Shown here one piece after another: positions 1 to 64,000 of a stretch of DNA of 64,000 nucleotides. Source of the DNA: Ancylothrix sp. D3o. GTDB lineage: Bacteria; Cyanobacteriota; Cyanobacteriia; Cyanobacteriales; Oscillatoriaceae. The notes beneath the pieces are model-generated. The model ran no database searches, was not told the DNA's origin, and saw nothing but the letters and a program-made list of their open reading frames with translations. The DNA is taken from positions 63,991-127,990 of the forward strand of contig NZ_JAMXEX010000012.1 in assembly GCF_025370775.1 (NCBI RefSeq), given 5' to 3'. The position numbers were made by a program, and so were the translations under genes. How positions within the stretch are numbered: the first letter of the stretch is position 1; every line of letters begins with the position of its first letter.

Positions 1-126
1 GGCCCCGGTGTGGGAGATGGGCCCGGTGTCGGATCTGGTGTGGGATCTGGCCCCGGTGTGGGAGATGGGCCCGGTGTCGGATCTGGTGTGGGATCTGGCC
101 CCGGTGTGGGAGATGGGCCCGGTGTT
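1..126. repeat. 48-bp perfect tandem repeat inside the RTX gene
   Basis: Bases 1-48 and 49-96 are identical and a third copy starts at 97 and matches for 29 bases before diverging. On the minus strand each unit codes for 16 residues, DPTPDPTPGPSPTPGP, in the low-complexity tail of the RTX protein. The array reaches the window edge, so the copy number is unknown. Identity at the DNA level points to recent expansion by slippage or unequal recombination. Confidence 0.95.
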
Positions 127-1172
127 GGGTTTGGTGAAGGTGACGGAGATGGCGTAGAAGTAGGACCGCCTCCACTGGCCGGAGGTTGAACAGATAGAAT
201 GCTTCTAAATTTATTAGAGGTGAGGCGTGTTGCGTCTACACCTTGAATAATTGCTAAATATTCACGGGTTTGCCGATCTTGAATGATTGTATTGCCGGCA
301 TTATTTCCGGTGCCTTGATAAATAATTAAATTGGCAAAAATTTGCCCTTCAGTTAACCCAATAAAGTCTTTTGTTATATCAAAATCTATCAAAATATCGG
401 CTTCGCTTAATTCGTCACCGCCGGTGGTTTTCCCAAGAACAAATACGTCGCTTCCTTCACCCCCGGCAAGGGTATCATTACCCCGATCTCCGAAAATTAC
501 ATCGTTGCCATCCCCACCGGTAAGCAGATCGTTGCCTTTACCGCCTTGAACAGTATCATTGCCGGTGCCACCTAAAAGTGTGTCGTCGTTTTCATTTGCG
601 TTTAAATAGTCGTCGCCTTCTCCGCCATCCAGGTAGTCCCTACCTTCTGCATCGCCAATAGCCGCGCCTCCCATCAGAAAATCATTACCGCTGTCTCCAT
701 AAACAACATCGTTACCTCGGTCGCCACATACTAGGTCATTACCTTTGCCACCGCTAACAGTATCGTTATCTGTACCACCGTGAATGATATCGTCGCTTTC
801 GTTACCGTTGAGGTAGTCGTTGCCGGTGTTGCCAAAAAGATAGTCTTTGCCGTCTGCATCGTCCACTGAGGGGTTGCCGGTGCCGCCAAAAATGGTGTCG
901 TTGCCTTTATTTCCTAAAAGGGTATCGTTACCTCGGTCGCCATAGATCAGGTCATCGTCTTGACCTCCCCTCACCACGTCATCATTTTGACCGCCGCGTA
1001 GGGTGTCGTTGCCGGCATTGCCAAAAATATTATCGTCTCCTGAATTGCCGGTGGCGTTGTCTTGTCCGTCTAAACTTAATATCACATCATTACCGGCCAA
1101 CCCCTCCAGAATGTCTGGCGCAGATGTGCCTTGTAATAAATCATTGCCGATTGTACCTTTTACAGATGCCAT
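1..1172 (-). CDS. RTX (hemolysin-type calcium-binding repeat) protein, C-terminus beyond left edge
   Basis: The gene reads leftward from an ATG at 1172 (N-terminus MASVKGTIGNDLLQG) and is still open at base 1, so at least 390 residues are present and the C-terminus is missing. From about residue 8 to 245 it is built of RTX nonapeptides of the form GGxGNDxLx, for example GGKGND, GDRGND and GGEGDDYL, which fold into calcium-binding beta-rolls in this family. A short beta-rich stretch follows, then from about residue 331 a Pro/Thr/Ser/Gly/Asp-rich tail built of 16-residue repeats. There is no N-terminal signal peptide; RTX proteins usually leave the cell by type I secretion with a C-terminal signal that would lie outside the window. 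No transporter genes are visible here. Whether it is an adhesin, S-layer-like protein or enzyme cannot be told from this part. Family assignment is firm, role is open. Confidence 0.9.
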   Translation of the reverse strand, partial: MASVKGTIGNDLLQGTSAPDILEGLAGNDVILSLDGQDNATGNSGDDNIFGNAGNDTLRGGQNDDVVRGGQDDDLIYGDRGNDTLLGNKGNDTIFGGTGNPSVDDADGKDYLFGNTGNDYLNGNESDDIIHGGTDNDTVSGGKGNDLVCGDRGNDVVYGDSGNDFLMGGAAIGDAEGRDYLDGGEGDDYLNANENDDTLLGGTGNDTVQGGKGNDLLTGGDGNDVIFGDRGNDTLAGGEGSDVFVLGKTTGGDELSEADILIDFDITKDFIGLTEGQIFANLIIYQGTGNNAGNTIIQDRQTREYLAIIQGVDATRLTSNKFRSILSVQPPASGGGPTSTPSPSPSPNPTPGPSPTPGPDPTPDPTPGPSPTPGPDPTPDPTPGPSPTPG

Positions 1173-1653
1173 AGTTTTAGACCCTAACTGACGCTTCAGG
1201 AACCTATTTTTCTTTAAACCCACAACAATACTGACCGGCTATTAAGCTGTAATGCTACAATTCCGTATTTTTTCTGTAGCCAAATGCACTCTAATGTAGT
1301 ATAGACCATTGTGGCTGATAAGCTTGGCCCTATTTACCCCAAACAGGAAACTTGTTCAAAAATTTACAAAACCATTTGGGTTTTTGAAGTTAATTAATTT
1401 TTTTATAAAATATTTGCTAAATTTAATATAGTGTGTTAATATTCTAAGCTGTTAGGGTTTCCCCAATAGTTATAGCGGTTTTCACTGGGATGAAGTAAAC
1501 CAAAGAATACTAAAAACCCGGTAACTTTGTCGAAACGGGGTTTTTCAAGCTATAAAGGCAAGCTTCTACGATTTTAGAAGAATTAGATAAAAAAAAGATT
1601 TTGGATTTTAAAGAACAGATAAAACCCAAAATCACGGAGATAAAATTCTGTGT
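1173..1653. other. Gene-free AT-rich spacer upstream of the RTX gene
   Basis: This 480-bp gap separates the end of the dnaJ-like gene from the start of the RTX gene, both read leftward. It holds one clear terminator-like hairpin (1512-1545) and otherwise AT-rich sequence. The RTX promoter should lie here, but I could not pick a convincing -35/-10 pair. Confidence 0.6.
1512..1545 (-). terminator. Terminator-like hairpin after the dnaJ-like gene
   Basis: An inverted repeat AAAAACCCG / CGGGGTTTTT with a 15-base loop lies about 110 bp past the dnaJ-like stop codon. One arm position is imperfect. A-tract and T-tract flank the GC core, so it could work in both directions. Closely similar hairpins occur at 29002-29036 and 42413-42446. 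Confidence 0.7.
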
Positions 1654-2691
1654 CTAAAGACGAATTTGTTGTAAATTGCTGCGGGGGTTGAAACTGCGGG
1701 CCGTTCGGATTTTCTCGTAGAGTTCTCGCTCGGCGGTGGTGAGTTCCTTGGGGGGTACAATGGTAATGCGTACCAGTTGGTCGGTGCGTCCGCCTTTGGG
1801 GTTGGGCCAGCCTTTGCCCCGCAACCGCAGAGATTGCCCTGAACGAATGCCGGCCGGTACATTCATGGTTACGTTTCCGTCGGGGGTGGGTACTTCGATG
1901 GAACCCCCTAAAACCGCTTCATCGGGTGTCACCGGCACTTCACAAAGCAAGTTTTCGCCGTCAAATTGAAAGAAGTTATGCGGTTGAAGTTCAACGGTTA
2001 AGTAAAGATCGCCGCGTTGAGAGTTATAAGGGTTGAGTTGTCCTTTACCTTTGATGCGGATGCGGCTACCGGCTTTTGCACCGGCAGGAATACGAACATC
2101 AATGGTTTCTGTGCCGAGGTTAAAGCGTTTTAGGGTGCCATGAAATGCCTCAGAAAATGTTAGGCTAACCGTGCCTTCTCGGTCAGCAGAACCGGCAGAG
2201 GTTCTATTGGTGGTGCCGGTGGGGTTGCTGAAATTATCATAGCCATTAAAGCCGCTACCGAAGCCGGCTGATCCGCCTGGGGTGGTGCGATAATTGTTAT
2301 AGTTCCAGCGGTTACTGCGACCGCTACCATTAGTACCAACTCGTCCGAGTAATTCGTTAATAAATTCATCAAAACTGCCGAATTGGCTGAAGTCAAAGCC
2401 ACTCATATCTACGCCTTGACTGCCGGCCCAACCCGGCCCCGGCCCTGCGGCACCGGCCTGTTTCCAATATTGACCAAATTGGTCATATTTGCGGCGTTTA
2501 TCGATGTCAGAAAGCACTTCGTAGGCTTCATTAACTTCTTTAAAACGTGCTTCTGCTTCCTTGTTGCCGGGGTTCATATCGGGGTGATATTTCCGGGCCA
2601 ATTTGCGGAAGCTTTTTTTAATTTCTTCGGCAGTTGCAGTTTTGTTGATTCCTAAAATTGCATAATAATCTTTAAAATCTGTTGCAGCCAT
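1654..2691 (-). CDS. DnaJ/CbpA-type Hsp40 co-chaperone without zinc finger
   Basis: This 345-residue J-domain protein stimulates the ATPase of DnaK and hands it client proteins. The J domain covers residues 8-72, with the HPD motif at 36-38 that is essential for DnaK activation. A Gly/Asn/Ser-rich linker (about 75-165) follows, then two C-terminal substrate-binding beta domains (about 170-330, including [14 protein letters not shown] and [17 protein letters not shown]). The CxxCxGxG zinc repeats of type I DnaJ are absent, which makes it a type II, CbpA/DnaJB-like protein. The start [15 protein letters not shown] gives a standard J-domain N-terminus. No dnaK or grpE lies next to it; cyanobacteria usually carry several dnaJ copies. 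Function as co-chaperone is firm, client range unknown. Confidence 0.95.
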
Positions 2692-2830
2692 TAATAAATA
2701 TCCTCCAGTTGTTAGGGGGTTAGTTTAATTTTTTGTCTTGCTAAAAGGAAGAATCGCAAGGAATATTTTTTTACCTTATCCCTACTGTTTGAGGAAGGGA
2801 AGAATGTTATAAAATTTACGATTTTAAATT

Positions 2831-3421
2831 TTATTCATCAGGTTGGGAGCGATTATTGTTTTCCTTTTGGCAATTGTATAATTTTAGCGTATCGAATAGG
2901 AAAGGTTGCTCAGGTTCGGTTGTTGCTGAGGGGGTGTAGGGAATTTCCGTACATAAACCGTCTGGGGTGTAGCGGATGATGCGGTCGAGGCCGTCTTCAA
3001 GGCTGGGGGGGCAGTCGTTGAGGCGGACTGCCATTTGAAGGATGATTTCTTCGGGGACGTTGCGCTGGCGTTTTTGGTTGCGTTCAAGGCAGAGTTGGAG
3101 GGGGGTGTCTAACCAGAGGCCGGTGATGTGGGTGATGCCGGTGTCTTTAGCAAGTTGAATGATTTCGCGGCGTTGTTTACGGGCGGCGTTGGTGGCGTCG
3201 TAAAAAAGGGTTTTTTGTTGAGTAACAGCTTGTTGAAATTCGTGTTCTATTTCTGCCCAAATTTGTAACCAAGGGCCCTGGATGGTTTCGTCTCCAAATA
3301 GTTTGGCGCGGATGTTGTCGGTGGAGACGAGGTGAATTTCAGGAAATTGGGAAATGATTTGTTTTACTAAATAGGATTTTCCGCTGCCGGGAAGTCCAAT
3401 TAATAAAATTAGTTTTGTCAT
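2831..3421 (-). CDS. P-loop ATP-binding kinase-like protein (AAA_33 / polynucleotide kinase type)
   Basis: A 196-residue protein with a Walker A motif GLPGSGKS at residues 9-16 directly after the first beta strand. A DTPLQLCLERNQKRQRNVPEE segment (about 105-125) resembles the lid and base/phosphate-contacting region of small kinases related to T4 polynucleotide kinase, zeta-toxin and gluconate kinase. The fold assignment (phosphotransfer to a small molecule or nucleic acid end) is well supported; the substrate is not. The C-terminal 40 residues are polar and probably disordered. It stands alone between the dnaJ-like gene and glgC, with no antitoxin-like partner, so a toxin role is unlikely. 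The gene is preceded by a run of heptamer repeats. Confidence 0.8.
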   Translation of the reverse strand: MTKLILLIGLPGSGKSYLVKQIISQFPEIHLVSTDNIRAKLFGDETIQGPWLQIWAEIEHEFQQAVTQQKTLFYDATNAARKQRREIIQLAKDTGITHITGLWLDTPLQLCLERNQKRQRNVPEEIILQMAVRLNDCPPSLEDGLDRIIRYTPDGLCTEIPYTPSATTEPEQPFLFDTLKLYNCQKENNNRSQPDE

Positions 3422-3594
3422 TGGTCATTGGTCATTGGTCATTGGTAAGGGGGCCGGAAATTGTTAATCGCGGGCAAGATGCCCGCGCCACTGGGGCCGG
3501 CATCTTACAGTGGTGCGGGCAAGATGTCCGCGCTCATCATTGCCCTTTGCCCGCGCTCGCCATTGCCCCATAACAAAGGACAAAGGACAATTGA
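3422..3594. repeat. Heptamer repeats and GGCAAGATG-type palindromic repeats
   Basis: Just upstream of the kinase-like start lie three and a half copies of ATTGGTC in tandem (3422-3446). Bases 3465-3560 then hold two copies of a GCGGGCAAGATGYCCGC unit separated by about 45 bp, and a GACAAAGGACAATTGAC run ends at 3594. Both repeat types recur in this window (13052-13127, 36369-36415, 56185-56222, 58541-58625, 60612-60715) and only between genes. Confidence 0.85.
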
Positions 3595-4884
3595 CTAAAT
3601 AATTGTGCGGTCTGCAATGATGGCGTTTTTGAGAATAACGACAATGCCGCTACGAATGTAGAAGCCTTCGCTTTCGCGGCTTGCTTCTTCTACTCTGTCT
3701 TTGTTGATGATTTGAACGTTGCGGCCAATGCGGGCGTTTTTGTCTACGATGGCGCGGCGGATGGTGGTGTCTGCGCCGATACCGAGGGGGACGCCGCCTT
3801 TTTGAAGGCCAGATTGACGTTCGACAAAGGGTTCGTAGAAGTCGGAACCCATGAGGAGGGTGTCTTGGATGAGACAGCCTTTTTCAACGCGGGAACGGAC
3901 ACCCAATACTGAGTGGTCGATGCGGCATTCTTTGAGGATGCAGCCTTCAGAAATCATCGATTCGGTGATCTGGCAATCTAGCATTTTGGTGGGGGGTAGA
4001 TAGCGAGATCGGGTGTAGATGGGGGCGGTTTCGTCGTAGAAGCTGAAGGGGGGCTGGGGTTGTTTGGTGAGGGCGAGGTTGGCTTCGTAGAAGGATTCGA
4101 TGGTTCCGATGTCTTCCCAGTAGCCGCCAAAGAGGTAGGCTTGGACGTTGTAGTCTTTGGCGGAGGCGGGGATGATTTCTTTGCCGAAGTCGGTGCGTTC
4201 GGGCGATTCTTTGAGGAGTTTGATGAGGGCGTCTTTGTTGAAGACGTAGATGCCCATTGAGGCGATATAGGGGGATTTTTGGGCTTGTTCGGGGCTGAGG
4301 CCGAGGATGCTGGTGTCTACCTGCATGGCTTTGAGGGCGTCTCCTTTGGGTTTTTCGCTGAAGGAGACGACGCGCCCGTTGTCGTCTATTTTCATTAGGC
4401 CGAAGTCGGAGGCGCGTTTTTCGTCGATGGGGAGGACGGAGAGGGTGATGTCTGCGCCGGTTTCTTGGTGGCGTTGGATGAATTGCCGGTAGTCCATGCG
4501 GTAGAGGTGGTCGCCGGAGAGGATGAGGAATTGGTCAACGTCCCATTCTTGGAACATCCAGAGGTATTGGCGCACGGCGTCTGCGGTGCCTTGGAACCAG
4601 TTGGGGTTTTCGGCGGTTTGTTGGGCGGCGAGGACTTCAACGAAGCCGTCGGAGAAGCCGCTGAAGTTGTAGGTGCGTGAGAGGTGCCGGTTGAGGGAGG
4701 CTGAGTTGAATTGGGTTAGGACGTAGATTTTGTAAATTTCGGAGTTAATGCAGTTGCTTACGGGGATGTCTATAAGCCGGTATTTGCCGGCGATGGGTAC
4801 GGCTGGTTTGGCGCGGAGTTTGGTTAGGGGGTAAAGGCGGGTGCCTGCGCCGCCACCTAGGATAATTGCTAATACTTTTTTCAC
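3595..4884 (-). CDS. glgC: Glucose-1-phosphate adenylyltransferase (ADP-glucose pyrophosphorylase)
   Basis: GlgC makes ADP-glucose from glucose 1-phosphate and ATP, the committed step of glycogen synthesis and, in cyanobacteria, the step activated by 3-phosphoglycerate and inhibited by phosphate. The 429-residue length is that of cyanobacterial GlgC. The nucleotide-binding N-terminus carries [19 protein letters not shown], the glucose-1-P region has SFSEKPKG, and the C-terminal left-handed beta-helix is recognisable ([20 protein letters not shown]). The protein ends with [15 protein letters not shown], the region around the conserved activator-binding lysine in cyanobacterial and plant enzymes. 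It is monocistronic here: a terminator of the upstream gene lies at 5007-5031 and heptamer repeats follow the stop codon. Confidence 0.98.
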
Positions 4885-5006
4885 GAGATGATCCTCTTTA
4901 TATGCCGACTGTCTCTGATGTTCAGTGTCGGATGGTAGGGGATCGTTGGCAAGGGGGGGTGGCTGGATTTGAGGTTAAGGGCCGGTTGGGGTTGGGGTTT
5001 AATGAA

Positions 5007-5031
5007 AAAAGGGAGGTGTTGCCTCCCTTTT
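5007..5031 (-). terminator. Rho-independent terminator after the pentapeptide gene
   Basis: Perfect 10-bp arms AAAAGGGAGG / CCTCCCTTTT with a 5-base loop; on the minus strand the hairpin runs into TTTTTTC. It sits about 50 bp past the pentapeptide-protein stop and separates it from glgC. Confidence 0.9.
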
Positions 5032-5080
5032 GTGGAAAATTTCTTTTAAGTTGATTGGTGGGTGAGAATGCTAAATGTTT

Positions 5081-7195
5081 TTATAGCCCCAGGAGTGTTG
5101 TTAGGGTTGGTAGGCAGGTTTTGAAGACTTCGGCTAGTTTGCTGGCGTCTGTGACGGCGCTGGTGATGCCTTTGAGGGCGTTTAGTGCCATTGTGCAGTA
5201 TTTGAGTGTGCGTTCTGGGGCTGGTTTTTTGGCTTCTTCTGCTATGGTTTGAACGGCTTCTAGGGCTTCTTTTTTTTGGGGTTCTGTGAGTTGGTTGTCG
5301 TTGGCTATGGAGTCTTTGAGGTTGGTTAAGATTTTTACAAGGTCTTCTGTTTTTTCGGTTTTGATGTCTTGTAGTTGTTGTATCGTGTTGGTGACGTTGT
5401 TTAGGTCTCCGATGATGCTGGCGCCGGTGAGGGTCATGTTGTCTCCGCCTATGGTCATGTTTCCGCCGACGTTGATGCCTTCTTTTTTGCTTTCCATGAT
5501 GTCTACCTCTTTTGCTGGATTTAATAAGATATTGGCTTTTTCACCCTGAATGGCTACTTCTGTATGATAGTAATTGGTAATGCTTTGGTGTATTGCTTGT
5601 TTGTGAGCATTTGCGGTAACGCCTACTTTGGCTATATACAGGTCGTCTGTTTTTTGAACAGACCAGGAACCATCTAATCCTTCTTGTTCGACCAAGGTTT
5701 TGCCTAGGGCTACGGTTAAAGCATTCCAATTTAATTTTTGATGGATGATGATATCAATGGTTTCGTTTAATTTATAAATCCATTTTTCAAAATCTCCTGG
5801 TTGAAATTCTCCGTTGTCTGGTTTGGGATCTAAGAAGCCATGTTTGCCTTGTTTTAAATAAATACGCTTGCAGGTTATGTCTGTAAATATTGTACCGCTG
5901 TTGATACTCCAGTCTTTTATACAGGCATCTGTAAGGTTAGCGCCGGAAAAATTAGCGTCTAAAACTTGGGCTTTGGTTAAGTTGGCTCCTTCTAGGTTGG
6001 CATTTGTTAAATTGGCTCCGTTTAAATTAGCACAGTTTAAATTGGCTCCTTCTAAGTTGGCTCCTGTTAAATTAGCATTGATTAAATTGGCATCGGTTAA
6101 GTTTGCTCCTTCTAAGTTTGCGCCGGTTAAGTTGGCATTTGTTAAATTGGCATCTGTTAAGTTGGCTTCTGATAAAAGTATGTCTGTCAATTCTGAGTCG
6201 GTTAAGTGTGCTTTTTTGAGGCTTGCTAGGGTTAAGTTTGCTTGTATTAAATTAGCTCCTTTCAAGTTTGCGTGAGAAAAATTTCCTTTCCAACCTTCTT
6301 GGGGATGTGTTAGCAATCTTCTGACTTTTGGATCTTCTAAGATGGTGCCTTGGAGGCGCGAGAGTTCTAGGCCAGTGACGTTTTTAAAGCTGGTGCGGGT
6401 TAAAATTGTGTTGCGAAAGTCTGTGTGGGGTAAGTGGGAATTATCAAAGCAGACGTCGGTGAGATCAACTCCGTAAAATGATGTGCCGCCGGTGGCTGCC
6501 CAAAATATTGCTTTTTCTTTTATCCAGGCAAATTTGGGATCTCCTTTGATGGCTTTGTGTGCGATGATGATGCCGGTGAGGGTTACGCCCACCGATAGGA
6601 TGAAAGTTAAAATTTTTAACTTTATCGAATGATCAGTATAAATAAAAATTAAATTAATTGTAGTGAATTCATGTAAAAATAAGGCCGCTAATTTCCCGTA
6701 GATACCTGAATTAATAGCGGTAAATACAAAAATCCAAGTAGTCAGGTAAATTCCCAAATTATTTAAGACTATGCCTAAGCAAAAAATAATAGTATCTCCC
6801 CATATTTTATCTTGGGAACTAATGGTAATAGCTATCATGACAATAAGCAAAATAGGAAGACCTATCACAATCAGAGAAAAAGCTTCAAAGCCCTTGCATA
6901 CAGGTAAAGCTAAACTGAAAATATAAAAAACTATAATAAATATTCCCAATATATAGTTCGATAAATTTTCTAAAGCGTACTGATTATTTTCTAAATTATA
7001 TATGACTATAATAATGGATGAAACAGATAAAAAGGGTATTAAGGGAATTAGAATAACTGCTAAATATTCTACAAATGCCAATAATAACTTAGACCTTAAT
7101 TTATGCCCTGCTTTAGATTCTTGAAAGGGTCTGCTGATAAGACCTTTAAATTGAATGCTTCTGATGTCATTCATAAGGCAAATTTTGCGATTCAT
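5081..7195 (-). CDS. Membrane-anchored pentapeptide-repeat protein
   Basis: A 704-residue protein (697 if the second Met, MNDIRSIQF at 7174, is the start). Residues 35-215 form about five to six hydrophobic segments. Residues 245-415 hold pentapeptide repeats A(N/D)LxG/xANLTG in an almost unbroken run around 300-410, which fold into a right-handed square beta-helix. A mixed alpha/beta region (440-550) follows. A short GGN-MTIGGD-MTLTG stretch (about 568-585) and a helical tail ending LPTLTTLLGL close the protein. The GGN/GGD stretch plus such a tail is, from my memory of the family, common at the ends of cyanobacterial STAND-NTPase, caspase and pentapeptide proteins; that is recall, not a search. 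Function unknown; a membrane-tethered scaffold or sensor is a guess. The XRE-like gene lies 189 bp upstream in the same direction. Confidence 0.85.
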   Translation of the reverse strand: MNRKICLMNDIRSIQFKGLISRPFQESKAGHKLRSKLLLAFVEYLAVILIPLIPFLSVSSIIIVIYNLENNQYALENLSNYILGIFIIVFYIFSLALPVCKGFEAFSLIVIGLPILLIVMIAITISSQDKIWGDTIIFCLGIVLNNLGIYLTTWIFVFTAINSGIYGKLAALFLHEFTTINLIFIYTDHSIKLKILTFILSVGVTLTGIIIAHKAIKGDPKFAWIKEKAIFWAATGGTSFYGVDLTDVCFDNSHLPHTDFRNTILTRTSFKNVTGLELSRLQGTILEDPKVRRLLTHPQEGWKGNFSHANLKGANLIQANLTLASLKKAHLTDSELTDILLSEANLTDANLTNANLTGANLEGANLTDANLINANLTGANLEGANLNCANLNGANLTNANLEGANLTKAQVLDANFSGANLTDACIKDWSINSGTIFTDITCKRIYLKQGKHGFLDPKPDNGEFQPGDFEKWIYKLNETIDIIIHQKLNWNALTVALGKTLVEQEGLDGSWSVQKTDDLYIAKVGVTANAHKQAIHQSITNYYHTEVAIQGEKANILLNPAKEVDIMESKKEGINVGGNMTIGGDNMTLTGASIIGDLNNVTNTIQQLQDIKTEKTEDLVKILTNLKDSIANDNQLTEPQKKEALEAVQTIAEEAKKPAPERTLKYCTMALNALKGITSAVTDASKLAEVFKTCLPTLTTLLGL

Positions 7196-7384
7196 TTTTT
7201 AACTAAGCAAGGTAGCTAGTTATCCACTAAAACTACCTGAATTAAGGGTTTTTGGGGCAATTTTATACATATATTTAAATATGAAAAAATTTATAAATTC
7301 GCCCCTAGATACCTATTTGGTTTAATAGGCGGTGAAATTTCACTAACAACTTAAATCAACGATTGGATATTTAAAGCATTAGCC

Positions 7385-8044
7385 TTAATCACAACTACAA
7401 ACTCTACCTAGAATTTTGTCTATCCAACATCGTAAAACACATGGCACGTTTACTCTTTTTATAGCACTGTTGTTTAATAATAGGTTGATATTCACCGGCT
7501 GCGTTGCCATTAAATCTACAAATTCCCTTGGCGTTTCTGTAAACCGGCTGACATCTTCTAAAGATAACCCTTTTTCCTGAGCCATTTCTTCAAGACGAAG
7601 CCGTGTAGCCGGCAAGTCTGCGGCTACTTTCAAATCTTCACTCTTGCATTCTAAAGCTTCACTGATTTTTATTAGGTATGTCTGATAAGGCTCTTCAGCT
7701 AATTTTTCTTTAGAAATTACCTGAGTGCTGTAGAAAGCAACAAGAGCAAGATGCACTCCTGATTTTTCGCTTAATTGCTCTAAGGTTATGTTTTTTTGTT
7801 TAGTTTTCTCAATAATTGTGAGTTTAAAAGCTGCTTGTTTCGCCACCGGCTTAATTAATTTCATCACCGGCACATCCAGTTTTTCAGCGATTTTTATCAA
7901 ATTAGCTGTGGTTTCTTCGGTGATTTCTACAGACTCTGTAGCATATTTCATCATAGTTTCTGATGAAATTCCAGAGACTTCGGAAAGTTCACTCACCGTC
8001 AATCCTTTTGCTGCGGCTAAGTCTCTAATTCTAAGATTTACCAT
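7385..8044 (-). CDS. Protein with tandem XRE-like helix-turn-helix units
   Basis: The 219-residue protein contains three repeats of a roughly 65-residue helix-turn-helix unit: LRIRDLAAAKGLTVSELSEVSG (3-24), KLTIIEKTKQKNITLEQLSEKSG (about 73-95) and TRLRLEEMAQEKGLSLEDVSR (about 148-168). Each looks like the first helices of an XRE/Cro domain. It could be a DNA-binding regulator, but multiple weak XRE units in one chain may also serve protein contacts. The last 30 residues (IKRVNVPCVLRCWIDKILGRVCSCD) look unlike the rest and may be a scrambled end after a frameshift. Start ATG at 8044 is preceded by AT-rich sequence. It could be cotranscribed with the pentapeptide gene downstream. The family resemblance is fair, function unknown. 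Confidence 0.7.
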   Translation of the reverse strand: MVNLRIRDLAAAKGLTVSELSEVSGISSETMMKYATESVEITEETTANLIKIAEKLDVPVMKLIKPVAKQAAFKLTIIEKTKQKNITLEQLSEKSGVHLALVAFYSTQVISKEKLAEEPYQTYLIKISEALECKSEDLKVAADLPATRLRLEEMAQEKGLSLEDVSRFTETPREFVDLMATQPVNINLLLNNSAIKRVNVPCVLRCWIDKILGRVCSCD

Positions 8045-8346
8045 AACTTAATCGTCCAGAATGTTATTTCTATTGTATCCACACAAACCAAGCAGTCACC
8101 CGGAACAAAACAATGAACTTAAATAAACTTTTTTATATTCTTACCAACCTTTTGCTGCCCTGAGCTTCATAAATAGATACAGTAGCAAATATTTCTTTAT
8201 AAAGCTGACCCCAGCCGGCCTTTAATTGTAACTTTTGATACAAAAAATCTTTCCCCAAACCTGAAACTGACCTTTCTACCCCCAGCTAGATACAGAAACC
8301 GGCCCAATCTGAGTAACCTAAAATTAGACCATCTTATGCAAAATCT
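8045..8346. other. Divergent intergenic region
   Basis: The 302-bp gap lies between the divergently read XRE-like gene and the GH13 gene, so it must carry the promoters of both. I see AT-rich sequence and no convincing hairpin, repeat or small gene. Confidence 0.5.
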
Positions 8347-9804
8347 ATGGAAATTCAAACACCAGATTGGGTCAAACACGCGGTATTTTACCAAATCTTC
8401 CCCGACCGTTTTGCCAAAAGCCAGCAACCGCGCAAGCTGATTTTAAAAAATGCTACCTGGGAAGCTTGGGAGGATATCCCAACACTCTATGGTTACAAAG
8501 GTGGTGACTTATGGGGGGTGATGGAACAATTCGATTATTTACAAGATTTAGGCATCAATGCCATCTATTTCACCCCTATTTTTCAATCTGCCAGCAATCA
8601 CCGTTATCACACTCACGACTACTATCAAGTCGATCCGATGTTAGGCGGAAACCTTGCCTTTAAAGAACTCCTTGAAGCCGCCCATCAACGTAATATTAAA
8701 GTCGTTTTAGATGGCGTTTTTAACCACGCTAGTCGCGGCATTTTCTTCTTCCACGATATTTTAGAAAATGGTCAGAGTTCGCCTTGGAAAAATTGGTTTA
8801 GAATAGAAGGCTGGCCGCTTGCTCCCTATAACTATCAAGCACCGGCCAATTATGTCGGCTGGGCAGATAACCGAGCCTTACCTGTCTTTAACCATGATAA
8901 CCCAGAAGTTAGGGAATATATCATGGAAATTGCCGAACATTGGATTAAATTAGGCATCGATGGTTGGCGTTTAGACGTGCCTTTTGAAGTCAAAACTCCG
9001 GGTTTTTGGCAAGAATTTCGAGAGCGAGTAAAAGCAATTAACCCTGATGCTTATATTGTCGGCGAGGTGTGGACAGAGGCGCAGGAATGGCTGGATGGCA
9101 CGCAATTTGATGGGGTAATGAATTATCTATTTGCCGGCCCCACCATTGCATTTGCTGCCGGTGATCGTGTTGATAAAGATCAATTGAAAGACATCGCTTA
9201 TAGCCCTTATCCTCCTTTATTCGCCTCAGAATATGCCCAAAAAATTCAAGCTTTGCTGGAATTATACCCTTGGGAAATTCAACTCACTCAGTTAAATTTA
9301 TTGGCAAGTCACGATACGGCGCGGTTAATATCAATTGCCGGTGGTGATAAAGCCAGTGTAGAACTTGCGACGCTGTTGTTATTAACTTTCCCCGGTGCTC
9401 CAAGCATTTATTATGGTGATGAAGTCGGTTTGCCAGGAAAACTTGATCCCGACTCCCGCCGCGCTTTTCCACTCGAAGCAAATTGGGATTTAGATATTCT
9501 CAATTGTCACAAAAAAATCATTGCTCTGCGTCTTACCTATCCCAGTCTCCGCACCGGCGCTTATGAAGTGTTATGTGCAGAAAGAACGGTTTACGTTTTT
9601 GCTCGCATTTTAAACGGAGAGGAAACTATTGTTGGGGTGAATGTGGGAACGGCGCCGGGGAGTGTTAATTTCCCTGTTACTGCTTTAAAAACTCAGCCAA
9701 GTAATCTTGTTTATGGCGAGGCAGAAATTAAATGGAGTAGTGAAGAAGAATCTACTAAATTGAGTTTAACTATTCCTCCTCGTAGTGGTTGTATTATTGC
9801 GTAA
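8347..9804 (+). CDS. GH13 alpha-amylase-family enzyme (neopullulanase/cyclomaltodextrinase type)
   Basis: A 485-residue (beta/alpha)8-barrel glycosidase acting on alpha-1,4 (and perhaps alpha-1,6) glucans or maltodextrins. All four GH13 signatures are present: DGVFNHAS (122-129), GWRLDVPFE with the nucleophile D210, GEVW with the acid/base E240, and SHDT with the third carboxylate D323. The opening PDWVKHAVFYQIFPDRF is typical of maltogenic amylase/neopullulanase-like enzymes, but the N-terminal CBM34 domain of those enzymes is missing, so it resembles short intracellular forms. No signal peptide, hence cytosolic. With glgC nearby it may act in glycogen or maltodextrin turnover; that link is inferred. 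A terminator follows. Confidence 0.93.
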   Translation: MEIQTPDWVKHAVFYQIFPDRFAKSQQPRKLILKNATWEAWEDIPTLYGYKGGDLWGVMEQFDYLQDLGINAIYFTPIFQSASNHRYHTHDYYQVDPMLGGNLAFKELLEAAHQRNIKVVLDGVFNHASRGIFFFHDILENGQSSPWKNWFRIEGWPLAPYNYQAPANYVGWADNRALPVFNHDNPEVREYIMEIAEHWIKLGIDGWRLDVPFEVKTPGFWQEFRERVKAINPDAYIVGEVWTEAQEWLDGTQFDGVMNYLFAGPTIAFAAGDRVDKDQLKDIAYSPYPPLFASEYAQKIQALLELYPWEIQLTQLNLLASHDTARLISIAGGDKASVELATLLLLTFPGAPSIYYGDEVGLPGKLDPDSRRAFPLEANWDLDILNCHKKIIALRLTYPSLRTGAYEVLCAERTVYVFARILNGEETIVGVNVGTAPGSVNFPVTALKTQPSNLVYGEAEIKWSSEEESTKLSLTIPPRSGCIIA

Positions 9805-9810
9805 AATCAA

Positions 9811-9843
9811 ACTTTGCCCACCGGCCTTTATGGTGGGCAAAGT
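9811..9843 (+). terminator. Terminator-like hairpin after the GH13 gene
   Basis: Perfect 12-bp arms ACTTTGCCCACC / GGTGGGCAAAGT with a 9-base loop, six bases after the stop codon. The T-tract after it is weak (GTATGTTTTAG). Confidence 0.8.
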
Positions 9844-9910
9844 GTATGTTTTAGAACTTATTTACTCTCTGGCACTTCTGGTTTTCTGGATTAGGGTAGA
9901 TTTTTTAACC

Positions 9911-9939
9911 GCAGATAAACGCAGATGGACGCAGATAGG
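9911..9939. repeat. Short tandem repeat GCAGATAAAC
   Basis: Three consecutive 10-bp units (GCAGATAAAC, GCAGATGGAC, GCAGATAGG) lie between the GH13 and fasciclin genes, which converge here. The same array occurs at 56090-56126, which marks it as a dispersed intergenic repeat. Confidence 0.85.
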
Positions 9940-9952
9940 TTATTTGTGGGTG

Positions 9953-10372
9953 CTATTTGGCTGCAACTAAGGCGGGAGATATTACAGCATCAATAACGTG
10001 AATTACTCCGTTATCGGTAAGGATATCTGTTTGGAGAATTTTGGCATCATTGACTTTAAATCCGTCTCCTGTTTGGTCTATTCCTACCACGCTACCTTCG
10101 ACAGTTTCGGCAGAATTTAACTCGACAAAGTTATCTGTTCTGACATCTCCAAAAAGAACGTGGTAGCTGACAATTTTTTTGAGGGTAGGTAAGTCTTCCA
10201 TCCAAGAAGCAATCTTATTTGCCGGCAGTTTTTCAAATGCCTCATCGGTTGGTGCAAATACGGTATAGGGGCCCGGACTTTCTAAAAGTTCTAACAATCC
10301 AGCCGCCTCAACTAAGGTTAAAAGCGTTTTAAAAGAGCCGGCATTTGCAGCAGTCTCGACAATATTTGCCAT
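9953..10372 (-). CDS. Fasciclin (FAS1) domain protein
   Basis: A single FAS1 domain of 139 residues. The two family motifs are visible: YTVFAPTDEAFEKLP (about 36-50, H1 region) and the C-terminal NGVIHVIDAVISP (H2 region). In bacteria such small proteins are often secreted and linked to cell adhesion or matrix, but this one begins MANIVETAANAGSFKTLL with no signal peptide, as in the cytosolic single-domain FAS1 proteins common in cyanobacteria. Function is not established. It is read in the same direction as the ABC ATPase gene 93 bp upstream, but nothing else links them. Confidence 0.9.
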   Translation of the reverse strand: MANIVETAANAGSFKTLLTLVEAAGLLELLESPGPYTVFAPTDEAFEKLPANKIASWMEDLPTLKKIVSYHVLFGDVRTDNFVELNSAETVEGSVVGIDQTGDGFKVNDAKILQTDILTDNGVIHVIDAVISPALVAAK

Positions 10373-10464
10373 AATTTTTTACCTGTTTTTCATGAGTATC
10401 TTGTTTAGAAATACAAGTAAAAACCCCTCACCGGCCTCTTTCAAGAGATAGACATTATCCAAGC

Positions 10465-11448
10465 TCAACTGCTGGAACGAATGCCCCGCAAGTGCAACTG
10501 TTCCATAAAATATTCTTCTAAACTTTGCTTTGCTAAAGTCAAGCCCAAAATTTGGCCTCCCATGAGGTTGAGGCTGGCTAAAAAATCTTGCGGATCTCCT
10601 TCTAAATGTCCTTGCCAATAGCCATTTTCAAATTCTAAATCAGGAACTCGCTGTTTTATCACTTCTGGGTTGCCGCCTCTGCCTTTAACGTGATATTTTT
10701 CCTCGGTTCCTAACAGATCAGCGAGCGAGCCGGTGACTATTAACTCGCCTTCTGCCAAAATAGCAATCCGGTCACATATTTGCTCAACATCCGATAAAAT
10801 ATGACTGTTAAAAAAAATGGTTTTCCCGTTTCTTTTCAGCGATAAAATAATCTCTCGCATTAAATACCGGCCCATTGGATCAAGCCCTGACATCGGTTCA
10901 TCTAAAAACACCACATCCGGGTCATTAATTAAAGCTTGCGCCATGCCAATTCGCTGTACCATGCCTTTAGAATATTGCCCCAATTGTTTTTTGCGGGCGC
11001 TTTTTTGATCCAGCCCCACCATGTCCAAAAGCTGCGGAATACGCTGCTGTGCGCTTGCTTTGGAAATGCCAAATAAACCGGCAGTATATTCTAAAAATTC
11101 CCAGCCGCTCAGGGTATCGTAATAATAAATATTTTCGGGTAAATATCCGACTCGCTGTTTAACAGTGCGATCTCCCAACGGTTGACCTAAAAGCATCCCT
11201 CGTCCGCCGGTAGGCCGTATAATGCCAAGGAGGGTTTTCAGGAGAGTGGTTTTACCGGCACCATTGGGCCCCAAAAGACCAAAGGTTTCGCCTTGATATA
11301 CCGTCAAGGTACAGCTTTTGAGGGATTCAATTTTTTGATTTAACCAAAAGCCGGTGCGGTAAACTTTTTTGAGTTGGTAAGTTTGCACCACCGGCACAGG
11401 GAGATCCGCGCCTGGTTCGGTTTGGAAAGGTGTGCTAACAGATTCCAT
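10465..11448 (-). CDS. ABC transporter ATP-binding protein
   Basis: A 327-residue ATPase of the type that drives exporters or Na+/drug efflux (CcmA/NatA-like). Walker A GPNGAGKT is at 60-67, the signature YSKGM at 159-163, Walker B FLDEP with the catalytic Glu at 184, then a D-loop SGLD and an H-loop His in NSHILSD. The C-terminal 90 residues form the extra domain often seen in NatA-type ATPases. There is an N-terminal 25-residue extension. A permease gene would be expected beside it; none is present, because the IS605-type element starts about 45-50 bp upstream of the start codon and a fasciclin gene follows. The partner is probably elsewhere. The insertion may have displaced the original promoter. 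Confidence 0.93.
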   Translation of the reverse strand: MESVSTPFQTEPGADLPVPVVQTYQLKKVYRTGFWLNQKIESLKSCTLTVYQGETFGLLGPNGAGKTTLLKTLLGIIRPTGGRGMLLGQPLGDRTVKQRVGYLPENIYYYDTLSGWEFLEYTAGLFGISKASAQQRIPQLLDMVGLDQKSARKKQLGQYSKGMVQRIGMAQALINDPDVVFLDEPMSGLDPMGRYLMREIILSLKRNGKTIFFNSHILSDVEQICDRIAILAEGELIVTGSLADLLGTEEKYHVKGRGGNPEVIKQRVPDLEFENGYWQGHLEGDPQDFLASLNLMGGQILGLTLAKQSLEEYFMEQLHLRGIRSSS

Positions 11449-11520
11449 AATAATTGAGCAATCCGCATCCTTTTAAATGTTTTCTTCCTTACTTTACCGA
11501 AAAAACTGGGTCTAAAGCCT

Positions 11521-11535
11521 CGCCCTTCTAGGGCG
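11521..11535 (+). other. Left-end subterminal hairpin of the IS element
   Basis: Perfect 6-bp arms CGCCCT / AGGGCG with a 3-base loop, placed about 25 bases inside the presumed left end and 50 bases before tnpB. In IS605-type elements such a hairpin is the TnpA recognition site. Confidence 0.75.
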
Positions 11536-11585
11536 ACTTTGCTTTTGTGTTGGTATGATACTAGCGTAGAGGTTTTCCACGCAAA

Positions 11586-12797
11586 ATGCTTGTTATAGAA
11601 TTCAAGGCAAAAGGGAAAACAACTCAATACAAGAGTGTAGATGAGGCGATAAAGACTGCTCAATTCATCCGCAACAAGTGTGTCCGTTTTTGGATGGACA
11701 ACCGAGGTGTGGGACAAAAAGAGTTGTATCGTCTCAGTACCGCTTTGCGAGACGAGTTTTCTTTTGTTAAGGCTTTGAATTCTAGTGCTTGCCAAGCATC
11801 TGTAGAAAGGGCGTATAGTGGGATTGCACGGTTCTACGAGAACTGCAAAAAGGCTATGGCGCGGAAGAAAGGATATCCAAAATTCAAAAAGAATTGTCGT
11901 TCAGTCGAGTACAAGACTAGCGGCTGGAAACTTTCTGAGACGAGAAAACAAATAACCTTCACTGACAAGAAGGGAATTGGCAAGCTCAAGCTCAAAGGAA
12001 CGTGGGATTTAAACTTCTACCAGCTAGAACAGATAAAACGGGTTAGGTTAATCCGTCGTGCTGACGGGTATTATGTCCAATTCCTGATTAGTGTGGACAC
12101 TAAAGTTGAAACACAACCCACAGGCAAAACTATTGGTTTAGATGTAGGACTCAAAGAATTCTACACTGACAGTAATGGTCACAATGAACCATCACCTAAG
12201 TTTTATCGACTCGGTGAGAAACAGCTGAAGCTTCGACAACGCCGTGTTTCTCGTAAAAAGAAAGGCTCTGCTAACCGAAGAAAAGCCGTTAATCGACTTG
12301 GACGAGTCCACCTCAATATAAGTAGGCAACGTGAAGAACACGCCAAGAGAGTGGCGCGTTGCGTAATCCGATCTAACGATTTGGTCGCCTATGAAGATTT
12401 GAGGATTAAAAACTTAGTGAAAAATCACTGTCTCGCCAAGTCGATTAATGATGCGGGTTGGTATCAATTCAGAAAATGGTTGGAGTATTTCGGCAGGAAG
12501 TTTGGCAAGATAACGGTTGGTGTTAATCCTGCTTATACTTCTCAGGAATGTTCTAACTGTGGTGTAGTCGTCAAGAAATCTTTATCCGTGAGAACCCATG
12601 TCTGTGAATGTGGATTTATCTTAGATAGAGATTGGAATGCGGCTATCAATATTCTGAAATTAGCCTTGAGTACGGTAGGGCATACCGGAACTTGGGTCTT
12701 AGACCCGAACGCTACGGGAGATTTAACCTCTACTTTGATTGGAGCCGTCCTGTCAGGGCAAGTTGAGTCTTTGAACGAAGAATCACCGCTCCTTTAG
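11586..12797 (+). CDS. tnpB: TnpB (OrfB) RNA-guided nuclease of an IS605-type element
   Basis: TnpB proteins are Cas12-like RNA-guided DNA nucleases that promote retention of their element. The 403-residue chain has the RuvC-like site complete: D186 in GLDVGLKEF, E270 in VAYEDLRI and D349 in LDRDWNAAINI. The zinc finger between them is intact (CSNCG and CECG). The N-terminal part shows the usual helix-turn-helix/beta region (MLVIEFKAKGKTTQYKSV, ARKKGYPKFK). So it looks functional rather than decayed. No tnpA is present. The 3' end of the gene and the right end of the element overlap, which is where the guide RNA of TnpB is normally encoded. Confidence 0.95.
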   Translation: MLVIEFKAKGKTTQYKSVDEAIKTAQFIRNKCVRFWMDNRGVGQKELYRLSTALRDEFSFVKALNSSACQASVERAYSGIARFYENCKKAMARKKGYPKFKKNCRSVEYKTSGWKLSETRKQITFTDKKGIGKLKLKGTWDLNFYQLEQIKRVRLIRRADGYYVQFLISVDTKVETQPTGKTIGLDVGLKEFYTDSNGHNEPSPKFYRLGEKQLKLRQRRVSRKKKGSANRRKAVNRLGRVHLNISRQREEHAKRVARCVIRSNDLVAYEDLRIKNLVKNHCLAKSINDAGWYQFRKWLEYFGRKFGKITVGVNPAYTSQECSNCGVVVKKSLSVRTHVCECGFILDRDWNAAINILKLALSTVGHTGTWVLDPNATGDLTSTLIGAVLSGQVESLNEESPLL

Positions 12798-12812
12798 GAC
12801 GGTGAGTGTCAA
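12783..12812 (+). ncRNA. Right-end hairpin, likely 3' part of the TnpB guide RNA (omega/reRNA)
   Basis: TCACCG-C-TCCT-TT-AGGA-CGGTGA folds into a 10-bp stem with one bulged base (12783-12805), overlapping the last codons of tnpB, and TCAA follows at 12809-12812. In characterised TnpB systems the guide RNA ends at the element's right boundary and its guide is the flanking host sequence, here starting near 12813. The RNA itself is inferred; the 5' end would lie inside tnpB. Confidence 0.6.
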
Positions 12813-12902
12813 CGCACCCACCCTAATTTGCTTCACTGCTTGGCACGCGATGCCGGTTGCCGATAAACTTTTATTAACCGCACTTATCACCCATACAAAC
12901 CT

Positions 12903-13061
12903 ATGGATCGTTCTAAAATCGTTGCCATTCTCACCGGCATAATTTCTATCATCCTTGCTCTTGCTTATCTTGTGGTCGTACAACTGCTTGATTCTCGTGG
13001 CGAAATGTTGCCGGCACCCATCAGTTTAATACCTCTTTTTTCCCCTTTCTTTGGTCATTAG
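12903..13061 (+). CDS. Small single-pass membrane protein
   Basis: A 52-residue open frame, MDRSKIVAILTGIIS... ending LFSPFFGH, with one strong hydrophobic segment at residues 7-28 (IVAILTGIISIILALAYLVVV) and a short polar part with LDSRGEMLPAP. The composition and the MDRSKI start are what I would expect of a small conserved cyanobacterial membrane protein rather than a chance frame, but I cannot confirm conservation. It lies just past the IS element and might once have been closer to the ABC ATPase gene. The stop codon overlaps the start of a heptamer-repeat region, so the last residues (FGH) are contributed by the repeat. Function unknown. Confidence 0.6.
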   Translation: MDRSKIVAILTGIISIILALAYLVVVQLLDSRGEMLPAPISLIPLFSPFFGH

Positions 13062-13127
13062 TTAAACGTCATTAGTCATTGGTTATTGCTCACTCAGACA
13101 ATAGACAAATGACTTTTGACAAATAAC
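13052..13127. repeat. Heptamer-type intergenic repeats
   Basis: Degenerate copies of GTCATTA/GTCATTG followed on the other side by GACAAATGACTTTTGACAAATAAC form a loosely palindromic block between the small membrane gene and the response-regulator gene. Same family as at 3422-3446, 58541-58625 and 60612-60715. Confidence 0.8.
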
Positions 13128-13171
13128 AAAATCCCAAGTAAAACCCTTTAAAAACTAACCATCAGCACCTT

Positions 13172-13546
13172 TTATCGGCCCGCATTTCCCAAAAGAACTT
13201 TCACCGTTTCTAACATCTCATTCGGATGGAAAGGCTTAGAAACATAAGCATCTGCCCCTTGTTTCATCCCCCAATAGCGATCAAAATCTTGTATTTTGCT
13301 CGAACACATCACCACCGGCACTTTGCGAGCTTTTGGGTCACTTTTTAACCACCGGCACAAATCATAGCCATTCATCCGAGGCATGACAATATCCACCACC
13401 ACCAAATCAGGACAAGTTGCCTGAATTTTCTCTTTAGCTTCTACTCCATCGCAAGCTTCAATAACATTAATTCCGTTATTTGTCAAGAGTATCGAAAGCA
13501 TTTCTCGAAGCGTTGCACTGTCATCAACAACTAAAACTGTACTCAT
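13172..13546 (-). CDS. CheY-like single-domain response regulator
   Basis: A 124-residue receiver domain with no output domain. The acidic pocket VVDDS (6-10), phospho-acceptor D52 in VVVDIVMPRMNG, and the switch Lys in SKPFHPNE are all in place. Such proteins pass phosphate signals through protein contact, in cyanobacteria often in PilG/PilH/CheY-like roles in phototaxis and twitching motility; a pil operon lies 47 kb away, so no local link can be claimed. The DRYWGMKQGADAYVSKPF wording is PilH-like. Divergent from the NarL-type regulator across a 415-bp gap. The kinase partner is not adjacent. Confidence 0.93.
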   Translation of the reverse strand: MSTVLVVDDSATLREMLSILLTNNGINVIEACDGVEAKEKIQATCPDLVVVDIVMPRMNGYDLCRWLKSDPKARKVPVVMCSSKIQDFDRYWGMKQGADAYVSKPFHPNEMLETVKVLLGNAGR

Positions 13547-13961
13547 AATTTCCTCCCTGATACTTACCTTAAAAATTTAATTTAAAAATTTGGTTGTGCC
13601 CGACTTCCCCCAAGACGGGGGGCTGCCGGAAATCTCCCTTAAGTCCCTGCGTTTGTTAGTTCGCTTGCAGTTGCAATTTCTTTTGGGTTATCTCAATCAT
13701 AATATTGTCGGCATTCTTTCCGCATGAGGAAAAAGTCACGAATCAGGGTATGACTTTAGTAATGGGTCTCATCTTTAAATTGTCACAAAGGGTGCAGGTG
13801 GCCTTTTAGGTTTGGGAGAGCACCTCTTCTGGACTCAACCTCACACTGCAATGCTGTTAGCAGTCTCCCTAAGCGAGAAAATTCATCGTAATATCTGCAT
13901 ATTGCCGGTTTGACTCTGCTGAGTAGGACTACGCCGGCACCTATGCTGCGGGGGTGTTTAA
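13547..13961. other. Divergent intergenic region between two response-regulator genes
   Basis: This 415-bp gap must hold promoters for both genes. A short GC-rich hairpin (CCCCC-AAGAC-GGGGG, about 13606-13621) lies near the minus-strand gene. I see no gene, no repeat of the window's families and no riboswitch that I recognise. Confidence 0.5.
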
Positions 13962-14627
13962 ATGATTCGCGTGCTGTTGGTGGATGATCAAAATTTAATT
14001 CGTTCTGGCTTAAAAGTTGTGCTACAAACAGAGCCAGATATCGAAATCGTTGGCGAAGCCTCCGACGGCCAAAGTGCTATTCAAAAGGTAGAAACTTTGA
14101 TGCCGGATGTGGTGCTGATGGATATTCATATGCCGGTGATGGATGGCGTGACGGCAACCAAAATTATCTCAGAACGCTTTTCTGGGGTAAAGGTTTTAGT
14201 GCTGACAACGTTTGATGAAGATGAATATGTAGCTGATGCTTTGCGGTGTGGGGCAATGGGTTATTTATTAAAAGATATGCCCACCGAAGAATTAGCCGCT
14301 GCCATCCGAACGGTTGATAAAGGTTATACCCAAATTGGCCCCGGTTTAGTAGAAAAAATTATGGCAAAATGGGCTGCACCGGCCACCAGTCAGCCTCCCT
14401 CTTTACCCCCCGGATGGTCAGAGTTAACCCCCAGAGAACGGGAAATTTTAAAGTTAATTTCTCAAGGTTCAAGTAATAAAGAAATTGCCAAAACTCTGTT
14501 TATCTCTGAGGGTACTGTCAAAAATCATGTCACGAGTATTTTACATCGCTTAAATGTCCGCGACCGCACCCAAGCTGCCATTATTGCTAATTCATTTTTG
14601 CCTTTGTTAGAAAATCAAAATGAATAG
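13962..14627 (+). CDS. NarL/FixJ-family response regulator (receiver + LuxR-type HTH)
   Basis: The 221-residue protein has an N-terminal receiver (1-120) with phospho-acceptor D54 in [13 protein letters not shown], and a C-terminal LuxR-type DNA-binding domain (about 150-212) with [15 protein letters not shown] and the recognition-helix region [14 protein letters not shown]. It is therefore a two-component transcription factor. No histidine kinase is adjacent; the nearest is at 20.7 kb. GTG/ATG choice is not in doubt: the ATG gives the canonical [10 protein letters not shown] start. Targets unknown. Confidence 0.95.
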
Positions 14628-14941
14628 CTAAAAAAATGACAATTTTGGGGATATTTTATTGATAAATAGTAAAAAGATAAGTTTCTAAAGCTCTGAATTA
14701 CTATAGAAAACAACCAGAAATTTTCTGAATTTTCAAGGCCGGTTTTTGGCAGCTAAACCGGGCCAGCGCGACAAATATGTGATGATGAAACTTGATGCAG
14801 AGACTGAGGCGACAGCGCAGGTTTTAGCGTTTCTCCCTAATGCTCAAGAAAAAGCGCAAACCTAATAAGCAAGCTGTGGGCGACGCCCTCCTCTATAATA
14901 GCGTAGACTACTAGAGAGAAAAGTTAAAGGGAAAGATTAAA
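14628..14941. other. Intergenic region upstream of zds with a short coding-like remnant
   Basis: The 314-bp gap contains a 27-codon frame at 14782-14865 (MMKLDAETEATAQVLAFLPN...) that is open upstream to about 14705 without a start, which looks like the tail of a lost gene. A TATAAT lies at 14894-14899 before zds. Otherwise AT-rich. Confidence 0.45.
14894..14899 (+). promoter_or_regulatory. Probable -10 element of the zds promoter
   Basis: A consensus TATAAT 43 bases before the zds start codon. No good -35 hexamer sits 16-18 bases upstream, so it may be an activator-dependent or weak promoter. Predicted by sequence only. Confidence 0.45.
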
Positions 14942-16417
14942 ATGCGTGTAGCGATTGCCGGTGCAGGACTGGCAGGCATGGCCACAGCCGTTGATTTAGT
15001 GGATGCCGGTCACGAAGTCGAACTTTTTGAATCTCGCCCTTTTGTGGGGGGGAAAGTTGGCAGTTGGGTTGATGCAGATGGCAATCATCTTGAAATGGGG
15101 TTGCACGTTTTTTTTGGCTGCTATTACAACTTATTTGAGTTGATGCGAAAAGTTGGGGCCGGTGAAAACCTGCGTTTAAAACAACATACCCATACTTTTG
15201 TAAACCGGGGTGGAGTGACTGGTGAACTTGATTTTCGCTTTATCACCGGCGCCCCTTTTAATGGTTTAAAGGCTTTCTTTACCACATCTCAGCTATCTTT
15301 GCAAGATAAAATCCAAAATTCTATTGCTTTGGGGACAAGTCCCATCGTTCGCGGATTAATTGATTTTGATGGGGCAATGAAAACGATTCGCAATTTGGAT
15401 AAGGTTAGTTTTGCGGATTGGTTTCGCAGTCATGGCGGTAGTGATGGCAGTATTAAGCGGATGTGGAACCCCATTGCTTATGCTTTGGGTTTTATTGATT
15501 GTGAAAATATTTCTGCCCGTTGTATGTTGACAATTTTTCAGTTTTTCGCTGTAAAAACTGAGGCTTCGGTGTTGCGAATGTTGGAAGGTTCACCGGCAGA
15601 ATATTTGCACAAACCAATTGTTAAATATATCGAAGATCGCGGCGGGAAGTTTTACACGCGACGCCGGGTAAGGGAGATTTTGTTTGAGGAAAATAGCGGT
15701 GAAACTCGTGTGACGGGGATTCGCGTTGCTTCTGGTGAGTCGGAGGAAACGATTACAGCGGATGCCTATGTGTTTGCTTGTGATGTACCGGGGATACAGC
15801 GGGTGTTACCCAGCGCGTGGCGTAAATGGCCGGAGTTTGACAATATTTATAAGCTGGATGCGGTGCCGGTGGCAACAGTTCAGTTACGCTTTGATGGTTG
15901 GGTAACGGAAATGCACGATCCGGCAAAACGCAAGCAATTAGAGCAAGCGGAGGGGCTGGATAATTTGCTTTATACTCCTGATGCAGATTTTTCGTGTTTT
16001 GCGGATTTGGCGTTAACAAGTCCGGCTGATTACTACCGCAAAGGTGAGGGTTCACTGTTGCAGTTGGTGTTGACTCCTGGTGATCCGTTTATTAAGGAGA
16101 GTAATGAGGCAATTGCTCAGCACGTTTTAAAACAGGTGCATGATTTGTTCCCCTCTTCGCGGGAGTTGAATATGACGTGGTACAGTGTGGTCAAGCTGGC
16201 GCAATCTTTGTATCGGGAAGCGCCGGGAATGGATTTGTACAGGCCGGCACAAAAGACGCCGGTGGGTAATTTCTTTCTTGCGGGAAGTTACACGCAGCAA
16301 GATTATATCGATAGTATGGAAGGGGCGACGCTTTCGGGCCGGCAGGCTGCTAAGGCGATTTTGGAAAGTGCTGGAACATTAACCGGTGATTTCAAAAGTT
16401 CTGCTGTCGTGAGATAG
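14942..16417 (+). CDS. zds: 9,9'-di-cis-zeta-carotene desaturase (plant type)
   Basis: ZDS (CrtQ in cyanobacteria) converts zeta-carotene through neurosporene to lycopene, feeding electrons to plastoquinone in the thylakoid or plasma membrane. The 491-residue protein opens with the FAD-binding Rossmann motif [17 protein letters not shown] and the second FAD/NAD segment [16 protein letters not shown]-specific wording follows: [17 protein letters not shown] and the C-terminal [23 protein letters not shown]. Length and motifs match the plant-type enzyme rather than bacterial CrtI. A terminator-like hairpin comes right after the stop, then a SRPBCC gene in the same direction. A -10 box lies at 14894. 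Confidence 0.97.
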
Positions 16418-16426
16418 ATACCGCCA

Positions 16427-16450
16427 TACCCCCCTTTTTTTAGGGGGGTA
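16427..16450 (+). terminator. Hairpin between zds and the SRPBCC gene
   Basis: Perfect 8-bp arms TACCCCCC / GGGGGGTA with a T-rich 8-base loop, ten bases after the zds stop. It lacks a T-tract behind it, so termination may be partial. Confidence 0.65.
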
Positions 16451-16512
16451 ATTATCGGTTATCGATTAAGTGTTTTGGAATTTACAATCTACCATCTAAA
16501 AATTAAAATTTT

Positions 16513-16956
16513 ATGTCTAACTGGTTAGAGCATAGTGTACAAATTGAGGTGGCGGTTCCGATTGATTTTGTCTGGAATTTGTGGTCAGATTTAGAACAAA
16601 TGCCCCGCTGGATGAAATGGATTGATTCGGTTGAGGTGGTAGATAATGACCCAGATTTGTCGCGCTGGAAGTTGTCAACCGGCGGTTTAGATTTTAGCTG
16701 GTTATCGCGCAATACAAAGGTAATTCCTCAGCAAATTATTCAATGGGAATCGGTGGATGGTTTGCCCAATAGGGGCGCAGTTAGGTTTTATGACCGCAAG
16801 GGAAGTAGCATTGTTAAGATGACGATTGCTTATGCAATTCCGGGGATTATTGGTCAAATTATGGATAGTTTGTTTTTGGGACGGGTGGTGGAGTCTACGC
16901 TTCAAGCTGATTTAGACCGGTTTCGAGATTATGCACTTAAGGCTTATGGGAATTGA
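16513..16956 (+). CDS. SRPBCC (START/polyketide-cyclase-like) protein
   Basis: A 147-residue protein with the SRPBCC pattern of an N-terminal beta strand (EHSVQIEVAVPIDFVWNLWSDLEQMPRWMKWIDSV, residues 5-39), a curved sheet and a long C-terminal helix (LQADLDRFRDYALKAYG). SRPBCC folds make a deep hydrophobic pocket for lipids or isoprenoids. It directly follows zds; in Synechocystis, as I recall, a gene of this type also follows zds. A role in carotenoid handling is therefore a fair inference, not shown. The fold call is strong, the ligand unknown. Confidence 0.85.
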   Translation: MSNWLEHSVQIEVAVPIDFVWNLWSDLEQMPRWMKWIDSVEVVDNDPDLSRWKLSTGGLDFSWLSRNTKVIPQQIIQWESVDGLPNRGAVRFYDRKGSSIVKMTIAYAIPGIIGQIMDSLFLGRVVESTLQADLDRFRDYALKAYGN

Positions 16957-16988
16957 ACCCCAGCCGCAACGTCTGTACCCCCGCCAGA

Positions 16989-17013
16989 AGAGACGTTCTG
17001 CCAGAGCGTCTCT
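16989..17013. repeat. Intergenic inverted repeat, AGAGACGTTCTG type
   Basis: Arms AGAGACGTTCTG / CAGAGCGTCTCT (one mismatch) around a single-base loop, between the convergent SRPBCC and ferredoxin genes. A sister copy with perfect arms lies at 56130-56150. It may act as a bidirectional terminator. Confidence 0.75.
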
Positions 17014-17021
17014 ACAGCAAC

Positions 17022-17258
17022 CTACCAAACTGGATCAACAAAAAGATTGAGGGTAATTTCATCTTTTCCCGCCGGCACTCCTGAAATACAAGCACAGATA
17101 ATTTCGCCATCCTCTAATTCGACTTCGCAGGCATGACAAGAACCCATGAGACAGCCGGTGGGAATAGAAACACCGCACCTTTTTGCTACTTCTAATAACG
17201 CTTCTCCCACCTCAGCTTCTACGCTGATATTATCAGGTAAAAAAGTAATTTTAGGCAT
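17022..17258 (-). CDS. 2Fe-2S ferredoxin-like protein
   Basis: A 78-residue beta-grasp protein with a plant-type iron-sulfur pattern C36-x4-C41-x2-C44 (TGCLMGSCHAC) and a downstream Cys at 55 or 57 (IICACIS). It is shorter than photosynthetic PetF (about 97 residues) and the loop reads CLMGSCHAC rather than CRAGACSTC, so it belongs with the minor ferredoxins (FdxE/FdxG-like or domain-type) whose partners are largely unknown. Soluble, cytosolic electron carrier. Convergent with the SRPBCC gene; 130 bp downstream of the cobQ start side there is no other gene. Possible cotranscription with cobQ is unlikely to be more than chance. Confidence 0.88.
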   Translation of the reverse strand: MPKITFLPDNISVEAEVGEALLEVAKRCGVSIPTGCLMGSCHACEVELEDGEIICACISGVPAGKDEITLNLFVDPVW

Positions 17259-17387
17259 AGATTTTCCGATGAATTCCTATATATAAATGAGCAGTTTACG
17301 GGTTCACACACCCGCTGTAGGGCCGGTGCCAAGAGTGGCGCCGCCGTCCCGCCTGTGTGCAGATCCCAACAAATGACAAAGAATAAA

Positions 17388-18854
17388 TTAAGATAAAACC
17401 GATGTTAAATCTAAATGTTCACCGACAATATCGGCAACAGCATCGAGTAAAGTTTCGCGTTGTTCGCGGTAGTTAGGGATGCCGGTGGGGAGAGATTTTA
17501 AACCTCGTTGTTGGCGGAGATTATTTAACCAAGAACGACGCCAGGGGCCATTATCAAAAAGGCCGTGTAAATAGGTTCCCCAGATTAATTGTTCGTTATC
17601 AACGACTCCCAAATTCGGATCATCAAAGAGGGAACTAATGTTTTTATCTTCGGCAATTTGGCTACGTCCTTGATGAATTTCGTAACCAGTCACAGGTAAA
17701 CCGGCCTGGGGTTTGTTGGAGGTTACTTGACGCTGACGGGCAATTTTTTGGGGAGTAATCAGGGTTTTTAAAGGTAGTAATCCTAATCCTTCAAACCGGC
17801 CTTCTTCACCTTCCAATCCATCGGGGTCTACAATGCTTTGTCCTAACATTTGAAACCCGCCACAAATTCCCATGACTGTACCACCGGCGGCCACATAATC
17901 TTGAATTTCTTTTGCCATGCCGGTTTGTTGCAAGATTTTTAAATCAGAAATGCTTGTTTTAGAACCGGGGATAATTACTGCATCAGGATGGCCTAAAGAT
18001 TGTTTGGGATGAATGTATTTTACTGTAACGCTTGATTCGGCTTCGAGGGGGTCAAAATCGGTAAAATTGGAAATGCGAGGAAGACGAATAACTCCAATGG
18101 TTAATTCGCTTTGAGTTTTCCGAGAAACTCTTTCTAATAATGATAGGGAATCTTCGGCTGGGAAGTCTAGTTCTATCCAGGGAATAACGCCGGCTACTTT
18201 GATGCCGGTGTATTCTTCCAACCATTTTATGCCTGGTTCTAATATTGATCTTTGTCCGCGAAATTTATTGATAACTATTCCTTTAATTAAGGCGCGTTCT
18301 TCGGGGTCTAGTAATTGTAAAGTTCCGACAACATGAGCAAAAGAACCGCCGCGATCAATATCTACAACTAAGAGGGTTTTGGCGTTTAAATGACGGGCGA
18401 CTCTCATGTTTGTGAGGTCACGATGTTTGAGGTTAACTTCGGCGGGGGAACCGGCACCTTCACAGACAATTACATCAAATTCTCCGCTTAATTGTTGGAG
18501 GGATTCTTGGATGGCTTGCCAACCAATATCGAAATATTGTTCATAATAATCGGAGGCTGAAACTTTGCCGGCAACTTTGCCTTTAATAATAACTTGGGAG
18601 GTCATATCGCCTTGGGGTTTTAATAAAATGGGGTTCATTTCTACCCAAGGTGTGACACCGGCAGCCCATGCTTGTACGGCTTGTGCATAACCCATTTCGC
18701 CGCCAGTGTTGGTGACGTAGGCGTTTAAGGCCATGTTTTGCCCTTTAAAAGGGGTGACTCGCCAACCGCGACGGGAAAGAATTCGACATATCGCAGTTGT
18801 TATCAGAGATTTTCCTGCGTGGGAGGTTGTGCCCACTACCATAATTGCTTTCAT
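17388..18854 (-). CDS. cobQ: Cobyric acid synthase (adenosylcobyrinate amidase)
   Basis: CobQ amidates four side chains of adenosylcobyrinic acid a,c-diamide with glutamine, giving cobyric acid in (pseudo)cobalamin synthesis. The 488-residue protein has the N-terminal DTBS-like ATPase part (MVVGTTSHAGKSLITTAIC, then FKGQNMALNAYVTNTGGEMG) and a C-terminal class I glutamine amidotransferase domain with the nucleophile Cys in MGICGGFQMLG and the His in YLHGLFDN. The length is usual. It stands alone here, between a ferredoxin gene and a gene-poor stretch; a CobD/CobC-type gene and a CobA-like gene are elsewhere in the window. No cobalamin riboswitch is visible upstream. Confidence 0.97.
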   Translation of the reverse strand: MKAIMVVGTTSHAGKSLITTAICRILSRRGWRVTPFKGQNMALNAYVTNTGGEMGYAQAVQAWAAGVTPWVEMNPILLKPQGDMTSQVIIKGKVAGKVSASDYYEQYFDIGWQAIQESLQQLSGEFDVIVCEGAGSPAEVNLKHRDLTNMRVARHLNAKTLLVVDIDRGGSFAHVVGTLQLLDPEERALIKGIVINKFRGQRSILEPGIKWLEEYTGIKVAGVIPWIELDFPAEDSLSLLERVSRKTQSELTIGVIRLPRISNFTDFDPLEAESSVTVKYIHPKQSLGHPDAVIIPGSKTSISDLKILQQTGMAKEIQDYVAAGGTVMGICGGFQMLGQSIVDPDGLEGEEGRFEGLGLLPLKTLITPQKIARQRQVTSNKPQAGLPVTGYEIHQGRSQIAEDKNISSLFDDPNLGVVDNEQLIWGTYLHGLFDNGPWRRSWLNNLRQQRGLKSLPTGIPNYREQRETLLDAVADIVGEHLDLTSVLS

Positions 18855-19108
18855 ATTTTGTTTGATTTTGTGGAGGGTTGGCTTTAATATTTTTGCGGCG
18901 TTCTGGGATTTTTACCTAATAGGATTATAGGGGGAATTGCGGCTCAAAAGGAAAGACTGGTGGCCGGTGGGATGCGGGGCATGGGGATTGTTGCCTCTGG
19001 CCGGTTAAAAGGCCAGACCTCACGACAACCTCAATTAGAGGCCGGTTATTTGGTTTGTTATTTTTTCACGACTTGTCTGGTGAGGAAGAAAGATTTACCC
19101 AAAGGGGG

Positions 19109-19137
19109 TTGACAAAATCGTAAAACTGTACTAAAAA
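19109..19137 (+). promoter_or_regulatory. Orphan promoter-like signal
   Basis: TTGACA at 19109-19114, a 17-base spacer, then TAAAAA at 19132-19137. This is a near-consensus sigma-70 arrangement, yet no supported gene follows on this strand. It could drive an RNA running antisense toward the end of the gene at 19355, or be a chance match. Confidence 0.4.
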
Positions 19138-19313
19138 ATTTCAGTCCGTTTGAGTGGTTATCCAAACATCTCTGGGACGAAAAGCTAAAAGATCCGACAT
19201 TTCCGACATTCAAAAGGCTAATAAAGTGTTTAGACTGAGAGCCGTTTATAGGGTTATTTTGATACAAGTAAAAACGCCTAAATTCAATAACTTTATAATC
19301 AAAAATGTTGATA

Positions 19314-19343
19314 AATGCCGGCCTTGTGTAAAATACCGGCATT
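19314..19343 (-). terminator. Terminator-like hairpin
   Basis: Perfect 8-bp arms AATGCCGG / CCGGCATT with a 14-base loop, eleven bases past the stop of the 19355-19765 gene when read leftward, with a T-run a few bases later. Confidence 0.65.
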
Positions 19344-19354
19344 GTCAAAGCTGA

Positions 19355-19765
19355 TTAAAAAGGCAAACGAAACCAACGATTAAAAGAATTTTTGAGCCGG
19401 TCTAGCCATGAGGGGGCCGGCCAGGTTCCGCCTTGAGATTGCCATTTTTCGACGAGTTGCCGGCCCAGGGGAGTGAGGCGGAAACTGTCGGTTAACCCTT
19501 GACCATCAACTTCTCTCCGCAACAGGCCAACTTGTATCAGCCACATCAAGGCACCTTCGGCGCTGAGTTCGCTTTGGGGTTGGGTGGTGTAGTGGTTTTC
19601 AACTCCTGCGGAGCCGGCAATGCTTTGCAGGCCAACGCTTTGCTGTAGCATGGTTGCATAAAATTTTAGGGAAAATGGGGCGCAACGCATGGCTATTTCG
19701 GCGCGGAGGACGGTGCGCGGGGAGTAAGCGATGGTGGAGTCAGTTTTTGTTGCAGTTGCAATCAT
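19355..19765 (-). CDS. Small conserved cyanobacterial protein (Npun_F0494-like)
   Basis: A 136-residue protein. Residues 20-45 (RTVLRAEIAMRCAPFSLKFYATML) and 72-105 (LSAEGALMWLIQVGLLRREVDGQ) read like helices plus a winged-helix wing, and FRLTPLGRQLVEKW (about 98-112) is the pattern seen at the end of wHTH domains of transcription regulators. I recall a cyanobacterial family named Npun_F0494 of this size and wording, but cannot verify it. The C-terminus is basic and aromatic (LDRLKNSFNRWFRLPF), perhaps amphipathic. No gene neighbours suggest a job; a winged-helix regulator or adaptor is the best guess. Confidence 0.7.
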   Translation of the reverse strand: MIATATKTDSTIAYSPRTVLRAEIAMRCAPFSLKFYATMLQQSVGLQSIAGSAGVENHYTTQPQSELSAEGALMWLIQVGLLRREVDGQGLTDSFRLTPLGRQLVEKWQSQGGTWPAPSWLDRLKNSFNRWFRLPF

Positions 19766-19925
19766 TGCTGGATTTTAAGAGGTTTTAATAAAGGTTAACA
19801 AAAATTGGGGTTAGCTTTGCGATATGTTGCGAAAATGCTTTTGCTAACGCCTTACTCGAATATAGGCGACATCAATAAACGTCTGGGTTTGGCGAGGGGT
19901 GAGGGTTGTAGGTGATTGTTAGAAA

Positions 19926-19954
19926 TTGCGACACTTGTCAACAGTTCTTATAAA
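19926..19954 (+). promoter_or_regulatory. Promoter-like signal of the candidate small RNA
   Basis: TTGCGA (19926-19931), a 17-base spacer and TATAAA (19949-19954). The predicted start near 19960 falls at the foot of a stem-loop RNA. Sequence-based prediction. Confidence 0.45.
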
Positions 19955-19957
19955 TTT

Positions 19958-20050
19958 CAGCGGTAGAAATGTGCAACAAACTCTCGAATAAGAGGATGAT
20001 TTTCTGCTGAAATAGCAACTTGTAGCCTCGAAGACAGACGAGGTTTTAAA
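19958..20050 (+). ncRNA. Candidate small RNA with terminator
   Basis: About 90 nt. An outer stem pairs CAGC-(GGT)-AGAAA (19958-19969) with TTTCTGCTG (20001-20009); inside it CTCT-CGAATA-AGAG (19981-19994) forms a small hairpin; a second hairpin CCTCG-AAGACAGA-CGAGG (20026-20043) is followed by TTTTAAAAAAA, as in a Rho-independent terminator. A promoter-like pair sits directly upstream and no open frame follows for 600 bp. It does not match the Yfr1, Yfr2, 6S, tmRNA or RNase P features that I know. Existence is inferred from structure only. Confidence 0.4.
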
Positions 20051-20471
20051 AAAATGGTTTAATGTGGGCAATCAACCCCAAAAGTTATAAATTTAACTCA
20101 GGGTTATTTGTTAATAGTAAGTGGTTGGTTGTTCTATGTCCATTGTTAGATGAATATATAAATTATGATAGCGATTTAAAAAACCAAATTAAAAGGCATC
20201 CAAATTTAAGCAACAAGTTTGTTGAGTTTTTCTGACATCATACCGCTAATCTTTTTATCGGGGGTTGGTGGTTGTTTTGGGAGGACGTGAGGGTAAAGGC
20301 AGGCTTATTTTGGGATTTTTTTAAGGAAAATAACAGGTTTGTTCTTAAAACCGAAAAAACGCGGTGACAACGGTGTAGGGGGGAAAGGCCGGTTGCAATA
20401 AACGAATTAAAAAGTGACAAGTTTTACATTTTTCCCCGTTAGGTTCCGCTATCTTTAGGGAAAAATGTCTT

Positions 20472-20477
20472 TATAAT
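20472..20477 (+). promoter_or_regulatory. Probable -10 element upstream of the histidine kinase gene
   Basis: A consensus TATAAT about 200 bases before the kinase start, without a recognisable -35. If used, it gives a roughly 190-nt leader that holds the stem-loops CCAGC-TTT-GCTGG and GTGAG...CTCAC and a direct repeat GTGAGACAC (20565-20573, 20598-20606). Confidence 0.4.
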
Positions 20478-20673
20478 GCCAAAAAGCTTTGCCACAGATA
20501 AGGGGCTGGGCTAGAGGCTCTTCCGGCTGAAATTAAATAGGCTTGGAAAAATAAAGGCAATACCGTGAGACACAGTTAAGCGCCAGCTTTGCTGGGGGTG
20601 AGACACCGGCTCACAGGCATTTGAATCTTAGGTGTAACAAAACACAAAACGCTTTCAGAAATTGTATTGTTAA

Positions 20674-23487
20674 ATGCTTTTTGAGCCATTGTTTATAAAA
20701 ACACACATATCTCGGAAAAAAACTAGGAGTAGGGACTTGGAAAATACATATCGGAGTTTAGAAGTGTGTGAAAAAGTAACCCCCCTGACGGTACGGAGAA
20801 TCAATTCTGTACAAAGCTTTTCCAAAATAGCTGGGGTGGGAGTAACGGTGATTGGTAGTGCGGTGTTTTTGGGTTGGATGTTTGATGTGGGTTGGTTAAA
20901 AAGCGTACTCCCCGGACTGGTGAGCATGAAACCCTACGCAGCACTGAGCTTTATTTTGGCTGGAATAAGTTTGTGGTTACTGGGGCAAAATCAGGGAACC
21001 AAAAAGCAAAATGGTTTAGGCGCTAGGCTGTCTAAAATTTTTGCTGGCGGGGCTATTGTTATTAGTTTGCTGACAATTATTCAGTATGCTTTGAATGTAG
21101 ATTTGGGAATTGATCGGCTGTTGTTTAGAGAAAGTTTGGGCGAAATCGCTAATGCTGCGGGGGGTAGGATGGCTCCCAATACGGCTTTTGCTTTTTTGCT
21201 GAATGGATCGGCATTGTGGTTGCTAAATAGGCGACCCCTGAATAATCGGGGGATTCAATTGTTAAGTTTAGGGGCGTTTTTGGTGGCTTTTGCGGGATTT
21301 TTGGGATATGTTTATGGCAATGCTTATTTTTATAGCGCCGGTTCCCATACTGCAATGGCAATACATACGAGCGTGGCTTTATTATTGCTGAGTTTGGGTA
21401 TTTTATTTGCCCGTGCAGAGGGGGGATTTATTTCTGTGTTCACGAGTGATTGTGCCGGTGGGTTGATGGCGAGAAAGTTATTTCCTTCGGCGGTTTTGAT
21501 TCCTTCTTTTTTAGGGTGGTTGGTGTTAGTCGGTTATCGGTTTAAGATTTACACTTCAGAAATGGGTTTTTCCCTTTTTAGTGTTTTAACGATGGGGGTT
21601 TTTGCGGTTTTAATTTGGGCAACTGCTCACTCTTTGGCTAAGTCTGACCGGCTCCGCAAACAAGTGGAAAAAGACTTGCTAAAATCAAAGATTGAACTCG
21701 AAGACCGGGTGTTAGAAAGGACTGCGCTTTTGCAACAAGTAAATGAGCGTCTGCAAACCGAAATTAGCGAACGCATTGGGGCTGAAAATGCTGTCAAAAA
21801 AAGTTTAAATTTGTTGCAAGCCGTGATAGAAAGCATCCCTGATTCAATTTTTGTTAAAGATATTAATGGGCGATATTTGATTGCCAATTCTGCCTCGGCG
21901 AGGATGATTGGAAAGGAAAACGAACAAATAATCGGCAGAGATGATAGGGAGTTATTTGGGGGTGAAATTGGAGCGATTATCAAAGAAAGTGAAAAGAGAA
22001 TTATTAAGTTTGGTGTTGTGGAAGTTTCAGAAGAGAGAGTGTTTTTAGGAGGCGAAACCCGAACGTATTTGTTAACAAAAAATGTTTACCGGGATTTAGA
22101 CGGAAATATTTGTGGGTTGGTGGGAATTGCTAGGGATATTACGGAAAGAAAATTGTCTGAAGAAGCGCTTAAACTGCGAGAAGAACGTTATCGCTCTTTG
22201 ATTTTAGCGACGTCTCAAATGGTGTGGATGACAGACGCACAAGGTATGATTGTTGAAGATGTGCCAAGCTGGAGAGCTTACACCGGCCAAAGTATTGAAG
22301 AGTGTATGGGTTGGGGTTGGATTGATGCAATTCATCCCGAAGATCGCGTGCGTACTGCTCTGCATTGGAATCGCGCGGTGGAAACAAAAAGCATTTATGA
22401 AGTGGAACATCGCATTAAGGATGCTGATGGAAAATACCGTCATTTTTGGGTGCGGGGTGTGCCGGTTTTAGGAGAAGATGGCAGTATTCGAGAGTGGATT
22501 GGCACGGATACAGATATTACAGAACGGGTGAATGCAGAAACTATTTTGCGAGAGTCGGAAGGGCGATATCGTCAGCAAGCAAAAGAGCTAGAAAAAGCTA
22601 TATTTGAGTTGCAAAGAACTCAAGCGCAGTTAATTCAAAGCGAAAAAATTTCATCGCTGGGACAATTGGTGGCTGGGGTTGCCCATGAAATTAATAACCC
22701 GATTAATTTTATTTATGGCAATGTTAGTTATGCCAGTGAATATGCCCAAGATTTGCTTAACCTTCTGAAACTTTACCAGCAATACTATCCTAATCCGCCC
22801 GCAGAAATTGAAGAAGCCGCAGAAGCCTCAGACCTCGATTTTTTGAAGGAAGATTTGCCAAGGCTGCTTTCTTCGATGCGTTTGGGGGCTGATCGAATTC
22901 GGGATTTGGTGTTGTCTTTGCGGAATTTTTCTCGGTTGGATGAAGCGGAAATGAAGCAGGTTAATATTCACGAAGGAATAGAGTCTACACTGTTAATTTT
23001 GCAACCCCGGCTGAAAGCTAAACCCGGATATGGGCAGATGGAAGTTATCAAAAATTATGGTTATTTGCCAGAGGTTGAATGCTATCCAGGGCAGCTTAAT
23101 CAGGTGTTTATGAATGTGCTGGCAAATGCTATCGATGCTTTGGAAGAATATGCTCACTTGCGGGTACTTTCGGGGGGGGAACTCTATAGTCCTAAAATTT
23201 CTATCCGCACCGAACAATGCCATGCTGACTGGATTTCAATCCATGTTAGTGATAATGGCCCCGGAATTCCGCATGAAGTGATTGGACGACTTTTTGATCC
23301 ATTTTTTACGACGAAGCCGGTGGGAAAAGGCACTGGTTTAGGTTTGTCTATTAGCTATCAAATTGTGGTCGAAAAGCACGGCGGTAAGCTTAAGTGTCTT
23401 TCCCGTCCGGGTGAAGGTGCGGAGTTTGTGATTGAAATTCCTGTGAGCCAAAAAGTAAAAAAGTTTGCTTTTAATGAACTAAATTAA
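20674..23487 (+). CDS. Membrane sensor histidine kinase with two PAS domains
   Basis: A 937-residue two-component sensor. Residues 45-330 contain about eight hydrophobic segments in a row (a MASE-like integral membrane sensor region); 330-385 is a coiled coil; two PAS/PAC domains follow (about 385-500 with DSIFVKDINGRYLIAN, and 505-625 with the PAC end WIGTDTDITERVN). The phospho-acceptor H671 lies in VAGVAHEINNP, and the ATP-binding domain has DNGPGIP, DPFFTTKP and GTGLGLSIS. The insert between the H-box and ATPase (YYPNPPAEIEEAAEASDLDFL) is typical of cyanobacterial kinases of this class. The signal is unknown. No response regulator is adjacent. The start is uncertain: MLFEPLFIKTH at 20674 or a later codon near 20740. 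Confidence 0.95.
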   Translation: MLFEPLFIKTHISRKKTRSRDLENTYRSLEVCEKVTPLTVRRINSVQSFSKIAGVGVTVIGSAVFLGWMFDVGWLKSVLPGLVSMKPYAALSFILAGISLWLLGQNQGTKKQNGLGARLSKIFAGGAIVISLLTIIQYALNVDLGIDRLLFRESLGEIANAAGGRMAPNTAFAFLLNGSALWLLNRRPLNNRGIQLLSLGAFLVAFAGFLGYVYGNAYFYSAGSHTAMAIHTSVALLLLSLGILFARAEGGFISVFTSDCAGGLMARKLFPSAVLIPSFLGWLVLVGYRFKIYTSEMGFSLFSVLTMGVFAVLIWATAHSLAKSDRLRKQVEKDLLKSKIELEDRVLERTALLQQVNERLQTEISERIGAENAVKKSLNLLQAVIESIPDSIFVKDINGRYLIANSASARMIGKENEQIIGRDDRELFGGEIGAIIKESEKRIIKFGVVEVSEERVFLGGETRTYLLTKNVYRDLDGNICGLVGIARDITERKLSEEALKLREERYRSLILATSQMVWMTDAQGMIVEDVPSWRAYTGQSIEECMGWGWIDAIHPEDRVRTALHWNRAVETKSIYEVEHRIKDADGKYRHFWVRGVPVLGEDGSIREWIGTDTDITERVNAETILRESEGRYRQQAKELEKAIFELQRTQAQLIQSEKISSLGQLVAGVAHEINNPINFIYGNVSYASEYAQDLLNLLKLYQQYYPNPPAEIEEAAEASDLDFLKEDLPRLLSSMRLGADRIRDLVLSLRNFSRLDEAEMKQVNIHEGIESTLLILQPRLKAKPGYGQMEVIKNYGYLPEVECYPGQLNQVFMNVLANAIDALEEYAHLRVLSGGELYSPKISIRTEQCHADWISIHVSDNGPGIPHEVIGRLFDPFFTTKPVGKGTGLGLSISYQIVVEKHGGKLKCLSRPGEGAEFVIEIPVSQKVKKFAFNELN

Positions 23488-23493
23488 GGTTGC

Positions 23494-23521
23494 GGTGGGC
23501 ATAGCTCACCCTACTTTTTTT
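23494..23521. terminator. Shared terminator between the convergent kinase and DUF2358 genes
   Basis: GGTGGGC-ATA-GCTCACC (one G:U pair) followed by CTACTTTTTTT on the plus strand, seven bases after the kinase stop. The T-tract overlaps the end of the DUF2358 gene. Confidence 0.75.
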
Positions 23522-23936
23522 GAGGTAAAAATTGTTTTAAAATTTCTCCGGGCCGGCGATCCCACCGATCAATATGTTCGTAAATTAATCGGTCGTGATT
23601 AAGTTTATAGTTAGAATCACCGTTAAATAATAGTTCTGTTTTCCAAGGCAGCCGCAATATTCCCCGTACTGTCCATTTGGCGATAATTAGATTTTCTTCT
23701 ATTTGGCTGACCTCATGCACGTCAAAGTAAATTTCTTTGAAAAAAAGCTTGGCATGAAATCGCAATGTCCAAAAGATAATGCGGTAATTGAATTTGCCTT
23801 TAAAGGTATTGACGGGATCTTTAAAGTAAATATCTTGGCTGTAAATATCATAGGAAATGTCTTTTTCAAAAAGTGTGGGTAAGTCGTGTTTCAGCGTTTC
23901 TATTAGCTGCTGCATTTGAATTTGATTTTCGCTCAT
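23511..23936 (-). CDS. DUF2358 family protein
   Basis: A 141-residue protein matching the pattern of DUF2358 proteins of cyanobacteria and plastids: an N-terminal helix (LIETLKHDLPTLFEKDISYDIYS), then DIYFKDPVNTFKG and a run of beta strands with KWTVRGILRLPWKTEL. The layout resembles an NTF2/SnoaL-like cone fold with a possible small-molecule pocket. Function is unknown in the family. It lies convergent to the kinase gene and divergent from the acyltransferase-like gene at 24164. Confidence 0.85.
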   Translation of the reverse strand: MSENQIQMQQLIETLKHDLPTLFEKDISYDIYSQDIYFKDPVNTFKGKFNYRIIFWTLRFHAKLFFKEIYFDVHEVSQIEENLIIAKWTVRGILRLPWKTELLFNGDSNYKLNHDRLIYEHIDRWDRRPGEILKQFLPQKK

Positions 23937-24163
23937 GGGCTCTCAAGATTTTAAATGTTAAAAATTTGAGTTGTGGTGCTATTGTACTCGCTTGTGACAC
24001 CGGCAGGATAAAACAAGCCATCTCAGGGATGCCGATTATGTCGCTTGGGGTGAAACTTCCGAGTAAACTTAAGATCCAATCTGTGCGAGTTTCCTCAGCG
24101 TTTCAGTTCGCTTGCTATAACGTCACCGGCAAGGGTTATTTTCTTTTTTTAAGTGTGTATAAA

Positions 24164-25199
24164 ATGAGCAGCCAAAAAATTCATCTGAAAAAGCTTGATA
24201 GTCTGCGAGGTTTGGCTTCGCTTTATGTTGTTTTGCATAATCTTGTTTATGGCTTGTATGGCTTAGACATGATTTCAGAAAATTGGAAGCTGTTGTTTTT
24301 TGCCGGCCAAGAAGCCGTAATGTTATTTTTTCTAATCAGCGGTTTTGTGATTTATTTATCTACTCATCAAAAAAACCTTGATTTTCGCTCCTTTTGTGTG
24401 CGCCGGTTTAGAAGAATCTATTTCCCCTTTCTTTTATCTATTCTTTTATCTATCATTATTTTCTATTTTAATGGGAACTTAGCAGAAAAGTTTTCTTGGC
24501 AAGAACTCATCGGCAATTTACTTTTACTTCAAGATTTTGGCCGCGTTAAACCGGGAAATTGGTTTAGCCCCTTTTTAGGCAATTTACCCCTATGGTCTTT
24601 GTCTTATGAGTGGTGGTTTTATATGCTTTTTTACCCGATTTACAAGTTTTTACCAGAATCGAAACGGCTTTACATTATTTTAGCCTTTTCCGCCTGTTGT
24701 TACCTGATTTTTACTGCTTACCCCAATCATCTTTGTTTGGTTGGTTCTTATCTAATTATTTGGTGGGGTTGAATTAGCAATTTGTTTTCTGCAAGGCAAA
24801 TTTACCTTCAAGCGGCTACAAATCCTCAGCTTATCATTAGGTTTTATGATTATTCTTAGCTTATTTCCTATCTTCCAAACTCAAGAAATTAAATTTGGGG
24901 TTTATCCCTTTTTAGTTTTCCGGCATTTTTTATCAGCACTTTTAATTATTTGGCTTGGCTTCTTATGGTATCAGCAGAATTTTTATAACTTCGACCGGCT
25001 ACTGGGAATCTTTGCAAAAATTGCTCCCATTTCCTATGCCATCTATATTTTCCATTTCCCGATTTTACTTCAGTTGAATTTAACCCCATTTATCAGCAAC
25101 TTGTGGCTAGAATACTTCATCAAATTTTGCCTACTATTTACCCTAGCCTATCTCACGGAAATTAAACTTCAACCCCTGCTGAACCGCCAATTAAAATAA
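24164..25199 (+). pseudogene. OafA/YrhL-type membrane acyltransferase, split by a one-base frameshift
   Basis: Acyltransferase-3 proteins acetylate or acylate cell-surface sugars from the membrane. The coding frame begins at ATG 24164 with MSSQKIHLKKLDSLRGLASL, the classical family start (LDSLRGLA), and includes FLISGFVIYLS, RRFRRIYFPF and SLSYEWWFYMLFYP. It stops at 24770 in SYLIIWWG. Reading one base later, from about 24767, the frame continues as VELAICFLQGKF and joins the rest (24846-25199, ending PLLNRQLK) with further membrane segments. The break lies in a GTGGGGTT run, so one extra G in four is the likely cause; it may be a true mutation or a sequencing error. Total length with the frame repaired is about 345 residues, normal for the family. 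A start at 23873 overlapping DUF2358 was rejected. Confidence 0.85.
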
Positions 25200-25374
25200 G
25201 ACCAAATCCACTTGCCAAAAGCCCAAAAAAAAGCAGACGACACAGATGTAAAGCAAGCATCGCCGCTGCTATATATCTGCGGTAGAAAACCCCTGATGCT
25301 TAAAGCCATAAAATCCAAAAAAAACACCCTGTATAAATCCGACCTATCCTGAAAACTTACTAAATTACTTTTCC

Positions 25375-26535
25375 CTAAAAACGAAGCCAAGCACGAAAGC
25401 GACTTAAAACCGCATAAAAGCGAGGAAAAACTCTTTGAAAAGAAAACCCAGGCAAATTTCTATTCTTAGCAGAAAACATAGGAACTTCCGATGCTGGCCT
25501 GCCATACGGCCCCTCCCGTAAAGCCTTTGCCAAAGCCCCATCATTCTCTCTTAACCCTTCATAAAAAAACAAAACTTCCCCTTGAATTCCCACCGAACGA
25601 TTATACTCAATTTTCCTAACTAAATCTTCCGCACTGATACGATATGGCCCCAATTTAATCAAAATTCCAGGGAAAAGTTTTGGTAATTGTTCCGGCGTAA
25701 ATTGCTCGGTAACAAGTTTATCTATGAGGCTTTTATAACTTCCAAAATCGCGGCGGTAAAGTTGGGGGTGAATCAAATCAACTAACTGACGGTTAACCCA
25801 GGTTTTTGAATCTTGCAAATACTCATCCAAGCCCCATTTATAAATATTGGGTGACATCGAAACTGCTATCTCTGGTTTCAGCGCTTTTACTTCAGTGTAA
25901 ATACGTTCTAAAAAGCCGGTGAGAATATCAGCACGCCACTGTACCCATTGGGGATCTTTTGGATTTTGCGGGGGGTCTTTTTCAAACATTTGCCGGTAAC
26001 GTTCAATTGTTGCCACATCATACCCTCCCTCCGAAGGAAAAGCCGGCATTCGATCATCGCCTTGAACGCCATCAATATCATAATTTTTGACAACTTCCAA
26101 AACCATATTTAACATAAATTCTTGCACTTGCGGATCAAGAGCATTCATCCACTCAAAGCCGTTTTTATTCAGTAAATTACCGGCCTGGTCTTTGGCCCCC
26201 CATTCAGGTTTTTTAGCCAGAAGATGACCACCATTAAGGTTATACGAAGTCGCAAACCCATATTCAAACCAAGGAATAACTTTTAAATTAACTTTTTTAG
26301 CTTCTTCTATTAATTCTGCCAGCGGATCTCGACCTTTATAAAGCGGATCAATTTCTACGCCAAAATTTTCCAGCATGACTTGGCTGGGATACATTGTTAG
26401 GGCTTTATTCCAAACCACCGGAAACACAAAATTAAAGCCGGTTTCCGCCAGAAACTCCATTGCTTCTTTAATATTGTCCCGCGAATGTAATACCTTACTG
26501 GCGGTATTTGTTAGCCATACTCCACGCAATTCCAT
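25375..26535 (-). CDS. GH10-like glycosyl hydrolase (GHL10 / DUF187 type)
   Basis: With the start at ATG 26535 (MELRGVWLTNTASKVLHSR) the protein has 386 residues, and the family's conserved ELRGVWLTN lies at the very N-terminus; a longer frame to 26625 would overlap the next gene and adds 30 atypical residues. Barrel-type landmarks are FVFPVVWNKA (about 34-43), IPWFEYGFA, DGVQGDDRMPAFP and VDLIHPQLYRRDFG. Members of this family are predicted glycosidases, some acting on peptidoglycan-like or exopolysaccharide substrates (YngK). No signal peptide is visible. It follows the GH25 gene by 55 bp in the same direction, suggesting an envelope-related pair. Confidence 0.88.
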   Translation of the reverse strand: MELRGVWLTNTASKVLHSRDNIKEAMEFLAETGFNFVFPVVWNKALTMYPSQVMLENFGVEIDPLYKGRDPLAELIEEAKKVNLKVIPWFEYGFATSYNLNGGHLLAKKPEWGAKDQAGNLLNKNGFEWMNALDPQVQEFMLNMVLEVVKNYDIDGVQGDDRMPAFPSEGGYDVATIERYRQMFEKDPPQNPKDPQWVQWRADILTGFLERIYTEVKALKPEIAVSMSPNIYKWGLDEYLQDSKTWVNRQLVDLIHPQLYRRDFGSYKSLIDKLVTEQFTPEQLPKLFPGILIKLGPYRISAEDLVRKIEYNRSVGIQGEVLFFYEGLRENDGALAKALREGPYGRPASEVPMFSAKNRNLPGFSFQRVFPRFYAVLSRFRAWLRF

Positions 26536-26590
26536 AATCTTTTTCCGTAGGTTTTTGAGGTTGGCAGGGTGGGTTTTCCCACCCAGAGGT

Positions 26591-28015
26591 TTAACCGGCA
26601 GAATTACTTCGCCAACGACGAGCAAATTCTTCTAAAATTTGCGCGGAAACTTGCGATTGTAACCATTGTAAGGCTGCATCTTGATGCGGTTGTGCCTGAT
26701 AAAACTTACACACATCCAACAACTGAATCGGCAAAATTAAATTTGAATTTCGCCACTTTTTAGCAAACTCTTGTAACGTCGCTGACGGAATTTGTCCTTG
26801 CAGCCAAACAAGCGCTAAATTTTGATTTGATTTGCTCTGATAAAACCGGCACACATCTAACAAGCGAATTCCCGTTGATTGCGAAATAGACTGCGCTCTC
26901 CACTCGCGGGCAAACTGTTGCATCACACCTGGAGAAATTTGCCCTTGTAACCACTGTAGTGCCTGTTGCTGAGTCGAGTTTCCTTGATAAAACTTACAGA
27001 CATCAATTAAACGAATAGGCGACACCGTTTTAGAATTTCTCCACAGTTGAGAAAACCGCTCCATGATGTTCAGCGGAATTTGTTCTTGCAGAGCATCTAA
27101 TGCCTCATTTTGAAAAGAATATGCCTGATAATACCGGCAGGCATCAAGTAACGTCATGTTATCTAATTTTGGGGCCGGTGTTGGGGTTGGTTTGGGTGCC
27201 GGAGAAGGTGTCGGAGAAGGTGCGGGAGCAATGTTAGCTGATGACGAACCATCAAGCAATGCTGTCCAGGTTTCTACCCCCACCAAACCATCCGCTTCTA
27301 AACCTCTTCTCCGTTGAAAATCAACGATAGCTTTTTTGGTTGTGTTGCCAAAATATCCATCAATTGTTCCACCATAAAACCCTTTGTCTTTTAGGCATTT
27401 TTGCACCGTTTTTACTTTGGAATTTCGCTTGCCTTCCCGCGAAGTTTGGAAGCGGTTTATATCCACCGGCCCTGAGACTCCTTTAACCCTCCCAGAATCG
27501 GTAAATTGCCACATTGTCCACACATCCCAACCTCCTGTTACCCAAGGCTCAGGATCGTTGGTATAATGCGCGATCCACAGCGGATAATCGGTAAATTTTT
27601 GGATATTTCCAATGCGTTCCCAAAACCCCGGATAAGTGTAAATAATTGGTTTGCGTTTTGTGGCTTTTTCAACAATGTTTAACCAAACGGTCATACGTTC
27701 AGCTATAGCGCTGCCACTGACTCCACCGCTAGATTCAATGTCTAAAACTGCCGGCAAGTCTCCTGGTTCAAATTTAACGATTTTTAGGAAATGTTTGGCT
27801 TGGGCTTCCGGGTCACTTTGGGGTCGAAAAAAATGATAGGCTCCTCGCAAAATTTTAACCGATTTCATGCCTGACCAATTTCTTGCAAAAGAATCGGCTA
27901 CAAAGGTTGTTCCTTCGGTTGCTTTGGCAAAAGCAAAGGAAATGCCATCATCGGCAACGGCTCGCCAGTTGACATTTTCTTGAAAGTCTGAAACATCAAT
28001 TCCGTAAGCGCCCAT
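26591..28015 (-). CDS. GH25 lysozyme with peptidoglycan-binding domain and four-copy C-terminal repeat
   Basis: A 474-residue modular protein. Residues 1-190 form a GH25 muramidase: YGIDVSDFQENVNW at the start with D6 and D8, FAKATEG, LPAVLDIES with the catalytic D/E pair, and WDVWTMWQFTDSG near the end. Residues 203-255 are a PG_binding_1 domain (VQKCLKDKGFYGGTIDGYFG, TKKAIVDFQRRRGL). A Pro/Ala/Thr linker (260-284) follows. The last 190 residues are four repeats of about 47 residues with the core LLDVCKFYQ...ALQWLQ.QI....L.EFA..WR. There is no signal peptide. It probably cuts the glycan backbone of peptidoglycan; how it leaves the cytoplasm is unclear. A promoterless spacer of 176 bp separates it from hisA (divergent). 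Confidence 0.93.
   Translation of the reverse strand: MGAYGIDVSDFQENVNWRAVADDGISFAFAKATEGTTFVADSFARNWSGMKSVKILRGAYHFFRPQSDPEAQAKHFLKIVKFEPGDLPAVLDIESSGGVSGSAIAERMTVWLNIVEKATKRKPIIYTYPGFWERIGNIQKFTDYPLWIAHYTNDPEPWVTGGWDVWTMWQFTDSGRVKGVSGPVDINRFQTSREGKRNSKVKTVQKCLKDKGFYGGTIDGYFGNTTKKAIVDFQRRRGLEADGLVGVETWTALLDGSSSANIAPAPSPTPSPAPKPTPTPAPKLDNMTLLDACRYYQAYSFQNEALDALQEQIPLNIMERFSQLWRNSKTVSPIRLIDVCKFYQGNSTQQQALQWLQGQISPGVMQQFAREWRAQSISQSTGIRLLDVCRFYQSKSNQNLALVWLQGQIPSATLQEFAKKWRNSNLILPIQLLDVCKFYQAQPHQDAALQWLQSQVSAQILEEFARRWRSNSAG
26594..27157 (-). repeat. Four-copy repeat region in the GH25 protein
   Basis: The C-terminal four units begin at about residues 287, 334, 383 and 430, each 45-49 residues. 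Conserved positions are L-L-D-x-C-[KR]-[FY]-Y-Q near the start, A-L-x-x-L-Q-x-Q-[IV] in the middle and F-[SA]-x-x-W-R at the end, so each unit is likely two or three helices. The DNA copies differ, so this is an old duplication. Confidence 0.9.
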
Positions 28016-28191
28016 AATTAATTATTGATTGTCTCTTGTCAGGTGATTGCTGAAAATGCGAAAGATGAAAAGGCAAAAACAGTGTATGAGGAATAGGTAA
28101 ATTGTAAGATAAAGTTAAAAGAGTTGCACCGGTTTGTTTTAAAGACCGGCTGATAACTATCTTTTCGATTACAGGAATGGGGAAATAAAAA

Positions 28192-28965
28192 ATGGAAGTG
28201 ATTCCAGCTATTGATTTATTAGAAGGCCGGTGTGTTCGCTTATATCAAGGAGATTACGATAAGGCGGAAACATTTAATGAAAACCCGGCGGCGGTGGCGC
28301 AGCAATGGGTCGCGCAAGGTGCAACGCGCTTGCATTTGGTGGATCTTGATGGCGCAAAAAAAGGTGAGCCTGTGAACCGGCCCGCTATTGCAGAAATTGT
28401 CCGCTCAACAAATGTGCCGGTGCAAGTGGGTGGCGGTTTACGCGACCGGCAGACGGTGGCTGATATATTGGCCCTTGGCGTTGACCGCGTGATTTTGGGT
28501 ACAGTTGCGGTAGAAAAGCCCGATTTGGTAAAGGAGTTGTGTCAAGAATTCCCTGGTCAAATTGTGGTGGGAATTGATGCGCGTAATGGCAAAGTTGCCA
28601 CGCGAGGCTGGTTGGAAACTTCCGAGGTTTTAGCAACCGATTTAGCTCAGCAAATGGCGAAATTAGGCGCTGCGGCGATTATTTATACGGATATTCACCG
28701 GGATGGGACGCTTTCTGGCCCGAATATGGCGGCGTTGCGGGAAATGGCGGCGGCGGTGGATGTGCCGGTGATTGCTTCTGGGGGGGTAAGTTCGGTGACA
28801 GATTTGCTGAGTTTGCTTGCTTTGGAACCGCAAGGCGTGACTGGTGTGATTGTGGGAAGAGCGTTATATACGGGCGATATTTCGCTGAAAGAGGCCATTC
28901 AAGCGGTGGGAGAGGGCCGGTGGCAAGATGTGCCTCCTGATTTAGGTTCTTCTGGTTTTGCTTAA
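28192..28965 (+). CDS. hisA: ProFAR isomerase of histidine biosynthesis
   Basis: HisA catalyses the Amadori isomerisation of ProFAR to PRFAR, the fourth step of histidine synthesis. The 257-residue (beta/alpha)8 protein carries the base D8 in [10 protein letters not shown], the phosphate-binding GGGLRDRQT and VIVGRALY segments and the second acid in [14 protein letters not shown]. Monocistronic: no other his gene is adjacent, which is normal in cyanobacteria. A purine-rich GGAATGGGGA stretch lies before the ATG. A terminator-like hairpin follows at 29002. Confidence 0.97.
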
Positions 28966-29001
28966 TTTTGCTTTATAGAGTTTTAGATACGGCGCTATGG
29001 C

Positions 29002-29036
29002 AAAAACCCGGTTTTTTTTCAAGAAACTGGGTTTTT
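29002..29036 (+). terminator. Terminator-like hairpin after hisA
   Basis: AAAAACCCGGTTT / AAACTGGGTTTTT arms (one mismatch) around a short T-rich loop, 37 bases after the hisA stop. Same family as the hairpins at 1512-1545 and 42413-42446. Confidence 0.85.
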
Positions 29037-29095
29037 AGAACGCCAGATTCATTGTGTGGTTAAATTAAAAAAGTTTTTAGCTTTTGGTTAGTATA

Positions 29096-29785
29096 ATGAA
29101 ACCTTTTTATTCAGTTGCGATTAAGGAATGTGGGGAAAGTTTGGTGGCAATTCCGCCAGAAAAGTTTGCTTTGGTTTCGCCGCATCCTTATCAAAAACTC
29201 GGTGCGCCGTATGGGGGAAAATCGCCTTTTTTTGTGCGCGAAAGTGTGCTGGCGGCTTTGTTGAAGGCCCAAGAATTTTTACAAGAAAGTTATCCTCTTT
29301 GGAGTTTGCAAATTTTTGATGCTTACCGGCCGGTTTCTGTTCAGAAATTTATGGTGGATTATAGTTTTCACCAATTGTTAGAAATTGAAAATTTAAAAGC
29401 GGAAAATTTAACTCAAATTCAGCAGCAAGAAATGATGGAGCGGGTTTATCAGTTTTGGGCTCGTCCGAGTTTGGATCTGGCGACTCCACCACCGCACAGC
29501 ACCGGCGCGGCGGTGGATGTGACTTTAGTTGATGAAAAAAAAGAGCCGGTGAATATGGGTTCGCCTATTGATGAAATTTCCCCGCGTTCTTTTCCCGATC
29601 ATTTTGGGGAAAGTTGCCAAGCCCAAGAAATGCAATATCACACCCACCGCTGCATTTTAAAAGACGCTATGTTAAGGGCCGGTTTTCTTCAACATCCCTC
29701 GGAATGGTGGCATTTTTGTTTGGGTGATCAAATGTGGGCTTGGTTAAGCGGTGAAAGTTGCGCTCGTTATGGTCGTTTGGAATGA
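29096..29785 (+). CDS. D-alanyl-D-alanine dipeptidase (VanX/DdpX, peptidase M15D)
   Basis: With the ATG at 29096 (MKPFYSVAIK) the protein has 229 residues; a TTG at 29084 would add four. The M15D zinc site is visible: FDAYRPVSVQ (catalytic Arg), HSTGAAVDVTLVD (zinc His and Asp) and EWWHFC (catalytic Glu and zinc His). Such enzymes hydrolyse D-Ala-D-Ala and recycle peptidoglycan peptides; the vancomycin-resistance role of VanX does not follow, since there is no vanH/vanA here. No signal peptide, so probably cytosolic. Downstream lies a convergent M48 protease gene. Family assignment is strong; substrate inferred. Confidence 0.9.
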   Translation: MKPFYSVAIKECGESLVAIPPEKFALVSPHPYQKLGAPYGGKSPFFVRESVLAALLKAQEFLQESYPLWSLQIFDAYRPVSVQKFMVDYSFHQLLEIENLKAENLTQIQQQEMMERVYQFWARPSLDLATPPPHSTGAAVDVTLVDEKKEPVNMGSPIDEISPRSFPDHFGESCQAQEMQYHTHRCILKDAMLRAGFLQHPSEWWHFCLGDQMWAWLSGESCARYGRLE

Positions 29786-29819
29786 ATAATTGCTGGCAAA
29801 ATTTACTTTTATTACTGTT

Positions 29820-30683
29820 TTATTGGCCTGCCATTCCTACACGAGATAATACAATGCGGTTAAATTCTTCGCGTCCGGTTTGCAGGTTTGCCGGCACTCC
29901 ATTGGGGTATTGTTCGGCGATCAGAGTGTTTAATTGTTGCGCTCGGTTCCCCGGATTCGGGTGACTGCTGAGAAATTCTGGCTGTTTGCCTCCTTTGCTC
30001 GCTGCGTCAAGGATCTGCATGACTTCGATCATGGCTTTTGGGTTATAACCGGCTTCACTCATAAACCGCACTCCCAGCCGGTCGGATTCGAGTTCATCCT
30101 GGCGACCATAACGCAAACCCACCATTTGATTGACGGCTTGGGCGATGACGGCGCTTTCTCGGCCTCTTCCGTATTCATCAGTGGTGGCAACGCCAACAGC
30201 GGTTACAAGGGCTGCACCGAGTTGTTGTTTGGCTAAGTGTTCGGCACCGTGTCTTGCGATGACATGACTGATTTCGTGGGCAAGGACACCGGCCAGTTGT
30301 GCTTCACTTTGCAAACGCCGCATTAAACCCATCGTAACGAAAATTTGTCCGCCTGGTAGGGCAAAAGCGTTGACGGTTTGAGGATCTCGTAATAAGTGAA
30401 AATCAAAGGGATAGCCGGCTTGGGCGGCGCCTGACTGCTGGACAATTTTTAAGCCAACGCTATCTATATAATCTTGTAAAACTTTATCTTGATAAAGTCC
30501 GCCAAATTCTTGTGCCATTTCTCCCCGCGCTTGTAACCCCAGGGCGACTTCTTCTTGAGGGGTCATTTTTACGCGCTGTGTTTCTCCTGTGATAGGATTT
30601 TTTACGCCGCTTGCCAAATAGCTAATTAGTCCGAAAAAGGCAACTAATAGCCCCATTCCTAAACGAAACAGCCCACGATTCAC
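29820..30683 (-). CDS. M48 family zinc metalloprotease
   Basis: A 287-residue protein with an N-terminal membrane anchor (residues 6-24, LFRLGMGLLVAFFGLISYL) and an M48 catalytic domain. The zinc motif HEISH is at 136-140 with the third ligand in ELESD (197-201). The body resembles the LoiP/BepA-type periplasmic proteases that take part in outer-membrane quality control and stress. FDFHLLRDPQTVNAFALPGG is the classical sequence before the active site. It should face the periplasm. It is convergent with the VanX-type gene and read in the same direction as the gene at 30864, whose likely terminator lies between. Confidence 0.95.
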   Translation of the reverse strand: MNRGLFRLGMGLLVAFFGLISYLASGVKNPITGETQRVKMTPQEEVALGLQARGEMAQEFGGLYQDKVLQDYIDSVGLKIVQQSGAAQAGYPFDFHLLRDPQTVNAFALPGGQIFVTMGLMRRLQSEAQLAGVLAHEISHVIARHGAEHLAKQQLGAALVTAVGVATTDEYGRGRESAVIAQAVNQMVGLRYGRQDELESDRLGVRFMSEAGYNPKAMIEVMQILDAASKGGKQPEFLSSHPNPGNRAQQLNTLIAEQYPNGVPANLQTGREEFNRIVLSRVGMAGQ

Positions 30684-30810
30684 TGCTTTTTTCTCCCTAC
30701 TCTTTTAACAGGAAACTAGCATCCGGGGCTGTTGAAAATCATCTACCTAGAGGTGTCTTTCAAAGGGGTGTTTTTCGGAGTTATCTTTCTTTAAGAATAT
30801 ACCTTTAGTA

Positions 30811-30843
30811 GTAGGTTGGGTTGAGAAACGAAACCCAACCTAC
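30811..30843 (-). terminator. GTAGGTTGGGTT inverted repeat, terminator-like
   Basis: Perfect 12-bp arms GTAGGTTGGGTT / AACCCAACCTAC with a 9-base loop, 20 bases past the stop of the gene at 30864 read leftward. This is a repeat type familiar from cyanobacterial intergenic DNA. Confidence 0.75.
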
Positions 30844-30863
30844 AAAGGCACTAGACAATAATT

Positions 30864-32492
30864 TTACAACCGGCGCTCTAATTTTAAAACATCGCCGCTA
30901 GAGAGTTTTTGGGCGGTGGCTGTCAAATCTATCCAAGCTGGTAGCTTAGAGTTTTGAATGCGTTTTATTTGGGTATTTGCACTTGTTAAACTGCTGCCAA
31001 TTCCTACTGCTATGACGTTTTCCCAATTATCACATTCTAATTCATCAATTACTAGCAACTGGCCGGTTTGCCAACGCAGCCGGCGAGTAAAATGCAAGGG
31101 TGGATTTTGTTGCCGATTTTTTGGATGGTGTAGGCTGATAAGTTGGGGAAAAAAGCGGCCTAGACTGAGGGCAATTAGTCTCTGCAAAATTAATTTTTTT
31201 GGGGTGAGGTTTTGCTGTTTTACCCATTGCAATTGACCTTGAATGATTATTTGCTCTTTTTCGAGTTCTATGGTGTTTTGGGATGTTAAGTTTGCGGTGT
31301 AGTTTTTGATTTGATTGTTTTGGTTAATTACAACAGAAAAGTGTGTATCAGAGGCAACTAATTTGCCGTCTCGAAACAGTTTAAAAGCTCCTCCTTGACT
31401 GAGGACAACATATAGTTCTGTGTTGGCTGAGGGACGTTGGGTGGGTGGCGCGCTGGGGAGAGTTGGACTGTTGGTAAAGTTGCGCCGGTCAATAAAAATT
31501 TGGGCTTGCTGAAACCAAAAACGACTGATGGGACGGGGTGCAGCAAGGGGCCGGTCGGAAACAAAATCTCGCCCTGCAAGTAAATAATTACTGACATAAA
31601 GAGGGGTGTTTCGTTCATCGCAAAAAGGGGGAAATATGCCGGTGGCGATTGCTTGCAAAAAAGTATCATTGATGCGTAAAGCTTCGGGCAACCAGCGACC
31701 AATTAATTCAAAGCCGTGCGGGAAAAAATAATCTCCGCCGTTTCTATTGTCTCCGCCATAGGAGCCATCGGGATGAATTAATTGGCCGGCAAATTCTATG
31801 GCTTTGATGAGGCTTTCTCGGAGTTTTGGATCGGGTTTGAGTTGATAGAGTCTGGCTAAATGAGAAAGGGTTAGGGTATGATACCCAGGGTCACATCCGT
31901 TATTTTCTGGAAACCAACCTTCTTGGGTTTGAGATTGTAAAAGTTTTTCTAAAAATGCTGCTTTGGCGCGTTTCCATTTGGAGGTTTTATAAAGTTGAGA
32001 AAGCAGTTCTAAGCAAAGGATAATTGCGGCTAATATATGCGTGGGATGGGTTATTTGATGGTGGTTTGCTAACCAGTCGGCTCGCTTTTCAAAAAAATTG
32101 AGAACTTCGGGGTTATCTAGTTCAAGTAAGACGCAAGTTTCTATGCAGGCTAAAAGGGAAAAGGCGGTGGCTTTGCTATCTCTGTCATAGGGAAAATAGT
32201 TGTCGCAGGAAAAGTCTGGGTGGGCGCTTTTGGCTGCATAAAAGATGCCGGCTTCTATCCATTGACGCAAGGCCGGTTGTTGGTAATAGGGATTTTCTGG
32301 AATGTTTAAGTCATAAACTAAGGCGAGGGGCCATACGCATTCAATGGCGGTGCCGGTGGGAAAATCGGTGATTTTGTGGTGCCAGAAGTTGCGGTCAAAA
32401 CTGCCGTAGGTGGGGCTGTGGGGGTTGCTATCGAGGCGACTCAAGATGTTTGGAATTTGGGCGAGGGCTTGCTGAATAAATAAATTTCTCAT
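30864..32492 (-). CDS. Large protein with alpha/alpha-toroid and beta-sandwich layout (heparinase II/III-like?)
   Basis: A 542-residue protein that I do not recognise with certainty. Residues 1-330 are helical with repeats of Trp/Tyr-rich segments (FDRNFWHHKITDFPTG, GGDNRNGGDYFFPHGFELIGRW, WFPENNGCDPGYHTLTL), as in (alpha/alpha)6 barrels of polysaccharide lyases and GH88/105-type enzymes. Residues 345-540 are beta-rich (ELYVVLSQGGAFKLFRDGKL, FTRRLRWQTGQLLVIDELECDNW), matching the sandwich that follows the toroid in heparinase II/III-like lyases. No signal peptide is seen. Likely a polysaccharide-processing enzyme; substrate and mechanism are open. The gene is flanked by a terminator and a 400-bp AT-rich gap. 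Confidence 0.6.
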   Translation of the reverse strand: MRNLFIQQALAQIPNILSRLDSNPHSPTYGSFDRNFWHHKITDFPTGTAIECVWPLALVYDLNIPENPYYQQPALRQWIEAGIFYAAKSAHPDFSCDNYFPYDRDSKATAFSLLACIETCVLLELDNPEVLNFFEKRADWLANHHQITHPTHILAAIILCLELLSQLYKTSKWKRAKAAFLEKLLQSQTQEGWFPENNGCDPGYHTLTLSHLARLYQLKPDPKLRESLIKAIEFAGQLIHPDGSYGGDNRNGGDYFFPHGFELIGRWLPEALRINDTFLQAIATGIFPPFCDERNTPLYVSNYLLAGRDFVSDRPLAAPRPISRFWFQQAQIFIDRRNFTNSPTLPSAPPTQRPSANTELYVVLSQGGAFKLFRDGKLVASDTHFSVVINQNNQIKNYTANLTSQNTIELEKEQIIIQGQLQWVKQQNLTPKKLILQRLIALSLGRFFPQLISLHHPKNRQQNPPLHFTRRLRWQTGQLLVIDELECDNWENVIAVGIGSSLTSANTQIKRIQNSKLPAWIDLTATAQKLSSGDVLKLERRL

Positions 32493-32899
32493 AAAGATTT
32501 TTATGTTGTTTTGTTGGCTGAGTGGTTGGAGAAATTGGTTAATTGTGGGATTTTTTTAAGTGCCAATAAATTCTATTTAAACAGAATGTCGTGTTTGACG
32601 GCTAAATTTGTTTAATTTTGTCATAAAAGCTACATTATTATGGGAAAATCGGCGAAATTTTGCCACATTTATTACAAGTTAGGGGCTAGGGGTAATCAGT
32701 TTGTTTAGTTATTTAAATTTTAGTCTATTTTGGTTTAAATTAATAGCGCTAATAATGAGTTTTGATTGGTTGTGTATTTTACGGTTCAGCTAAATTAATG
32801 CTAATATTATTAAGTCGGATGAGGGTTTTTTTTGATGGCTGATGGTTTCATTCTGTCAGACCCGCATTCAACAAATGACCTCACACACCTTTTAAATTT
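32493..32899. other. AT-rich divergent intergenic region
   Basis: This 407-bp gap separates the divergently read toroid-like gene and the retropepsin-like gene. No gene, hairpin or repeat of the window's families is evident; it presumably holds both promoters. Confidence 0.5.
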
Positions 32900-33343
32900 A
32901 TGCCCCAAATTCAAGACGAAACAATGGGAAAAGTAACAACCACTCTAACGATTATCAACCGGCTCGATCAAGGCAAAGCCGAAGATGGGCTTATTAGCGC
33001 GGATCAAGTAAGGTCTGTTGTCCTCAATGATGTGCTGGTAGACACCGGCGCCACCACATTATGTTTACCGGCAGATATCATCGCCCAACTTGGTTTAAAA
33101 ATCCTTAAACAAGTTGTGATTGAAACGGCAACGGGTATCAGCGAAGCCCGTATTTTTCGAGATGCTACTATTATCTTGCAAGGACGAGAAGGAACGTTTG
33201 AATGTTTAGAATTACCAGGAGGAAGCCGGGCACTTTTAGGTGTAATTCCGATGGAAGCATTAGGCATTGAAATAGATTTAAAAAATCAAGCCTTAAAACT
33301 GCTGCCAGACGGGCCAACAGAAACTTATTTAACGATACTTTAA
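32900..33343 (+). CDS. Single-domain retropepsin-like aspartic protease
   Basis: A 147-residue protein (139 if the second ATG at 32924, MGKVTTTLTI, is used). It has the aspartyl-protease signature LVDTGATTLCLP near residue 49-60 and the second half hydrophobic-hydrophobic-Gly motif ALLGVIPMEALGIEID followed by NQALKLLP. A single catalytic Asp means it must act as a dimer, as retropepsins do. Bacterial members (Pfam gag-asp_proteas / Asp_protease_2) are widespread but rarely characterised. No signal peptide. It is read 74 bp before uvrA in the same direction; there is a TATAAT just before uvrA, so they are probably separately transcribed. Confidence 0.85.
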   Translation: MPQIQDETMGKVTTTLTIINRLDQGKAEDGLISADQVRSVVLNDVLVDTGATTLCLPADIIAQLGLKILKQVVIETATGISEARIFRDATIILQGREGTFECLELPGGSRALLGVIPMEALGIEIDLKNQALKLLPDGPTETYLTIL

Positions 33344-33400
33344 AACGTCAGGGCGGTTGAGTGTTAAGAATTATGGCAGAGCGCTAAAATTATTAAGCAG

Positions 33401-33406
33401 TATAAT
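33401..33406 (+). promoter_or_regulatory. Possible -10 element directly before uvrA
   Basis: A consensus TATAAT ends 11 bases before the uvrA ATG. If used, the transcript would start within about five bases of the ATG, giving an almost leaderless mRNA. No clear -35 is seen. Confidence 0.35.
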
Positions 33407-33417
33407 GTTTTGTCTTC

Positions 33418-36339
33418 ATGTCCAATTTTGTCCCTCTGTCTGACTCGCCAGAAAAAGCCCCAGAATTCCAACTCAACCCCTCTCACGCACATCTACCAGG
33501 GAACACCATCCGCATACGCGGAGCCAGACAGCACAATTTAAAAAACATCGACCTCGAATTACCACGCGACCGGCTGATCGTTTTCACCGGCGTTTCTGGA
33601 AGTGGTAAATCTTCCCTTGCATTTGACACAATTTTTGCCGAGGGACAACGCCGATATGTAGAATCTCTCAGCGCCTATGCTCGTCAATTTTTAGGACAAT
33701 TAGATAAACCTGATGTTGATGCCATTGAAGGGTTAAGTCCGGCAATTTCTATTGACCAAAAATCAACCTCTCATAACCCCCGTTCAACGGTGGGGACAGT
33801 CACAGAAATTTATGATTATTTTCGCTTACTTTATGGACGGGCCGGTGAGCCCCATTGTCCGATTTGTGACCGGTCAATTGCGCCGCAAACCATTGATGAA
33901 ATGTGCGACCGGATTTTAGAACTGCCAGACAAAACAAAATTTCAAATTCTCGCGCCGGTGGTAAGAGGAAAAAAAGGCACTCATAGAAAACTCATTTCTT
34001 CCCTTGCTTCCGAAGGCTTTGTGCGGGTAAGAATTGATGGCGAAGTCCGCGAACTTTCCGACAGCATCGAATTAGATAAAAATCTTTCTCATACCATAGA
34101 AATTGTAATTGATCGGCTGATCAAAAAAGAAGGCATCCAAGAACGTCTTTTCGATTCGCTTAGCACTTGTTTAAAACATTCAGAAGGAATTGTTTTAATT
34201 TTAGCAGCCGAACCGGATGCCAAAAATGAGCGAGAAATTGTTTTTTCTGAAAACTTTGCCTGTCCGGAACATGGCGCAGTTATGGAAGAACTTTCACCGC
34301 GTTTATTTTCTTTTAATTCGCCTTATGGTGCTTGCCCAAATTGTCATGGATTGGGCAGTTTGCGAACATTTTCGCCAGAATTAGTAGTGCCAGATTTGAA
34401 TGCGCCGGTGTATAGCGCCGTTGTACCTTGGGCAGAAAAAGAAGACCCTTATTATTTATCTTTACTTCACAGCGTTGGGCAAGCCTTTGGTTTTGAATTA
34501 AACACGCAATGGAAAAAATTAACCCGCGAACAACAGAAAATTTTGTTCTATGGTTCCGAAGAAGAAATTTTGATTGAAACTGAATCTCGCTACCGCAGCG
34601 GACAGGGATATATGCGCCGTTTTCCGGGGGTTATTCCTTTATTACAACGCCAGTATGATGAGACTTCTTCAGAATTACAAAAACAAAAACTTGAGCCTTA
34701 TGTTCACGAGCAACCTTGCGAAGCTTGTCATGGAAAACGCCTTAAACCAGAAGCCCTGGCGGTGCGCTTAGGAGGCTATAGAATTTTAGAGTTAAGCGGG
34801 GTTTCTATTGGCGATTGTTTGGAACGCATTCACAATTTAAAATTAAGTGACCGGCAAGCAAAGATTGCTGATTTAGTCTTGCGGGAAATTCGCGCTCGCT
34901 TGCAGTTTTTACTCGATGTTGGCTTAGATTATCTAACGCTGGATCGACCGGCTATGACGCTTTCTGGCGGCGAAGCGCAGCGCATTCGTTTGGCTACGCA
35001 AATTGGTTCAGGATTAACCGGTGTCTTGTATGTTTTAGATGAACCTAGCATTGGTTTACACCAGCGTGATAATAATCGTTTGTTGAATACATTAACGAAA
35101 TTGCGCGATTTAGGAAATACGTTAATTGTTGTCGAACATGACGAAGAAACGATTCGCGCTGCTGATTATTTAGTGGATATTGGGCCAAAAGCCGGTGTAC
35201 ATGGGGGAGAAATTATTGCCCAAGGCGATTTAGAAGCGCTTTTAACGGCAGAAAAATCTCTCACCGGAGCCTATCTTTCGGGGCGAAGTGTCATTGAAAC
35301 GCCGCCAAAACGAAGAGGTGGCAATGGCAAAAAGTTGATAATGAAAAATGCCAACCGGAATAACTTAAAAGATATTAATGTTGAAATTCCGCTGGGTAAA
35401 CTTGTCTGCGTAACGGGCGTTTCTGGGTCGGGTAAATCAACTTTAGTTAATGAATTAATGTATCCTGCTTTGCAGCATCATTTAACTAAAAAAGTGCCTT
35501 TTCCAAAAGAATTGGAAGCGATGAAAGGATTGGATGAAATTGATAAAGTGATTGTGATTGATCAGTCTCCCATCGGACGCACACCCCGGTCAAATGCTGC
35601 TACTTATACAGGAGTTTTTGATATTATTCGCGGCGTTTTTGCGGAGACAATTGAGGCAAAAGCACGGGGGTATAAACAAGGGCAATTTTCTTTTAATGTC
35701 AAGGGGGGAAGATGTGAGGCGTGCAGTGGACAAGGCATGAATGTAATTGAAATGAATTTTTTACCTGATGTTTATGTCCAGTGTGAGGTGTGTAAGGGGG
35801 CAAGATATAACCGTGAAACCTTGCAAGTTAAATATAAAAACCAGTCGATTTCCGATGTTTTAAATATGACGGTGGAGGAGGCGCTGGAAATGTTTAAAAA
35901 TATTCCGCGTGCGGCGGGCCGGTTACAAACTTTGCTTGATGTGGGGTTAGGATATATTCAACTCGGACAACCGGCACCAACGCTTTCTGGTGGAGAAGCG
36001 CAGCGGGTAAAATTAGCCACTGAATTGTCACGGCGCGCCACAGGAAAAACGCTTTATCTCATTGATGAACCGACAACTGGTTTATCGTTTTATGACGTTC
36101 ATCAGTTGTTAAATGTGTTGCAGCGTTTGGTGGATAAAGGTAATTCTATTTTGGTGATTGAGCACAATTTAGATGTGATTCGCTGCTCGGATTGGGTGAT
36201 CGATTTGGGGCCAGAAGGAGGCGATAAAGGCGGCGAAATTATTGCTTTTGGCACGCCCGAAAAAGTAGCGGAAACTCCGGGGAGTTATACGGCGCAATAT
36301 TTGAAAAAAGCTTTGCAATATTATCCGCCAAAAACTTGA
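33418..36339 (+). CDS. uvrA: Excinuclease ABC subunit A
   Basis: UvrA is the damage-sensing ATPase of nucleotide excision repair and loads UvrB. The 973-residue protein has two ABC modules: the first Walker A GVSGSGKSSLAFDT near residue 60 with FAEGQRRYVESLSAYARQFL, and the second GVSGSGKSTLVNEL near 670. Two ABC signatures LSGGEAQR are visible. The zinc modules are present (CPICDRS, CPNCHGLG, CEACHGKRLKPE, CEACSGQG with CEVCKGARY). N-terminal extension of about 25 residues compared with E. coli. The stop is followed by a strong hairpin shared with the convergent DUF1206 gene. Confidence 0.98.
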   Translation: MSNFVPLSDSPEKAPEFQLNPSHAHLPGNTIRIRGARQHNLKNIDLELPRDRLIVFTGVSGSGKSSLAFDTIFAEGQRRYVESLSAYARQFLGQLDKPDVDAIEGLSPAISIDQKSTSHNPRSTVGTVTEIYDYFRLLYGRAGEPHCPICDRSIAPQTIDEMCDRILELPDKTKFQILAPVVRGKKGTHRKLISSLASEGFVRVRIDGEVRELSDSIELDKNLSHTIEIVIDRLIKKEGIQERLFDSLSTCLKHSEGIVLILAAEPDAKNEREIVFSENFACPEHGAVMEELSPRLFSFNSPYGACPNCHGLGSLRTFSPELVVPDLNAPVYSAVVPWAEKEDPYYLSLLHSVGQAFGFELNTQWKKLTREQQKILFYGSEEEILIETESRYRSGQGYMRRFPGVIPLLQRQYDETSSELQKQKLEPYVHEQPCEACHGKRLKPEALAVRLGGYRILELSGVSIGDCLERIHNLKLSDRQAKIADLVLREIRARLQFLLDVGLDYLTLDRPAMTLSGGEAQRIRLATQIGSGLTGVLYVLDEPSIGLHQRDNNRLLNTLTKLRDLGNTLIVVEHDEETIRAADYLVDIGPKAGVHGGEIIAQGDLEALLTAEKSLTGAYLSGRSVIETPPKRRGGNGKKLIMKNANRNNLKDINVEIPLGKLVCVTGVSGSGKSTLVNELMYPALQHHLTKKVPFPKELEAMKGLDEIDKVIVIDQSPIGRTPRSNAATYTGVFDIIRGVFAETIEAKARGYKQGQFSFNVKGGRCEACSGQGMNVIEMNFLPDVYVQCEVCKGARYNRETLQVKYKNQSISDVLNMTVEEALEMFKNIPRAAGRLQTLLDVGLGYIQLGQPAPTLSGGEAQRVKLATELSRRATGKTLYLIDEPTTGLSFYDVHQLLNVLQRLVDKGNSILVIEHNLDVIRCSDWVIDLGPEGGDKGGEIIAFGTPEKVAETPGSYTAQYLKKALQYYPPKT

Positions 36340-36368
36340 ATAGATGGAGCATTGGCAGGTGGGGGGAT

Positions 36369-36415
36369 GGCAGGCAAGATGCCTGCTCCACAGTGGGGCA
36401 GGCATCTTGCCTGCC
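36369..36415. terminator. Large GGCAGGCAAGATGCC inverted repeat between uvrA and the DUF1206 gene
   Basis: Two 23-base arms (36369-36391 and 36393-36415) pair with one mismatch, then GGCTTTTTTC follows on the plus strand. It is both a good terminator and a member of the dispersed GGCAAGATG repeat family seen at 3465-3545 and 56185-56222. Confidence 0.85.
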
Positions 36416-36455
36416 GGCTTTTTTCTACCTAAGTTTTTACTCAAATTCATACTCC

Positions 36456-37262
36456 TTAAATCGCCGCCAAAATACGCCGGTATCGCGCCTCTACACCCAT
36501 ATAAATGCCATAGGAAAGTAACCCCAGGGCCACAAGTAATAAAATCCAAGGGCCATAAGGTTGTGCGGCTAAGGCTTGCAACGCACCGGCCAGTCCCCGC
36601 GCTTGATTTGGATCAGCTTGGCGAGCAGCTTGAATTAAAAACAAGCCAATCACAATAAAGTTAACTCCCCGCGCTGCTAAACCAAACCGGCCTAAACGAG
36701 TTGCCCAAGTTTCCTCAGTTTGGCTCATTTGATTTAACTTTAATTTTTGGCGGAACTTAGCTTTATAAGCTTTATAAAAATGGTAGAAACCCAGGCCAAT
36801 AATAAAAGCTCCAAAAAGTCCCACTAACCACTGCCCAAAGGGTTGAGAAAGTACCTTTGCTGTCCAATCTTGGGCCGAATTTCCACCGCTACCACCCCCT
36901 GTACCTAAGACCATTTGAAAGGCAGTTAAAGAAAGGCCGGCATAAATTAAACCGCTGATGACATAGCCAAGACGTTGTAGTAAACCTTTGGCATCTGAGC
37001 CTTTATTTTCGGGGTCTTTGATGGCTTGCACAAATCGCCATAATACATAGCCAATTAAGCCAATTCCTACTAAGGTCAGCAAAAATTTTCCGAAGGGTTG
37101 CGTAATAATTGCTTCTAAGGCACCGCGTGTATCGGTTGTTTTTCCGCCGGTACCAACTGCGGCTCTTATTGCTAGTAACCCGATGATTGCATAGACAATT
37201 CCTTTCGATGCCAATCCAAATCTGGCGAGCCGGTCTACCCACTGAGAAGATTGTTGTCGCAT
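36456..37262 (-). CDS. DUF1206 integral membrane protein
   Basis: A 268-residue membrane protein made of three copies of a two-helix unit, each starting with a cytoplasmic RLARFGLASKGIVYAIIGLLAI-type segment (residues about 11-31, 97-118 and 190-210; the third reads RLGRFGLAARGVNFIVIGLFLI). Six transmembrane helices in total. DUF1206 is a family of unknown function found across bacteria. Nothing nearby suggests a partner: uvrA is convergent and an alpha/beta hydrolase gene divergent. Confidence 0.9.
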   Translation of the reverse strand: MRQQSSQWVDRLARFGLASKGIVYAIIGLLAIRAAVGTGGKTTDTRGALEAIITQPFGKFLLTLVGIGLIGYVLWRFVQAIKDPENKGSDAKGLLQRLGYVISGLIYAGLSLTAFQMVLGTGGGSGGNSAQDWTAKVLSQPFGQWLVGLFGAFIIGLGFYHFYKAYKAKFRQKLKLNQMSQTEETWATRLGRFGLAARGVNFIVIGLFLIQAARQADPNQARGLAGALQALAAQPYGPWILLLVALGLLSYGIYMGVEARYRRILAAI

Positions 37263-37396
37263 TTTTTTATGCTAAAATGTTTTCTACTTTTTTTATACTC
37301 TTGAGAGCGGTATAATTACATCCCTCTGGGGAGTTGAATACCTCTTTCAAAAGACATAAATTTTCTCAATCTTTAGGAATATAAGCGGTAGCAATC

Positions 37397-38269
37397 ATGC
37401 AAAATTTAAACTATCCTTGGCACCATGATTACATTGTCACTAATGGTGTGAGACTGCATTATGTTACGCAGGGAGAAGGGCCCTTAATGTTAATGCTGCA
37501 CGGTTTCCCTGAGTTTTGGTATTCTTGGCGCTATCAAATCCCCGAATTTGCCAAAAATTATAAAGTTGTGGCGGTAGATTTACGCGGATATAATGACAGC
37601 GAAAAACCCAAAGAACAATCTGCTTATGTGATGGCAGAGTTTATTAAAGATGTGTTAGGAATTATCCGGGGTTTGGGTTATGAAAGTTGCGTTTTGGTGG
37701 GGCATGATTGGGGTGGTGCAATTGCTTGGTGTTTTGCATATTCTCACCCGGAAATGGTGCAAAAGTTAATTGTTTTGAATATTCCCCATCCTGTAAAGTT
37801 TGCTCAGGGTTTAATGACTCCCCAGCAATTGATGAGGAGTTCTTATATATTTTTCTTTCAGCTTCCTTTGGTGCCGGAGTTGGCAATTCAGGCTAATGAT
37901 TACCAAGCAATTGAGCGAGCGTTGCGAGGGATGGCGGTTGATAAAACGACGTTTAGTGATGAGGATATTGAGCTTTATAAAAATGCAATGGCAAAGCGTG
38001 GTGCTTTGACGGCGGCTTTAAATTATTACCGCAATGCTTTTCAGGGGTTTTTAAGTCAGAAACAATGGGGAGTTTTAGAGGTTCCTACGTTGATGATTTG
38101 GGGTGAGGATGATATTCCTTTGGGGAAAGAGTTAACTTATGGAACTGAGGCTTATGTACGGAATTTTCAGCTTCGTTATATTCCAAATTGCAGTCATTGG
38201 GTGCAGCAAGAAAAACCGGTTTTGGTGAATGAGTATATGCGGGAGTTTTTGGAAAGTATAATTGTCTAA
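37397..38269 (+). CDS. Alpha/beta hydrolase (epoxide hydrolase/haloalkane dehalogenase type)
   Basis: A 290-residue alpha/beta hydrolase with the oxyanion HGFPE at 35-39, a DLRGYNDSEKP loop at 61-71, the nucleophile D104 in GHDWGGA, the acid in WGEDDIPLG and the catalytic His in NCSHWVQ. Asp as nucleophile together with HGFPE points to epoxide hydrolases and haloacetate/haloalkane dehalogenases. Soluble and cytosolic. The natural substrate cannot be read from sequence. A short hairpin follows the stop. Confidence 0.92.
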   Translation: MQNLNYPWHHDYIVTNGVRLHYVTQGEGPLMLMLHGFPEFWYSWRYQIPEFAKNYKVVAVDLRGYNDSEKPKEQSAYVMAEFIKDVLGIIRGLGYESCVLVGHDWGGAIAWCFAYSHPEMVQKLIVLNIPHPVKFAQGLMTPQQLMRSSYIFFFQLPLVPELAIQANDYQAIERALRGMAVDKTTFSDEDIELYKNAMAKRGALTAALNYYRNAFQGFLSQKQWGVLEVPTLMIWGEDDIPLGKELTYGTEAYVRNFQLRYIPNCSHWVQQEKPVLVNEYMREFLESIIV

Positions 38270-38286
38270 GCTGGGCATTGCCCAGC
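38270..38286. terminator. Short perfect hairpin between convergent genes
   Basis: GCTGGGCA-T-TGCCCAGC, arms of 8 bp, starting at the hydrolase stop codon; shared with the convergent gene at 38294. There is no T-tract directly after it. Confidence 0.55.
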
Positions 38287-38293
38287 CTACAAT

Positions 38294-39781
38294 TTAAACC
38301 AATTCTTCAGTCACCACACGACGGATAATTTCTGTTATTTCCGCCGCCATTCTGGCATCAAGTTCTGTGGCTTCCGCATTGGCATCATTTAAACCTTTTA
38401 CCCCCCGCAAAGCCATTGCTAAAGTGCGTAATTTTGCCGGCTTTCCTTTGGCTTTTGGGCGCCGGTCAATAAACTGCACCAACGCCACATAACACATTTC
38501 TGTTTGATTGCGAGCCGAACTGCGTCCAAACCCCATTTTAGAAATAATTACCGGCGATTTTATTTCACTTGGTAAACCCAGTTTTTCCAAAGCCACATCT
38601 ACAAAGCGAGCAGATTCTAACCCCATTGCTCGAATTACAGATTCCAAACTATCCCACTGGGCGCCGGGTAAGCGCGACGCTTGCGGCAAATAAAAATGCC
38701 ATCCTAACATCGAAATCATCCGCGTTAAATCGTAAGCAGATAGCGCATTTCCTCCTTTTTCGCTGGCCGGTGCAGCCGTTAATACAACTTTTTTTAACTT
38801 CTGATCGTAGAGTTCTGGCGACTCAATAAACGCCCCTTCGCCATAGTTTCCGCGAAATACTAAGCCGGTGTTTCCTGTGATTTTCTTCAGCCAAGCTTCC
38901 AACCCCGGATAAGTTTCAAATCGCTTAAACATTGCCGCGATAGAGTTAGAAGTTCCTATTTTGTTGGCGTAGGTTACTACATCGCTGACTAAATCATAAA
39001 ATTTAAACCAAGCTCCATCCTTGGGGTCTCTCACAGCACAATTATCAACATCGCAACCAGCAAATTTACTATTAGCTTGGCTCACTAAATTTAAAATACT
39101 TATAAATTTAGTCGTACTCCAAAATTGTGTCAAAGTTAAAGATTTTTTCCCCAGCCAGCGCGACCGAAATTGACCGCCAACAAAACTACCCAAACAAACA
39201 CAAGCTTCTGTGATATCCGAATGCAAAAAACTCAGTCCGTTATCATCAATTTTTGGAAATTCCCCCACTTTAGGATAAGGAGTGTAGGTCACAGTAACCG
39301 AAGTTTTTGCCTGTGTTACTTTTTCGCCTAACGATGTTACCTCGAGGTCGTCGGGTTTTTCTTTTAGCCGCAAAGGATAACTACTAACGTCTGCTTTATA
39401 AGGCGAATTATTAATGCCGCGATCTAAAAAAGCTAATTTATAAGCATCATAGCCGGCCTCCGCTTTTAAAAAATCTTTAAATACTTGGTCGCGGGACGTT
39501 GCCACATATAACTTGAACATCGACCCCTCAAGTTTAATTAGCACTTCGGCAAAACGTTTATCAAATTTGCCGGTTTTCATACTGTCAAGATTGACTGTTT
39601 TGCAAAATTCACTAATTGCCGAATCTGTACGCGGCCCATAGCTGCCATCAATCCATCTGCCGGTGGGATATAACCCCAAATAACTTAACTGTTTTTGGAT
39701 TTGCTTAAGCAATTCTTCATCTGTTTTTAGCTTCTCCAAATCGATGACTAAATTTTTTTCAATGATATCTTCTAGCCGCAT
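38294..39781 (-). CDS. Putative SxxK serine hydrolase (beta-lactamase/PBP-like) with N-terminal peptidoglycan-binding-like domain
   Basis: A 495-residue protein that I do not recognise as a named family. Residues 23-85 read as a PG_binding_1-like domain (QLSYLGLYPTGRWIDGSYGP, TDSAISEFCK). The rest shows the landmarks of the penicillin-recognising fold: S222-T-T-K225 (SxxK), T277-S-N279 followed by SIAAMFKRF 55 residues later (position and context of the SDN motif of class A beta-lactamases), and K415-M-G417 (KTG position) in VIISKMGFGRSS. A helix NALSAYDLTRMISML before it is also as in that fold. No signal peptide is seen, which is odd for a wall enzyme. The motif set is read by eye; the fold needs a profile search. 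Alternative: an inactive relative that only binds muropeptides. Confidence 0.55.
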   Translation of the reverse strand: MRLEDIIEKNLVIDLEKLKTDEELLKQIQKQLSYLGLYPTGRWIDGSYGPRTDSAISEFCKTVNLDSMKTGKFDKRFAEVLIKLEGSMFKLYVATSRDQVFKDFLKAEAGYDAYKLAFLDRGINNSPYKADVSSYPLRLKEKPDDLEVTSLGEKVTQAKTSVTVTYTPYPKVGEFPKIDDNGLSFLHSDITEACVCLGSFVGGQFRSRWLGKKSLTLTQFWSTTKFISILNLVSQANSKFAGCDVDNCAVRDPKDGAWFKFYDLVSDVVTYANKIGTSNSIAAMFKRFETYPGLEAWLKKITGNTGLVFRGNYGEGAFIESPELYDQKLKKVVLTAAPASEKGGNALSAYDLTRMISMLGWHFYLPQASRLPGAQWDSLESVIRAMGLESARFVDVALEKLGLPSEIKSPVIISKMGFGRSSARNQTEMCYVALVQFIDRRPKAKGKPAKLRTLAMALRGVKGLNDANAEATELDARMAAEITEIIRRVVTEELV

Positions 39782-40378
39782 AATTTAAACCTCTTAAAAC
39801 CTCAAAGTTTTTCCTGTTTTTCAGCTTTTCTACTCCCTAAATAGAGCATTTTCCCAAAAAATAATAGTGAAAACGCTTCCACATCAGGTTAGCTTAGTTA
39901 ATGAAATTTAGTTAACCACCATAATATACCTCTCTGACTCAACTCTCCAAAAAAGTATAAATTCTTCAGAAATGCGATCCGCCGGTGGCCGCCATTCTCC
40001 TAGCCTTGCATTTTTAATTCAAAACCTTTAGCGTCGGCAGACAGCACTTATCCCCCAAACCTCTTTACCATTCCACACAGCCCCTCGCTTTGTTTTAAGC
40101 TTACAAACTTCAAGTTACAAGATACCTCCTTCTCAGTCAGGAATTTTCTTCAAACTTTTTTCACTCTCCTGCTGCTTTTATCCCACCAAAAATTCTACTA
40201 CCGCAAGCCCGACAGCCCAGCCCTTCATAAAAATTAACGCTTTTCCAACTTTTGACACAACTTTTCGCCCCTCAGCTTGGTCTCTGTTTGCGCTTGCTGA
40301 TTGCGTCTTAAAATCTCATCTCAACCGCTTAACTCCTAAATCATATAAAATTAAATTAGTCTCCGAGATTATTGCACT
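39782..40378. other. 600-bp intergenic region without recognisable content
   Basis: Divergent gap between the SxxK-type gene and the small membrane gene. It is AT-rich with T/C-rich runs; no open frame above 20-30 codons with a start, no hairpin of note and none of the dispersed repeats. Confidence 0.5.
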
Positions 40379-40792
40379 ATGATAAACCCTTTTGAACGCT
40401 TAAAACATCTCCCTTGGCTGTCTTTACTTCAAGTTGCTGCTATCGTCACAGCTTTTGCCTCTGTGCTTGAATTTATAATCGCATTAAGTGCCACTCAATT
40501 TGCCCCCATCCAAAGCAGCTTACGACTTTTATATAGCCCCCCTTTAGGAATCATTCTCCCCTTACTTACCGCCGCAGGAGTTGGGGCTTTATCTGTCTAT
40601 ATTTTAGAGCGTTTTTTCCGCGAAGTTTATATAGATCGTTCCAGTTTATGGGCATTAGTACCGTGTTTTGTTCTCACCGTTTTATTAAAATCTCTCTTAC
40701 CCCTTCCCAGCTTTCTCGTCGGTTTTAGTCAGCCGGAAATTGTCTCTATAATTGTCGGAATTTTTTGGAAAGGCCGGCCCTACTGGCGATAA
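40379..40792 (+). CDS. Small integral membrane protein, unknown
   Basis: A 137-residue protein with three to four hydrophobic segments (about 15-36, 52-75, 86-105 and 113-128). Between the second and third lies ERFFREVYIDRSSLWALVPC. It starts with MINPFERLKHLPWLS, a polar amphipathic stretch. Codon use and GC are like those of its neighbours. I do not recognise a family; the gene stands alone between two long gaps. A real gene seems likely from its length, continuous hydrophobic pattern and ATG at the expected place. Confidence 0.7.
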   Translation: MINPFERLKHLPWLSLLQVAAIVTAFASVLEFIIALSATQFAPIQSSLRLLYSPPLGIILPLLTAAGVGALSVYILERFFREVYIDRSSLWALVPCFVLTVLLKSLLPLPSFLVGFSQPEIVSIIVGIFWKGRPYWR

Positions 40793-41045
40793 TTATCTTC
40801 CTCTTAAAAAGTCGTCTTTAGGCATCAATTATCGCCTATACGGCTTTTTGATGATTGGCTTTTATTCCCCTTTAATAGGCTTTATAAAAACCTCGCTCTT
40901 CCATTTTTATCTAATTTAAAAAAAAATAACTTAAGCTTTTCTAGGACTAGGCAAAAAACCTCTGCTAAAATATAACTCTAAAGGCGAGAAAACTTTGGGG
41001 TGCAAAAACCTCGCCCACCATAAAACAAGTGCTAAAAAATACAAT

Positions 41046-41823
41046 ATGCAAACAGCTAAACTGCCGGCCGGCCCCCAGACTCCCCAATGGTTGCAGAAGC
41101 TAGAATGGATAATGCGCCCCCTCGAATTTATGGAAAATTGCGCTGAAGAATATGGCGAGATTTTTACCGCCCGATTCGGCCCAAAATCTACGCCTGTAGT
41201 ATTTATAAGTCACCCGGAAGCCATCAAACAAATCTTTACCACAGACCCGAAAAAATTAGATGCCGGTAAAGGAAACGGCATGAAATTAAACTTATTAAGA
41301 GAGCAATCTTTAATCAGCTTAGACGGCGAAGTTCACCAAAGTCAGCGAAAGTTATTAACTCCCCCCTTTCATGGCGAACGAATGCGAACCTATGGGCAAA
41401 TGATCAGCGAAATTACCGAACAAGAAACAAACCGCTGGCCGGCCAAAAAATCCGTTAACATTCTCCATTCCATGCAGGTTATTGCCCTCCAAGCCATTGT
41501 CCAAGCCGTCCTGGAAATAATAACTCTAGAAGCGAAAAACTTCAACAAATTCTTACAGAAAGACTGCAAATAGTCAATTCTTCTCTCAGCACAGCCGTCT
41601 TATTTTTCTCATTTTTGCAAAAAGATTTTGGCCCCCCTAACTCCTCATGCCAAATTAAAAAAATTTTGCCCAATTTGAAATGAAAATTATCCTCGCCAAA
41701 ATTTTGTCTAGCTGGCAATTAAGCTTAGCCGATGATAAACAAGAAATACCCGTTCGCCTGGGACTATTAATTGCGCCGGCTAGGGGAGTCAGAATGATTG
41801 CCAAACCCCTCACCTCAATCTAA
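41046..41823 (+). pseudogene. Decayed cytochrome P450 (CYP110-like)
   Basis: The frame from ATG 41046 (MQTAKLPAGPQTPQWLQKLE) gives a normal CYP110-like N-terminus to about 41520 (LISLDGEVHQSQRKLLTPPFHG is the helix-C motif), then runs into a stop at 41571. Another frame from about 41535 continues the family sequence (SEKLQQILTERLQIVNSS, FFSFLQKDFGPPN) to about 41680. A third piece, 41680-41823, is the very C-terminus (MKIILAKILSSWQLSL, RLGLLIAPARGVRM). The region between, including helix I, ExxR and the heme Cys motif FxxGxxxC, is gone. So one frameshift plus a large internal deletion. Product would be non-functional. Genomes of this group often carry several CYP110 copies. Confidence 0.85.
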
Positions 41824-42087
41824 ATTAATTTAAGCACAACTAAATTCCCCTTCCCCACACCCTTCTTAACTTTTAACTTTCCTCAAAACCTATTCCAGTT
41901 TCCCTTCCAAAACCGGCCACCCCTCTAAGGATAGACTCTTATTATTTCTTAATAAAAGCTAGGCGTATTGCTTAACCCTTACCTAGAAGAGATAGTCTTA
42001 TTTATATCATTAGATAGATGATACTCCCTGATTCAAATTGTTAATCTTAAAATAACAAAAACACAAAATATTCAAGGAAAAAACACT

Positions 42088-42357
42088 ATGAACCTACTTG
42101 CTTGGATCGTTTTAGGATTAATTGCCGGTGCCATCGCCAAAGCAATTTATCCTGGTGCTCAAGGCGGCGGCATACTTTCTACAATGATCTTAGGAATTGT
42201 TGGCGCCTTTATCGGCGGAACCTTAGCAACTTTTTTAGAAACCGGTGCACTCCAACTCACCGCCGCAAGTTTAAGCATTCCGGGAATTTTTATCGCCGTT
42301 TTAGGGGCACTTGTAGCCATCTGGGGCTGGTACATGATCAACCGTCGCGCCTATTAA
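42088..42357 (+). CDS. GlsB/YeaQ/YmgE-family stress-response membrane protein
   Basis: An 89-residue protein with three hydrophobic helices (about 3-22, 27-48 and 62-83) and the family's small-residue pattern IVLGLIAGAIAKAIYPG...GGGILSTMILGIVGAFIGG. YeaQ/YmgE proteins are small transglycosylase-associated or stress-induced inner-membrane proteins with unknown activity. The family assignment is firm. A good purine-rich AAGGAAAAAAC precedes the ATG. A terminator follows at 42413. Confidence 0.93.
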   Translation: MNLLAWIVLGLIAGAIAKAIYPGAQGGGILSTMILGIVGAFIGGTLATFLETGALQLTAASLSIPGIFIAVLGALVAIWGWYMINRRAY

Positions 42358-42412
42358 TTATGCCCGCTTGGTTGTGCCAAACTCAAACCTCAGCCCAATT
42401 AAATACAATTCA

Positions 42413-42446
42413 AAAAAGCCGGTTTTTCTTTAAGAACCGGCTTTTT
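42413..42446 (+). terminator. Terminator after the YeaQ-type gene
   Basis: Perfect 12-bp arms AAAAAGCCGGTT / AACCGGCTTTTT with a 10-base loop, followed by AAAG. Same A-core-T layout as at 1512-1545 and 29002-29036. Confidence 0.9.
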
Positions 42447-42563
42447 AAAGCATCTCAAATAAAATATATACCTGTTTTCATTGATATTCAGATAAACATT
42501 AAATTTCTAATCAACCAATATATTCTCCGAAAAGAGGCAATTTTTATTACTTATTCCCCATTT

Positions 42564-43394
42564 CTAATCAACTTTCTCTTCCCGAACCAAAGTTAAACTC
42601 ACCCATTCCCCCTTCTCACTATACCGGCGAATCATTCGCAGCCTTAAATTCGGCTCAACTAACCACCCCGCCTCCAAAAAAAACCCCTCCCTCAACTTAA
42701 CAACCCCCGGAATATTAGCCGAACCACCATCAGGTAACAAAAGCACCGTATTTTTTTCAAACTTTATTTTATTTCCCTCTACAACCCCAGTAGAAGAAAG
42801 CGTTTTTATCCCATTTCCGATATCAAAAGAAAGCTCTTGCTTAACATTCCCATCCCCTAAATCTTCAAACTTCAAACTCGAAGAAAAACTATCAGCCCCA
42901 CGCCAATCAGGATAAAGCGTCACCCCCTGTCCCCGCCACTCACCAAATAACTGATTAACCGTCAAAATCGGTCGCTCAATTGCATTTGAACCCGCCTTTT
43001 TTTCCCGAATTAAAGTCAAACCCGATAACTTCCCCTCACTCCCCGAAAAAATCTGCACCAAACGAAAACGCCGATCATCATTAATAAATCCAAACTCCGC
43101 CCCAAAATTCACATTAGGAGCCAATTGAATAGTACCCTGAGAAAACGCCCCATCCTCAAAAAATAAAATATCTCCTCCCACCGTTTCATATTCCCTAACC
43201 AACTCATTTGGGGGTTCGCTTTCGCCAGACGACCACAGGCGCAAAGTCAGCCGCACTTTTTCATTATTCTCTAACCCCTCCAAAATCAAAACACTTTTGA
43301 TATCATTAACAACCTCCCCACTCGGAGACATTGTAGTAAAAGAACCCTGCCACTCAGCCAAATTTTTCAAAAAATTATTCCATTGAAAACTCAT
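42564..43394 (-). CDS. DUF3598 family protein (lipocalin-like double barrel)
   Basis: A 276-residue protein with the DUF3598 pattern: two halves that each start with a W-x-G motif (NLAEWQGSFTTMSPSGEV at about 12-29 and LFGEWRGQGVTLYPDW near 150-165) and are built of beta strands, ending RMIRRYSEKGEWVSLTLVREEKV. The family is found in cyanobacteria and chloroplasts and is distantly related to lipocalins and the CpeS/CpcT-type lyases. Ligand and function unknown; a role in binding a pigment or lipid is conceivable. It stands between a convergent YeaQ-type gene and the orthocaspase-like gene read the same way. Confidence 0.88.
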   Translation of the reverse strand: MSFQWNNFLKNLAEWQGSFTTMSPSGEVVNDIKSVLILEGLENNEKVRLTLRLWSSGESEPPNELVREYETVGGDILFFEDGAFSQGTIQLAPNVNFGAEFGFINDDRRFRLVQIFSGSEGKLSGLTLIREKKAGSNAIERPILTVNQLFGEWRGQGVTLYPDWRGADSFSSSLKFEDLGDGNVKQELSFDIGNGIKTLSSTGVVEGNKIKFEKNTVLLLPDGGSANIPGVVKLREGFFLEAGWLVEPNLRLRMIRRYSEKGEWVSLTLVREEKVD

Positions 43395-43473
43395 AGCTTT
43401 AACCTAATTTTTACTCGAAATTTTCCCTAAGCAAAACAATTATAAACCGGCCTCTTAAAAGGAAAATTAGATT

Positions 43474-45630
43474 TCAGACAACCCGATAAAAAAAACTCAA
43501 CGTTGCCCAAACCCGCATATCTAACGCAAATCCATCCGTCAAAACCCCCATTTCGGCTACACCGGCCACACTGCTATCGTGTAAATCTTGCAAAAGTGCC
43601 ATCGCCACCGGCATCGGATTCGCCAACACACTCACCGGCTGGCCGTCCGCCTTCGCCGACATCACCGCCGCCAGACCGGCCAAAGTTTTTGTCAAAGGTT
43701 CCCGACAGCAAATTAACTGCGCCTCCGCCAGACCCCCCGCACCCCTCAGCAAGAAAGGCCCACCCGAACTTTCCGAAGGAATCGTCATACTCTCACCCGG
43801 ACGCACCACCCCACTTTCGCCATCCCCCGGATCATAAACCGCACTTGCAAAAGCCCGTCCCCGGTTATCCATCCCTAACAACACATAATATATATCGCTT
43901 TCGCTCTCATTATGCAAACGATATTGAATCCGTGAGCCGGCCGGTAAAACCAACGCCGCTTTTTCCTTTAACCCCCCAGAACCCTCACCCTGCAAAGTGC
44001 CGCGTTCCTGCAAAACCAGCGATTGATTGTCTTCCACCAACTCCAGCGCCGCCCGACAAGCAAGCAGAGACGAACTTTCATTTGCCGTCAAGCGCCACAA
44101 CTTCGCAGCCAACAAAATATGAAGGTGAGGAGCCAGACGGCGCACAGCACTTTTCACCGCCTCCCCACCTTCCCCCACCGTATTCGGAATTATATTTTGT
44201 GCTAAAGAAAACAACCCATAACTTGTTTTAGCAGCCGGTAGAGCCGCCGCCCCAGCTTGAGCAATCAGCGTTTCCCGCAACCGGCCAAACAAACAATCAG
44301 CAGCAAAAGACCCAGCCGCCACCGGCGAAACATTCGGTATCGCCGAAAAAGCAGAAGTAGCATCAACTCGCTCGATCCGCTCCAAACTGCTATCCAACCC
44401 CACCGTCAAGCTCACATTACGCGGCACAACCCGCACAGCCTCTCTCACAAATTGGCCCGTCGAGAGTTCTCCCCCACCGGCCAAAACCTGCGCCGTCGCC
44501 ATCAAACCACTGCGTGAGCGAACAACCATCCAAGCCGGTGTAGCCCCCACAGCCGACAAAATCGAATTCGCCCCATAACAATCTAAAACCTGCGCCGGTA
44601 ATCCCCCCAACCACAACTGCGCCGTTTTACTCTCCGCATCCCAAGCCGTACAAACCCCATCCGCACCCTGATTTTCCCCCCCCAAAAACGACCTTAAAAC
44701 CTCCTCACCCTTCTCTTCCAAAGCCAAATTTTCTAACTGCGGGATGTCGATACCCGTTAATCTTTCCACCGTACAAGCCGCTTGATTCAAAATAAAAGTC
44801 AGCCTCGAAGCCGGAGTTGTCTGCCATAAAGTTTGCGTCAGCGCATAAGTAAACACTCCCGCACTAAAGCCACTCCATTGCATTTCACCGGCCACTTGCT
44901 CCGGGCGTGCCCCCATCAAAACATCTTTTTTGCCCTTTAAATCCCCTGCATTTGCCAACTTGGCTTTTAACGGCTCAATCCACCCTTCCTCCTGTGCCCC
45001 CATTTTCCACACCGGCACCGCAGGAAGCGACCGCACCCGCAAAGATCCCTGTAAACTCGACCCCGGATAAACATAACTCGTATCCAGAACCGCCAAAACA
45101 TTCTCAGCAGAAAGCGAACGCAGCAATAAAAATAAATCTTTAACAGATAAATCATTAATAACCCCATTAGGAGCAGCGCTGATCACCCCATCCACCGGCA
45201 CCAAAGAACTGCTTTCAGCCCAGCCCAGATCATCCCCCCCTATCTCCATCCGGCGTCCGTAGCCACTAAAATGAAAAACCACCGCATCGCCCGGACGAGC
45301 CTGCTCAACCAAATGATCAATAAAAGCCGCCCTAATATTTGCAGCCGTCGCTTGAGAATCCGTCAAAGTCAGAATATCTGCATTTTGAAACCCAAACCTG
45401 TAAAGCAACAACTCCCGTTGTAACTCCACATCCGTTAAACAGCCCAAGAGGGGAAGAGAGCCGCCCCCATACTGATTAACCCCCACCAACAAAGCCAACT
45501 TTCGCTTGGGTGTTTCCGCCAGTGCCTTAACAAAGCGCGTTTCGGCGCAATCCCAAACAGCCCCACCAAACCCCAACCCAGCCAGCGCCCAGCCGGCCCG
45601 TTCCAAAAATTCCCGCCGCTTCAAGGCCAT
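43474..45630 (-). CDS. Tat-exported caspase-fold protein (orthocaspase relative) lacking the His/Cys dyad
   Basis: A 718-residue protein. Residues 1-38 are a twin-arginine signal (LKRREFLERAGWALAGLGFGG). Residues 43-260 are a caspase-type domain: KRKLALLVGVNQYGGG, LLGCLTDVELQ, and then FHFSGYG, where the usual catalytic His of SGHG is Y124, and VLAVLDTSYVYPG, where the Cys of DxCH is S185. This is the Tyr/Ser exchange described for some cyanobacterial orthocaspases, so the protein should not cleave as a caspase. Residues 400-718 are beta-rich, with PAGSRIQYRLHNESESDIYYVLLG, a domain often found with bacterial caspases (DUF4384-like). Probably periplasmic. Length is within the family's range. 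Confidence 0.92.
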   Translation of the reverse strand: MALKRREFLERAGWALAGLGFGGAVWDCAETRFVKALAETPKRKLALLVGVNQYGGGSLPLLGCLTDVELQRELLLYRFGFQNADILTLTDSQATAANIRAAFIDHLVEQARPGDAVVFHFSGYGRRMEIGGDDLGWAESSSLVPVDGVISAAPNGVINDLSVKDLFLLLRSLSAENVLAVLDTSYVYPGSSLQGSLRVRSLPAVPVWKMGAQEEGWIEPLKAKLANAGDLKGKKDVLMGARPEQVAGEMQWSGFSAGVFTYALTQTLWQTTPASRLTFILNQAACTVERLTGIDIPQLENLALEEKGEEVLRSFLGGENQGADGVCTAWDAESKTAQLWLGGLPAQVLDCYGANSILSAVGATPAWMVVRSRSGLMATAQVLAGGGELSTGQFVREAVRVVPRNVSLTVGLDSSLERIERVDATSAFSAIPNVSPVAAGSFAADCLFGRLRETLIAQAGAAALPAAKTSYGLFSLAQNIIPNTVGEGGEAVKSAVRRLAPHLHILLAAKLWRLTANESSSLLACRAALELVEDNQSLVLQERGTLQGEGSGGLKEKAALVLPAGSRIQYRLHNESESDIYYVLLGMDNRGRAFASAVYDPGDGESGVVRPGESMTIPSESSGGPFLLRGAGGLAEAQLICCREPLTKTLAGLAAVMSAKADGQPVSVLANPMPVAMALLQDLHDSSVAGVAEMGVLTDGFALDMRVWATLSFFYRVV

Positions 45631-45753
45631 GTCCTATTCCTAGCTTGTCAATTCTAGTTTAGAATTTCTCACGGCTGATAAGAGGAGACTCTTCGACAGA
45701 CTTGGGAACCGGAAGACATAAATACCCCCCTGATCCCAAGTCCAGCCGGTTCT

Positions 45754-46935
45754 TTAATAAGAATCCACCGGCACTCGCATCGCCCGCGCCAACTCAGCCG
45801 CCACTTCAGGTCGGCTAAACTCAGGCGGCGGAAGTTGACCAGAACGCAACAACTCCCGAACCTTAGTCCCTGAAAGATGAATTCGCTGGTCTGGCTTACT
45901 GGGGCTAGTTTTCGTCGTCGCCATTCCCTGCGTAATCTTGCAGAAGAAAGCGTGCTCAAACATCATCGGAGTAATCCCCAACTCCCCAGGCTCAAACTCC
46001 TTAAAAATATACTGAGCATCATAAGTGCCATAATAGTCACCCACCCCAGCATGATCTCGACCGACAATAAAATGAGTACAGCCATAATTCTTGCGAATCA
46101 AAGCATGGAAAATCGCCTCACGCGGGCCGGCATACCGCATTGCTGAAGGATTAATCGCCAAAATCACACGGTCAGCAGGGAAATATCTTTCCAGCAAAAT
46201 TTCATAACAGCGCATCCGCACATCTGCTGGAATATCATCTTCCTTTGTCGCCCCCACCAACGGATGTAAAAACAAGCCATCCACTGTTTCCAAAGCACAT
46301 TTTTGAATATACTCGTGAGCTCTGTGAATGGGATTGCGAGTTTGGAAACCGACCACCGTTTTCCAACCTTTATCCTTGAACATTGCCCGCGAGGCTATCG
46401 GATCAACTTGGTAGTTAGGAAAAAAGGGATGAGGTTCTCGTTCGAGCAACCAAACCGGCCCCGCCAAATTAATCGGCCCCTGATCATAAACAACCTTAAC
46501 GCCCGGATGTTTAATATCATCGGTCCGATAAACATTCACCACTTCATGGGCTTTGTTGTAGCGGTACTTTTGGGTTAACTCTAAAACACCGATAAATTTT
46601 CCGCTTGGGTCATCCAAACGAACCCAACTGCCCTCTTTAAGAGAGTCGGCAATTTCCTCACTCACCGCCAATGTCACAGGAACCGACCAAGGCAAATTAT
46701 TTGCCAAGCGCATATCTGTAACTACGCTTTCATAATCCTTTTGCTCCATAAACCCAATCAGCGGACTAAACCCACCAATTGCAATCATCTGCAAATCGGA
46801 AACCGAACGGTTTGTCAGTTCAATGCGGGGTAGCTTCTCTGAGAGGCCAAGAAACTCTTGACGCTGTGCCGGTGTTGCAATGCGATTAACCAAGTGCCCG
46901 CCGTGCGGCGCAATTCCTTCTGAATGGTAGCTCAA
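45754..46935 (-). CDS. sat: Sulfate adenylyltransferase (ATP sulfurylase)
   Basis: Sat activates sulfate to adenosine 5'-phosphosulfate, the first step of assimilatory sulfate reduction. The 393-residue protein has the PUA-like N-terminal domain, the nucleotide-binding [12 protein letters not shown] (about residue 196-207), the [13 protein letters not shown] stretch with the catalytic region and [19 protein letters not shown]. Length is normal for the homo-oligomeric bacterial/cyanobacterial enzyme without an APS-kinase-like tail. No other sulfur gene adjoins. A long perfect hairpin (47052-47100) lies between it and the upstream mnmA gene. Confidence 0.98.
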
Positions 46936-47051
46936 CTTTTTTCCTCTTCTGTTTTAGTAAAAATCTAGGGACTTGCTATCATCCTGCTTGGCTTCTATTT
47001 AATCCTATGTCCTACTGTTCGGTAAAGTGTCACGGCCAAAAGTTAATACTA

Positions 47052-47100
47052 AAAAGTCAAGAGTGAAAAGAAAGATTTTCTCTTCTGACTCTTGACTTTT
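47052..47100 (-). terminator. Long terminator hairpin after mnmA
   Basis: Perfect 13-bp arms AAAAGTCAAGAGT / ACTCTTGACTTTT around a 23-base loop that itself pairs partly (GAAAAGAAAG / TTTTCTCTTC). It follows the mnmA stop by 22 bases on the minus strand. Confidence 0.8.
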
Positions 47101-47121
47101 CAGCCATGACTATTAACTTTC

Positions 47122-48177
47122 TCAGCGTTGATTCTCAATCACTCCGCCACCCAACAACACATCCCCCTCATACCAAACCGCCGCCTGACCCGGAGTTATG
47201 CCAAATTGCGGTTCATCAAATACCACCCGCACTCGACCGTCTTCTAAGGGAATAATCGAGGCCGGCATTGCCTGTGTGCGGTATCTGACTTGAGCTTGAG
47301 CGCGAATTGGAGAGACCGGCAGCCCCATTGAAACCCAATTCACCCCCGCTACTGTACATTCTGCTTGATGTACACTCTCCCGATTTCCGACAATTACCTG
47401 ATTGCGACCGTTATCAATGGCAACCACATAAAGCGGTTCGGCTGCTGCAATACCTATGCCTTTGCGTTGACCGATTGTATAGTGATGAATGCCATCGTGG
47501 TATCCTAAAACCTTGCCTTCCAGGTTGACAATTTCGCCTTTTTTCGGTTCGAGATATTTATCCAAAAAAGCCCGCATCGAGCCATTGGATTCCACTAAAC
47601 ACAAATCTTGACTTTCTGGCTTTTCGGCAGTTTTTAACCCATATTCCGCTGCTATCTGGCGTGTTTGGGTTTTGAGCAATTCTCCCAGCGGAAACAAACT
47701 TCCCGCTAGTAAATCTTGCGATAAGTCATACAAAAAGTACGATTGATCTTTGCTTTTATCAACCGCTCTCAATAATTGATATCGCCCTGTTTCGGGGTTA
47801 TATTCAATGCGTGCATAGTGGCCGGTGGCAATTTTGTCAATGCCTAATTTTTCTTTGGCATAACTCAGCATCGGCCCAAATTTCACGCTTTTATTGCACT
47901 GCGAACAAGGTAAGGGAGTGACACCGCTACTATATCCCCCCACCAAATAATCGACAATATGCGCCTGAAACACATCTCGGCTATCGACAATGTGATAAGG
48001 AACTCCCAATTGTTCACAAATCTGCGCCGCATCTACCATCCCCTCCGAACAGCACTGTCCTTTGCCTTTCATTAGCCAAAGGGTTAACCCCACCACGTCA
48101 TAACCTTCGTGGTGCAATTTTGCTGCTGCTACTGAACTATCGACGCCACCGGAGAGGCCCACCACAACTTTGTTCAT
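47122..48177 (-). CDS. mnmA: tRNA-specific 2-thiouridylase
   Basis: MnmA thiolates U34 of tRNA-Lys, -Glu and -Gln, using sulfur relayed from a cysteine desulfurase. The 351-residue protein shows the PP-loop GLSGGVDSS at 7-15, the nucleophile C94 in [11 protein letters not shown] and the second active-site Cys C193 in ESQDLCLVE, plus ATGHYA and [10 protein letters not shown]. Length is typical. It is read leftward, alone, and starts 340 bp from the divergent SPOR-like gene. Confidence 0.98.
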
Positions 48178-48516
48178 CGTATTTGAACAATTGCTAAAAA
48201 TTCTTTGTTTTTATAGGCTAACATTGTTGGACAAACAACGGCACCAATCAGGCCGGCTGTGCTATCAACTTCAATTTCAATTTATTTTTTTGAAGTTCTG
48301 CACTAATTCGGGGTTTATAGATGGTGTGTGGTGTCTGTGGGAGGTAAATATTTTTTATAAACCTGCCCCTAGTTTTGCCTATTTTCTTGGCAATTTTAAC
48401 ACTTTTCCCCTTTGTTAAACTATTTTTTGTTTGTGGCTTCTAGTGGTTGACTTGTTTTTATACAATATTTTTCACTCCCTAAAATTCCCAACCCTTAGCC
48501 TTAGAACACCACAACT
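48178..48516. other. Divergent intergenic region
   Basis: The 339-bp gap between mnmA and the SPOR-like gene contains T-rich sequence and no recognisable gene, hairpin or repeat. Confidence 0.5.
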
Positions 48517-49185
48517 ATGTTTATATTCAATCGTCTTTTCGGGGGCTTGCTGATGCAAAGTAAAAGTAAAATTTCACTCATCTTTACCAGTATTTTGTTT
48601 TTGGGATTGCAAAATAGCGCCTCTGCTGCTGAAATTTTTACCCAAAGTTTGCAACAAACTAGGCCATCTCAACTTCTGGCACAAAGTAATTTGCGGTATC
48701 GGGTTTTTGTGAATGGAAACAGTCGGCTACTCTTAGAACAAGTACAAAAAATAGCACCGGACGCATTTACTAGGCAGGATGGCCAGCGTGATGTCATTCA
48801 AGCGGGTGCTTTTGATAACCGTCGTGATGCCAGAGAACGAGTCCAAGAACTCGAAAATATCGGCATCCAAGCCAGAATTCAAGAAGGTGCTGTTCCCATA
48901 ACAAGTTACAATCCAAATCGTCCTAATGATCAATGGGACTATGATTCTACCGGCTATTTTGTGGTCATCCCGGCACCCGAACGAAATTTACAAGATATTC
49001 AAGAACAAGTCCGCCGGCTGGCTTTGCGACAACAGCAAGATGATCCTGCCGTCCGTTGGCGAAATCAACCGCGTGGCTCTCATGTGATTGTTGGGCCGTT
49101 TGATGACCGGGCCATTGCCGAACGCTGGAACCGTTATCTTAAAGATTTTGGTTTGAGTAATGCGCGGGTTTACTATGGAAAGTAG
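48517..49185 (+). CDS. Secreted protein with two SPOR-like repeats
   Basis: A 222-residue protein, or 210 if the start is ATG 48553 (MQSKSKISLIFTSILFLGL), which gives a cleaner signal peptide ending at ASA-A. The mature part has two SPOR-like units: LRYRVFVNGNSRLLLEQVQKIAPDAF...VIQAGAFDNRRDARERVQELENIGIQA (about 59-140) and GYFVVIPAPERNLQDIQEQVRRL...HVIVGPFDDRAIAERWNRYLKDFGLS (about 150-218). SPOR domains bind denuded glycan of peptidoglycan, often at division sites; the VxxGxF(D)xxxxAxxxxxxL pattern is present twice. Such tandem SPOR proteins are common in cyanobacteria. Probably periplasmic. Partner unknown. Confidence 0.82.
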   Translation: MFIFNRLFGGLLMQSKSKISLIFTSILFLGLQNSASAAEIFTQSLQQTRPSQLLAQSNLRYRVFVNGNSRLLLEQVQKIAPDAFTRQDGQRDVIQAGAFDNRRDARERVQELENIGIQARIQEGAVPITSYNPNRPNDQWDYDSTGYFVVIPAPERNLQDIQEQVRRLALRQQQDDPAVRWRNQPRGSHVIVGPFDDRAIAERWNRYLKDFGLSNARVYYGK

Positions 49186-49220
49186 GCATTATTGCATCTC
49201 AAAAATTTTGCTTTAAAAAG

Positions 49221-50885
49221 ATGAAACACCGGCATAATCTCATCGAAGAATTTGCAGTTACGGCAGAACAAATGCGAGCTATTGAAGGCCGTATTTTTGA
49301 TGCGGGGATGCCGGTGGCGGCGTTGATGGAAAAAGTTGCAGGCTTAATTGCCGGTCGCATCGAGCAAGTTTTAACTGATGTCGGGGCCGGTTCATCCCCA
49401 TTTTTGCCCCCAATAAACATCATTAATAAACCCAGTCCTAGTATCCCCAATCAGGGGGAAACCCCAAGGGAATTGGTCGGACAAAAATGGGGTGAATATA
49501 AAATAGGGGTACTGGCCGGCCCCGGTCATAATGGCGGTGATGCTTTAGTTGTGGCGCGAGAATTATACTTTCGCGGCTATCAAATTGTCATTTATTCGCC
49601 TTTTGAAAAAGTTAAAGAACTCACCGGCTTTCATGCTCGTTATTGTGCAAGTCTCGGTATTCCTTTTTTTCAAAAAATCTCGGATATTAAAGATTGTGAT
49701 TTATTTATTGATGGTTTATTTGGTTTTGGCTTAGAGCGCCGATTAGAAGGTGAGACGGCGGAGGAAATTGAGGAAATTAATGCTTGGAAAAAGCCAATTT
49801 TTAGCATAGATTTACCTTCCGGGTTGCATACGGATAGTGGGGAGGTTTTGGGGTCGGCAATTCGAGCTAATCGGACGTTTTGTTTGGGTTTGTGGAAGTT
49901 GGCTTTTTTGCAAGATCCGGCTTTGGAATATATCGGTATAGCTGAGTTAATTGATTTTGATATTCCCCTTGCAGATATTTGGGCAGTTTTAGGCAATCCT
50001 CCTAATATTAGAAAAATTACATCTGATGAGGCTGTTTCTCGTCTTCCTATGCCGCGAACCCCAACAAGTCATAAATACAAAAACGGACATTTATTATTAA
50101 TTGCCGGTTCAGAGAAGTACACCGGCGCGGTTATTTTGGCCGGTTTGGCGGCGCGAGCTTCTGGGGTGGGGATGCTTTCTATTTTGGTGCCGAAGTCTTT
50201 AAAGTTAATGCTTAGCCCGCTACTGCCAGAAGCGTTAATTATTGGCTGTCCTGAAACGGAAAGTGGGGCGCTTTCTTGTTTGCCGGTGGGTGTAGAGTTG
50301 AGTTCTTATGATGCTATTGCTTGTGGGCCCGGTTTAACGCTGGCTGCGGCGCCGGTGGTGGAAACTGTGCTGGGATCTGACCGGCCTCTAATTTTAGATG
50401 CGGATGGGTTGAATGTTTTAGCTAATCTTGGTTTGTCTAGGGTTAATGAACGTCAAGCGCTGACGGTGTTAACGCCGCATGGGGGAGAGTTTAAACGTTT
50501 ATTTCCTGAGTTGACAGAAGACTTGACAAAAAACAGAGTTTATGCTACGCAAAAAGCGGCGGCTGTTTGTGGGGGAGTGGTGTTGTTAAAGGGGGCGAGA
50601 ACGGTGATTGCTTACCCGGATAATAGAGTGTGGATTAACCCGGAAAGTACGGCGGCTTTGGGACGCGGAGGGAGTGGGGATGTGCTAACCGGCTTGATGG
50701 GGGGGTTGATGGCGCAGGCGCAGGCCCAAGAAAAACCGGTGGAAGACTGCGTGCCGGTGGCGACATGGTGGCACTCACAAGCGGCAATTATGGCAGCAAA
50801 GGAGCGGTCTGAGCTAGGAGTAGATGCGTTTACATTAACTCAGTATTTGTCTTTAGTTTGTGCTCAAATGACAAATGGCTATTGA
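49221..50885 (+). CDS. nnr: Bifunctional NAD(P)H-hydrate repair enzyme Nnr
   Basis: Repairs damaged NAD(P)H: the N-terminal half (about 1-235) is the epimerase that interconverts R- and S-NAD(P)HX, and the C-terminal half (about 250-554) is the ADP-dependent dehydratase. Evidence for the first: VTAEQMRAIEGRIFDAGMPV, LAGPGHNGGDALVVAR and IDLPSGLHTDSG. For the second: HKYKNGHLLLIAGS, ACGPGLTL, LDADGLNVLA, LTPHGGEFKRLF and GRGGSGDVLTGLMGG. Length agrees with bacterial YjeF/Nnr fusions. The stop codon overlaps the convergent TPR gene by 7 bp. Confidence 0.97.
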   Translation: MKHRHNLIEEFAVTAEQMRAIEGRIFDAGMPVAALMEKVAGLIAGRIEQVLTDVGAGSSPFLPPINIINKPSPSIPNQGETPRELVGQKWGEYKIGVLAGPGHNGGDALVVARELYFRGYQIVIYSPFEKVKELTGFHARYCASLGIPFFQKISDIKDCDLFIDGLFGFGLERRLEGETAEEIEEINAWKKPIFSIDLPSGLHTDSGEVLGSAIRANRTFCLGLWKLAFLQDPALEYIGIAELIDFDIPLADIWAVLGNPPNIRKITSDEAVSRLPMPRTPTSHKYKNGHLLLIAGSEKYTGAVILAGLAARASGVGMLSILVPKSLKLMLSPLLPEALIIGCPETESGALSCLPVGVELSSYDAIACGPGLTLAAAPVVETVLGSDRPLILDADGLNVLANLGLSRVNERQALTVLTPHGGEFKRLFPELTEDLTKNRVYATQKAAAVCGGVVLLKGARTVIAYPDNRVWINPESTAALGRGGSGDVLTGLMGGLMAQAQAQEKPVEDCVPVATWWHSQAAIMAAKERSELGVDAFTLTQYLSLVCAQMTNGY

Positions 50886-52654
50886 CCTAATAAAGTCTGC
50901 ATTCGTTGATAATTACTCAGGGCTTCATAGGCGTGGGGTTTGATTTCCATAGCAATGCTGTAGGAACTCGCAGCCTCTTGATAGCGTTGCAAACTTTCGA
51001 GGACTTCGCCACGTTTTAACCAAGCATCGTATTCTCCAGCCTGAAGTTGAATAGCGCGGTCGAAGCTGGCTAGGGCGTCGGAGTGACGGCCCAAAAGCAT
51101 GAAAAGTTTGCCGCGTTTCACCCAAAGGCTGTAATTATTCGGCCAGGTTTGCAGAGCACCGTCGTAGGTGGCGAGGGCTTCGGAAAAATTTTGCTCGCGT
51201 TCGAGGGCGGCGGCGCGTTTAAAATGCGGTTCAATTTGATTGGGGAATAGAAAAATCAATTGAGCGTAGGCGGCGACAGCTTCGGGATAGCGTTCTTGTT
51301 TTTCGCAAACTTGGCCGCGTTTCATCCAGCAACGATAGGCCCAAATGGGATGGGCGGGGAGTTTTTGGAGAATTTTATCATAGGCAAAAAGCGCTTCGGA
51401 GTGCCGGTTGAGTTGTTCGAGGGCTTCGCCGCGTTTAAACCAAGCTTCGGGAGAGTCGGGTAAAAGTTGAATAGCGTTGCTGTAGGCGATGATGGCTTCT
51501 TTATACCGGCCCAGTCCGTGTAGGGCGCTACCTCTGCCGATCCAAGGTTCGGGCCAATTCGGGCTAAGTTTGATAGCTTGCTCAAAGTTGGTTAAGGCGG
51601 TGTTATGTTGTCCTGACTCGCTGAGGGTGATACCGCGTCCGTACCAGCCTAGGGGAATATCGGGTTGCAGTTGAATAGCTTTGTCTAGGCAGGCGAGGGC
51701 TGCTTCATACCACTGGTGTTTGAGGGCCATGCCTTTGTGATACCAGGCCAGATAGGAGTCGGGTTGTAGAATAATGGCTTGATCGTAACAGGTGACTGCA
51801 TCGGTGTAGCGCTGGAGTTGTTCGAGGGTCAGCCCGCGTTCGATCCAAGTTTGCAAGTGGTTGGAGTTGAGGGATAGAACGCGATCAAAGCTTGCTAGGG
51901 CGGCGTCGTGGCGTTTGACGTTGTTGAGGCAGATTCCTCGGTTAAACCAGCTATTTGTATCTTTGTTGTTGAGGCGGATCGCTTTTTCGTAGGCTTCGAT
52001 GGCGGCGCCGTATTGTTGTGTTTGTTGCAAAGCGCAGGCGAGATTATACCACAAAATTGCCGATTTTGTTTCTAGTTGGCAGGCTTTGCGATAGGCGTTT
52101 ACAGCACGAGGATATTGTTGGAGGCTGTCGCTGACTAAGCCTTGGTAATACCACCCTTCATAATTGTTAGGGTTGATCGATAAGCTTTGATCGAGGGAGG
52201 CGAGGGCTTGTTCGTATTGTTGGAGTTGGTAGAGAAGTTTGCCGCGCAGTAACCAGCCCCAGCATTCATCAGGTTTGAGTAGTACGGCTTTGTCGTAGGC
52301 GGCTAATGCGCTGGTAGGCTGGTCGAGTTTTTCGAGGGTGTTGCCAAGTTTTAACCAGGCTGGGTAAAAATCTGGTTTTTCTGAGGTAACTTTTTGATAG
52401 CTAAAGAGGGCTTTTTCGTAATTAGCGCGGCTAAAAAGTTTGTTTGCGTTTTCGTAGTCGGGGATTTCGCCGCGAAATTTTTCCCCTATACTATTGGTGA
52501 AGTTTAAGATTTGTTCGAGGGGTTTGCCAAAGTCAAGGGTTTTACGCCGGCTTTTGTGTCGTTCTCGCCGGCTTGGTGTGGAAACACTCGGACTGGGGGG
52601 GGTTGGTTGGCTGTTGCCGGTACGGGTAGGCTCAAAGTTTGCGGTGTCAGTCAT
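50879..52654 (-). CDS. Tetratricopeptide-repeat protein
   Basis: A 591-residue protein of about 14 TPR units of 34 residues from residue 65 to the end, with the consensus W-x-x-G-x-x-L-x-x-L-x-x-Y-x-x-A-x-x-x-Y-x-x-A. Many copies have W at the first position (AWLKLGNTLEKLDQPTSAL, SWFNRGICLNNVKRHDAAL, AWYHKGMALKHQWYEAAL, one of them shortened). The N-terminal 60 residues are Ser/Pro/Thr/Arg-rich and likely disordered. No signal peptide or enzymatic domain is seen. It works presumably as a protein-protein scaffold. Convergent with nnr, with overlapping stop codons, so transcription of each must run into the other unless ended early. Confidence 0.93.
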   Translation of the reverse strand: MTDTANFEPTRTGNSQPTPPSPSVSTPSRRERHKSRRKTLDFGKPLEQILNFTNSIGEKFRGEIPDYENANKLFSRANYEKALFSYQKVTSEKPDFYPAWLKLGNTLEKLDQPTSALAAYDKAVLLKPDECWGWLLRGKLLYQLQQYEQALASLDQSLSINPNNYEGWYYQGLVSDSLQQYPRAVNAYRKACQLETKSAILWYNLACALQQTQQYGAAIEAYEKAIRLNNKDTNSWFNRGICLNNVKRHDAALASFDRVLSLNSNHLQTWIERGLTLEQLQRYTDAVTCYDQAIILQPDSYLAWYHKGMALKHQWYEAALACLDKAIQLQPDIPLGWYGRGITLSESGQHNTALTNFEQAIKLSPNWPEPWIGRGSALHGLGRYKEAIIAYSNAIQLLPDSPEAWFKRGEALEQLNRHSEALFAYDKILQKLPAHPIWAYRCWMKRGQVCEKQERYPEAVAAYAQLIFLFPNQIEPHFKRAAALEREQNFSEALATYDGALQTWPNNYSLWVKRGKLFMLLGRHSDALASFDRAIQLQAGEYDAWLKRGEVLESLQRYQEAASSYSIAMEIKPHAYEALSNYQRMQTLLGQ

Positions 52655-52927
52655 ACCAGGCAGAAGGTTTGTTATTTAATAGTTTTGGCTTGGGCTTATT
52701 GGCGGTGACGGGAGCTTTGTTTTAATCCCTGATAGTTATAAATTTAGCTGATATCGTAACATACTCAAGCATTTTGGGTGGGATTTTGTGGTGTTGAGTG
52801 ATGTGGATCGCTCTTTTTTATGTCTAGGATCACCCCTAGAGATATGAGGATATCACTGAAAAAGTGATAGGGATGGTTGATGATTGAAGTAGGTGCTTTT
52901 TTTTACAAAGTTTTTGGTGGAGAAGCT

Positions 52928-53209
52928 ATGGAATTTTTTAATGACAAAGCAGGAAATCATCTACCGAGTTCAGAAAAAAACGTTTCTGTGCCTGATGTGA
53001 CTGATTGGATGTATAGTAGGGCTGCAATTGTCGATTTTTGTCAGACGGTTAAGGCGCTGAAAAAAATGCTTGCTGAGGCGGGTTATTTTGAGGAGCATTT
53101 TTTGGCTATTTCTGAGGAAAAGGTGATGTTGAGTCAGGATGTGAAAAGCCTTTTACAATCAATCTGTGAAGATGAACATTGGGAATATCTGCAAAATTAT
53201 TTGCTTTAG
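52928..53209 (+). CDS. Small protein of unknown function
   Basis: With ATG 52928 (MEFFNDKAGNHLPSS) the product has 93 residues and a Shine-Dalgarno-like GGTGGAGAAG lies 5-8 bases before it; an earlier ATG/TTG at 52877-52880 would add 16-17 residues with weaker support. Sequence is mixed polar, with helices at DWMYSRAAIVDFCQTVKALKKMLAEAG and VKSLLQSICEDEHWEYLQNYL. No motif is recognised. Codon use looks like that of the neighbours. It lies upstream of codA in the same direction, 93 bp apart, without evident link. Confidence 0.6.
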   Translation: MEFFNDKAGNHLPSSEKNVSVPDVTDWMYSRAAIVDFCQTVKALKKMLAEAGYFEEHFLAISEEKVMLSQDVKSLLQSICEDEHWEYLQNYLL

Positions 53210-53302
53210 GGAGGTTGCGGTTGATTTTGGTTGCTCTCCTGTGTTTTGTATTCTAAAATAGTCAAGATTTTTTATTGACTGTTTTTAGATAGGGGAGTTT
53301 TT

Positions 53303-54550
53303 ATGTCGCCAAAGAGTTATGGCTTGATTTTGCGGCAATGCCGGCTGGTTTCTGGGGACGTGGTAGATATTGCGATTGATGGCAAAAAAATTGCCGCTAT
53401 TTCTGAACAGATAAAGGAACGGGGAGAGGAAGAAATTTTAATAGGCGGGAGGTTGGTTTGTCCGCCGTTTGTGGATTCTCATATTCATTTAGATTCGGCT
53501 TTGACTGCCGGTGAGCCTCGTTGGAATGAAAGCGGTACCTTGTTTGAAGGAATAAAAATTTGGGGTGAACGTAAGCAATCTTTAAGCTTGAAAGATGTTA
53601 AAAAACGGGCTTTAGAAACGCTGAAATTGCAGGCAATGCAAGGGGTGTTATTTGTTCGTTCTCATGCGGATGTAAGTGAGGACAGTTTAACAGCTTTGCA
53701 GGCTTTGTTGGACGTGCGGGAAGAAGTTAAAGATTGGATTACTTTGCAGGTGGTGGCGTTTCCTCAAGATGGGATTTATGGCAAGCCTGAGAATAAGAAG
53801 TTATTGAAAGAAGCGGTGAAGATGGGGGCGGATGTGGTGGGGGGTATTCCCCATTATGAATTTACGCGAGAGGATGGGGTGAAGTCAATTCATAAAATTT
53901 TTGAATTGGCGGAGGAATATAATAAGTTAATTGATGTTCATTGTGATGAGATTGATGATGAGCAATCGCGGTTTTTAGAAGTAGTGGCGGCTTGTGCTTT
54001 GCGTTCGGGTATGGGGGAAAAGGTAACGGCAAGTCATACTACGGCTTTTGGTTCTTATAATGATGCTTATGCTTATAAGTTAATGGGTTTGTTGGAACGC
54101 TCAAGGATTAATTTTATTGCGAATCCTTTGATTAATATTACTTTGCAAGGGCGGATGGATAGTTATCCTAAACGGCGGGGTGTGACGCGGGTTAAGGAGT
54201 TATGGCGGGGGGGTTTGAATGTTTCTTTGGGGCATGATTGTGTTCAAGATCCTTGGTATAGTTTGGGGACGGGAAATATGCTGGATGTGGCATATATGGC
54301 GCTTCATGTTTGCCAGATGACGGGGTTGGCTGAAATTGATGCTTGTTTTGATATGGTGACGGTGAATGGGGCGAAGACTTTGCAGTTAAATGATTATGGA
54401 ATTGCTGTAGGAAATTCGGCTTCTTTGATTATTTTGGATGCTGTAAGCCGGTTTGATGCTATTCGCCGGCGGGCGCCCGTTTGTTATGTTTTTTCACAGG
54501 GTAAATTGCTGGCTCAAAGGTCTATTTCTGAGACAAAATGGCATTTGTAG
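53303..54550 (+). CDS. codA: Cytosine deaminase
   Basis: CodA deaminates cytosine to uracil for pyrimidine salvage (and 5-fluorocytosine, as used in genetics). The 415-residue amidohydrolase has the metal site H60-x-H62 (VDSHIHLDSA), H213 with E216 (IDVHCDEIDDEQSR), H245 (VTASHTTAFGSYN) and D312 (GHDCVQDPWYS). The wording VHCDEIDDEQSRF, FIANPLINI-LQGR and TYPKRRG-type segment (SYPKRRGVTRVKELW) is nearly that of E. coli CodA, so the assignment is strong. A good Shine-Dalgarno AGGGGAG is at 53291-53297. No codB permease is adjacent. Confidence 0.93.
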   Translation: MSPKSYGLILRQCRLVSGDVVDIAIDGKKIAAISEQIKERGEEEILIGGRLVCPPFVDSHIHLDSALTAGEPRWNESGTLFEGIKIWGERKQSLSLKDVKKRALETLKLQAMQGVLFVRSHADVSEDSLTALQALLDVREEVKDWITLQVVAFPQDGIYGKPENKKLLKEAVKMGADVVGGIPHYEFTREDGVKSIHKIFELAEEYNKLIDVHCDEIDDEQSRFLEVVAACALRSGMGEKVTASHTTAFGSYNDAYAYKLMGLLERSRINFIANPLINITLQGRMDSYPKRRGVTRVKELWRGGLNVSLGHDCVQDPWYSLGTGNMLDVAYMALHVCQMTGLAEIDACFDMVTVNGAKTLQLNDYGIAVGNSASLIILDAVSRFDAIRRRAPVCYVFSQGKLLAQRSISETKWHL

Positions 54551-54855
54551 GGTATTCCAGCCATCTTTATTGAAAATTAAGAGGCTTTTGGGGGGGGAAG
54601 CGTTTTTATTCACTGTTCGCCTCTCCCGTCTCTTGTAGGGTTTCGCACGCCCGTCTCCCCATTGGGAAAAGCCTTTGCTTGGTCGCCTGTATTCCGGGCC
54701 TCTCTTAAGACATAAGACAATTGGTACATATAGTGTTATATTGAGCAACACTCTGTTAAATCACGCTAAATATTGATTGCGGATTGTTGAGGAAACTGTT
54801 TGGTTGCCCTCAATTGATCTACTATCAAGGGGCGTAATTCGTTTAAGTAACCCCT
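54551..54855. other. Intergenic region downstream of codA
   Basis: The 305-bp gap contains TTGGGGGGGGGAAG after codA and then ordinary sequence; no hairpin with long perfect arms, gene or repeat of the window's families. The promoter of the CobA-like gene should lie here. Confidence 0.45.
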
Positions 54856-55392
54856 ATGGTCGCACAGCTAGAAACTCCTATTCTCAGTTCGCCTTGTCGT
54901 GTACCTTATACAGTTGAGGGTCTGCTGCAAGTTTTCACCGGCTCTCACCGCAGTTTTTTTACAAATGTGATGGCTCAAGCTCTGCGGATTGCCGGTCAGG
55001 GGACGCCGGTGTTAGTGGTACAATTCCTCAAAGGTGGTATTGGCCAAGGCCACGAGCATCCCGTCCGCTTGGGGCAAAATTTGGACTGGATACGCTGCGA
55101 CTTACCCCGCTGTATTGATACTCCCCAACTCGATGAAGCGGAAACTAAATCTTTGCGAGATTTGTGGGACTATACCAAAGAAGTTGTCAAAGCCGGTAGC
55201 TATGATCTGGTAGTTTTAGATGAATTAAGTTTAGCTATTAAATTTGGTGTGATTTCCGAGACGGAAGTGCTAGAGTTGCTCGAGCAACGTCCGCGTCATC
55301 TCGATATTATTTTAACCGGCCCGGAAATGCCAAAAGCTATCTTAGATGAAGCGGATCAAATCACGCAAATCCGCCGTTCCCACCGGCCTTAA
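54856..55392 (+). CDS. CobA/CobO-like (ATP:corrinoid adenosyltransferase-like) P-loop-family protein with degenerate Walker A
   Basis: A 178-residue protein with the overall sequence of the CobA/BtuR family: a first strand and P-loop position at 24-40, VLVVQFLKGG (51-60) as in CobA, the later Walker-B-like YDLVVLDEL with D122-E123, and RPRHLDIILTGPEMP (144-158). In active CobA the P-loop is GNGKGKTT; here positions 28-36 read TGSHRSFFT, without Lys or the Gly residues, so ATP binding in the usual way is unlikely. It may be a paralogue with a regulatory or corrinoid-binding role. Similar proteins annotated as P-loop NTPases exist in cyanobacteria, to my knowledge. Upstream of dcd by 74 bp in the same direction. 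Confidence 0.8.
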   Translation: MVAQLETPILSSPCRVPYTVEGLLQVFTGSHRSFFTNVMAQALRIAGQGTPVLVVQFLKGGIGQGHEHPVRLGQNLDWIRCDLPRCIDTPQLDEAETKSLRDLWDYTKEVVKAGSYDLVVLDELSLAIKFGVISETEVLELLEQRPRHLDIILTGPEMPKAILDEADQITQIRRSHRP

Positions 55393-55466
55393 AAAAATCC
55401 AAATTGTAGAATAAAGATCCCTCTTTTAGGTATGCTAGTAAACTGCCTTTATTTACTGGTGTAGCT

Positions 55467-56048
55467 GTGATCAAAAACGATATTTGGATTAATCAAATGG
55501 CTCAAAAAGGCATGATTAAACCTTTTGAGCCGCGCTTAGTTCGTAAGGTTGACGGGCTGCCGGTGATTTCCTACGGTCTCAGCAGTTTTGGCTATGATAT
55601 CCGCTTATCTCCTGCGGAATTTCGCATTTTTCGCCACATCCCCGGCACCGTTGTTGACCCGAAAAACTTTAACCCCGACAATTTAGAACCGACAAAACTT
55701 TATAGCGATTCTAATGGGAGTTATTTTGTATTACCGGCTCATTCCTACGGTTTAGGAGTTGCCTTAGAACGCCTCGAAATTCCTGAGAATATCACTGTAA
55801 TTTGTATTGGTAAAAGCACTTATGCCCGTTGCGGATTAATTGCGAATTTGACTCCTGGTGAGGCTGCATGGCGCGGACATTTAACTCTGGAATTTTCCAA
55901 CTCTTCGAGTGCAGATTGCCGAATTTATGCAAATGAAGGGGTGGTGCAATTATTATTTTTTGAGGGGGAACCTTGCCAGACAAGTTATGAAACTCGCAGC
56001 GGAAAATATCAAGATCAAAGCGAAGTTGTGACTCTTCCACGAGTTTAA
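55467..56048 (+). CDS. dcd: dCTP deaminase
   Basis: Dcd deaminates dCTP to dUTP, supplying dUMP for thymidylate synthase. The 193-residue protein begins with GTG at 55467 (translated MIKNDIWINQMAQKG). Family motifs: LSSFGYDIRLSPAEF (about 40-54), GKSTYARCGL (about 111-120) and TPGEAAWRGHLTLEFSN with the catalytic Glu (about 130-146). Length is close to the usual 190. It is 74 bp after the CobA-like gene and convergent with thyX, the other enzyme of the dUMP-to-dTMP route, across a repeat-filled gap. Confidence 0.97.
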   Translation: MIKNDIWINQMAQKGMIKPFEPRLVRKVDGLPVISYGLSSFGYDIRLSPAEFRIFRHIPGTVVDPKNFNPDNLEPTKLYSDSNGSYFVLPAHSYGLGVALERLEIPENITVICIGKSTYARCGLIANLTPGEAAWRGHLTLEFSNSSSADCRIYANEGVVQLLFFEGEPCQTSYETRSGKYQDQSEVVTLPRV

Positions 56049-56089
56049 AGATTGTTATACCAGATTTGATTGTGGTGGTTTTTTTAACC

Positions 56090-56126
56090 GCAGATAAACG
56101 CAGATAAACGCAGATAAATGCAGATG
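56090..56126. repeat. Short tandem repeat GCAGATAAAC
   Basis: Four consecutive units (GCAGATAAAC twice, GCAGATAAAT, GCAGATG). Same array as at 9911-9939, both between convergent genes. Confidence 0.9.
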
Positions 56127-56129
56127 TAG

Positions 56130-56150
56130 AGACGTTCCGGCGGAACGTCT
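56130..56150. repeat. Inverted repeat AGACGTTCCG / CGGAACGTCT
   Basis: Perfect 10-bp arms with a single-base loop, followed on the plus strand by TTTTAACC. A sister of 16989-17013. It may act as a terminator of dcd. Confidence 0.75.
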
Positions 56151-56184
56151 TTTAACCGGATTTGGTATTATTTGTGGTTTTTCG

Positions 56185-56222
56185 GGGCAGGCGATCACAG
56201 GCGGGATGCCTGCTCCTACAGT
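56185..56222. repeat. GGCAGGCGATCACAGGCGGGATGCC repeat
   Basis: Partial copy of the GGCAGGCAAGATGCCTGCTCC family (perfect inverted form at 36369-36415, GCGGG form at 3465-3545), ending ATGCCTGCTCCTACAG. Intergenic. Confidence 0.7.
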
Positions 56223-56289
56223 TTTTTGTTATGGGGAATCAAAAAGTTTGCTGATCCCCAATTACCAATTTTTAGTTCCTACTTAGCTA

Positions 56290-57012
56290 TCAAGGGGCTA
56301 ATCTTGCTTTTCCTAACCGGCTTGTTTCATACCACTCAGCAATTGCCGGTGTCCATTCTTTAAAATGAGGCCACATCAATTCACACAATTTTTGAATTTC
56401 TAATTGTGCATCTTTTTTGTTTCTCAAATCACAAAAATGTAAAAATGACCGCATATTAAAACTGACTACAAAATGCTGCCGGTAATCAAAAGGAAGCTTG
56501 CCTCTCGCGTGTTCTTCCGCCATCCCCGCTTCAATATCAACATGATAGCGTTTTGCGGCTTCTAAACACCATTCGACATCTCTTTGACGTTGTTCTGGAG
56601 AGTAAAAATATTTCTTACCTTGCCTGTCGCTGTAATGTCCCACCGGCCTCAAATAAAACACTTCTTCAATGTCTCTTTTTCCGATTGCTGCATCTAAAAT
56701 CCGCTGGGATGTGTACCTTCCAGACTGAACATCAAACGAAACTCCTACCCGATGAGTGCGAGCTTGCTGCATGACACTATGGGGGAAAAATCCACAATTT
56801 AAAATAATTTGTGGGTGTTCTATGCAGCCGTAGTGCCCGCGATCACCGGCCAATAATCTCTTAACAATAATCTCCCCACATTTCTCTTCTGGCGGCCAAC
56901 TTTCCCGATCATCATAAACAAATCCCTCGCTATAATCTTGATGCAGCGCCGCATAAATTACCTGTTGCGGATTGGGGGTTTTCGCAATAACTTCTACTCT
57001 AAATCTATCCAT
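56290..57012 (-). CDS. thyX: FAD-dependent thymidylate synthase
   Basis: ThyX makes dTMP from dUMP with methylene-tetrahydrofolate and NADPH through a bound FAD; no folate is oxidised to dihydrofolate. The 240-residue protein carries the ThyX signature R85-T-H-R-x3-S92-x4-S97-x-R99 (QQARTHRVGVSFDVQSGRY). Earlier HPQIILNCGFFPHSV and later YRQHFVVSFNMRSFLHF match the family. Length is usual. No thyA is seen in this window. Convergent with dcd. Confidence 0.97.
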   Translation of the reverse strand: MDRFRVEVIAKTPNPQQVIYAALHQDYSEGFVYDDRESWPPEEKCGEIIVKRLLAGDRGHYGCIEHPQIILNCGFFPHSVMQQARTHRVGVSFDVQSGRYTSQRILDAAIGKRDIEEVFYLRPVGHYSDRQGKKYFYSPEQRQRDVEWCLEAAKRYHVDIEAGMAEEHARGKLPFDYRQHFVVSFNMRSFLHFCDLRNKKDAQLEIQKLCELMWPHFKEWTPAIAEWYETSRLGKARLAP

Positions 57013-57091
57013 CTTTCAACGCCATCAACACAAAAATCAACGCTTGCCTATTTTTAAGCAGACGTTCTATTTTCTCATAAAATGAAACGTT

Positions 57092-58540
57092 TTATTTAGA
57101 TGTGCCCCGTCGCCAATTAAACCAACCCTCCAGAAAATCTTGTAACCTGCTATTTCCAGCCAAACGCAACCGGCCCCACTCAGCCGCCGTATTACTAATC
57201 ATTTCTGAAAATGCCGGTGAAATTCCCCCTAATTCTGCCAACCGGCCCACCTTTATATTTTCTCGCCTTGCCAAGCCTAGCGGATAAATCAACTCCCGCG
57301 CATTTTCTCCCACCACCACAGCCCCTAAAATTGTCCCATTACGACGCACTAAAATTTTACAAAATCCCGTTGTCTCCCCAGAAATTATCGCCGCCGCAAA
57401 ACTTTTAAAATATTGCCGCAAAACCAACAAATCCTCACCATATTCTTTGATGGCTTCAGCTTCCGTTAACCCCACTGTTGCTAATTGGGGGTCAGTTTGC
57501 ATCCCCCAAGGAATCCCCGCATAATTAACCTTAAATATAGGCAAAAACAAAGCATTTTTTACCGCCACTTCCGCCTGATAATTTCCGGCAAATTCCAAAC
57601 CATAGGTACTCGCCGCTTCCCCACAAGCATAAATACGAGATGAGCTTGTTTGCAGCTTTTCATTAACCTGAATATACCGGCCCCATTTTACGCCCACCGA
57701 CTCTAAATTTAATGATTTCACATCAGCAACCCGACCAATAGCTAGTAAAATCTCGTCGCCTTCTATGGCTAAATTTCCGGCCTGAATCCATTTTTTACCA
57801 TCAATTTTTCTGACTTGACAAACTTCTGTATTTGTCAAAACTCTCACCCCTTCTGCTTCTAATTGCCCCTGCACTAAAAACGCAGCTTCGGCATCTTCTT
57901 TTGGCAAAATACGCGAACTTTTTACCACCAGCGTCACCGCACATCCCAACCGCGCAAAAGTTTGTGCCAATTCAATGCCAGCCGGTTCGCCGCCAATAAT
58001 AATTAAACTTTTTGGGGGTTGAATTTTCCAAATTGTATCCGGGGTAAAATAGCCAATGGCTTCTAAACCTTCAATTTTGCTTGTTGTGATTGGTTTAGTG
58101 GCCGGTGCTAATAAATAACTCCGCGAAAAAAGACGGCGATTATTCACTTCAAAACAAAGCTGTGGTTTAGGGCAAAATTGCCCATCTCCCACTATCACAT
58201 CAACCCCCAAAGCCGCCAAAAGAGCCGGAGATTTATATTCTTCTAAATTAGAAAGGGCGCTCTTAACCCATTGTTTTGTTTCTTTATATCGCCAACTAAT
58301 ACTATTTTCTAAAAATTTATTTTCCTTAATTTCGCTGCAATAAATCCCGAATTGCTCGGCGGAAATAAATTGTTTGGCAACGTTGCCAATATGACTAAAA
58401 GCTTTAATAGATAAATTCAAATTCCTATCAGTTTGCGGGATCACCAAAGCAACACGAGCTTTCAGCGACACAGCAACCTCAGCAGCATAAAAACCAGCTA
58501 CCGTAGCGCCAACAATCACCAAATCATAATCTAAAGGCAT
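57092..58540 (-). CDS. Pyridine nucleotide-disulfide oxidoreductase relative without the redox disulfide
   Basis: A 482-residue flavoprotein of the lipoamide dehydrogenase/mercuric reductase class. FAD binding: YDLVIVGATVAGFYAAEVA (5-23). NAD(P) binding: LIIIGGEPAGIELAQTFARL (about 178-197). The second FAD segment RIYACGEAAS and the C-terminal dimerisation domain (LATVGLTEAEA, GETTGFCKILV) are present. Around residues 40-50, where members carry the redox pair C-x4-C, the sequence reads NLNLSIKAFSH, so the disulfide is missing; the C-terminal Hx4E dyad is not evident either. It could act as an NAD(P)H oxidase or quinone reductase. Such Cys-less relatives are known in cyanobacteria. Substrate unknown. 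Confidence 0.9.
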   Translation of the reverse strand: MPLDYDLVIVGATVAGFYAAEVAVSLKARVALVIPQTDRNLNLSIKAFSHIGNVAKQFISAEQFGIYCSEIKENKFLENSISWRYKETKQWVKSALSNLEEYKSPALLAALGVDVIVGDGQFCPKPQLCFEVNNRRLFSRSYLLAPATKPITTSKIEGLEAIGYFTPDTIWKIQPPKSLIIIGGEPAGIELAQTFARLGCAVTLVVKSSRILPKEDAEAAFLVQGQLEAEGVRVLTNTEVCQVRKIDGKKWIQAGNLAIEGDEILLAIGRVADVKSLNLESVGVKWGRYIQVNEKLQTSSSRIYACGEAASTYGLEFAGNYQAEVAVKNALFLPIFKVNYAGIPWGMQTDPQLATVGLTEAEAIKEYGEDLLVLRQYFKSFAAAIISGETTGFCKILVRRNGTILGAVVVGENARELIYPLGLARRENIKVGRLAELGGISPAFSEMISNTAAEWGRLRLAGNSRLQDFLEGWFNWRRGTSK

Positions 58541-58634
58541 TTGTCAAAATTCATTTGTCAATGGTCATTGCTCATTAGTCATTTGTCAAAAGTCATTTGT
58601 CAAAAAAAATTCTTACAAATAGACTTGTGGCAAA
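58541..58634. repeat. Heptamer-type intergenic repeats
   Basis: A dense run of TTTGTCA, GGTCATT, GTCATTA and AAAGTCA units (TTGTCAATGGTCATTGCTCATTAGTC...) fills the gap between the flavoprotein gene and the CobD-like gene, leaving no room for another element. Same repeat family as 3422-3446, 13052-13127 and 60612-60715. Confidence 0.85.
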
Positions 58635-59771
58635 TCACCCATCCCCCATGATAATTTCTTTGAGAGCATTGAGTAAGCGCTGGTTGTCTTCTGTAGTGCG
58701 AACTGCCACCCGGAAGTAACTATCTCCCAGTTCAGGAAAACTGTTACAGTCGCGGATAAAAATTTGGTGACGTTTGAGGAGCATTTCTTGCAGTGAAGAA
58801 ACCGGCCAGTTGCTTTTAACTAATAAAAAATTAGCACAACCGGCCAGAGGAAATAACCCCGGTATTTGGGTGAGCCCTTCAAAAAAAGCACTGCGAGTCG
58901 GTGACAACCAGGCAAATGTTTTTTGCTGAAACTCAACATCCTCAAGCGCCGCCACCCCAGCCGCCACAGCCAAAATACTCACCGGCCAAGGATCACGGCG
59001 AGATTGCCAAACTCGCAAACGATCTGGGTGAGCAATGGCATAACCCAAACGCAACCCCGCCAGACTATAAAACTTCGTCAGACTTCGCAAAATCACCAAA
59101 TTTGGATAATTTTGCACCTCCGAAATTAAACTTTGCCGGTGTTGTTCATCGGGCGGCAAAAAATCCATAAAAGCCTCATCCACCACCACCAGAGAGAATT
59201 GGTCTAAGTAGGGCAAAATCGACTCTTTTGAGAATAATTTACCCGTTGGGTTGTGGGGGTTGTTGAGTAATAAACCGGTTTTTTTAAAATCTGGTTTTTC
59301 AGATAAAACCGGTGCCACATCAGCTAAATTGATTTGCGTGTTTTGGTTAGAGGAAAGCTCATCAGGAGATAGCCCTAAAGCGCAACTACCAACCAAAGGA
59401 CACTCAACTACAATTGCTTTCGCCGCATTGAGGCTACGCCAATAATCACCAAAAGCTGGGGTAATCAAATAAGTTTCTGCCAGTTCCGAAAAATCCCAGC
59501 CGGCCAAAGTTAACAACTCAGCCGAACCATTACCGGGCAAAATCCACTCACTGCTTAAATTGTGGAATTGTGCGATGCTGTTGCGGAGTTCCTGATAATT
59601 TGGGTCAGGATAGGCACTCAGGTCACACAACCGGTCTTGAAGAGCAGCCAGAGCACTTGCGGGAGGCCCAAGGGGGCTAATACTGGCAGAAAAATCAACA
59701 ATGTCAGAGGGTGGACAACCGGCAATGGCGGCTGCCCAAATTAAATTTCCCCCGTGAGTTGGTCGAGTCAA
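58635..59771 (-). CDS. cobD: CobD/CobC-type PLP-dependent aminotransferase-fold enzyme (threonine-phosphate decarboxylase)
   Basis: A 378-residue fold-type I PLP protein. The start THGGNLIWAAAIAGCPPSDIVDFSASISPLGPP, which pairs with THGG of CobD, and NNPHNPTGKLF, VVDEAFMDF, and SLTKFYSLAGLRLGYA with the PLP Lys are all family marks. CobD decarboxylates L-threonine O-3-phosphate to aminopropanol phosphate for the nucleotide loop of cobalamin; in the aerobic pathway the counterpart is CobC. A relation to HisC is possible, but DFSASISP and the lack of other his genes favour CobD. Symbol follows the Salmonella usage. It sits alone, next to HU. Confidence 0.88.
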   Translation of the reverse strand: MTRPTHGGNLIWAAAIAGCPPSDIVDFSASISPLGPPASALAALQDRLCDLSAYPDPNYQELRNSIAQFHNLSSEWILPGNGSAELLTLAGWDFSELAETYLITPAFGDYWRSLNAAKAIVVECPLVGSCALGLSPDELSSNQNTQINLADVAPVLSEKPDFKKTGLLLNNPHNPTGKLFSKESILPYLDQFSLVVVDEAFMDFLPPDEQHRQSLISEVQNYPNLVILRSLTKFYSLAGLRLGYAIAHPDRLRVWQSRRDPWPVSILAVAAGVAALEDVEFQQKTFAWLSPTRSAFFEGLTQIPGLFPLAGCANFLLVKSNWPVSSLQEMLLKRHQIFIRDCNSFPELGDSYFRVAVRTTEDNQRLLNALKEIIMGDG

Positions 59772-59794
59772 GGATTTATCAGCAGCCTGAAAGA

Positions 59795-60073
59795 CTATTC
59801 GGGAGCAACTTTTTCCTTGAACAATTTCCCAGCACTAAAGGCAGGTACCTTAGTGGCCGGAATTTCCATTTTGTCGCCGGTTTTGGGGTTGCGACCTTCA
59901 CGCGCTTTGCGTTCGCGGGCTTCAAAGGAGCCAAAACCCACTAAAGTCACCTTTTGGTCATCGGCAACCGCTTCCATAATCGCTTCTAAAGCGGCTGTGA
60001 TCACGGCATCGGCTTGTTTTTTCGTAACACTGGCTTTATCAGCCACGACATCAACTAATTCACCTTTATTCAT
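59795..60073 (-). CDS. hup: HU-family DNA-binding protein
   Basis: A 92-residue histone-like protein starting at ATG 60073 (MNKGELVDVVADKASVTKKQ). It bends DNA as a dimer and compacts the nucleoid. Motifs: VTLVGFGSFEARERKAREGRNPKTG with the beta arm and RNPKTGDKMEIPATKVPAFSAGK. Length fits HU rather than IHF. A longer frame reaching 60316 adds an unrelated basic segment and was rejected. Neighbour CobD-like gene lies 23 bp downstream. A long untranslated stretch (to 60716) precedes it. Confidence 0.96.
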   Translation of the reverse strand: MNKGELVDVVADKASVTKKQADAVITAALEAIMEAVADDQKVTLVGFGSFEARERKAREGRNPKTGDKMEIPATKVPAFSAGKLFKEKVAPE

Positions 60074-60570
60074 CGCTTTCCTGTTTTGTAAAAGTCGATT
60101 GCTAGTTTTTATTGCCAAAGGCCAGGAACTAACAAAACCCGTGAGTTTCCTCCTGCGTACTGTTGGCTGTTGCGTCAAACAGCACTTCGGGGGTTTCCCT
60201 GTTGCGTTTCGCCGCACAATCAACGAGGCAGTTGAGTTGCCTTTCGCCACTCTATTACTAGAGTTTGAACCGAGCGAGTTTTCCTTTTGCGGGGCCGGTG
60301 GAATCGTTTTGTCCACAGCGTAAAGGCGGGATTCCTGACTGTTGTGTAAGGAATTTTGTAAACATCACTCGGTGTCCTTGGCGGTGAAATTCACGCATTC
60401 AGTCTAGTCGGGTTCAGAAAGAACGGGCTGAAAATCCCGCAGACACTTATTTTCACTGCAATATTCTGACACGCAGAACGCGGATATGGAAGCCTGAAAC
60501 GCTTAATTTATGTTGATTTTCGTTTTTTTTCGTTGTTTGGCCTCTTTTTGGCCCTCTAATTTGCCTAAAA

Positions 60571-60599
60571 ACCCCCTGTCTTCATCAAAACAGAGGGTA
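60571..60599 (-). terminator. Terminator-like hairpin beyond pilQ
   Basis: ACCCCCTGT / ACAGAGGGT arms (one mismatch) about 120 bases past the pilQ stop read leftward, followed by TTTTTAGG on the minus strand. Confidence 0.55.
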
Positions 60600-60611
60600 A
60601 GCATAAAAACT

Positions 60612-60715
60612 GTTATTTGTCAAGGGTCATTTGTCAATAGTCACTGGTAACAGCTAAACGTGACAAATGACTATGGAAAATTTAACAAAGGACAAAGGAC
60701 AAAGGACTATTGATG
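60612..60715. repeat. Heptamer-type intergenic repeats
   Basis: Alternating TTGTCA/GTCATTTG units (60612-60680), then GACAAAGGACAAAGGACAAAGGAC (about 60687-60708), ending two bases before the pilQ stop. Same family as 3422-3446, 13052-13127 and 58541-58634. Confidence 0.85.
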
Positions 60716-60716
60716 A

Positions 60717-63209
60717 TTATTGCGGTGTGGTACCGGGCAGCATCTGCCTTTGGATGAGGGGGCGGACATCTGGCCCTGGGGTGTAACCATAGCCAAACGG
60801 TGAACGATCAGAATCATCCATAACTTGCGGAGTCAGAACCACAATCACTTCAGCGCGAGTATTATTACGGGTGGTGCTGCGGAACAAAGCGCCAATAATG
60901 GGCAAATCGCCTAAAAGCGGGATTTTGCTAGAGGTTACGCGGTCTTGTTCTTGAATAATCCCTGAAAGAATCAAAGTTTGACCGTCGCGCAAACGAATTG
61001 AGCCAGAGTTTAAAGAGCGTTCACTCAGCAAAGCAATGGTTGTGCCAGCAAAGTTTTGAGTATCTGCCACAGCCGTCACTTTGGGAGTAACGTTGAGGGT
61101 AATAAAGCCGTTATCATCAATGCGCTGAATATTAATCCCCAAAATCAAACCGGCCTTTTGAATTTGGGCTGTGGTCGTAATTTGCGGCGGGTTAGAAGCC
61201 GTAGTTTGAGTTTGAATGTTGCCGATCACATCTTGGGTAAGGTTTACGGTTGCTGTTTCGCCTTCCTGTACCACCAGTGTTGGATCTGTCAAGATTTTGG
61301 CATTGCCGCTGGTAACTTGGGCTTGCAATAGCGACAAGAACCGGCGGGGATATTGAATAAACGGAAATAGACTAAACGTTCCAGTACCGGCACTCGTAGC
61401 GGTTCCGGGGGTATAATCTTGCAGGCCCACATCTCCTTGGTTTTCGCCAATGGGGGGGATGGGGTTAAGGAATACCCCGCCTTGGTTGGGAGCCGTCAGG
61501 GGAATATTACTGGTTCTGCCGGGGTCAAAAAACGGCTCGAAGGTTTCTAAGTTTACGCCGCCGACTTGGTTTCGGATCAAGGGCGGGTTATTTAAGATTG
61601 GGTTGGTGGGAGTGCCGACAACTTGGTTTCTAAGTGGGGGGTTGGCGCCGCCAAAGTTAAATACAGCGCTGCCTTGGTCGTTAACAAAGAAACTATCGCC
61701 CACTCCAAAGGAAAAACTGCTATTAAAGTTATCGTTTGCTGCTAAGTTGACATCAATAATTTTGACGTTAACGGCAACCTGACGGCGGCGCAGGTCAAGC
61801 TGTACCAATTGCGTTGAGGCAATTTCCACCATTCGACGGGGCCCGATCAATGTTACCGAGTTGAGGCGTTCATCGACTAGCACTTGTAGTCCTCTTAAAA
61901 GTGCTGGGGCGTCTTGGGGTGAAAAGCGCAGGGTGTCGATGGTGGTTTGGACGGTGGTGTTGGTGCGGGTAATGGCTTGGTCTGTGCCTTGGATGGGTAC
62001 GGCTGTTACCTGTGTTACTTCGCGGGTGGAGGTGATGGCGCTTTCGGCTCCCATACTGGCTAAAAAGCCGGATGCTTGCCGTGCGGTGACTTGGTTGAGG
62101 CGGAAGGTACGAACTACGGTGTCGTTGACTTCGTTGGGTAAGCGGGTTCCGACAAAGATGGTGCGGCCTATTTTGTTGGCTTGTAAGCCAGACAAACGCA
62201 AAACGTAGTTAAAAACGTCTTGGACTCGTTCGTTTTCAATGTCTAGGGAGATGGTGGGGCCGGTGGGGCCACTTGTTCCGGCTGCTCCTGGGGCGGCGGG
62301 TGCAGCGGCTGCTCCTGGGGCGGCGTTGTCGCTGGTAAAGGCGATGTTTAGACCGGCAGCCCTTGCTAATAAAGCTAAAACGTCGCGCACCGGCGCATCT
62401 CGCAACACCAAACGAGGGATACGTTCGCTGGTTCCTAAATCTACGGTTGAGGGCGAGGGGTCAGTGGTGGCGGCGGCAATATCACCGACCGGCGGGGCGA
62501 CGGCGCGGGGTAACATAGGGGGCGCAGCGGTTGGCCCAGAAACCGCCGGGGGGATGTTGGGAATGGCGGCGGTTGGGGCTGCCGGCTGACCGTTGATCGT
62601 AATTTCTGGTTGGGGAACTAAGACGTTAGGGCTGTTCGGAAAGCCTGTCGGTGCTGGGCCTGGGGCTGGGGGAATTTGGGCACTTGGCCCAACCGGCATG
62701 GCGCTGGGAATGGGTGTACTCGGTGGAGGGGCGCTTAAGCTTGGTAAGCCGGGGGGTGGGGGTGGGGCCATTTGGGGGGCGGCTGGTTGGGGGCTGCCGG
62801 TGCCGGGGCTGAAGCTTAATAAAATGCCTTGTTGGTTACGACCGGCTATTTGGCCGTTGGGAGGGGTTGTGGTGCCGGTGACGATCAAGCGGGCGTTGTT
62901 GTTGTCGAGTTGCGTCAGGACGACGGAACTAATGCCCGCAGATGGATTATCTTGGCGGAAAACGTTACTGCCGTTGGGCAGTTGCAGTTGAGTGTTGATG
63001 ATGTCGGCTACGAGGTCGTTTCCGCTGCGGACGGTGAGTATTTGCTGCCGGTCTCCGTTTTCGGTTTGTAAGAAAATTTCCAGACCCCGCTCGGTTGGCC
63101 GGATCTGTACGTCTGTGACGCGGCTTTGTTGCGCTTGTGCCGGTGCAACGAGTAATAAGACGCTCGCGGCACTCAGCCACAGGCTGCTATAGCCTTGATA
63201 ATGTTTCAC
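60717..63209 (-). CDS. pilQ: Type IV pilus secretin PilQ
   Basis: PilQ forms the outer-membrane pore for type IV pili, used for twitching, phototaxis and DNA uptake. The 830-residue protein has a signal peptide (SLWLSAASVLLLVAPAQAQ), an AMIN domain (about 30-140, VTDVQIRPTERGLEIFLQTEN), a long Pro/Ala-rich linker (about 148-260), a secretin N-terminal (STN) domain (RLVLRDAPVRDVLALLARAAGLNIAF), NolW-like modules and the C-terminal secretin barrel (RRRQVAVNVKIIDVNLAAN to VIVVLTPQV). In this organism type the linker is variable. The gene is read leftward after pilO with a spacing of 91 bp, as in the pilMNOQ order of cyanobacteria. Confidence 0.95.
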   Translation of the reverse strand: MKHYQGYSSLWLSAASVLLLVAPAQAQQSRVTDVQIRPTERGLEIFLQTENGDRQQILTVRSGNDLVADIINTQLQLPNGSNVFRQDNPSAGISSVVLTQLDNNNARLIVTGTTTPPNGQIAGRNQQGILLSFSPGTGSPQPAAPQMAPPPPPGLPSLSAPPPSTPIPSAMPVGPSAQIPPAPGPAPTGFPNSPNVLVPQPEITINGQPAAPTAAIPNIPPAVSGPTAAPPMLPRAVAPPVGDIAAATTDPSPSTVDLGTSERIPRLVLRDAPVRDVLALLARAAGLNIAFTSDNAAPGAAAAPAAPGAAGTSGPTGPTISLDIENERVQDVFNYVLRLSGLQANKIGRTIFVGTRLPNEVNDTVVRTFRLNQVTARQASGFLASMGAESAITSTREVTQVTAVPIQGTDQAITRTNTTVQTTIDTLRFSPQDAPALLRGLQVLVDERLNSVTLIGPRRMVEIASTQLVQLDLRRRQVAVNVKIIDVNLAANDNFNSSFSFGVGDSFFVNDQGSAVFNFGGANPPLRNQVVGTPTNPILNNPPLIRNQVGGVNLETFEPFFDPGRTSNIPLTAPNQGGVFLNPIPPIGENQGDVGLQDYTPGTATSAGTGTFSLFPFIQYPRRFLSLLQAQVTSGNAKILTDPTLVVQEGETATVNLTQDVIGNIQTQTTASNPPQITTTAQIQKAGLILGINIQRIDDNGFITLNVTPKVTAVADTQNFAGTTIALLSERSLNSGSIRLRDGQTLILSGIIQEQDRVTSSKIPLLGDLPIIGALFRSTTRNNTRAEVIVVLTPQVMDDSDRSPFGYGYTPGPDVRPLIQRQMLPGTTPQ

Positions 63210-63300
63210 GATACCCTCCTCATCTAAAAAAAACTTCTGACACTACGCCCTAATCTATATTTTTTCAGGCGATCTGTGGTGGAAAGATCGCCTGGGTTTT

Positions 63301-64000
63301 TTATGGTTTGGCTGGAGTTGCTGCTGGGGCCGTTTTTGGCGTTCGGGGTGGCTCTTGTTTGGCTGCTGGTACAATTACGACCATATCAAAGATGGTTTTT
63401 AAGGTGGGTTCGGGTATTCTCAGGACTTTTCCCTGTTCATTAACGACCAGTTTCAGGGTTTCTGGATCAATGTCGGAAGTGTATTTACCCAAAACGATCA
63501 TCGGTTGCAATCTTTCGATATTGCGGATGATTGATTGAGTTTGGGTAAAGGTGCCGGTCATTTCTACGGTGAATGGTTGTATTTGATAGGGGCCGGCTGG
63601 GGCTACGGTTCCGGGTGGGGCTTGGGGGTTTGGCGCTGGGGTTGGAAATAAGTTTGTGGTGAGAATTTCTGAGGTGGCCGGTTTGACGGAACCGAATTGT
63701 CCACCGGCTTTTCTGATGAAGTTGTTAATATCTAAAACCAAGGTGTCTAGGCTTCTGGTGTCTCCAAATAATACTTGGACATCGGCTTTGGCTACTTTTG
63801 CTTTTTCTAAGTTGGCGCGAGCTTCTTCTATTCTCGAAAGGCTGGCCTCGATAGCTTTGTTTTCGCTTTCTTTGGCTGCGATTTTGGTGTTCAGTTCTTC
63901 TTGCTGGGTTAACATTGGCTGCAAGACGTACATAAATGCCCCTACAGCGGCGGCGAGTCCTGCAACTGCAATCAATACGCCGATTATTTTTGGGGTGAAT
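63301..64000 (-). CDS. pilO: Type IV pilus alignment protein PilO, N-terminus beyond the right edge
   Basis: The frame is still open at the right edge (reading FTPKIIGVLIAVAGLAAAV from base 63999), so the gene starts outside the window and only the C-terminal about 233 residues are seen. A transmembrane segment (GVLIAVAGLAAAVGAFMYVL) is followed by a coiled coil (EELNTKIAAKESENKAIEASL, RIEEARANLEKAKVAKAD) and the ferredoxin-like beta/alpha domain, with FTVEMTGTFTQTQSIIRNIERL. This is PilO, which with PilN and PilM joins the inner-membrane platform to PilQ. The Pro/Ala/Thr-rich tail is unusual but common in cyanobacterial PilO. Upstream pilN and pilM are expected past the edge. Confidence 0.9.
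   Translation of the reverse strand, partial: FTPKIIGVLIAVAGLAAAVGAFMYVLQPMLTQQEELNTKIAAKESENKAIEASLSRIEEARANLEKAKVAKADVQVLFGDTRSLDTLVLDINNFIRKAGGQFGSVKPATSEILTTNLFPTPAPNPQAPPGTVAPAGPYQIQPFTVEMTGTFTQTQSIIRNIERLQPMIVLGKYTSDIDPETLKLVVNEQGKVLRIPEPTLKTIFDMVVIVPAAKQEPPRTPKTAPAATPAKP

Follow-up and report, generated by a model that had tools for sequence, protein, structure and literature searches.

Cyanobacterial orthocaspase homologues in which Tyr and Ser replace the catalytic His and Cys (YS pseudo-orthocaspases), and which have a Tat-like N-terminus, were described by Klemencic et al. in 2019, who pointed out an N-terminal RR + AxA Tat signature and the conservation of the acidic pocket, and suggested that these proteins are connected with photosynthesis or thylakoids (PMC6426788). 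In a 2021 survey, the YS form made up approximately 47 % of the cyanobacterial pseudo-variants, and DUF4384 was listed for 19 true orthocaspases and for 4 of the pseudo type (PMC8283722). Two individual proteins are also relevant, namely the Tyr/Gly pseudo-orthocaspase SyOC of Synechocystis PCC 6803, the knock-out of which leads to higher H2O2 tolerance (PMC7889975), and metacaspase M32 (NSP_23610) of Nodularia spumigena, which is steadily expressed, lies beside a sulfate adenylyltransferase gene and for which a sulfur link was proposed (Asplund-Samuelsson et al. 2016, PMC4933709).

The window analysed here is a 64 000 bp stretch of the genome of Ancylothrix sp. D3o (contig NZ_JAMXEX010000012.1, positions 63 991 to 127 990), and the 718 aa protein encoded at the locus detailed in Table 1 belongs to this already published kind. 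It shares with the YS pseudo-orthocaspases the Tyr/Ser p20 domain, the acidic pocket, the RR...AxA signal and the long C-terminus, as well as a near-universal presence in cyanobacteria with Gloeobacter and Prochlorococcus as exceptions. However, the published groups were set by the letters of the dyad, with no named C-terminal domain in the YS clade, whereas here a DUF4384-like domain was detected in the tail. Also new are the separation of active and inactive forms by a single branch, the drift of the dyad, the fixed D67, D183 and middle-domain motif, and a survey of adjacency to sat.

Table 1. Features of the pseudo-orthocaspase locus of Ancylothrix sp. D3o, with positions given in the window
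Feature	Position	Strand	Basis
Tat-type pseudo-orthocaspase gene, 718 aa	43474..45630	-	ORF with ATG start; PF00656 58 bits; near-universal homologues
Twin-arginine signal, residues 1-38 (KRREFL ... ALA)	45517..45630	-	Sequence; R5R6 in 97/97; TatC in the genome
Caspase p20 domain, residues 43-301	44728..45504	-	Pfam; solved metacaspases matched by the model with Z up to 19.8
Asp67, acidic S1 pocket	45430..45432	-	Invariant in 100/100 inactive and 23/23 HC; pocket role per PMC6426788
Tyr124 replacing catalytic His	45259..45261	-	His in 24/24 HC relatives; Y/F/L/C/H/S/K in inactive group
Asp183, acidic S1 pocket	45082..45084	-	Invariant in 100/100 inactive and 24/24 HC; pocket role per PMC6426788
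Ser185 replacing catalytic Cys	45076..45078	-	Cys in 24/24 HC relatives; S/G/C/R in inactive group
Small beta-barrel, residues 321-401, like the F1-ATPase N-terminal barrel	44428..44670	-	Predicted model, Z 8-9 over ~70 residues; likeness of arrangement only
RIERVDATSAF, residues 418-428, helix start, signature of inactive group	44347..44379	-	Near-invariant in alignment; absent in HC relatives
DUF4384-like domain, residues 563-645	43696..43944	-	16.4 bits (cut-off 27); 57/63 members at E<=0.1
ATP sulfurylase gene sat, directly upstream of the pseudo-orthocaspase gene, gap 123 bp	45754..46935	-	NCBIfam NF003166, 597.6 bits

A p20 domain that has lost its dyad

The caspase domain PF00656 was the only Pfam domain to score above its cut-off in the 718 aa protein (E 1.4e-15, with 21.4 bits as the cut-off), and positions 1-225 of the 233 in the model were matched. 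In a whole-protein AlphaFold2 model built from 81 sequences (mean pLDDT 78.4, pTM 0.84), residues 40-316 match Arabidopsis metacaspase 9 (Z 19.8, rmsd 3.5, 249 aligned residues), and the PDB matches of the family profile are metacaspases 9, 1, 4 and MCA2. The protein thus has the C14 p20 caspase-hemoglobinase fold, but it lacks the His-Cys dyad of an active orthocaspase (C14B protease) and has instead Y124 and S185, together with the S1-pocket aspartates D67 and D183, as in the YS pseudo-orthocaspases. The dyad alignment is correct, because every dereplicated relative of the His/Cys (HC) type has His in column 124 and Cys in column 185. The sequence-only reading, in which the protein was an orthocaspase relative with Tyr/Ser for His/Cys, is therefore upheld, and the type is, as that reading held, a published one in cyanobacteria, Tat-like N-terminus included (PMC6426788). 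A local mutation had also been envisaged. Since His/Cys was not restored in any close homologue and dN/dS for pairs of close relatives was 0.12-0.39, indicating purifying selection, loss of the dyad by local mutation or by chance was ruled out.

Phylogeny and drift of the dyad columns

The dyad and the middle-domain motif were surveyed in 194 homologues, and an un-rooted tree was built for 124 dereplicated rows from a p20 alignment with the dyad columns removed. A single branch (SH-aLRT 100) divides the Tat-type proteins into HC and inactive ones, and all of the motif-bearing YS, CS, FS, LS, YG, YC, LG and HG forms lie on one side of it. As the root is not known, either the HC or the inactive side may be ancestral.

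The Tyr/Ser pair had been presented as the key feature, with conservation of Y124 and S185 among homologues as the check, but conservation is not strict. Both columns drift across the range of residues listed in Table 1, and within the inactive group column 124 must have changed at least 16 times and column 185 at least 18 times. Their entropies rank only 179th and 141st of 697 columns. In contrast, no variation was found in the inactive group at D67, D183, R5, R6, E397, R400, D423 or Y471, and E420 is nearly invariant (T in one row). With such repeated change at the two positions inside the inactive group, Tyr/Ser is not its defining state, and the stress laid on the pair was misplaced.

The Tyr/Gly state published for SyOC also occurs in the inactive group. 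Four motif-bearing proteins (L186, L187, L188 and L218) keep the His and have Gly for Cys (HG), and are possibly intermediates of loss. A CS state, with Cys in the His column and Ser in the Cys column, was seen in L015, L016 and Microcoleus/Tychonema loci among L098-L145, and is a lineage-specific state in Microcoleus relatives.

Export signal

The N-terminus, MALKRREFLERAG...KALA, matches the Tat signal pattern, though Pfam's Tat model UCR_Fe-S_N is marginal on this protein (E 0.16). R5R6 was found in all 97 dereplicated inactive-type relatives, and TatC is encoded in the Ancylothrix sp. D3o genome, in agreement with the earlier view that a twin-arginine signal is kept. Judged by its sequence (KRREFL, invariant R5R6), the protein has the N-terminal Tat-like extension of the YS pseudo-orthocaspases and, as this extension is already in the literature, the predicted export is no novelty of the Ancylothrix copy. 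The RR signal is also common to the long HC proteins (L037-L054, except for L047 which is inactive) and to the short HC proteins of approximately 400 aa (among L057-L069).

The invariant signal bears on the suggestion, made for SyOC in Synechocystis, of a cytoplasmic pro-death factor. Though the SyOC knock-out cells survive H2O2 better (PMC7889975), improved survival of a mutant is no proof of a death pathway and, with the RR signal invariant in the family, such a role is very improbable for this protein.

The middle-domain motif and the C-terminal region

The motif (R/K)IER(V/I)DATSA is absent from all 35 HC proteins among the 194 homologues, while nearly all of the inactive proteins have it or a close variant. 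Its conservation was assessed using 28 relatives picked by whole-protein similarity and hence independently of the motif. The motif was near-invariant in this alignment and R418, I419, E420, V422, D423, T425 and S426 were invariant. A set of 80 loci had been picked partly by the motif and were excluded as evidence of its conservation. No mention of IERVDATS was found in the papers searched.

When residues 321-718 were modelled alone (pLDDT 90), they formed the barrel, the part with the motif, and a beta-rich tail that includes the DUF4384-like domain. The beta-rich tail suggested by the earlier reading is thus real, as also indicated by the detection of DUF4384 in most members (Table 1). The score for DUF4384 (PF14326) is below the cut-off in the Ancylothrix protein, whereas L017 reaches 42.1 bits and the long HC relatives 56-70 bits. 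As long HC proteins also carry this domain, the architecture is either older than the split or shared. Foldseek found no confident full-length match for residues 321-718, with the standout alignments mainly to the first, F1-ATPase-like barrel, and a sequence profile of the same residues found no solved relative.

The motif begins a helix (residues 418-429) in the predicted model, and an internal pseudosubstrate arrangement, with the Arg/Lys of RIER in the protein's own S1 pocket, was considered unlikely for this reason. The fixed residues also raise the question of whether the protein is an enzyme with a new activity, with catalysis either by a middle-domain site (R400, E397, E420, D423 and Y471) or by the Tyr/Ser pair. 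The invariance of four of the five residues and near-invariance of E420 in the inactive group do resemble an active or ligand site, and Tyr or Ser could support some chemistry. However, no known enzyme fold was clearly matched by residues 402-513 in Foldseek and profile searches, and Tyr124 and Ser185 are probably not catalytic as they drift, and we consider a new enzyme to be unlikely.

Association with sat

Among inactive-type loci with enough upstream sequence, sat is directly upstream on the same strand in 106 of 153, versus 0 of 34 HC loci. By hand count, this adjacency was seen in approximately 30 of approximately 48 sampled families, and approximately 30 % of the inactive-type loci are without it. 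In the Ancylothrix locus, no terminator was predicted in the gap between sat and the pseudo-orthocaspase gene, and the four terminator-like sites in the region are close to chance level. The arrangement had been noted earlier only in Nodularia, in a single genome and with the sulfur link drawn among three metacaspases. Compared on the published description of M32, the survey generalizes that observation to the inactive-type family. The link is a genetic association only, and could be explained by a shared promoter without a shared function.

Neighbours other than sat vary more. Of 77 loci with long flanks, sat was near in 66, mnmA in 31, SPOR in 19 and DUF3598/BFA1 in 6. The gene directly downstream in Ancylothrix (42564-43394, - strand) encodes a DUF3598_N + BFA1_C protein related to BFA1, a biogenesis factor of the plant ATP synthase, but with 6 of 77 loci a fixed downstream partner of this type was rejected. 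Further along, a cytochrome P450 remnant was found (40995-42085, + strand), in which the ORF matches positions 11-175 of the 462 in the P450 model and then ends. A later stretch, IPVRLGLLIAPARGVRMI, resembles the P450 C-terminus, and the heme-binding part is seemingly missing.

Distribution and relationship to the His/Cys forms

The gene was matched in 38 of 40 genomes of relatives and, across the class Cyanobacteriia, in 237 of 291 genomes (E<=0.001), the latter figure including HC relatives. Small genomes (1.6-3.2 Mb) of one family (f34) are without it, bar one weak p20-level match, and only weak p20-level matches were found beyond the class.

The Tat-type His/Cys orthocaspases (long, L037-L054, and short, L057-L069) share with the inactive proteins the RR signal, p20 domain and beta-barrel and, in the long form, DUF4384. 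They differ in that the dyad is present, (R/K)IER(V/I)DATSA is absent and they do not adjoin sat. The search for a paired caspase in the Ancylothrix genome, proposed as a check of the earlier reading, found one such protein (locus L001, G000:C1:144129-147929; 397-416 aa), which is a candidate exported active protease. It is the one short HC protein of this genome (G000:C1:145410-146546) and is 37 % identical to the pseudo-orthocaspase over residues 4-382.

The presence of a same-family, Tat-type partner in the genome would suit a decoy or regulator of the exported His/Cys orthocaspase, acting for example via mixed dimers or by holding substrate, in a manner analogous to that of the pseudo-caspases cFLIP and TbMC4 (PMC6426788). 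However, no second Tat-type homologue was seen in 13 of the 38 genomes of relatives that carry the gene, and the His/Cys form seemingly occurs without the pseudo form in at least two genomes (G093 and G271). Klemencic et al. argued likewise from unicellular strains with the pseudo form alone (PMC6426788). As the two types also occur separately, a decoy role is possible in Ancylothrix but not general, and overall we regard it as improbable. Hence, of the binding or decoy role without proteolysis originally suggested, the decoy part is weakened, while the invariant S1-pocket aspartates make non-proteolytic binding plausible.

Proposed role

At the level of the sequence, the protein combines a p20 fold, loss of His/Cys, a retained acidic pocket, an RR signal and a fixed middle-domain motif. 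Because selection keeps the export signal, acidic pocket and motif, the function is most likely binding and not cutting, and we somewhat favour a Tat-exported, non-proteolytic pseudo-orthocaspase with a binding or scaffold function. The protein would fold in the cytoplasm and then be exported via Tat, either into the periplasm or into the thylakoid lumen, and act there in this capacity. Peptides with Arg/Lys may still bind to the p20 domain but be left uncut, and the middle-domain helix with (R/K)IER(V/I)DATSA, together with DUF4384, may make a contact that is essential for function. The conservation of sat as a neighbour points to a connection of the expression of the protein, and perhaps of its role, with sulfate assimilation and the redox balance.

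Gain of the motif and loss of the dyad fall on a single branch and thus count as one event, a coupling that shows no cause; the two may be coupled or may merely have a common history. A more specific proposal, that the inactive proteins are one exported, motif-defined family that arose once, by loss of protease activity from a Tat-type orthocaspase and gain of a new site, and that serves sulfate assimilation in a sat operon, is tentative and on balance doubtful.

Pseudo-orthocaspases are near-universal in cyanobacteria. If the fixed site is located in the middle domain and sat accompanies the gene, then it is the residues of that site and sulfate or redox conditions, not the dead active site, that should be targeted.
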